From assembly GCA_023301645.1 (NCBI GenBank), contig JALZUH010000126.1, positions 1 through 32,472 of the forward strand: DNA of 32,472 nucleotides, given 5' to 3'. The number at the start of each line of letters is the position of its first letter. Position 1 is the stretch's first letter. Under the pieces are notes generated by a model, which saw only the letters and a list, made by a program, of their open reading frames with translations, was not told the DNA's origin and did not search any database. This stretch comes from Akkermansiaceae bacterium (GTDB lineage Bacteria > Verrucomicrobiota > Verrucomicrobiia > Verrucomicrobiales > Akkermansiaceae). This document shows positions 1 to 32,472 of this stretch, in pieces. The translations under genes and the position numbers were made by a program.

Positions 1-884
1 AGGGATTCTTGGTAGACTCCCTTAGCAACCTCAATAAGGTCACGAGGACGAGCAGCATTGATTGCCTGTTGAATTGTTGGGAAGTCACCAGGCACCTTGA
101 TGACACTCGTGTAAGAGCTTATCTTATTAAGCAGTTTGCCTATAGCTTGTGATTCGGGATGTAGCTTCTGGGCTTTTTGTAATAGGGTAATGGCTTCACC
201 TGAGTAATACCCCTTATCGAGCTTGAGCGCTTGCTGGTAGATTCCCTTTGCTTCTTTTCGCTGCTTAGCTACTTGCTCTTCGAGAAAGCTGAGCTGCTTA
301 TCAAAAAGCGATAAGTCGGAGTTTTCGCTGTCTAGAGTGCGAAGTCTTTGCAGGCTTTTTGGGGCCGCTGCCAAGTCCTTGTTACTAAGAGCTGTGATAA
401 AGGTCGTCTCCGCCCTGATGATTTCAAGATTGAGCTTTTCATGGCGGATGTCGACTAGAAGCACCTTTGCTTCAGCGTGATCAGGATTGATCTCAAGCAC
501 TTGCAGAACACTAGTCTCAGCGTCATCCCAGCGCGTATCCTGAAGCGCTTCTTGGGACCTAAGTATGGTGGCTGCGATGAGCTCTCTTTCTTTTTGCTCG
601 GCTAGCTTTTGGTCAGCTAGCCTCTTTGCCTCTAGCTCGATTTGCTGTTGTTTCTGGATCTGGTTCGCCTGGTAATCATTCCAAAACAGGTAGAGAATAA
701 AAATGAATACGAGAACGACACCAGAGATAACAACACCTCTAAATGGGCTCGTAGAATCTGACTGCCCCTTGATAGCCGGCATGGCTAGGGCTTTGTTCTC
801 TGAGGGGGTATTGGGTGAAGGTGTAGCTGAGGAGTCCTGAAGATCAGGCTCCCTATCTACATCGATGCGTTTATTCTTCTTCAT
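1..884 (-). CDS. Partial CDS (C-terminus outside window): N-terminal single-TM protein with a coiled-coil/TPR-like region leading into a right-handed beta-helix-like motif
   Basis: Reverse strand read by hand from ATG at 884: MKKNKRIDVDREPDLQDSSATPSPNTPSENKALAMPAIKGQSDSTSPFRGVVISGVVLVFIFILYLFWNDYQANQIQKQQQIELEAKRLADQKLAEQ...VIKVPGDFPTIQQAINAARPRDLIEVAKGVYQES. Open to base 1 with no stop, so absent from the ORF track. Start overlaps the nadE stop (TAATG). Confidence 0.8.
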   Translation of the reverse strand, partial: MKKNKRIDVDREPDLQDSSATPSPNTPSENKALAMPAIKGQSDSTSPFRGVVISGVVLVFIFILYLFWNDYQANQIQKQQQIELEAKRLADQKLAEQKERELIAATILRSQEALQDTRWDDAETSVLQVLEINPDHAEAKVLLVDIRHEKLNLEIIRAETTFITALSNKDLAAAPKSLQRLRTLDSENSDLSLFDKQLSFLEEQVAKQRKEAKGIYQQALKLDKGYYSGEAITLLQKAQKLHPESQAIGKLLNKISSYTSVIKVPGDFPTIQQAINAARPRDLIEVAKGVYQES

Positions 885-2521
885 TATGAATCAGTGAATT
901 TCTGGACGATCGGCATTCGTCGCCCCATTCCAAAGGCTTTCGATGTAACTCTTAACCCCGGAGCCGCTTGATAGCGTTTCCATTCGTTTAAGTCCACCCT
1001 TCGTTGCACCCAACGAACTAGATTTTCTTCAAAACCATGTTGTTCAATGATTTCTGTGCCTGAAAGCTGCTTTTCTACATAGAGTTCAAGGATCGCATCG
1101 AGCACATCATACTCTGGTAGAGTGTCTTGGTCCTTCTGATCTGGTCGCAGCTCAGCACTAGGTGCCTTATCAATCGTCTCCCATGGGATCAGCTCACGAT
1201 CGCGATTGATCCATCGAGAAAGAGCGTAGACCTTCATCTTAGGCAGATCACTAATAACGGCTAATCCACCACACATGTCGCCATACATCGTGCAGTAACC
1301 TACGGCCAACTCGCTCTTATTACCTGTTGTCAGTAGCATGCGCCCAGATTTATTAGACAGTGACATGAGGAATAGGCCACGAATGCGCGCCTGCATATTC
1401 TCCTCAGTCACGTCCTCTGCTAAATCTCCGAATACAGGCTTCATTGAGCTCTTCACTTCGGCGAACACATGGGCAATCGGCACGCTGTCGCACTGCATGC
1501 CGAGATTCTTTGCCAGCTCAATAGAGTGATCAACACTACCACCAGAAGAGAACTCACTAGGCATGGTCAAGCCATAGATGTTTTCCGCCCCGAGAGCCTC
1601 GCAAGCGATGGCTGCAGTGAGAGCTGAATCAATACCACCACTCAAGCCTAAGCAGGCCGTCTTAAATCCACATTTATGAGCGTAATCTCTGAGCCCAAGC
1701 ACCAAAGCACCCCATAGATCAGCCTCTTCGCAGGGCGGCTTATTGATTATGTTTTTTTCATTTAAATCAACCGTAACACACTCTTGTTCAAATGATTTAG
1801 TTTTCATCAATGTTTCACCATCAGCATTGAAAGTCATCGATCCACCATCAAAGATGAGCTGATCTTGACCGCCAATACAGTTACAGTAAATCAGTGGCAC
1901 TGCCGCCTCTTTAGCCACCTCAGAGAGCATGCGCTCACGTCGTGCAGGCTTACCAACACTGAATGGAGAGGCACTCAAATTGAGCAGTAGGTCTATACCC
2001 TTGTCAGATAACTCCTGCACCGGATCGCGATCATATAGGGGTCTGTGTAAGTAGTCCTCTGTCCAGACGTCCTCACAGATCGTGACACCTATACGCAATC
2101 CATTCCAAACGATAGGATCACAGCTTTCACTTGGTTCGAAGTAGCGGCGCTCATCGAAGACATCATACTCAGGCAGAAGTGTCTTCCAGACCTTATGCTT
2201 GATCTCACCACCCTGCAGAAAGGCTGCAGCATTACGAAAGGGCTTCCCTACCTGCCCCGCGGGACACTGATCGACATATCCCACGATGAGTGGCACCTCG
2301 CCGATCTCATCACTTAGGTAATCTAGCGCTTGTAGGCACTTAGGAACAAATTGGCTTTTGAACAGCAGGTCCTGAGGTGGGTAGCCAACGAGAGCTAGCT
2401 CAGGAGCAATGACGATTTCAGCTCCCTGCTCTAGGCACTCACGGTAAGCAGCCAAGATGCGCTTGGCATTTCCAGGGAAGTCCCCCACGACGGCATTGAG
2501 CTGTGCGATTCCTATCTTCAT
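884..2521 (-). CDS. nadE: Glutamine-dependent NAD+ synthetase (nitrilase-type amidase domain plus NAD synthase domain)
   Basis: 545 aa; N-terminal amidohydrolase motifs (IVIAPELALVGYPPQDLL, ICEDVW, NLSASPFSVGK), C-terminal LGLSGGIDSALTAAIA PP-loop, TTGNKSELAVGYCTMYGDMCGG. Confidence 0.96.
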   Translation of the reverse strand: MKIGIAQLNAVVGDFPGNAKRILAAYRECLEQGAEIVIAPELALVGYPPQDLLFKSQFVPKCLQALDYLSDEIGEVPLIVGYVDQCPAGQVGKPFRNAAAFLQGGEIKHKVWKTLLPEYDVFDERRYFEPSESCDPIVWNGLRIGVTICEDVWTEDYLHRPLYDRDPVQELSDKGIDLLLNLSASPFSVGKPARRERMLSEVAKEAAVPLIYCNCIGGQDQLIFDGGSMTFNADGETLMKTKSFEQECVTVDLNEKNIINKPPCEEADLWGALVLGLRDYAHKCGFKTACLGLSGGIDSALTAAIACEALGAENIYGLTMPSEFSSGGSVDHSIELAKNLGMQCDSVPIAHVFAEVKSSMKPVFGDLAEDVTEENMQARIRGLFLMSLSNKSGRMLLTTGNKSELAVGYCTMYGDMCGGLAVISDLPKMKVYALSRWINRDRELIPWETIDKAPSAELRPDQKDQDTLPEYDVLDAILELYVEKQLSGTEIIEQHGFEENLVRWVQRRVDLNEWKRYQAAPGLRVTSKAFGMGRRMPIVQKFTDS

Positions 2522-2601
2522 GTGATTGATTAAACGGTTATTGAAAGATGCTGTTATAGTAAGTGAGGTGCTGACTGATGTAGAGTCGCTTCATGCGACA
2601 G

Positions 2602-3372
2602 CTACCATAGTCCGAATTTATCAAAGGAAATGGCATACCACCCCATCAGGAGGTTAGCTACTCCGTGCATGACGACACAGGCAAGTAGGCTCTTCGTCCT
2701 GACGGCCACCCAATACATAATCGAGCCAAAGATGAAGGCAGCCACGTAGTCGACCGGCTGGTGAATAAAGACAAAGGCAAAGGTCACTATGAGAAAGGAC
2801 ACCCAAGCTGGCTTACCAAAAGGCACCTTCCAGTAGTCTCGATCCCTATCGAGCAAGAAACGCATCAAGAAGCCTCTCCAGAAAATCTCTTCCACCAGCG
2901 CTACTACTACGGCAGCACGGAATATACGCATCGAAAATGATGACCAATACACGAGCGAGCTACCTCCAAACCGATCAGCAAGGTCCTGAGGATTAAATCC
3001 CTCATCACGAGGCATTACACCCAGCAACTTAAGAACCCCCTCCTGATCACCCTCTAAGCCTAGCCATGAGTGGATCTGTGTCGGTAGTATCCAAATACCG
3101 ATTCCTATAGCCCCCATTACGGCACCTAGTAACACATACTTACTCCATTTTAAGTCATAGTTTTTACGTAAATAAATAAGCAAGCCAATGCATATGAGTG
3201 ACTGAGCTGGATATTGCCACTGCTCGGGAAACTGCCGCCACCAAGGAGCATCTGGGTGATCCCACTTGAGCCAGTTTGTCAGCTGAAACGGCATTAAAAG
3301 TGCCATAAAGACGATCAAAGGGGCAACGTGAGCTACCGATTTGTTGTCTTTAAACTGTGAAAGCATGGTCAT
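2602..3372 (-). CDS. CPBP-family (CAAX protease-like) intramembrane metalloprotease, possibly the exosortase/PEP-CTERM-associated type
   Basis: 256 aa multi-TM protein with VEEIFWRGFLMRFL, FAFVFIHQP and VVMHGVANLLMG, matching the EExxxR / FxxxH / HxxxN pattern of CPBP proteases. Confidence 0.8.
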   Translation of the reverse strand: MTMLSQFKDNKSVAHVAPLIVFMALLMPFQLTNWLKWDHPDAPWWRQFPEQWQYPAQSLICIGLLIYLRKNYDLKWSKYVLLGAVMGAIGIGIWILPTQIHSWLGLEGDQEGVLKLLGVMPRDEGFNPQDLADRFGGSSLVYWSSFSMRIFRAAVVVALVEEIFWRGFLMRFLLDRDRDYWKVPFGKPAWVSFLIVTFAFVFIHQPVDYVAAFIFGSIMYWVAVRTKSLLACVVMHGVANLLMGWYAISFDKFGLW

Positions 3373-3442
3373 TACTAATAGTGACTGTGATAGAGAGATT
3401 GCTTATTGATATGAGTCAATCGCGAATGATTCCAATAGTTGA

Positions 3443-4609
3443 TTACAGCGAGCCTACAAAGCGCTCCATTCGATTCATCGCTGTCTTCAGCTCGTCAAAT
3501 GATGTCGCGTAGCAGCAACGAAGGAACCCCTCTCCTGCTGCGCCGAATGCATCACCGGGAACGGCTGCCACATCCTCTGCCTCCAGTAAGCGAGTGGCGA
3601 AGTCCTTACTCGATAAGCCTGTCTTACTAATATCAGGGAAAACATAAAACGCCCCACCCGGTGAGTGGCAATCCAGTCCCATAGCATTTAGCCGATCCAC
3701 GACGTAATCGCGGCGCTGGTGGTAGCTATCACGCATGACCTTCATCGCGGCAGCACCGTTTTCTAGTGCCTCGAGTGCCGCGGCCTGACTGGTGATTGGT
3801 GCGCAAAGCATCGCGTATTGGTGGATCTTCATCATTGCATCAATGAGTGGCGCAGGCGCACAAGCATAACCAAGGCGGAAGCCTGTCATCGCAAATGCCT
3901 TAGAAAAACCGTGGAGTAAAATCGTGCGCTCCTTCATGCCTGGAAGCGCGGCAATGGATAGATGCTCACCCGCATCGTAGCGTAGCTCGCAGTAGATCTC
4001 GTCACTTAGGACGATGAGATCATGCTTGATACACAGGGCAGCAATCTTCTCTAACTCATCACTAGGCATGACCGCCCCAGTCGGGTTTGTCGGGAAATTA
4101 AGCATCAATACACGCGTCTTCGGCGTGATAGCCGCCTCTAGCATGTCTGCCTTCAGGGCGAACTCATCCTCCTTGGAAGTAGCGACATCCACGGGCACGC
4201 CATGGGCAAGTGATATACTTGGTAGATAAGAAACGTAGCAAGGTGAATGGTAAATCACCTCATCACCCGGATTGATAAGAGCGCGCAGAGCGAGATCAAT
4301 AGCTTCTGAAACCCCTACCGTCACCAGCACCTCAGAAGAAGCATCGTAGTCAACGTGGAAAAAGTCACTCACGTAGCGACTAATCGCCTTTCGCAGAGTG
4401 AGTAAGCCTAAGTTAGAGGTGTAGCTCGTATGCCCTTTTTCTAGGGAGTAGATAGCCGCCTCACGAATATGCCAAGGTGTAGCAAAATCTGGCTCGCCCA
4501 CTCCTAGTGAGATCACATCATCGCGCCCCTGCACAAGCTCGAAGAAATCTCGAATACCTGAGCGTGGAATCGCAGCCACAGTGTGGGAAATCTTATCCGA
4601 ATAATTCAT
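3443..4609 (-). CDS. PLP-dependent class I/II aminotransferase
   Basis: ORF track runs to 4678, but MNYSDKISHTVAAIPRSGIRDFFELV at 4609 is the more likely start. Motifs LNFPTNPTGAVM, LSDEIYCELRY, HGFSKAFAMTGFRLGYACAP. Confidence 0.9.
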   Translation of the reverse strand: MNYSDKISHTVAAIPRSGIRDFFELVQGRDDVISLGVGEPDFATPWHIREAAIYSLEKGHTSYTSNLGLLTLRKAISRYVSDFFHVDYDASSEVLVTVGVSEAIDLALRALINPGDEVIYHSPCYVSYLPSISLAHGVPVDVATSKEDEFALKADMLEAAITPKTRVLMLNFPTNPTGAVMPSDELEKIAALCIKHDLIVLSDEIYCELRYDAGEHLSIAALPGMKERTILLHGFSKAFAMTGFRLGYACAPAPLIDAMMKIHQYAMLCAPITSQAAALEALENGAAAMKVMRDSYHQRRDYVVDRLNAMGLDCHSPGGAFYVFPDISKTGLSSKDFATRLLEAEDVAAVPGDAFGAAGEGFLRCCYATSFDELKTAMNRMERFVGSL

Positions 4610-4637
4610 CAATCTAGAAATCAAAAAGTAAAACCCA

Positions 4638-5120
4638 CTATGGAGAAACTGAAAGACGCCCCTCTTCCTCTTCGACATTAAAGATGAAGCCGTTTTCCTT
4701 ATACGCCTTAAGCCTGAAATGCGTCGCTGTAGAAATCACTCCATCTAGGGTGCTGAGCTTATTGGAGACAAAGCTCGCAACCTCACGCAAGTCATCCCCC
4801 TCGACAAGGACTAACAAATCGTAGCCACCACTAGCTAGGTAGCAAGAAAGCACCTGATCAAATCTAGCAATACGAAGAGCCAAGCGGTCGAATCCACCAC
4901 CGCGCTCTGGAGTCACCTTCACCTCAATGAAAGCAGAAACACCAAGCTCACCTGCCTTATCAGCATCAACAACAGCCTGGTAGCCTAAGATAGTGCCACT
5001 CTTCTCCCAAGCAGTAACCCGAGAGCTAACTTCCTCTGGTGTGAGGCCAACGAGCTCTGCCAGCTCAGCATCGCTGAGGCGAGCCTTGCTCTGAAGCAGT
5101 GATAGTAATGGGTCGTTCAT
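4638..5120 (-). CDS. Lrp/AsnC-family transcriptional regulator
   Basis: Likely start MNDPLLSLLQSKARLSDAELAELVGLTPEEVSSRVTAWEKSGTILGYQAVVD (HTH) followed by an AsnC ligand-binding domain (AFIEVKVTPERGGGFDRLALRIARFDQVLSCYLASGGYDLLVLVEGDDLREVASFV). Confidence 0.88.
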   Translation of the reverse strand: MNDPLLSLLQSKARLSDAELAELVGLTPEEVSSRVTAWEKSGTILGYQAVVDADKAGELGVSAFIEVKVTPERGGGFDRLALRIARFDQVLSCYLASGGYDLLVLVEGDDLREVASFVSNKLSTLDGVISTATHFRLKAYKENGFIFNVEEEEGRLSVSP

Positions 5121-5320
5121 ACAGAACACAAATGCCATAAAACGAAGGCTCCGACTAGGAAAATTCGCCGATCTTCACCAATGCAGCTGAGCTAAGACCG
5201 CTAGTGAGGCCAAGAAACGCTGAAATGAGACTTCAAATAGCGCCAAAAGCACCAGTAGAGGCTCAAGCCGAAGACAGACAAAAGCCCGTCAATGCGGTCG
5301 AGCTTCGCGTATTGTTTCCG

Positions 5321-6343
5321 CTACTGCACGTCTGGTGTGAAGTCAACAGGATCCATATATGCTTGGAACTCACCAAGCCACTTAGGTGCACTCTTATGGG
5401 TGATGTTCGCCTCGACATGCTTGAGCATATTCAAGGCCGCAGCCCTCTCATCGCCTGCCTCATAGCACTCCTTCTCCATGTCCCAGACAAGCTGAGGGTG
5501 AACATTAGTTTTGAAAGCTAACATTGCCACCTCATTGACGCTACTAGAGCCGCTAGTTCGCCCTCTTGATGGCTGCAGCTCCGTAAGCTTTGCCAAGCTA
5601 AGAATCTTCCTGCCCCATGCAGCTCTGAGCTCAGGGATACGGCGACCGCTTCGCAGTGGCGGCATGACAAGTTTATCATAAATACCATCAATATCTAATG
5701 CGGATCGAGGCCAGTCAGCGACCTTGATATTAAGACTGTATGTCTTCGCAAAGACTGAAGACATTGCATTTTGGCTGATCAAGCTGCGTTGCTCTGTGAT
5801 TACGTCCTTATCAGAGAATAAATTATTTAGATGACTCAGAGCCTTAGAGGACATCTCAGTAACCTCCACCTCCTCACTAGCAGCCTCCAGGCTCAGTAGC
5901 AGCCAAGCGAGCTGCATTCTCAAAGCGGCTCGGTATGACTTAGCACTAAGCTTCGCATCATTTCTTTTCTTCCAATCACGGAAATCAGAGTTCGAAAGTC
6001 CCTTGTCGGTGTAGTTAACCTTCTCATAACACGCCAAATAGAACTTCATTGTTTCAGTATCTGACTGCACAGCTGACTTATAGGCTGCAATCGCCTTCAG
6101 ATAGAGCCCTGTCACACGAGCTTCTGAGGTAGCCTCAAGCTCTGCAATACGCTCCAAAATAACAACCCTGTCCGAATCGGTAAGCTCAGCCTCCTCCGCA
6201 TTCACCCATGAAAGACTAGCTGAGGCCAGAAAGGCACAAGAAGACAGTAGTGTTACTGATAGTCTACGACTTGGTGAATAAACCTTAGATAAAAGAGCCT
6301 TAAAAGTAGCTGGGGGGGACGAGTTAACATGTAAATTCAACAT
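5321..6343 (-). CDS. Hypothetical secreted/membrane-anchored protein, mostly helical
   Basis: 340 aa with a hydrophobic signal-like segment (RRLSVTLLSSCAFLASASLSWVNAEEAE); no family recognised. Confidence 0.7.
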   Translation of the reverse strand: MLNLHVNSSPPATFKALLSKVYSPSRRLSVTLLSSCAFLASASLSWVNAEEAELTDSDRVVILERIAELEATSEARVTGLYLKAIAAYKSAVQSDTETMKFYLACYEKVNYTDKGLSNSDFRDWKKRNDAKLSAKSYRAALRMQLAWLLLSLEAASEEVEVTEMSSKALSHLNNLFSDKDVITEQRSLISQNAMSSVFAKTYSLNIKVADWPRSALDIDGIYDKLVMPPLRSGRRIPELRAAWGRKILSLAKLTELQPSRGRTSGSSSVNEVAMLAFKTNVHPQLVWDMEKECYEAGDERAAALNMLKHVEANITHKSAPKWLGEFQAYMDPVDFTPDVQ

Positions 6344-6434
6344 TATTCTTCATTTGATAGCATGAAAAAAATGAAGATCAACACCATATAAACATCCTTG
6401 CCCAATACCTTAATAACATTACTCTCAAACACCT

Positions 6435-7289
6435 ATGCAAGGCCTCATCCTTAAAATCGACTGCCCCGACCAGCACGGCATTGTCGCTCGAATCGCCTCC
6501 TACATCGCCGATCACGAAGGTAACCTCATCGAGCTATCACAGTTCAGCGACAGAGCTGACTCCAAGTTCTTCGCCCGTGTGGAAATAGACACCACCAACC
6601 TAAAAGTCAGCGTAGAAGACTTCATCAATGGCTTTATCACACTAGGTAACTCACTCTCCGCCAAGTGGCACTTCCGAACACTCCCCTACAAGATGCGCAC
6701 CGCCGTGCTCGTGACCAAGACCGACCACTGCCTTAATGAAATCCTCTGGAGAACCCAGCTAGGAGAAATGCCTATCGAAATCACCTCCATTATTGGTAAC
6801 CGCGACACCTGCAAGCAAATCGCACAGAATGCAGGTATTCCCTTCCACCACATCGAAATGGACGGAGACCAAAAAGAAGAAGGCTTTAAAAAAATCCGTA
6901 GTATCCTTCATGAAGACAAAGTCGAGCTAACCGTCCTAGCCCGCTTCATGCAGATCCTCCCTGACTGGTTTTGTCAGGAATTCTCCGGTAAGGTCATCAA
7001 TATCCACCACTCCTTCCTCCCCGCCTTCATCGGGGCGAATCCCTACCGCCAAGCCTATGAGCGTGGTGTAAAGCTCATAGGAGCCACCTGCCACTACGTC
7101 ACCAGCGAGCTAGATGGCGGCCCCATCATCGAGCAAGAAGTCAAGCGCGTGCAGCACTTCCACACCCCACAAGACCTCCTACGTCTAGGCAGAGACTGCG
7201 AGCGCACCGCACTAGCCAGCGGCATTCGCCACCATGTTCATGATAGAACGATCATCCATAATAATCGCGCTATTGTATTTCCTGATTGA
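6435..7289 (+). CDS. purU: Formyltetrahydrofolate deformylase
   Basis: N-terminal ACT domain (DCPDQHGIVARIASYIADHEGNLIELSQFSD) plus formyltransferase domain (VLARFMQILPDWFCQEFSGKVINIHHSFLPAFIGANPYRQAYERGVKLIGATCHYVTSELDGGPIIEQ). Confidence 0.96.
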   Translation: MQGLILKIDCPDQHGIVARIASYIADHEGNLIELSQFSDRADSKFFARVEIDTTNLKVSVEDFINGFITLGNSLSAKWHFRTLPYKMRTAVLVTKTDHCLNEILWRTQLGEMPIEITSIIGNRDTCKQIAQNAGIPFHHIEMDGDQKEEGFKKIRSILHEDKVELTVLARFMQILPDWFCQEFSGKVINIHHSFLPAFIGANPYRQAYERGVKLIGATCHYVTSELDGGPIIEQEVKRVQHFHTPQDLLRLGRDCERTALASGIRHHVHDRTIIHNNRAIVFPD

Positions 7290-7368
7290 TGGTGTCAGGA
7301 CTGGTGGATGTATCGATATGATCGAGGTGCAGGACAAGCCTGTGACGGGGTCATTTACTACCATCCAA

Positions 7369-8139
7369 CTAATCAACCCTGCGGGTGAACACCCATGAGG
7401 TGTCGTTGCTTAGCTCTTGGTTGTAGCTGTAGCCGTCTAGATCGTAGTCCTTGAGTTGCTCAGGTTTGGTGAGCTTGTTTTTGATCGCCCATCCTGCCAT
7501 GCTGCCTCGGGCTTTTTTGGCGTAGAAGGAGATGATCTTATACTTGTCAGTCTTCCAGTCTTTGAAGACGGGTGTGATGACGGGTGATTTGAGTTCTTTG
7601 GGCTTTACCGCAGAGAAGTATTCGTTAGAGGCGAGATTGATGATGGCGTCATCATCACCTGTGAGCTCTTCATTGAGGCTTTCAGTGAGTGTGCTGCCCC
7701 AGAATTTATAGAGATTGGCCCCGTGCTGGTTTTCTAGCTTGGTGCCCATTTCTAGGCGGTATGGAAGCATGAGGTCGAGCGGGCGGAGGATGCCGTAGAG
7801 TCCAGACAGGATGCGGATGCTCTGCTGTGCTTCTTCGAACTGGGGCTTCGTCCATTCGGCAACGTTGAGGCCTTGGTATACGTCACCTTTGAAGGCGAGT
7901 ATGGCAGCTCTGGCGTCGTCTTCTGAGTAGTCAGTCTTCCAGCTTTGGAAGCGCTCTACATTAAGCTCAGCTAGCTTAGTAGATATACCCATGAGGGATT
8001 CTATGTCAGCTGGTGATTTGTGTTTGATGATCTCTATGAGTTCCTTCGAGTGTGTCAGGAAACGAGGCATCGTGACCTCTAGTGAGGGGGTGACGGATTC
8101 GTAGTCGAGAGTTTTCGCAGGAGATAGTAGGTAGATCAT
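7369..8139 (-). CDS. yaaA: YaaA family peroxide stress / DUF328 protein
   Basis: MIYLLSPAKTLDYES, FKGDVYQGL, ILSGLYGILRPLDLMLPYRLEMGTKL, FYAKKARGSMAGW: hallmark YaaA motifs. Confidence 0.95.
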   Translation of the reverse strand: MIYLLSPAKTLDYESVTPSLEVTMPRFLTHSKELIEIIKHKSPADIESLMGISTKLAELNVERFQSWKTDYSEDDARAAILAFKGDVYQGLNVAEWTKPQFEEAQQSIRILSGLYGILRPLDLMLPYRLEMGTKLENQHGANLYKFWGSTLTESLNEELTGDDDAIINLASNEYFSAVKPKELKSPVITPVFKDWKTDKYKIISFYAKKARGSMAGWAIKNKLTKPEQLKDYDLDGYSYNQELSNDTSWVFTRRVD

Positions 8140-8176
8140 AATGGTTTATATCAGTTATTATCGATTGATATAAGAA

Positions 8177-8209
8177 GGGTGAAAAGCACCTAAAAAGTGC
8201 CTTTCACCC
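8177..8209. repeat. Strong intergenic stem-loop between the cyclophilin gene and yaaA
   Basis: GGGTGAAAAGCAC / GTGCCTTTCACCC, 13-bp arms with one mismatch, 7-nt loop; no clear U-tract, so terminator function is uncertain. Confidence 0.6.
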
Positions 8210-8328
8210 GAGTGCTTCTTACCTATATAGCCCCTATCCTGCTTTTAGCAAATGGATCTAAGTGGACTTAGTTTCATTACGTCGAGCAGTCTAGGAGTCA
8301 GTGTGGCAAGATAGCCGGTGAGAGCTAA

Positions 8329-8832
8329 TTAAGCTCCTTTTTTCCAGTCTTCGATGCGGTCAGCGTGTGCTGCGAAGAGTGCTTCTGTGCAGTCGTGGAT
8401 CTCGATAGATGAGATCTCGTCGCCTTGTCTGATGGAGTCGACTACGTCTTGTCCTTCTGTGACTTCGCCGAAGACAGTGTGCTTACCGTTAAGGTGTGGT
8501 GTAGGGCCGTGTGTGACGAAGAACTGTGAGCCATTGGTGTTTGGTCCAGCATTAGCCATTGAGAGGATGCCTGCCTTGTCGTGCTTGAGGTGTGGCTTGC
8601 ATTCGCATTCGAACTTGTAGCCAGGGCCACCCATGCCAGTGCCTGTAGGGTCGCCGCCTTGGATCATGAAGTCGGAGATTACGCGGTGGAAGGTGAGGCC
8701 GTCATAGAAGCCACGGCTAGCTAGGCTGAGAAAGCTAGCGCATGTTACTTGTGCGTCAGCGGCAAACATGCGAACTTTGAGAGCTCCCTTGCTTGTATTC
8801 ATTGTAATGTTGATGTCTTTGATTTCACTCAT
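8329..8832 (-). CDS. Peptidyl-prolyl cis-trans isomerase, cyclophilin type
   Basis: Likely start [23 protein letters not shown] (ORF track extends to 8871). [67 protein letters not shown]. Confidence 0.95.
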
Positions 8833-8950
8833 GTCGCTGGTAGAAAAAACACGAATCGAGGTGATCTGCACGGTTTTTTTGACGGTGAAGGCTATCTTTT
8901 TGAAACAAGGTCTATCATTAAGCGTATATTAGCGTAACTTCCCTCTATCA

Positions 8951-10144
8951 ATGAACGGTCAAGATTTCCAAATCAAACTCAACACCCCCCACCGCGTCCG
9001 CTTTACTCGTGGTGCTTTTGAACTGAGTAATACCTTACTGGGTGATCTCTTGGAGAACAATGGACAGGCTAATACTAAGGTGATTGCTTTCATCGATCAA
9101 GGCGTGGCTGCGGCTCTGCCTCATTTGGAGGCTGAGATTAGTGCGTATCTGGAGGCGATGGAGGGCTTTGTATCCTGTGGCACTGTCGTGCAGGAGGGTG
9201 GCGAGGTTTGTAAGCGTGATATGACGACCTTGCAGAAGGCGTGGGATATCATCGAGGAGAAGGGTATTGATCGTCATTCATATATTCTCTGTATCGGTGG
9301 TGGCGCCTATCTCGATGTGATCGGTATGGCTGCAGCTACGGCTCACCGTGGCATTCGCTTGGTTCGCCTGCCGACGACGACATTATCGCAGGATGATAGT
9401 GGTGTCGGGGTTAAGAATGGCATTAATGCCTATGGCAAAAAGAATTTCTTGGGGACATTCGCTATTCCTTATGCGGTGGTTAATGACTTTAATTTCCTAC
9501 ATCAGCAGCCAGTGGAGGAGCGCCGTGCGGGGCTCATCGAGGCGGTGAAGGTGGCACTGGTAAGAGATGGCGATTTCTTCTGCTGGATCGAGCAGAATGC
9601 TGGGCTGCTAGCAGAGCTCGATCGTGACGTCCTCGAGCAGGCCGTTGAGAGGTCAGCTATTTTACATGCTGAGCATATCACTTACGGGGGGGATCCATTT
9701 GAGACGGGTAATAATCGCCCGCTAGATTACGGCCACTGGTCCGCCCATAAGATCGAGCAGCTTACTGACTTCGCCGTGAGTCATGCTGAGGCTGTGGCCA
9801 TCGGTGTGGCCATTGATACGGTCTATGCTTGGAAGTCTGGCCTACTTGACCGTGAGGATGCTCACCGTATTCTTCATGTTATTACAACTCTGCAGCTCCC
9901 CCTCTGGCATCCTTGCCTAGAGATGGTGTATTCAGAAGGGACTTGCCCGGGTGATACTTGTCCCACGGCCCATTCGGATGTTGGTCGTAGGGTGCTCTAC
10001 CGAGGGTTAGAGGAGTTTCGCGAGCATCTCGGTGGCGAGCTGACGCTCCTACTCCTCAAGGGGATCGGTGTCGGCGAGAATGTGCACGAGATGGATGAGT
10101 CTCGACTCGATGAGTCGATTAGCCTGCTGAAAGCCTGGACTTAA
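8951..10144 (+). CDS. eboD: EboD-like 3-dehydroquinate synthase superfamily sugar-phosphate cyclase
   Basis: DRHSYILCIGGGAYLDVIGMAAATAHRGIRLVRLPTTTLSQDDSGVGVKNGINAYGKKNFLGTFAIPYAVVNDFNFL ... RPLDYGHWSAHKIEQLTDFAVSHAEAVAIGVAIDTVY. The motif set resembles EboD more than canonical AroB. Confidence 0.78.
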   Translation: MNGQDFQIKLNTPHRVRFTRGAFELSNTLLGDLLENNGQANTKVIAFIDQGVAAALPHLEAEISAYLEAMEGFVSCGTVVQEGGEVCKRDMTTLQKAWDIIEEKGIDRHSYILCIGGGAYLDVIGMAAATAHRGIRLVRLPTTTLSQDDSGVGVKNGINAYGKKNFLGTFAIPYAVVNDFNFLHQQPVEERRAGLIEAVKVALVRDGDFFCWIEQNAGLLAELDRDVLEQAVERSAILHAEHITYGGDPFETGNNRPLDYGHWSAHKIEQLTDFAVSHAEAVAIGVAIDTVYAWKSGLLDREDAHRILHVITTLQLPLWHPCLEMVYSEGTCPGDTCPTAHSDVGRRVLYRGLEEFREHLGGELTLLLLKGIGVGENVHEMDESRLDESISLLKAWT

Positions 10145-10982
10145 TCATGCTTTGGTAAGCATGGGCGAGCTGCTCGGTGATAGGTGCAGGTTGTTCTTTC
10201 TCACCGAGTAATACAGCCTGCTGGACTCCTCTGATGGAGCTGGTGATAAATATTTCATCAGCCCTCTTCACGTCTATAGGTCGTAGTGATGTTTCTACGA
10301 GTGAGATGCGGAGTTTTGCGGCTAGGTCGATAATGGCTGCGCGAGTTACCCCTGCTAGGCAGCCGCTGTGGAGAAAGGGCGTGTATAGGGTGCCGTCTTT
10401 TTGGATGAAGACATTAGACATCGTAGCTTCTGCTAAGCTGCCTTGTTGATTATAGACGAGGGCTTCATCTGCACCTTCGGCTAGGGCGTGGCGGTATGCG
10501 ATAACGCGCATCGCGTATGATGCAGACTTCACACGAGAGAGTGGTGATTTCTCATCGATGAGGTATGGCGACTGAATGAGCTTAGCTATTTGGGCTGCTT
10601 TGGTAGTATTAGCAGACTGATCTATGGCGACAGCGGTGACGATGGTGTTCCCCGTCTCCTCACCACCAGATAGCGGGTTTACTCCCCCGCTTACCGATAC
10701 TCTAACACGGGATTTTTGAGTGGTTAGCTCATTAGCATGGAGCACTTCTGAGATGGCTTGAGAAACGGTGTCTTGGGCTGGAAGGTTGATGCCTCCTATG
10801 GTTTCTGCACCTGCTGTGAGCCTTTGGTAATGCTCTGGATACATGGCGACTTCGCCGTCGCAGGCAAGCATGGTTTCAAAAACACCCAGCCCTACTGATA
10901 GGCCTAGGTCAAATGGTGACACGCGCACTTCATCAGCAGGCATTAGCTTGCCATTGATCCAGACTTGTTGACTTTTACTCAT
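10119..10982 (-). CDS. Class IV aminotransferase (branched-chain aminotransferase / aminodeoxychorismate lyase-like)
   Basis: VWINGKLMPADEVRVSPFDLGLSVGLGVFETMLA, GADEALVYNQQGSLAEATMSNVFI, GVTRAAIIDLA. Confidence 0.9.
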   Translation of the reverse strand: MSKSQQVWINGKLMPADEVRVSPFDLGLSVGLGVFETMLACDGEVAMYPEHYQRLTAGAETIGGINLPAQDTVSQAISEVLHANELTTQKSRVRVSVSGGVNPLSGGEETGNTIVTAVAIDQSANTTKAAQIAKLIQSPYLIDEKSPLSRVKSASYAMRVIAYRHALAEGADEALVYNQQGSLAEATMSNVFIQKDGTLYTPFLHSGCLAGVTRAAIIDLAAKLRISLVETSLRPIDVKRADEIFITSSIRGVQQAVLLGEKEQPAPITEQLAHAYQSMIKSRLSAG

Positions 10983-11010
10983 GGGTGTTTGATCAATTGT
11001 TTTCGCTCAC

Positions 11011-12318
11011 TTACTGTGAGCAGAGGGTTAAGATTCGATCTAGTCGCGCTACGATGTGGTCTAGCTCATCGTCAGTGAGCGTGAAGGGTGGAGTGAAGGC
11101 TAATACATTACCATGAGCGCCATCTGCTAACATGAAGATGCCCTGCTGCATCATTTCGGTGAGTATTCGTCCGCAGATGTCACCTGCGGGTGATCTGTCT
11201 GGGTGGATTAGCTCGATACCGATCATGAGCCCCCTGCCCCGTATTTCTTTAATCAGTGGGCTTTCTAGATTCTTGAGTAAGCGCAGTAGGTAGGCACTGC
11301 GCTCGCTGACTAGCTCTGCTGTAGTTGACTTACCATGCTCGCGTAGTGAGGCGACTGCCATAGCACAGCCCACGGGATTGCCCAAAAAGGTGCTGGTATG
11401 AAGTGCTTCGCCTTCCGACTCTGGCCAGTAGTCCATGATCTCAGCCTTTCCAATACAGGCGGAGATGGGGTAGCCACCACTCATGGACTTTGCCACGCAG
11501 ATGATATCAGGTGTGACTTCCTCCCAGTCACAGGCAAAAAGTTTGCCCGTGCGATTAAAACCACTAAAAATTTCATCGAAAATCAAGACTACTTGGTGCT
11601 CGTCACACCAGTCTCTGAGTATCTGCAAGAATCCTTCTGGTGGCACGATCTTACCACCCCGCCCTTGGATAGGCTCGACGATAAGAGCACCCATTGCGCT
11701 GCTGTCGATGGCGCCTAGCTGACTCTTGAGTAATGCTAGATCGGCTGTTTTTCTTGGGAAATCAAGGAGTTCTCGCAGTGGTGCGAGCTGGTCGACGAAG
11801 GGTAGACGAAATTTCTCTAAGCCACTTCCAAGTAGTGCTCCGTAGCCAAGGCCGTGGTAGCTATCTTGAAAGCAGATGATGCCTGCTTTAGCCGTTACCA
11901 TGTAGGCGGTCTTGAGAGCTGATTCGACAGCCTCTGAGCCAGAGTTACTTAGGGTTGTTTTTCCGCGATTTGATGAGCCACCCCATCGCTCGAAGGTCAT
12001 CTCTGAGAGGAGCTTGCACACTTCTAGCTTGAGGGCTGTAGGGTGCACATCCCCCATGGCGTGAATCATTTCGCCAGACTGATCGCGCATTGCCTGAGCA
12101 GACCAGCCGTGCCCGAGTCCCGCTACGCCAAATGCCGCAGTGAGGTCGAGGTATCGATTGCCGTCTTCGTCCCAGACATTACAGCCTTCAGCTTTTTTCC
12201 AGAAAACAGGCCAGTTAGCTGCCGTGAATGTGACATTACGGCATTCGTATTGCTTTAAGTCCTTGGCTAGCTGGAGTGAGCGCGGACCAGGTATCTCAGT
12301 GATGAGCTGTGGTAGCAT
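11011..12318 (-). CDS. Class III PLP-dependent aminotransferase
   Basis: VWDEDGNRYLDLTAAFGVAGLGH, NSGSEAVESALKTA, LIFDEIFSGFNRTGKLFACDWEEVTPDIICVAKSMSGGYPISACIG. Confidence 0.93.
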   Translation of the reverse strand: MLPQLITEIPGPRSLQLAKDLKQYECRNVTFTAANWPVFWKKAEGCNVWDEDGNRYLDLTAAFGVAGLGHGWSAQAMRDQSGEMIHAMGDVHPTALKLEVCKLLSEMTFERWGGSSNRGKTTLSNSGSEAVESALKTAYMVTAKAGIICFQDSYHGLGYGALLGSGLEKFRLPFVDQLAPLRELLDFPRKTADLALLKSQLGAIDSSAMGALIVEPIQGRGGKIVPPEGFLQILRDWCDEHQVVLIFDEIFSGFNRTGKLFACDWEEVTPDIICVAKSMSGGYPISACIGKAEIMDYWPESEGEALHTSTFLGNPVGCAMAVASLREHGKSTTAELVSERSAYLLRLLKNLESPLIKEIRGRGLMIGIELIHPDRSPAGDICGRILTEMMQQGIFMLADGAHGNVLAFTPPFTLTDDELDHIVARLDRILTLCSQ

Positions 12319-12385
12319 AGAAATACGATATGATCTTCAATGTGGTGTTCAACAAATGGTAGCTGAAAAATGATAGGTTACTTGG

Positions 12386-12982
12386 TTATTTCCAAGCGAT
12401 ATGAATATGTCTGTCATGCCCTTTGCTGCCAGGTCCAAGCACTTCTGTAGCACCTCTTTGGCGACAAATATTCATAAACTCTCTGTAGTAGGCTTTGCCG
12501 TATCCGACTTTCACACCATTGATACGGTCAACATCGAAGGCGACACCACGGTAGTGGCGAGAGTTTCTGCTGTGTGAGCCGCCGGCGATTTCAGTGACGT
12601 GATATGACCAGCCTTTTACATCAGCCATGTAGAGCATGGTTTGGAGCATTCTTTTATCGAGCTTTGCGTAGCCACCAGGTGCATTACCATAGCTACTGAG
12701 GCGAGCACTGTAGCCACGTGATGCAGAAGAAATATTATGATACGCTGTCGCAGTGTCTACTCGACCACTGACATGCCCGCGCATGAGCTTGATCTTAGGG
12801 TGGTGTAGGATGCGGGTTGCTAGTTGAGCTATTGAGCCTTTGATTTCAGAGGGCTTAGTGATCTTTGGAGCTGGCTTAGGCACGACCTTAGGAGAGGCAA
12901 TAGGGGTCGAGGTGCAAGCACTAGTAATCACTAGACTAGCGACGAGCGGGATAAACTTTAACTTCTTAATAAAGATACGCAT
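12386..12982 (-). CDS. Predicted lipoprotein with an M15-like zinc peptidase (D-Ala-D-Ala carboxypeptidase-like) domain
   Basis: Lipobox-like ITSAC after a hydrophobic signal; SRHYRGVAFDVD and DRHIHIAWK match the SxHxxGxAxD...HxH metal-ligand pattern. Confidence 0.75.
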   Translation of the reverse strand: MRIFIKKLKFIPLVASLVITSACTSTPIASPKVVPKPAPKITKPSEIKGSIAQLATRILHHPKIKLMRGHVSGRVDTATAYHNISSASRGYSARLSSYGNAPGGYAKLDKRMLQTMLYMADVKGWSYHVTEIAGGSHSRNSRHYRGVAFDVDRINGVKVGYGKAYYREFMNICRQRGATEVLGPGSKGHDRHIHIAWK

Positions 12983-13130
12983 ATGAAAAGGAAGGTGGCT
13001 AAAGTGAGCTCATTAGTCAATTCGTCAAAAAAGATTGTTCTCAAAACAGATACCATATCCAGATCCTGCTAATCTAGATACGGGTCATAGAGGACTGCTT
13101 CCCTTAGAGTAAATGCTAGCACGGTAGCGA

Positions 13131-14981
13131 TTACTTGTATTGAGGGTCGGTGAGCGTTTTTAGAAATGCAATCAGGGCATCAATATCAGACTTAGGCAGA
13201 TTTAATCCTCCTTTAGGGTGCTTGGCCAGATTCGGATCAAGGTTTTCGGTTCGTAGCACGCCTGAATTGTAATGCTCAAGAACCTCTTCCAGTGAGCCGA
13301 AGCGACCATCGTGCATATAAGGGGCTGTAAGGGCGATGTTTCTTAGTGATGGAGTGCTGAATTTATAGCGATCACTGCGCTTCCATGTTGTCGCCTCTAG
13401 TCCTATGTCGTCATGACCGCCTAGCCCATTATTATGAAATCGATGATCGGTAAATAGCGCACCACCGTGACAGTGGAAACAATCCGCACCATAGCTACCG
13501 GAGCGCGGCTCGTATTCGCTAAAGAATAACTCGAAGCCGCGCTGCTCTTCTTTACTGAGCTCAACTTCCCCCTTCATGGCTTGGTCAAAGCGTGATTGAT
13601 AGGAGGTGAGACTCAGCAGGTAGGCTTCCAAGGCGAGGGCCACCTTCTCGGCTGTGACTTCTGTTTTTTGGACATCAGCACTGTTGTTATCCGTGCTATC
13701 ACTATTACCAAAGGCTTTGGCGAATTCATTAGGGTAGTTTTCTTCTGCCTTCCTCGCTACATTTTCTAGAGTTTCGCCCATTTCACGTGGATCTTGTAGT
13801 GGATCAAGCACCTGTTCCCGTAGTGACGGCGCACTTCCATCCCAGAAAAACCGTTGTTTCCAAGCGAGATTAAACAAGGGCATGGAGTGTCGGGCGCCTG
13901 TATGCCCGTCAACTCCCTCGCTGAATGTCCTAGCGTCAGAGAATGCTAATGCGAAGTCATGACATGACGCGCAAGAAATAGTGCCGTCACGAGATAGCGA
14001 GGCATCATGGAAGAGCTTTTCGCCAAGATCAACCCTACTTACTAAGAGTGGGTTATCGAGTGGTAGATCGGGTATGGGGAAACGAGCTGACATCTTGAAG
14101 GGAAAGCCTACAGGGTTTGCTGGCAAGTAGAGTGGTTTGAGCTTTTCTTTAGCTGGGCGTGGTGTGGCATCACTCACACCTACAACGGCAAATGCAGTGG
14201 CCATATTTACATTCAGAGCCTTAGCGATCTCATCCCCCTGCTTCGAGTGAGTGGAGTCACCCGTCGTGCCAAAGGAAATCCTTTGCGCGCCATGAAAGAG
14301 AGACTGCAGATCAAAGCTCAGCCCTATCTGTGAGGTGCTTGTGGTTGTCGACTTTAGCTGAAGGGACACGGGGAGCTCGATGCGTTTACGGTTCCAGTCA
14401 TTGGCGTAATGGTAGACGTAGCCGCTGAGTTCCTTGTCCTGCTTTCTGTAGCGCCCTTCTAATGCCATGAAGATATAGCCATCCTGCCATGTCCAGTGGA
14501 GGTTGTTTAAATGAGTATTAAGCGGGTGGTCGGCTGGGTATTGAGTGGGGTCAGCATGATTGACACTCTCAGGGACCCCGATAGAAAAGGCAATAGCCTG
14601 ATACTCGCCGTCAGGCACTCCTGTGAGATGAATACTTGTCATCCGCTTCTCCAGATCGATCAGTGCATATTGATCGGGTAGCGAAACCCACTCACCGTCA
14701 GGGGTCGAAAGGGAGAATCCACTAAGTAGGTAGCTTAGACGCGTCACAGAAAACACCTCTCCTGCTCGGTAGCTAAGTGAGTCCAAGGCTAGGCGCTTAC
14801 CATCATAGCGGTGCTCTATTTCGATTCTTAAGCCCCCCTTCTCTGCTTTAGTCGCGGCGGGTATAATCGCTAGACTTCCTATAGCCACTATGATCATAGC
14901 AACTACTGAGTCTAGGGGATACCGCTTGCTCAAACCCTGCACGTCATTAACCTCACATAATAAGACCTCATCTGCAAGCAC
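13131..14981 (-). CDS. Fusion protein: N-terminal MbnP-like domain plus C-terminal di-heme cytochrome c peroxidase / MauG / MbnH-like domain
   Basis: N-terminal half: FSVTRLSYLLSGFSLSTPDGEWVSLPDQYALIDL...GVPDGEYQAIAFSIGVPESVN...LHWTWQDGYIFMALEGRY. C-terminal half: two CxxCH hemes, CASCH (13959-13973) and CFHCH (13467-13481), plus PYMHDGRFGSLEEVLEHYNSG. True start may be internal, e.g. TTG at 14933 ahead of LSKRYPLDSVVAMIIVAIGSLAIIPAATKA. Confidence 0.88.
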   Translation of the reverse strand: MLADEVLLCEVNDVQGLSKRYPLDSVVAMIIVAIGSLAIIPAATKAEKGGLRIEIEHRYDGKRLALDSLSYRAGEVFSVTRLSYLLSGFSLSTPDGEWVSLPDQYALIDLEKRMTSIHLTGVPDGEYQAIAFSIGVPESVNHADPTQYPADHPLNTHLNNLHWTWQDGYIFMALEGRYRKQDKELSGYVYHYANDWNRKRIELPVSLQLKSTTTSTSQIGLSFDLQSLFHGAQRISFGTTGDSTHSKQGDEIAKALNVNMATAFAVVGVSDATPRPAKEKLKPLYLPANPVGFPFKMSARFPIPDLPLDNPLLVSRVDLGEKLFHDASLSRDGTISCASCHDFALAFSDARTFSEGVDGHTGARHSMPLFNLAWKQRFFWDGSAPSLREQVLDPLQDPREMGETLENVARKAEENYPNEFAKAFGNSDSTDNNSADVQKTEVTAEKVALALEAYLLSLTSYQSRFDQAMKGEVELSKEEQRGFELFFSEYEPRSGSYGADCFHCHGGALFTDHRFHNNGLGGHDDIGLEATTWKRSDRYKFSTPSLRNIALTAPYMHDGRFGSLEEVLEHYNSGVLRTENLDPNLAKHPKGGLNLPKSDIDALIAFLKTLTDPQYK

Positions 14982-15139
14982 ATCAGTAGGCTCTTGATGC
15001 CCTCGGGCATTGTTTATCGATATTTAAGTATTTGTCTAAGCTTGCGTCATCATGCCTTCCTATCAATCGTTGTTTGTCATCATTTTACTTAATGAAGTAA
15101 GCACTTGTCATTCCCCTCAGTCATCATCTATATGCAGGT

Positions 15140-16711
15140 ATGCCTACGTCACAAAATTGGTCGTCTTTCCAAGACTCACTTACTCGTTACCCTGAGCTGG
15201 GATTCTCTATTGATAGCTCGCGTATGGATCTGCCAAAGGATCTAGCAGACTCAATGTCTCATGAAGTCACTCGTGCCTTCGACGGAATTAAAGCTATTGA
15301 AGCAGGTGAGATCATGAATCCTGATGAAGGGCGTATGGTCGGTCACTACTGGCTTCGCAATGCTGACTTAGCACCTACTGAAGAGCTCAAGAAGCAGATC
15401 ACAGAGCCGATTGCAGCACTCAAGGACTTCGCCGGAAAAATCCATAGCGGGGAAATTAAAGCACCACAGGGTGGCAAGTTCACCAACTTACTCATCATCG
15501 GCATTGGTGGCTCAGCGCTAGGCCCACAGTTCATCTATGAGGCACTTGGTGCTAGTAGCCCTTTGCAGACATTCTTCTTCGACAACACAGATCCAGCAGG
15601 CATGGACGCTGAACTCGGTCGTATCGGTAACACGACAGGTGGACTAGCCCAGACACTTGCCCTCGTAGTATCGAAGTCAGGAGGAACTGCCGAGACGCGC
15701 AATGGCATGCTCGAAGCTCAAAACGCATTCCAGCAAGCAGGTCTCAACTTCGGCGAGCAAGCCGCAGCCATCACAGGCGAGGGCTCAAAGCTCTATAACT
15801 TCGCAAAGGAAAACAACTTCATCACCACATTCCCTATGGAAGACTGGGTCGGCGGACGCTGCTCAGTGATGTCTACAGTAGGCCTTGTGCCAGCAGCTCT
15901 CCAAGGACTCGACATTGATAGCTTACTCTCAGGAGCAGCTGCAATGGATGCCAAGACCCGCGTAGCTGACGTCTCATCCAATGCCGCTATGCAGCTCGCA
16001 CTAGCGTGGCACCATGCTGGTAATGGCAAAGGTGAAAAAGACATGGTTGTCCTCCCCTACAAGGACTCACTGGTTCTCTTCTCTAAATACCTACAGCAGC
16101 TCGTCATGGAGTCACTCGGCAAGGAGCATGACCTCGATGGCAATGTCGTCAATCAAGGTATTGCCGTCTACGGCAACAAAGGATCAACAGATCAGCACGC
16201 CTACGTGCAGCAGCTACGTGACGGTGTGCCAAACTTCTTCGCTACCTTCATCGAAGTTCGCAAAGGCAGAGATGGTGCCAGTGTCGAAGTCGATCCGAAC
16301 ACCACCGCCGAGGACTACCTACAAGGATTCCTTCGAGGCACCCGCACCGCACTCTACGAGAGCGGGCGTAAGTCGATCACTATTTCTATTGAGGAAGTTA
16401 CAGCTGAGACGATCGGTGCTCTCATCGCGCTCTTTGAGCGAGCAGTATCCATCTATGGCCTACTCGTAAACATCAATGCCTACCACCAGCCAGGCGTGGA
16501 GGCAGGAAAAGCAGCCGCAGGCGTATTCCTTGAGCTCCTTGGAAAAGTCAAAGTTGAACTCAGCTCAGAAGCACAAACCGCAGAACAGGTCGCAGCGAAG
16601 ATTTCTGCTGACCCCGAAAACGTCTTCCACTGCCTCAATCACTTAGCTGCCAATGGTTCAGTTAGTGTAAGCCATGGTGCTACAGCCGCAGCAGACACCT
16701 TCCAATCCTAA
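15140..16711 (+). CDS. pgi: Glucose-6-phosphate isomerase
   Basis: LLIIGIGGSALGPQFIYEAL, VVSKSGGTAETRNGMLEAQ, DWVGGRCSVMSTVGLVPAAL, LGKEHDLDGNVVNQGIAVYGNKGSTDQHAYVQQLRDG. Confidence 0.95.
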   Translation: MPTSQNWSSFQDSLTRYPELGFSIDSSRMDLPKDLADSMSHEVTRAFDGIKAIEAGEIMNPDEGRMVGHYWLRNADLAPTEELKKQITEPIAALKDFAGKIHSGEIKAPQGGKFTNLLIIGIGGSALGPQFIYEALGASSPLQTFFFDNTDPAGMDAELGRIGNTTGGLAQTLALVVSKSGGTAETRNGMLEAQNAFQQAGLNFGEQAAAITGEGSKLYNFAKENNFITTFPMEDWVGGRCSVMSTVGLVPAALQGLDIDSLLSGAAAMDAKTRVADVSSNAAMQLALAWHHAGNGKGEKDMVVLPYKDSLVLFSKYLQQLVMESLGKEHDLDGNVVNQGIAVYGNKGSTDQHAYVQQLRDGVPNFFATFIEVRKGRDGASVEVDPNTTAEDYLQGFLRGTRTALYESGRKSITISIEEVTAETIGALIALFERAVSIYGLLVNINAYHQPGVEAGKAAAGVFLELLGKVKVELSSEAQTAEQVAAKISADPENVFHCLNHLAANGSVSVSHGATAAADTFQS

Positions 16712-16835
16712 GACAATATACGCAGTCTGTAAAATTCTGTGCAGAAGAAGCAACTTGTGGCTTGATTCTTCTGCGCACCTTTCTACAGTGCGCCCGCCTA
16801 GGCAGAAAACTTGCTGAGGCCACCTAAAAGTTCTC

Positions 16836-17975
16836 ATGAAAGCAATCCTCGCACTCGAAGACGGACGCACATTTGAAGGCACAGCCTTTGGACATACTGG
16901 AACCACTACCGGAGAAGTTTGTTTTAACACCTCCATGACTGGTTATCAGGAGATTATCACAGACCCATCCTATCGTGGTCAAATCGTCACGATGACCTAC
17001 CCGATGATAGGAAACTACGGGGTTAATCCAGAAGACGCCGAGTCCAGCCAGCCACACGTGCGTGGTCTTGTTATTGGTGAGCTCTCCCCCGTTGCCTCGA
17101 ATTGGAGGTCACGCCAGAGCCTTCCAGAATATTTCGCCGAGCATAAGATTATCGGTATCGAAGGTGTCGACACTCGCGCCCTCTCCAAGCACATTCGTTC
17201 TGCTGGAGCCATGCGCTCATGTATCTCTACTGAGCTATCTGCTGAAGAAGCAATCAAAGCAGCTCAAGAAGCCACTCCTATGGAAGGCTCCGACTTCGTC
17301 AAAGAAGTCTCCACCGAGAAAACTCACTTATGGGAAGGCGAATCACGCGAGTGGACACTGGTCAACCCATCCACTGGCCAGCAAGGTAACTACATTGAGC
17401 TACCAGAGGTAAAGTATAACATCGTAGCCTACGACTTCGGTATCAAGTGGGACATTCTGCGCCACCTTCGCCAAGCAGGCTTCAATGTCACTCTCGTCAA
17501 CTCACGCACATCAGCTGAGGACGTGCTAGCCATGAAGCCGGACGGAGTATTCCTCTCCAATGGCCCTGGAGACCCTGCCGCCCTCGATTACATCCACGCT
17601 GAAGTGAAGAAGCTTCTCGGTCAAACTCCTCTCTTCGGAATTTGCCTTGGTCACCAGATCCTCACACACGCATTCGGTGGTAGCACCTATAAGATGAAGT
17701 TCGGTCATCGTGGTGGTAATCAGCCCGTCAAGGACCTCCGCACTGGTAAGATCTCGATCACCGCGCAAAATCACGGCTTCGCAACTGACTCAGACTCACT
17801 TCCAGACTCTGTCGAAGTCACCCATATCAATCTCAATGACGATACTGTAGAAGGTTTCCGTCACAAAGAGCTCCCTGCATTCTCCGTGCAGTATCACCCA
17901 GAAGCAGCACCTGGCCCCAATGACGCCACTTACTTCTTTGCTGAATTTGCAGCCCTTATCGAAGCATCACGCTAA
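16836..17975 (+). CDS. carA: Carbamoyl-phosphate synthase small subunit
   Basis: ALEDGRTFEGTAFGHTGTTTGEVCFNTSMTGYQEIITDPSYRGQIVTMTYPMIGNYGVN; class I GATase motifs LSNGPGDPAALD, LFGICLGHQILTHAFGG, VQYHPEAAPGP. Confidence 0.97.
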   Translation: MKAILALEDGRTFEGTAFGHTGTTTGEVCFNTSMTGYQEIITDPSYRGQIVTMTYPMIGNYGVNPEDAESSQPHVRGLVIGELSPVASNWRSRQSLPEYFAEHKIIGIEGVDTRALSKHIRSAGAMRSCISTELSAEEAIKAAQEATPMEGSDFVKEVSTEKTHLWEGESREWTLVNPSTGQQGNYIELPEVKYNIVAYDFGIKWDILRHLRQAGFNVTLVNSRTSAEDVLAMKPDGVFLSNGPGDPAALDYIHAEVKKLLGQTPLFGICLGHQILTHAFGGSTYKMKFGHRGGNQPVKDLRTGKISITAQNHGFATDSDSLPDSVEVTHINLNDDTVEGFRHKELPAFSVQYHPEAAPGPNDATYFFAEFAALIEASR

Positions 17976-18070
17976 TCCACCCACTCAAGGCTTATTTCCA
18001 TCCAAATCAGCCCATCTGAAGGCGCTATATAAACATCTAGCAGCCCTCACAACACATACTATTTAATCAA

Positions 18071-19339
18071 GTGAATACCATCATCTGTGGCCTCCAATGG
18101 GGCGACGAAGGCAAAGGCAAAATCGTCGACTACCTCACCGAGACCGCTGACGTCGTAGCTAGAGGGCAAGGCGGAAACAACGCCGGTCACACCGTCATCG
18201 CCAACGACATCAAATACGTCCTCCACCTCGTGCCATCTGGCATCCTCTGGGAGGGCAAAACATGTGTTATCGGAAATGGTGTAGTTATGGACCCTGTAGG
18301 ACTCTGCAAGGAAATCACCAATCTCGAAGAAGCTGGCATAGCCGTCCCAGCAGAGAAGCTACTCATCTCAGATCGCGCCCACATCGTTCTCCCCTATCAC
18401 CGTGAGCTTGATGCAGCACGTGAAGCTGCTCTTGGTAAAAACAAGATCGGCACCACCAAGCGTGGCATCGGCCCTACCTACTCTGATAAGGCAAACCGTA
18501 ATGGACTACGTCTCGCCGACCTTCTCGACGAAGCTACAGCCCGCGAGCTCATCAGTATCCGCCTAGCAGATGCGAATGAAACACTCTCCCGCCACGATCT
18601 TCCGACCTTCACCGTCGACCAAGTCTGGGAAGAAATCGCCAGCTCAGTAGAGCGACTTCGCCCACATGTTACCAATACGATCCCTGTGCTTCATGACGCA
18701 TGGAAAAGTGGTAAGACTATCCTCTTTGAAGGTGCTCAAGGTTCATTCCTCGATGTTGACTTCGGCACCTATCCGTTTGTCACCTCATCAAACACCACAT
18801 CAGGTGGCGCATGCACTGGCTCAGGACTCCCTCCAACAGCCATTGATCGTGTCATTGGTGTCTGTAAGGCATACACCACCCGTGTTGGCTCTGGCCCCTT
18901 CATCACAGAAAACGACGAGATTTCAGAATACTTCCACGCACGTGGCATGGAATTCGGCGCCACCACAGGCAGAGCACGCCGTTGCGGCTGGCTCGACATG
19001 GTTCTTATCCGCTACGCATGTATGGTCAATGGTGTTACTGATCTCGCTGTTACCATCGTCGACGGACTCGACGAGCGCGAAAGCATCAAAGTATGTGTCG
19101 CCTACGAGATCGATGGAGAGCGCCACGACTTCCCACCAGCCAATCGTGCTGCATGGGACAAAGCTCAGCCAATCTACGAAGAACTTCCAGGCTGGCAGTC
19201 CGATACGACGGCTGCACGTTCATGGGATGAACTCCCAGCCAACGCCCAAGCTTACCTCAAGCGACTCGGCGAGCTAGCTGGAGCACCGGTCTCCTATGTC
19301 GGCAACGGCCCTAATCGTGAGCAGACGATCGTCGTCTAA
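18071..19339 (+). CDS. purA: Adenylosuccinate synthetase (GTG start)
   Basis: GLQWGDEGKGKIVDYLTETADVVARGQGGNNAGHTV, GIGPTYSDKANRNGLRLADL, FEGAQGSFLDVDFGTYPFVTSSNTT, GVCKAYTTRVGSGPFITE. Confidence 0.97.
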   Translation: MNTIICGLQWGDEGKGKIVDYLTETADVVARGQGGNNAGHTVIANDIKYVLHLVPSGILWEGKTCVIGNGVVMDPVGLCKEITNLEEAGIAVPAEKLLISDRAHIVLPYHRELDAAREAALGKNKIGTTKRGIGPTYSDKANRNGLRLADLLDEATARELISIRLADANETLSRHDLPTFTVDQVWEEIASSVERLRPHVTNTIPVLHDAWKSGKTILFEGAQGSFLDVDFGTYPFVTSSNTTSGGACTGSGLPPTAIDRVIGVCKAYTTRVGSGPFITENDEISEYFHARGMEFGATTGRARRCGWLDMVLIRYACMVNGVTDLAVTIVDGLDERESIKVCVAYEIDGERHDFPPANRAAWDKAQPIYEELPGWQSDTTAARSWDELPANAQAYLKRLGELAGAPVSYVGNGPNREQTIVV

Positions 19340-19382
19340 CCATTTTAAATAACAGGCGACTGATTTCAAAAACAATCAAAAC

Positions 19383-19414
19383 AAAAAGCACTGCTCACCT
19401 AGCAGTGCTTTTTT
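19383..19414 (+). terminator. Rho-independent terminator downstream of purA
   Basis: AAAAAGCACTGCT-cacct-AGCAGTGCTTTTTT perfect hairpin with U-tract. Confidence 0.9.
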
Positions 19415-19555
19415 CGTTCTTGGTATTGGCTCATCTTCCCCACTGTTAGTAAAGGCCTACTAAGATTTGAGCGCGACCTAAGGTAGTGCTTCCATAATAA
19501 GCAATACAGCCAAGGAACACCTGTAGCAGTCATTACTAAGCTAACACCTGTGCAC

Positions 19556-19602
19556 AAAAAACCCATCTCCAATCCGTTTACTAAACAGATCGGCGATGGG
19601 TG
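19556..19602 (-). terminator. Rho-independent terminator for the minus-strand YHS-like gene
   Basis: On the minus strand, ACCCATC...GATGGGT (19561-19567 / 19595-19601) followed by TTTTTT. Confidence 0.75.
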
Positions 19603-19627
19603 TTCGCTTAAAATTAAATGGAAGAAA

Positions 19628-20116
19628 TTACTTCTTCATTTCGTCTTTCATCATGGCCTCTTTCTTCATCATGGCTTCTTTCTGCATTTCAGCCCACTTA
19701 GCATCAGCAGTAGCGATCACAGCAGCTGAGTCAGCATCGAACTTGCCTTGGATCTCAGCATTTGCATTCAAGTAGATCTTACCGTCCACAACTGCGAAGA
19801 ACACAGGATCAGCAGGAGCCTTCTTACCGTGGCTTACACAATAAGCGCAGTAGCCGTCATACTGAGGAAGATACTTCTCAGGGTCCTTATCAAAAACAGC
19901 TTTTATTTCCTCACTAACAAACAGGTAAGTCTTGCCATTCACCTCTGATGAAATTGCCTTATTACCTACGTGTGCTTGACCAGCAGCAATATAACAAACT
20001 GGGCAATACCCATTAAGAGCAATCGTTTTATCCTTCATCATTTTCTCTTCTTCAGCATTCGCGTTTAATCCAAGCGCTAAAGCAGCGACAACCATTACCA
20101 TTTTAATTAATTTCAT
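19628..20116 (-). CDS. Secreted protein with two YHS-like modules and a Met/Lys-rich repeat tail
   Basis: Signal peptide MKLIKMVMVVAALALGLNANA; LNGYCPVCYIAAGQAHVGNKAISSEVNGKTYLFVSEEIKAVFDKDPEKY, then YDGYCAYCVSHGKKAPADPVFFAVVDGKIYLNANAEIQGKFDAD; tail KEAMMKKEAMMKDEMKK. Confidence 0.7.
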   Translation of the reverse strand: MKLIKMVMVVAALALGLNANAEEEKMMKDKTIALNGYCPVCYIAAGQAHVGNKAISSEVNGKTYLFVSEEIKAVFDKDPEKYLPQYDGYCAYCVSHGKKAPADPVFFAVVDGKIYLNANAEIQGKFDADSAAVIATADAKWAEMQKEAMMKKEAMMKDEMKK

Positions 20117-20185
20117 ATTTTTTATTTATATTAGTGTTATAGACGTATCAACTAACAGGAACCCCGAAGTGACATAGCTAAGAGC

Positions 20186-20815
20186 GTGCAGCTAGATTAT
20201 TTATTCCACACCATTTACATTTATTGGTTATTTTGGATCTTCTCCACCTTCATCTATCACGCTATTGATCGCAGCCCCCCTTTTTTGATCCTATGTTCAT
20301 TGCCCATTTCCAGTGGCTACATCGTAGCCTCCCTCAGCCAGAGACGTATCGAGAAAGCTTATGCAACTATAGCGTTTTGGTGTATTCTCATAGGCAGCAT
20401 CCTGCCTGATATAGACATGTTCTATTTCTACCTCATTGATGGTAGGCAGACTAATCATCACCTCTACTATACTCATATCCCCATGGTCTGGGTGTTGCTA
20501 CTAGGAGGCTTATCAGTATTGCTATCCTTGCTAAAGAAAGCCAGATGGGCTCGCGCCTGTATTTATACGATGCTAGGAGTAGGTCTCCATCTGCTACTAG
20601 ACACTCCCGTTGGTGGCATAGCATGGCTCTACCCATTCGATAGAGGTTTGCTGAACTTTATCGACGTTCCTGCTACCCAGTCATGGTGGGTGCTGAGTTT
20701 CGTGCTACACTGGACCTTTATGGTCGAGCTCATCATATGTGCTGTAGCACTTTACTTATGGATTAATAATCGCCGACGCTCGCGAGGCGGTGCCAGATCA
20801 GGTAATAATAACTAA
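20186..20815 (+). CDS. YdjM-like membrane metal-dependent hydrolase
   Basis: GTG start; multi-TM; GSILPDIDMFYFYLIDGRQTNHHLYYTHIP and GLHLLLDTPVGGIAWLYPFDRG match the LexA-binding/YdjM family. Confidence 0.75.
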   Translation: MQLDYLFHTIYIYWLFWIFSTFIYHAIDRSPPFLILCSLPISSGYIVASLSQRRIEKAYATIAFWCILIGSILPDIDMFYFYLIDGRQTNHHLYYTHIPMVWVLLLGGLSVLLSLLKKARWARACIYTMLGVGLHLLLDTPVGGIAWLYPFDRGLLNFIDVPATQSWWVLSFVLHWTFMVELIICAVALYLWINNRRRSRGGARSGNNN

Positions 20816-21071
20816 CGCGCACTGCTTGTCTTCATCCGTTCTGAGGCTGAGGCGTTCGAGGAATTATTTGTGACAAAAGTTCCTCCCTGGCTTTCCTTAT
20901 AAAGGATATGATGTTTTTTTAATATTGCCTTTCGAATTGTTAGTAGCGCTTATATAAAGCACTTGCTTACAATGTGTTGTGAGGTTTTAACCGCTTCACA
21001 ATTACCCTTGGGCTTGTTTGCATCATCTCTTTTTCAACACTCTTCACACCTCTATTACCTTTTATTAATCT

Positions 21072-21764
21072 ATGATGGATATTCCCTTTATGATCATTTC
21101 CGGTCTCGCAATGCTCGCGAGTCGATGGGTTGGCGGCCGCTTGCAGAAGCGCTTCGCTGAGTTTTCCCAGCTACCTATTGCTATGAGTGGGCGCGAGGTT
21201 GCTGAGAAGATGTTGGCAGATCGTAATATATCCGATGTCTCAGTCATTTCTACAGGCGGTCAGCTAACTGACCATTATAACCCTAGAGATAAAACGGTAA
21301 ATCTAAGCTCTGTGGTCTACGAACAGCGCAATATCGCAGCGGCTGCCGTAGCTGCTCATGAGGTGGGTCATGCCGTGCAGCATGCGACTTCCTACCCCTT
21401 TCTGACCATGCGCTCAAAGCTTGTTCCTATGGTCAATATCAGCTCGAAGCTCTCTCGCTGGATCATCATGGCAGGCGTTGCTCTTGCCGCTACTGGAAAC
21501 TATTACGTATTTATGATCGGGATCGCCCTATTTGCGATGACGACTTTATTTACCGTAGTGACCCTTCCGGTTGAGTTCAATGCGAGCAGCCGCGCATTAA
21601 CTTGGCTCGAAGAAACTGGCATATCTGAGCAGTATCAGGGACAGGCCAAAAACGCCCTCTTCTGGGCAGCGATGACTTACACTGTAGCAGCTATTGCTTC
21701 TCTCGGACAGTTGCTCTACTTCATCAGGCGCTTTCTAGCCATGAAGAATCGCCGCAGAATGTAA
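21072..21764 (+). CDS. YugP-like neutral zinc metallopeptidase
   Basis: AAVAAHEVGHAVQHATSYPFLTMRSKLVP (HExGH), LPVEFNASSRALTWLEETG, ALFWAAMTYTVAAIASLGQLLYFI. Confidence 0.9.
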   Translation: MMDIPFMIISGLAMLASRWVGGRLQKRFAEFSQLPIAMSGREVAEKMLADRNISDVSVISTGGQLTDHYNPRDKTVNLSSVVYEQRNIAAAAVAAHEVGHAVQHATSYPFLTMRSKLVPMVNISSKLSRWIIMAGVALAATGNYYVFMIGIALFAMTTLFTVVTLPVEFNASSRALTWLEETGISEQYQGQAKNALFWAAMTYTVAAIASLGQLLYFIRRFLAMKNRRRM

Positions 21765-21786
21765 GGTCAGCATACTCGCTTGTGCT

Positions 21787-21807
21787 ATGACCTCTTTGAG
21801 AGGTCAT
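21787..21807. repeat. Perfect hairpin downstream of the zinc metallopeptidase gene
   Basis: ATGACCTCT-ttg-AGAGGTCAT, 9-bp arms; no U-tract follows, so terminator function is uncertain. Confidence 0.6.
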
Positions 21808-21987
21808 GCTGGGCGTTTGGGTGCTTTCCCTGTCTTTGGGCCTTCTTTACTACGGAGCGTTCTATCGTGCTCCTCAACTCCATAAGAAACCGTGACGCCC
21901 CAAGTTAATTCTGCAGCACCTATGGCAGCCACTAACTGGGTATTGTGCTTATGTAGCTCACGCTAGTGGGTGAGGTGTGAATCACCT

Positions 21988-22518
21988 TTAGTAATAAGGC
22001 TTGAGCAGGAAGTAGCAAATGGGGCCAGTGGCAGCTACGTAGAGCCAGAGTGGAAATACCCATCGTGCCATTTTTCGATGCCTTACTAGGTGATTAGTAT
22101 AGCCTAGTGATAGGGTGGTGAGAATAAATGGCAGGCTCACAGCGGCGAGCACGATGTGACTGAGTAGCAAAGATAGATAAACTGTCTTGGCTGTTCCCTC
22201 TCCTCCGAATCGAACTTCCTCTTGGGTGCCGTGGTAGAGGACGTAGCTGAGCAGGAAGATCGTCGAGAAGACGACGGCGACTCCGATAAAGCGCTTGTGC
22301 AGTGTGATATTGCCTTTTCTCACAGCAGATACTGCGATGATGAGGCTAATGGCTACAATGCTGTTACAAAGGGCGTGTAGTGGTGGGAGCATCGGCAGCT
22401 GCATGCCGATATCGACCTTGTATTGGCGCATTCCTCCGACGAGAGCTAGCACAACGAGCGTGATCACCCATGAGGCGATGATGAGCTTCTTAAGCTTCTT
22501 TTTATCAGGCTGGCTCAT
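21988..22518 (-). CDS. DUF420-family membrane protein
   Basis: 176 aa, multiple TMs: LPPLHALCNSIVAISLIIAVSAVRKGNITLHKRFIGVAVVFSTIFLLSYVLYH, SHIVLAAVSLPFILTTLSLG, HRKMARWVFPLWLYVAATGPICYFLL. Confidence 0.88.
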   Translation of the reverse strand: MSQPDKKKLKKLIIASWVITLVVLALVGGMRQYKVDIGMQLPMLPPLHALCNSIVAISLIIAVSAVRKGNITLHKRFIGVAVVFSTIFLLSYVLYHGTQEEVRFGGEGTAKTVYLSLLLSHIVLAAVSLPFILTTLSLGYTNHLVRHRKMARWVFPLWLYVAATGPICYFLLKPYY

Positions 22519-22530
22519 TACTACGATTGA

Positions 22531-23229
22531 TTACTGAGTTTTGAGGAGTGTTTCTACAGTGAAGTGTAGTTTGTTTTCTTCACCTGTATAGAAGGCGTCG
22601 CCTTTGGCTTTCGCGTTGAATAGGTCGTGGCGCTTTACCATGCCGAGATCACGGTTGAAGATGGCAATCGACATGTCGTGTTCGTAGGTGCCGAGGCGAG
22701 CTGCCTCTTCGGGATTTTCACGCTTCACGATGGTTTGGTATTTGATGACGTCGATCATGTATCGCTTCATCGGCTCAGGATCTCCGGTGAGAAATAGCCA
22801 GTCTGATGTGTCTGCATCAAGTGCATTGGCGTAGGTTTTGAGCTGCTTGGTGCTGTCGTTTTCGGGGTCGACGGTGACGCAGACGACCATGAAGTCAGGA
22901 TCGGCTTTGAACTTTTCGTAGAGGGCCTTTAGTCCTTGGTCATTACGCTCTGCACACATCGGGCAGAAGGCGTAGAATTGGGCAAATGCCCAGACTTTAC
23001 CTTTGAGGTCAGAAATTCTGACTTCTTCGCCGTCTTGGTTGGTGAAGAGGAAGTCTTCTTCGAGCTGAAGCACAGCTTCGAAGTTGGCTTCTTTTTGATA
23101 TTGTGGGGTATCTTTGATCTCAGCTAGCTCATGGTTTTTGCCACGAATGGCAAAGGCGATAAACATGATGAGGGCTGATACCACGATCACAGTGGCGTAG
23201 ATAGTTATTATTTTCTTCGTATCACTCAT
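22531..23229 (-). CDS. SCO1/SenC-like thioredoxin-fold protein with CPMC motif
   Basis: N-terminal TM anchor; DFLFTNQDGEEVRISDLKGKVWAFAQFYAFCPMCAERNDQGLKALYEKF...FMVVCVTVDPENDSTKQLKTYA...YEHDMSIAIFNRDLGMVKR. Confidence 0.82.
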   Translation of the reverse strand: MSDTKKIITIYATVIVVSALIMFIAFAIRGKNHELAEIKDTPQYQKEANFEAVLQLEEDFLFTNQDGEEVRISDLKGKVWAFAQFYAFCPMCAERNDQGLKALYEKFKADPDFMVVCVTVDPENDSTKQLKTYANALDADTSDWLFLTGDPEPMKRYMIDVIKYQTIVKRENPEEAARLGTYEHDMSIAIFNRDLGMVKRHDLFNAKAKGDAFYTGEENKLHFTVETLLKTQ

Positions 23230-23289
23230 GAGTAGTTATGTGGTTGAGTTGGTGGGGCAGCTTTAATGTCTCTTGCTATCGGCTGCTGA

Positions 23290-24087
23290 TTACATGCTAG
23301 CGTCCTGCTTCGGCTGCTCTTTCTTACCTGTGCTGACTTCGGCTAAGACGTAAGAGGTGTTTTTATGCAGTGTGTTTTTAAGGTTTTTTACGGCATTGAT
23401 ATAACGATCAAAACCTTCTTCATCTGCTAGCTCAGGATTTGCAGCGAGGTCTTTGACAGCTTGCTGATGGCTCAGGTGGGCTTCGCGGAAGTCGTAGCGC
23501 TGGCGTAGGTGCATGCCCTGGTCGATGAGGGCTATCTGTGATGGGAACTTCCACTTACCAGCAGGATCACCTTCGGGGCGTGCTGATACGATGCCTAGTC
23601 TGAGCTGATCTTTGATGTATCCGCGTTGTTTTTCGGTTTCACCAGTGGTCAGCACGATGATTTTTTCGGTGTTAATACCGAGTTCTTCGACTGCTTTGGC
23701 GAGCTGCTCAGGGCCTACTCCGAGGTCGACACCTTCTGTGGAGATGAGTGCTAGTCCAACTTGGTCGTTTTCGCGGTAGTGCTCTGCTAGCTCTTTGATC
23801 ATGTCCAGCGCGTGCTTATTCTCACCTGGCTGACTGACACATATAGGGGCCACGAACCATACTTTATTTTCAAATACTGAGAGGCTGGTGACTCTACCCT
23901 CATGGTTCTTAGCTCCTAAGTTTTTAGATAGACGTGCTGAAATGGGCGGTCTTTCTTGATCCATATTGGATTCATGTCTCTTATAGGCCGATAAAACAAT
24001 GATAGCTCCGATAATCATTATTGCGATGAGTGCAAAGATTGTTTTGCGGATTTCAGCGGGATTTCTCTCTCTAGGTTCTAGATCCAT
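23290..24087 (-). CDS. Degenerate SCO-like paralogue lacking the two-Cys metal motif
   Basis: N-terminal TM anchor; LGAKNHEGRVTSLSVFENKVWFVAPICVSQPGENKHALDMIKELAEHY...VGLALISTEGVDLGVGPEQLAKAVEELG...FPSQIALIDQGMHLRQRYDF. Confidence 0.6.
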   Translation of the reverse strand: MDLEPRERNPAEIRKTIFALIAIMIIGAIIVLSAYKRHESNMDQERPPISARLSKNLGAKNHEGRVTSLSVFENKVWFVAPICVSQPGENKHALDMIKELAEHYRENDQVGLALISTEGVDLGVGPEQLAKAVEELGINTEKIIVLTTGETEKQRGYIKDQLRLGIVSARPEGDPAGKWKFPSQIALIDQGMHLRQRYDFREAHLSHQQAVKDLAANPELADEEGFDRYINAVKNLKNTLHKNTSYVLAEVSTGKKEQPKQDASM

Positions 24088-24183
24088 ATCGTTAGGTTAG
24101 GGCAAAAGGTTCAAACAGGGCAAAAATACTGTAAGGCTACTGGGCTGTAGATACGCTTGTTTAGCGAAAATGCAAGCCCCCGA

Positions 24184-25590
24184 TCAGAGAATGACTTCTT
24201 CGTTTTTGTAGGTTCCTCCAGCGATCCACTTGGTCTCTCCAGATTCATTAATAAAGGTGACCTCTCCAACTATTTTGACACCATCGGTGAATCTCACTGG
24301 GCCGCGAAGTGTCAGTTTCTGAGCACTCAGTAGTGAGGGCATGCCAATTCCCTGCAGGCTATCTACAAACTTGTATTCGGCACTGAGGTCAATAACCGGT
24401 GGCTTACCTTCGCGTGATGCTACGAGTGCTATTCTACCATCTGGTGTGTGTGCGTAGGCATCGGATCGGAGGGCGAAGAGGTCGGAGGTCGTCTTTACTG
24501 GCGTGAAGCGTGAGCGTGGCACGCATATAGCTTGTGAACCATTAAAAGACTCGATGGCTGCCCCCATAGCTGTTTCTAGCTGGAAGACTACAGGTGATTC
24601 CTTGTCCCTTGGGTCTACGGTCTTTTGGTTTTTAATCAACGGCAGCGGCACAATCCCGCCTTCTTTCTCAAGTAGCTCTTTGAGATGATCGAGCCTTATC
24701 CAGAGGCTATTGGTATTGAAGAACTGGTGCAGCTTGATGTTTTGGAAGCTGGCCATATCAGATTCGGCTGTCTGCGCGACTTCACGTAGTAGTAGCTGCT
24801 GATCAGTTTTCCTCAGTGCGAGGTGTCCACCCTTTTTATCGGCTGCAGTGCGGCGTGTTACTTCCATGAGGAAGGGTGCTCCGCTTTCTGCGAAGTGCCT
24901 GAGTATACCAGCATGGAGCACGGCACCTAGGTTGTCTGAGTTAGATACAAATGCGTATTTCACACCACCGTCAATGAGTGCGTCTAGCCAACCACTTCCA
25001 AGGAGTGCTGCGTAGAGATCTCCGTGACCTGGCGGGCACCATTCTTGAGCTGGGTTTTTCTCCCACAATACAGGTGCAAGTGTCTCTACGTCGACCTTGG
25101 GGACTTGGTTCTGCATGAGCTCGATATAGCCAGCTCCTGAGAGCTCTTCCCTCTCATAGGTCTCCATATACTCAAGGGTGTCCTCAGAAGTGTTATAGCT
25201 GTTCATCAGCAGGAACCTCACTTTTGCCTGGGTCGACTCACGGAGGTGGATGATTTGCCTCGCAATGATATCAAGGAAGTTGGCATCATCTCTGACAGGC
25301 AGCAGTGTTTTTGACTTCTTGAGTCCCATACTTGTGCCCAAGCCGCCGTTTAGTTTAATAACAACAGTTTTAGCCAAGAGCGACGGGTCGAAGTCTTGAT
25401 CATCGGCGGATAGGTCAGGGATCACTGGTATATCCTCACATGGAATGATGCTCTCCTCTGAGATCATGCCTGTTTCATTACGTGCTAGAGCTTCATAGTT
25501 ATGTCGGAATGACGCAATAGCCTCAGCACTGACACCAGCGTTGATCATCTTTTCCTGAAAGAGGGGGAAGTTATTCAAGTCATTCATCAT
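24184..25590 (-). CDS. UTP--glucose-1-phosphate uridylyltransferase (eukaryotic-type UDPGP family)
   Basis: VVIKLNGGLGTSMGLKKSKTLLPVRDDANFLDIIARQI, WCPPGHGDLYAALLGSGWLDALIDGGVKYAFVSNSDNLGAVL. Likely start MMNDLNNFPLF at 25590; the track's extension to 25788 runs through a palindromic element. Confidence 0.92.
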   Translation of the reverse strand: MMNDLNNFPLFQEKMINAGVSAEAIASFRHNYEALARNETGMISEESIIPCEDIPVIPDLSADDQDFDPSLLAKTVVIKLNGGLGTSMGLKKSKTLLPVRDDANFLDIIARQIIHLRESTQAKVRFLLMNSYNTSEDTLEYMETYEREELSGAGYIELMQNQVPKVDVETLAPVLWEKNPAQEWCPPGHGDLYAALLGSGWLDALIDGGVKYAFVSNSDNLGAVLHAGILRHFAESGAPFLMEVTRRTAADKKGGHLALRKTDQQLLLREVAQTAESDMASFQNIKLHQFFNTNSLWIRLDHLKELLEKEGGIVPLPLIKNQKTVDPRDKESPVVFQLETAMGAAIESFNGSQAICVPRSRFTPVKTTSDLFALRSDAYAHTPDGRIALVASREGKPPVIDLSAEYKFVDSLQGIGMPSLLSAQKLTLRGPVRFTDGVKIVGEVTFINESGETKWIAGGTYKNEEVIL

Positions 25591-25674
25591 TGGCGTATTG
25601 TGAGATTCATATCCTACGAAATCCACCTCCGAATAACGACAACACTGCGAATGATCAACCCTCAATTTAGAAAT

Positions 25675-25746
25675 AGCCCCCCTCGCTATCTTTGTAGACC
25701 ACCTTAACGCACTGAAACTCGTCTCAACTCCTCTTAAAGGGGGGCT
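25675..25746. repeat. Inverted-repeat-bounded intergenic element upstream of dnaX
   Basis: AGCCCCCC (25675-25682) pairs perfectly with GGGGGGCT (25739-25746) across a 56-nt interior; followed on + by TTTTGTATTTTTTTC. Confidence 0.65.
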
Positions 25747-25816
25747 TTTGTATTTTTTTCGATGATTTCTGAATTTCACCATTTCCAAAACGCAGATCTT
25801 AACTAAATTCCCCTGC

Positions 25817-27475
25817 GTGAGCTATCAGGTCTTTGCCAGAAAATACCGCCCCAAGACATTTAAAGACGTCTTAGGGCAGGATCATGTTATTTCAACTCTT
25901 CGCAATGCCATTGAGCGTGACCGATTGGCACATGCTTGGCTTTTTGTCGGGCCTCGTGGCACGGGCAAGACCTCGACAGCACGTATTCTAGCAAAAGCGC
26001 TCAACTGCCCTGAAGGCCCTACGATTGATTTTGACCCTGAGTCCCCTATTTGTCAGGAGATAGCTGAAGGTCGCTCACTTGATGTTTTAGAAATTGATGG
26101 TGCATCTAACAATGGCGTCGAGCAGGTGCGCGAGCTTCGCGAAAACGTGCAGTTTGCCCCGACTAGCGGCAAGTTTAAGATCTACTACATTGATGAGGTG
26201 CACATGCTCACCACTGCAGCCTTTAATGCCCTGCTCAAGACGCTCGAAGAGCCACCCGATCACGTAAAGTTCATCTTCGCTACCACTGAGCCTAATAAAA
26301 TCCTCCCCACTATTATTTCTCGCTGCCAGCGATTCGACCTTCGTCCGATCCCGACAGACACTATTGCCAAGCACCTACAATTCATCGCAGCTGAGGAGAA
26401 TGTCTCCCTCGATGATGCTGCTGCATGGGCCATTGCCAAAGGTGCTGACGGTGGAATGCGTGACGCCCAGTCGATGATGGATCAGCTCGTCGCCTTCTGT
26501 GGAGAAGAGATCAAGGAGGCTAACGTTCTCGAAATCTTCGGCTTCACATCCCGTGATACCGTCGCGGCACTCACCGCCCACCTCGTTAAAAAGGAGAGCT
26601 CTCAAGCCCTCGAACTGATTCATCAGCAAGCCGAAAGCGGTAAGGAACTCTCACAGCTCCTCGCCGAACTCATTGGTTGCCTTCGAGCTCTCCTCGTCAA
26701 TCGGCTCGACCCCACCTCTGGTAGCGAAGGCTTCCCTGCTGAGCTATGGACAGCCCTTGTCAAAGACGCCCAGCCTATCCAGACCGATCGTCTTCTTGCT
26801 CTCATCGACACTTTAGCTGACACTGAGGGGCGGATGAAATGGGCTGCTAACAAACGCCTCCACATGGAAATCGGCTTCATCAAGGCTATCCAGTCGCTTA
26901 ACGAAGCGCGCATTAGCGACGTCATCAAAGCCCTCGCAGGAGCAGGCCCGATCGAGCAGACGCCTGCCCCAAGTCAGACTCCGTCAGTAGCAGCCCAAGC
27001 TGCAGCTGTAGAGACAACACCTCAAGCCCAACCAGCTCCACAAAGTGCCCCTCAGCCCACCACCGAGAACACACCTTCCCTACCTGCGTCACCTGTAATC
27101 CCTGCGCCAGAAGTATCTGCACCAGAAACATCTAGCCCGCCGTGGCACGATGACAGCGAGGAGCAGTCACCCCCTTCCTCAAACGCCGCTGAACAGACAC
27201 CAAGCGAGCCAACTCCAGCACAGTCCGTGCAACCAGCCGCAACAAGCACGCCTGAGCCGGCACCCAGCAAAAGCTTTGATGAACTCATCAACGACGCTGA
27301 AGACGCTCCTGCCGCGGTCATACCTCAGCCTGGGCCGGCACTAAGAGACCCCGAGCCTCAAGCACAGTCAGAATCCAGCGAGGAGTCTGACGCGCCAGCG
27401 CCACTCGATGACGACTTTTACAAAGACCCCCTTATTCTCAAGGCTCTTGAAATCTTCGAAGGCACCCTTCAATAA
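25817..27475 (+). CDS. dnaX: DNA polymerase III subunit gamma/tau (GTG start)
   Basis: SYQVFARKYRPKTFKDVLGQDHVISTLRNAIERDRLAHAWLFVGPRGTGKTSTARILAKALNC, EIDGASNNGVEQVRELRENVQFAP, YYIDEVHMLTTAAFNALLKTLEEPPDHVKFIFATTEPNKI; Pro/Ala/Gln-rich linker. Confidence 0.97.
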   Translation: MSYQVFARKYRPKTFKDVLGQDHVISTLRNAIERDRLAHAWLFVGPRGTGKTSTARILAKALNCPEGPTIDFDPESPICQEIAEGRSLDVLEIDGASNNGVEQVRELRENVQFAPTSGKFKIYYIDEVHMLTTAAFNALLKTLEEPPDHVKFIFATTEPNKILPTIISRCQRFDLRPIPTDTIAKHLQFIAAEENVSLDDAAAWAIAKGADGGMRDAQSMMDQLVAFCGEEIKEANVLEIFGFTSRDTVAALTAHLVKKESSQALELIHQQAESGKELSQLLAELIGCLRALLVNRLDPTSGSEGFPAELWTALVKDAQPIQTDRLLALIDTLADTEGRMKWAANKRLHMEIGFIKAIQSLNEARISDVIKALAGAGPIEQTPAPSQTPSVAAQAAAVETTPQAQPAPQSAPQPTTENTPSLPASPVIPAPEVSAPETSSPPWHDDSEEQSPPSSNAAEQTPSEPTPAQSVQPAATSTPEPAPSKSFDELINDAEDAPAAVIPQPGPALRDPEPQAQSESSEESDAPAPLDDDFYKDPLILKALEIFEGTLQ

Positions 27476-27572
27476 GGTCAATGCTCGCGACACTCGACAA
27501 AGAGTTGTCAATCATTTCGTAATAAACCAACGACTCAACACGTAAGAACACTAACTAAAAAAATCTAAACCA

Positions 27573-27878
27573 ATGGACATCCAAAAACTCATGAAACAAG
27601 CCCAGCAAATGCAAGCTGGTATGCAGAAGTCACAAGAAGAGCTCGCACAGAAACACGTAGAAGCCTCTGTCGGCGGTGGTAAAGTCACCGTTGTAGCCAA
27701 TGGCGCTGGTGACGTGCAGTCCATTAAGATCGACCCTGCTGTAGTAGACGCCTCTGACGTAGAATTCCTCGAAGAGCTCGTGCTCTCAGGTGTGCAGGAA
27801 GCAGTCGCTAAAGGTAAGGAAATGGCATCAGCTGAAATGTCTAAGCTCACTGGTGGGCTAAACATCCCTGGCATGTAA
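27573..27878 (+). CDS. ybaB: YbaB/EbfC family nucleoid-associated protein
   Basis: MDIQKLMKQAQQMQAGMQKSQEELAQKHVEASVGGGKVTVVANGAGDVQSIKIDPAVVD; adjacent to dnaX as in many bacteria. Confidence 0.95.
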   Translation: MDIQKLMKQAQQMQAGMQKSQEELAQKHVEASVGGGKVTVVANGAGDVQSIKIDPAVVDASDVEFLEELVLSGVQEAVAKGKEMASAEMSKLTGGLNIPGM

Positions 27879-27956
27879 AAACGCCATGTGAGTAGTCTTA
27901 TATACCATACTGCTCACGGACTATCTGTCACTTCCCCTTGATCATCATCACGCTTA

Positions 27957-29129
27957 ATGTCTTTTAAGATTCACACCCACTGTTCGGACACGTCAGCTCG
28001 CACAGGCACGCTATCCACCGCTCACGGAGATATCCAGACGCCTATCTTTATGCCCGTGGGCACACAGGGCATGGTGAAGACACTCTCCCCAGATGAGCTA
28101 GTCGATATCGTAGACGCGCAGATCATCCTCGGGAATACCTATCACCTCTTCCTTCGCCCTGGCCTCGATGTCATGCGCGAGCTAGGAGGTCTACATAAGT
28201 TCAGCACATGGGATAAGCCCATTCTCACCGACTCTGGAGGGTTCCAAGTCTGGTCACTGGCCAAACTCAGAAAAATCACCGAAGAAGGTGTGAGATTCTC
28301 CAATCACCTCGATGGTGCCAAAACCATGCTCACCCCTGAGCTAAGCATGGAAATACAAGCCACTCTGGGTAGTGACATCGCCATGCTCTTTGACGAATGT
28401 CCTCCCTACCCCTGTGAGGAGAAATACGCCTCAGACTCCCTAAGCCTCACCACGAGGTGGGCAAAACGCTGTAAAGATTGGCACGTAGAAAATGCTGCTA
28501 AACACGTGCCATGGATGAATGATTCCAAGGACAGTGTCGAGGGAAGTTCTGTGCAGAAGCAGCTCATCTTCGGCATCGTCCAAGGCAGCACCTACGCACA
28601 CCTGCGTGAGAAGTCTGCCAAAGAACTCGTCGAAATAGGCTTCGATGGCTACGCGGTCGGAGGCATCTCAGTTGGTGAGCCGGAGGAAGAAATGATACGC
28701 GCTATAGAAAACGCTGTGCCATTTCTCCCCGAGGACAAGCCTCGCTACGCCATGGGACTAGGCACCCCACCCCAGATGCTCGAAATGATTTCACGAGGTG
28801 TCGACATGTTTGACTGCGTGATGCCCACTCGCGTAGCGCGTCACGGACTCGCCTTTACTGAAGACGGCCCTATTCACATTAAAAATAAGGAGTTTGAATT
28901 CGATAAGCGCCCGCTCGATGAAAGCACTCATCCTGACCTCCAGAAATACTCTCGCTCCTTTATTCGCCATCTCTTCAGATCTCGTGAAATGCTTTCTTTA
29001 AGGTTGCTTTCCCTGCATAATCTGCATTTCTATTTGCGCCTCATGAAACAAGCACGCGAGGCTATCGAGGCGGGCACATTCACCGACTTCAAAAACAACT
29101 TTAACAAACGCTACCTGAAACAATCATGA
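27957..29129 (+). CDS. tgt: Queuine/preQ1 tRNA-ribosyltransferase, lacking the CxCxxC zinc motif
   Basis: ILGNTYHLFLRPG, LTDSGGFQVWSLAKLRKITEEGVRFSNHLDG, QLIFGIVQGSTYAHLREKSAKELVEIGFDGYAVGGISVGEP, GVDMFDCVMPTRVARHG; zinc region reads PLDESTHPDLQKYSRSFIRHLF. Confidence 0.94.
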   Translation: MSFKIHTHCSDTSARTGTLSTAHGDIQTPIFMPVGTQGMVKTLSPDELVDIVDAQIILGNTYHLFLRPGLDVMRELGGLHKFSTWDKPILTDSGGFQVWSLAKLRKITEEGVRFSNHLDGAKTMLTPELSMEIQATLGSDIAMLFDECPPYPCEEKYASDSLSLTTRWAKRCKDWHVENAAKHVPWMNDSKDSVEGSSVQKQLIFGIVQGSTYAHLREKSAKELVEIGFDGYAVGGISVGEPEEEMIRAIENAVPFLPEDKPRYAMGLGTPPQMLEMISRGVDMFDCVMPTRVARHGLAFTEDGPIHIKNKEFEFDKRPLDESTHPDLQKYSRSFIRHLFRSREMLSLRLLSLHNLHFYLRLMKQAREAIEAGTFTDFKNNFNKRYLKQS

Positions 29130-29470
29130 TCACTACATTACTCAACCTCTCTACAAGCATTGGGGCAACTCATTTTGCAGCAGCTAACCCACTCATTCTC
29201 CCGCTTGTGATGATCGTCGTCTTCTGGGTCGTCCTCATCCGCCCGCAGCAGAAGCAGCGCAAAGCACTAGCATACCTCCAAGCTGCCGTCAAAAAAGGTG
29301 ATAAAGTCATCACCATTGGTGGCATGCACGCCACAGTCAATGCCGTCAGTGATAAAACAATCTCACTCAAGCTCGCCGATAACGTCTTCGTGAAATACGA
29401 CCGCGTAGCTATCGCTACAGTCATCACTGCCAAGTCTGAGATCTCAGACAAAAAATCAGACACTAAGTAA
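29126..29470 (+). CDS. yajC: Preprotein translocase subunit YajC
   Basis: LPLVMIVVFWVVLIRPQQKQRKALAYLQAAVKKGDKVITIGGMHATVNAVSDKTISLKLADNVFVKYDRVAIATV; ATGA overlap with tgt stop; upstream of secDF. Confidence 0.96.
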   Translation: MITTLLNLSTSIGATHFAAANPLILPLVMIVVFWVVLIRPQQKQRKALAYLQAAVKKGDKVITIGGMHATVNAVSDKTISLKLADNVFVKYDRVAIATVITAKSEISDKKSDTK

Positions 29471-29532
29471 GCACGTAATAGCACCCATACATAATTATCC
29501 TGATTAGTATCTCGCCACTCTCCCATCACATC

Positions 29533-32004
29533 ATGACTATCGCATCCCTATCCAGTGACGACCAGCTGATGACCTTCATCTCAGGTCTAGGCCTCCTCGC
29601 CCTCTTCTTCTGGTATTTCGCCACCGACTTCCAGCGCAAGAAGCGTAACATCGGAACGATCATTATCGCCCTCATCGCAGTCTTTAGTCTGCTCTCTATT
29701 ATCCCACAGGACAAATGGGGCTCAGTAATCTCTGGAGAAACCTCACTCAAGGAAGCTCACATGCTCAAAGGTGGTATCGACCTCCAAGGTGGCTCAGCGT
29801 TCACTCTCAGAGTCCAGCCAAACATCGGACCTAATGGTGAAGTCATGCCAGTGACATCCGTTGCCGTGGCACAAGCGATCCAAACCATTGAAAAGCGACT
29901 CAATGCTATGGGCACAGCTGACCTACTCATCGTAGCACAAGGAGCAGACCGTATCCTCGTCCAGATGCCAGGTGTCAGCCCAGAAGCTGCTACTAAAATC
30001 CGCACCACACTTGAAAAGGTAGCGAAACTGGAGCTCAAAGAAGTCCACCCACAATCAAGCTCAATGGCAAACAAGGTCGCAGCTGACCCAGAAAACGAAA
30101 TCGTTCCTGGCTACGAGCTGAAGACTGCCGAGAACGAAGATAAAGAGGGCAAAGCATACAGAGAAAACATCCTTCTCAAGCGCCGCGCCATTATGGACGG
30201 ATCATACATCGTGCACGCACAAGCCCTCCAGACCGGTGGCGCATTCAACATCATCGTTGAAATGAATGGCGAAGGCACCAAGAAGATTTCTGAGCTCACC
30301 AGCAAAATGAACCACGGCTACGACAGAATGGCCATTCTACTTGATGGTAAAGTTCTCAGTGCGCCAACAGTTCAGAGCACACTCGGCTCACGCTTCGAGA
30401 TCAGTGGTCAGAAAAACCTCAGAGAAGCAGAAGAGCTCGCAGCAGCACTTCTTAACCCACTCAAAAACCCACTCATCGTCGACGAAGAGCGCTCCGTATC
30501 AGCCACACTTGGTAAGGAAACCATCTCACAGGGCATCACTGCAGGTATCGCAGGACTCGCTCTTACTATGGTGTTTGTCCTCATCTACTACCGCTTCGCA
30601 GGACTCATTGCTCTCATTGGCCTCACCGTAAACATTCTCATCCTCTTCGGAACGATGGCTATGTTTGGCTTCACCTTCACCCTACCGGGTATTGCAGGTA
30701 TCATCCTCACCATTGGTGTAGCAGTTGACGCTAATGTTCTCATCTACGAGCGACTCAGAGAAGAACTCGCTAAGGGCAAATCAGTCCAAGCCGCTATCTC
30801 AGCAGCATACGACAAGGCATTCTCAGCGATTTTTGACGCAAACATCACTACCCTACTCACAGCGGTCATTCTCTTCTGGAGAGCCAGTGGCACAGTCAAG
30901 GGATTCGCCGTCACACTCACACTCGGTATCCTAGCATCGATGCTCGCTGCGCTACTCTGCACACGTGTCCTCTTCTGGTGGGCAGCAGATAAAGGTATCC
31001 TCAAGAACCTCAAGTTCATGAACTTGATCAATAAGCGCTCAGTCGACTTCCTCGGCAAGCGCAAGATCTCACTCACGATCTCAGTAGTTCTCCTTCTCTT
31101 AGCCGTTGGTAATATCGGGATCAATGGTAAGAAAGACCTCGGCATCGACTTCACAGGTGGTGCTCAGCTCTCCATTCAGCTCGATGACGAAGTGAAAATC
31201 GACCAAGTCGAAGCTCAGCAATTCCTCAGCACACTCGAGCTATCCCAAATACCGTCATCACAAGAAGAGTCCAATACCACTGGAAACCTCTTCACCGTTC
31301 GCTGTGCTAATGAAGATGTAGAAACCATCCAAGAGGCACTTAAGAAAAAGTTCCCCGTGCTCAACACCAAAACATCTGCAGCAGAAGGAGCACTCAATAA
31401 ATACCAGATCAGCACAGAGACGATTAGCTCAAGTCTCGGTGGAGAATTTCTCAGTAATGCGATATGGGCGCTACTCCTTGGTCTGATTGCCATCCTCGTC
31501 TATATTACCGTTCGCTTTGAGTTCTCATTCGCACTTGGTGCCTTTGCCGCGCTCTTCCACGACATTCTTATCTGTCTTGGATTCATCATCCTCAAAGGTG
31601 ACGAGCTCTCCCTCATCCACGTAGGAGCATTCCTCACCATCGCAGGTTACTCGATTAATGACACGATCGTTGTCTTTGACCGTATTCGTGAAGATCTCCG
31701 CACCCGCCGTGGTGACGTAGCGGACATCATGAACCAGGCGATCAACACCACCCTATCAAGAACAGTGCTTACTTCATTGACTACCTTTGTAGCCGTGCTC
31801 GTTCTCTATATCTTCGGTGGAGCTGCCCTTAAGGACTTCTCATTCGCGATCATGATCGGTGTGATTGTAGGAACATACTCCTCGATCTTCATCGCATCTC
31901 CAATCGTTTACCTATGGAGTAAGCTACGCGGCACCAACCTACGCCGTGAGCTCCTCGATGCCAACCTAGAAGCTGAAGTCAATCCAGCTGGCAAAGTAAG
32001 CTAA
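29533..32004 (+). CDS. secD: Fused protein translocase SecDF
   Basis: KGGIDLQGGSAFTLRV, GIAGIILTIGVAVDANVLIYERLREEL (SecD), then KDLGIDFTGGAQLSIQL, IAGYSINDTIVVFDRIREDLR (SecF) in one 823-aa ORF. Confidence 0.96.
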   Translation: MTIASLSSDDQLMTFISGLGLLALFFWYFATDFQRKKRNIGTIIIALIAVFSLLSIIPQDKWGSVISGETSLKEAHMLKGGIDLQGGSAFTLRVQPNIGPNGEVMPVTSVAVAQAIQTIEKRLNAMGTADLLIVAQGADRILVQMPGVSPEAATKIRTTLEKVAKLELKEVHPQSSSMANKVAADPENEIVPGYELKTAENEDKEGKAYRENILLKRRAIMDGSYIVHAQALQTGGAFNIIVEMNGEGTKKISELTSKMNHGYDRMAILLDGKVLSAPTVQSTLGSRFEISGQKNLREAEELAAALLNPLKNPLIVDEERSVSATLGKETISQGITAGIAGLALTMVFVLIYYRFAGLIALIGLTVNILILFGTMAMFGFTFTLPGIAGIILTIGVAVDANVLIYERLREELAKGKSVQAAISAAYDKAFSAIFDANITTLLTAVILFWRASGTVKGFAVTLTLGILASMLAALLCTRVLFWWAADKGILKNLKFMNLINKRSVDFLGKRKISLTISVVLLLLAVGNIGINGKKDLGIDFTGGAQLSIQLDDEVKIDQVEAQQFLSTLELSQIPSSQEESNTTGNLFTVRCANEDVETIQEALKKKFPVLNTKTSAAEGALNKYQISTETISSSLGGEFLSNAIWALLLGLIAILVYITVRFEFSFALGAFAALFHDILICLGFIILKGDELSLIHVGAFLTIAGYSINDTIVVFDRIREDLRTRRGDVADIMNQAINTTLSRTVLTSLTTFVAVLVLYIFGGAALKDFSFAIMIGVIVGTYSSIFIASPIVYLWSKLRGTNLRRELLDANLEAEVNPAGKVS

Positions 32005-32022
32005 ATACAATCGATCAATCAT

Positions 32023-32060
32023 AAGCGGCGACATTCCTCACAGAGTGTCGCCGCTTTTTT
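32023..32060 (+). terminator. Rho-independent terminator after secDF
   Basis: AAGCGGCGACA-ttcctcacagag-TGTCGCCGCTT followed by TTTT. Confidence 0.93.
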
Positions 32061-32433
32061 GTGCCCTATTTTTGCCGCTACTCGACTCTTCCATCAGTAA
32101 GTATGACCAGCGCACCTTGAGTCATTTGTAATCCATCATGTGAGGGAAAACAGTTCGTTGCGCCTTTAATCGTTTGTTAGTGAGGTCCTAAAAGCTGTTC
32201 TACAAAACTTTCTTCAGCAGCTTACTAACATGCTGAAATAGTGCTCAAACAGCAAAACCCATTCATACTTAGTCACTTTCAGCAGCGACCACAAACAACC
32301 ATTCCTCCACAGCGTCAAGCACCTCTAAAAAAAAGTTACTTTTACTATCGAAATTACTTGCAAAGATAGAATTATCTGGCAATTTCCGCGCGTCGGAGCG
32401 CCCCGCGCAACGACACCAAATAAAGTTGAAAGT

Positions 32434-32472
32434 TCCTGCGTAGCTCAGCGGCAGAGCGGGTGACTGTTAATC
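32434..32472 (+). tRNA. tRNA-Asn(GUU), 5' portion (truncated by window end)
   Basis: TCCTGCG TA GCTC AGCGGCA GAGC G GGTGA CTGTTAA TC: acceptor arm, complete D-arm and anticodon loop CTGTTAA with anticodon GTT. Confidence 0.88.

Follow-up and report, generated by a model that had tools for sequence, protein, structure and literature searches.

Can an enzyme that oxidizes a tryptophan of a partner protein to kynurenine, and the partner itself, reside on a single polypeptide? This question is raised by a minus-strand gene in a 32,472-nucleotide stretch of DNA from an Akkermansiaceae bacterium (the whole stretch analysed, hereafter the window), for which an initial annotation had proposed a self-modifying, in-cis version of the MbnP/MbnH pair, with substrate Trp and oxidizing di-heme enzyme on one chain. 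This pair is a leading model of how an enzyme generates kynurenine within a metal site. In MbnP of Methylosinus trichosporium OB3b the first Trp of the WxW motif is the one oxidized, and Cu(I) is bound through a His and a Met beside the resulting kynurenine; work on OB3b has also established that the separate MbnP and MbnH act in trans. To our knowledge copper handling has been little studied in Verrucomicrobiota. The frame at positions 13131-14981 reads without interruption through all 616 codons, as annotated, and both Trp codons of the WxW motif lie exactly where they had been placed (Table 1). The GTG at 14981, at which the ORF mechanically begins, is probably not the true start; that at 14942 is preferable, given a GAGG about 8 nt upstream of it and the conventional signal peptide (MQGLSKRYPLDSVVAMIIVAIGSLAIIPAATKA) that results.

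To define the domain content we searched the translated product against profile and structure collections. Both halves of the architecture were confirmed by Pfam, with MbnP (PF20243) scoring 134 bits against a gathering cut-off of 27, and CCP_MauG (PF03150) matching aa 316-472 with 170 bits against a cut-off of 25.6 (E 6e-50); the two CxxCH motifs expected of the latter are present as CASCH and CFHCH. The corresponding NCBIfam models remained under their cut-offs: TIGR04039 (MbnH) reached 211 bits against 363, and TIGR04052 (MbnP_like_WxW) matched part of the N-terminal domain with 50.8 bits (E 1.4e-13) against an equivalog cut-off of 140. The nearest solved structure to the C-terminal half is MbnH, with peroxidases and MauG ranking behind it. 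For the N-terminal domain, a PDB profile search with its alignment gave no match and a single-sequence search retrieved MbnP 7l6g at a weak E of 0.46, which was made solid by a fold search and by a link via a Paracoccus homologue. The fold search used an AlphaFold2 model built from 13 sequences without templates (pLDDT 61.8, pTM 0.47), in which the N-terminal domain is well modelled (pLDDT mostly 65-95) and the heme domain poorly, with pLDDT below 50 across much of it. Foldseek comparison of this model with the PDB returned MbnH 6e1c as the top match and MbnP 7l6g with an E of 9e-10 (TM 0.50 by target), and the remaining matches at E ≤ 0.001 were all structures of the MauG/peroxidase family. 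Given that the protein belongs to both Pfam families, but falls short of the NCBIfam cut-offs and lacks the four-Cys and Met features of methanotroph MbnP, the most fitting description of the gene is as a fused verrucomicrobial variant of MbnP/MbnH. Our preferred explanation, to which as a whole we give a probability of about 0.6, is that the product is an exported di-heme protein that unites on one chain an enzyme domain of MauG/MbnH type and the MbnP domain that is its substrate; W163 would be converted to kynurenine and a Cu(I) site would form. We infer its catalysis, kynurenine, copper binding, geometry and role.

Table 1. Features of the fused gene (window coordinates) and their conservation in 57 fused and 38 separate homologues
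Feature	Position	Strand	Evidence or conservation
MbnP-MbnH fusion gene, likely true extent	13131..14942	-	start inferred from sequence
MbnP domain, aa 49-237	14271..14837	-	PF20243 E 7e-39; fold match to MbnP 7l6g
MbnH/MauG-like di-heme domain, aa 307-614	13140..14063	-	TIGR04039 2e-62; PF03150; 6e1c 1.3e-42
W163, first Trp of WxW, expected kynurenine precursor	14493..14495	-	57/57 fused, 37/38 separate
W165, second Trp of WxW	14487..14489	-	Trp 47/57 fused, Pro 10/57
H191, candidate Cu ligand, kept family-wide in MbnP	14409..14411	-	57/57 fused, 37/38 separate
H245, candidate second Cu ligand (STHS motif), fused clade only	14247..14249	-	57/57 fused
Heme 1 attachment CASCH, aa 337-341	13959..13973	-	Cys and His invariant 57/57
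Heme 2 attachment CFHCH, aa 501-505	13467..13481	-	Cys and His invariant 57/57
Active-site stretch W380-Q390-P394-E400	13782..13844	-	spacing = MauG W93/Q103/P107/E113
Y571, equivalent of MauG axial ligand Tyr294	13269..13271	-	57/57 fused, 38/38 separate; aligned to MauG, MbnH, CCP

Residue conservation was assessed in alignments of 57 distinct fusions and 38 unfused homologues. For the MbnP domain this comparison showed that: 1) W163 aligns with the AWNW motif of OB3b MbnP, and the window protein, with HWTW, possesses the modifiable first Trp. 2) The second Trp is kept in 36 of the 38 unfused homologues and gives way to Pro (LHWTPQGGY, LHWDPQQGY) in a set of fusions from Roseibacillus and Akkermansiaceae (L049, L051-L056, L058 and L060), and in L039. 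The WxW motif singled out in the initial annotation is thus present with an invariant first Trp, but in its complete form is not required; an invariant first and a dispensable second Trp agree with oxidation of the first Trp in OB3b. 3) The loop position of H245 carries Met in the methanotroph and Paracoccus sequences (GCMS) and in the Bacteroidota sequences inspected, and in the window protein THSK replaces CMS. 4) H162 and D250 are, like H245, invariant across the 57 fusions, and these three together with H152 are peculiar to the fused clade when set against the 38 unfused homologues. 5) From the end of its signal peptide up to the first heme motif the window protein has no Cys, and the four-Cys motif is hence absent. 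The copper site predicted from these residues is probably of a type other than that of methanotroph MbnP. The replacement of the Met-bearing loop by H245 and the absence of the four Cys suggest a two-His site as in CorA/MopE, CorA being known to use two His for copper (PMC3912023). To judge from a variable loop as aligned here, the MbnP fold of the fused clade may therefore bear a two-His site like that of CorA; the sequences of the CorA/MopE domain itself and of MbnP show no marked similarity (PMC3621798).

In the di-heme domain, the equivalents of the MauG residues with described roles (W93, Q103, P107, E113 and Tyr294; PMC6405878) are largely retained: W380 and E400 are found in all 57 fusions, P394 in 54 and Q390 in 50, the latter being Leu in the other 7, at least some of which fall within the same Roseibacillus group. 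W374 is also invariant in the 57 fusions. True peroxidases too belong to the CCP_MauG family, and the distal Gln/Pro/Glu are common to them and MauG (PMC6405878); accordingly, one could read the protein as a cytochrome c peroxidase that disposes of H2O2, its MbnP domain serving to sense copper or donate electrons and no kynurenine being formed. We regard this as unlikely, as the position of Y571, which the alignment shows to be Met in true peroxidases, is Tyr in every fusion, leaving the protein without the Met that is the axial ligand of the electron-transfer heme in bCcP; further, MbnH is the nearest structure and W163 is invariant in the N-terminal domain. An axial Tyr in place of the peroxidase Met is, at the level of sequence, MauG/MbnH-like.

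We then asked how widespread this architecture is, in a survey of the host order, a sample of the phylum, Bacteroidota and plasmid records. The MbnP domain is present in 156 of 386 genomes of the host order, where among the matches listed nearly all lie in frames of about 560-660 aa, and in 22 of 390 genomes of the Verrucomicrobiota sample. Nine short MbnP frames among the host-order matches listed were considered as unfused genes and rejected: eight are truncated by the end of a contig, and L102 retains both halves in overlapping frames, the result of a frame break. In a tree of the C-terminal domain all 57 fused sequences fall on one side of a branch with an SH-aLRT support of 99, which fits one ancestral fusion. 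In the sampled Verrucomicrobiota MbnP is almost universally fused, with a single apparent origin of the fusion, and the survey and the one-clade tree make it a lineage trait rather than a peculiarity of this genome. The initial annotation was correct regarding the fusion and both family assignments, and the oddity that it described is not confined to this genome but lineage-wide. Joining of two genes by an assembly or sequencing error is effectively eliminated, since the search of relatives recovered the same architecture in about 150 genomes, single-contig ones among them, and we found no evidence favouring such an artefact. We found no mention of MbnP-MbnH fusions in the literature searched, which lay outside Kenney 2019 (JBC) and Manesis 2021 (PNAS).

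In Bacteroidota, by contrast, the domain occurs in 66 of 249 genomes in short frames of about 190-520 aa, and 33 of the 34 loci read have a separate adjacent peroxidase gene; the remaining one (L063) is a short stretch with no peroxidase gene in view. These pairs comprise the same two homologous domains as the fusion, side by side and for the most part in its order, but are two genes in every locus opened and, in those inspected, have a Met-bearing loop for the H245 motif. Adjacent but separate MbnP/CCP pairs were also recovered from plasmid records of Chondrinema, Deinococcus and Paracoccus, the pairs of the latter two being accompanied by CopC/CopD or PCuAC/SCO genes. Among 20 of the Bacteroidota loci (L151-L170), 13 have a neighbouring small protein with an ELHCDGQCF-type motif and 12 a neighbouring protein with a CDICGCFMGITPYY-type start.

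Comparison with characterized systems places the fusion closest to the OB3b pair (7l6g, 6e1c; TIGR04052, TIGR04039), in which both domains are homologous to its own and with which it shares the WxW motif with conserved first Trp, the MauG-type heme pocket, the axial Tyr and the His of the HxG segment. It differs in being one chain rather than two, in its want of the four-Cys motif, in having H245 at the place of the GCMS Met, in scoring under the NCBIfam cut-offs and in lying outside a methanobactin operon. With MopE/SACCP and CorA/CorB of gammaproteobacterial methanotrophs it would share a Trp-derived kynurenine by Cu(I) and a di-heme peroxidase-like partner, and with CorA (PMC3912023) the two His ligands predicted for the fusion, whereas the genes of those systems are separate. 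In MauG and pre-methylamine dehydrogenase a di-heme enzyme likewise oxidizes Trp residues of a protein substrate, as we propose for the fusion; unlike here, that substrate is a separate protein of a different fold and the product is TTQ. The complex of these two proteins provides the precedent for capturing electron-transfer geometry in one crystal, as could be possible with a natural enzyme-substrate fusion, which fixes the stoichiometry. The fusion offers a one-chain system for how Trp joins a copper site and extends the kynurenine-copper theme to Verrucomicrobiota, and the natural variants of the clade (Pro for the second Trp in 10 of 57, Leu for Gln390 in 7) probe the function of the WxW motif and the distal Gln.

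In the mechanism that we propose, heme c would first be attached in the periplasm, after which H2O2 (or O2 and electrons) would bring the di-heme pair into a state of the bis-Fe(IV) type. The oxidized centre would then withdraw electrons from W163, located either on its own chain or on the other chain of a dimer, to yield kynurenine. Together with H191 and H245 the kynurenine would form a Cu(I) site, through which the protein would serve in periplasmic copper capture or storage. The host genome, which is 91% complete, encodes no MbnP or CCP_MauG domain besides those on this ORF; thus, any MbnH-type modifier of W163 would be this protein itself, acting in cis or between copies, with the proviso that a second MbnH could have escaped notice in a genome of this completeness. 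In the fusions the distance from H245 to the first heme Cys is kept within narrow limits (median 92, sd 2.7, range 82-105), which would suit a packed arrangement without separating intra-chain action from action between copies. Within the preferred explanation, a version in which the enzyme domain works strictly between the chains of a homodimer or oligomer, the fusion merely fixing stoichiometry and co-export, seems to us rather improbable as an exclusive mode: it finds a parallel in the trans action of MbnP and MbnH in other bacteria, and the AlphaFold2 model, with its poor heme domain, lends no support to a cis geometry, while the constrained spacing speaks for packing without being decisive. 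The self-modification originally proposed is strengthened on two counts: these are the only MbnP and CCP_MauG domains found in the genome, and the 57 fusions conserve the Trp expected to be modified, the catalytic residues of MauG type and the axial Tyr. Strict cis action is no better supported than exchange within a homodimer.

The window gene is flanked by a divergent glucose-6-phosphate isomerase gene and a gene for a small exported protein, with no copper gene as a direct neighbour. No mbnA, mbnB, mbnC or mbnT was recognized among the window ORFs, the neighbours being metabolic (nine ORFs were passed through Pfam). About 7 kb upstream, DUF420, SCO1/SenC and a second SCO-like gene, of the cytochrome oxidase assembly type, lie in a row (21988-24087, minus strand), which may be a coincidence. 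A gene for a small exported YHS-domain-like protein is situated at 19628-20116 on the minus strand. Around the fusion in relatives just one gene recurs widely, and it encodes a YHYH protein (PF14240). Of 56 loci (L046-L061 and L111-L150; e.g. L046:4442-6013, L052:4029-5864, L061:3-1955), 31 have this gene at a distance of up to about 6 kb, as against 1 of 20 Bacteroidota loci, and in 23 of the 56 it lies upstream of the fusion in the same orientation, no more than 200 bp away. The YHYH gene is present at the fusion locus of a relative of the same genus (L130), and the only YHYH gene found in the window genome lies on another contig (L110, G000:C5:601-1407), its matched frame having one in-frame TGA. 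We found no published link of YHYH proteins to copper in the literature searched. This close association, and the retention of a YHYH gene by the window genome, could mean that a further exported protein, for instance the YHYH protein, is an additional or even the main substrate of the di-heme domain; we consider this very improbable, as the stretches read around 25 of the fusion loci (a few of them short) contain no YHYH gene and the MbnP domain is always on the chain. As a fuller version of the one-chain MbnP/MbnH reading, we tentatively put forward a self-maturing copper protein in a major verrucomicrobial lineage, which would convert W163 of its own chain to kynurenine, hold Cu(I) in a two-His/Kyn site of the CorA/MopE type on the MbnP fold and act with a YHYH partner; all these elements holding together is possible but doubtful. 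Two of the loci have unusual frames: in L050 the YHYH domain is in one frame with a sulfatase domain, and in L057 a 1988-aa ORF (7725-13688) overlapping the end of the fusion frame combines galactose/glyoxal oxidase-like Kelch, PA14 and PKD domains with c-type cytochrome/CCP fragments.
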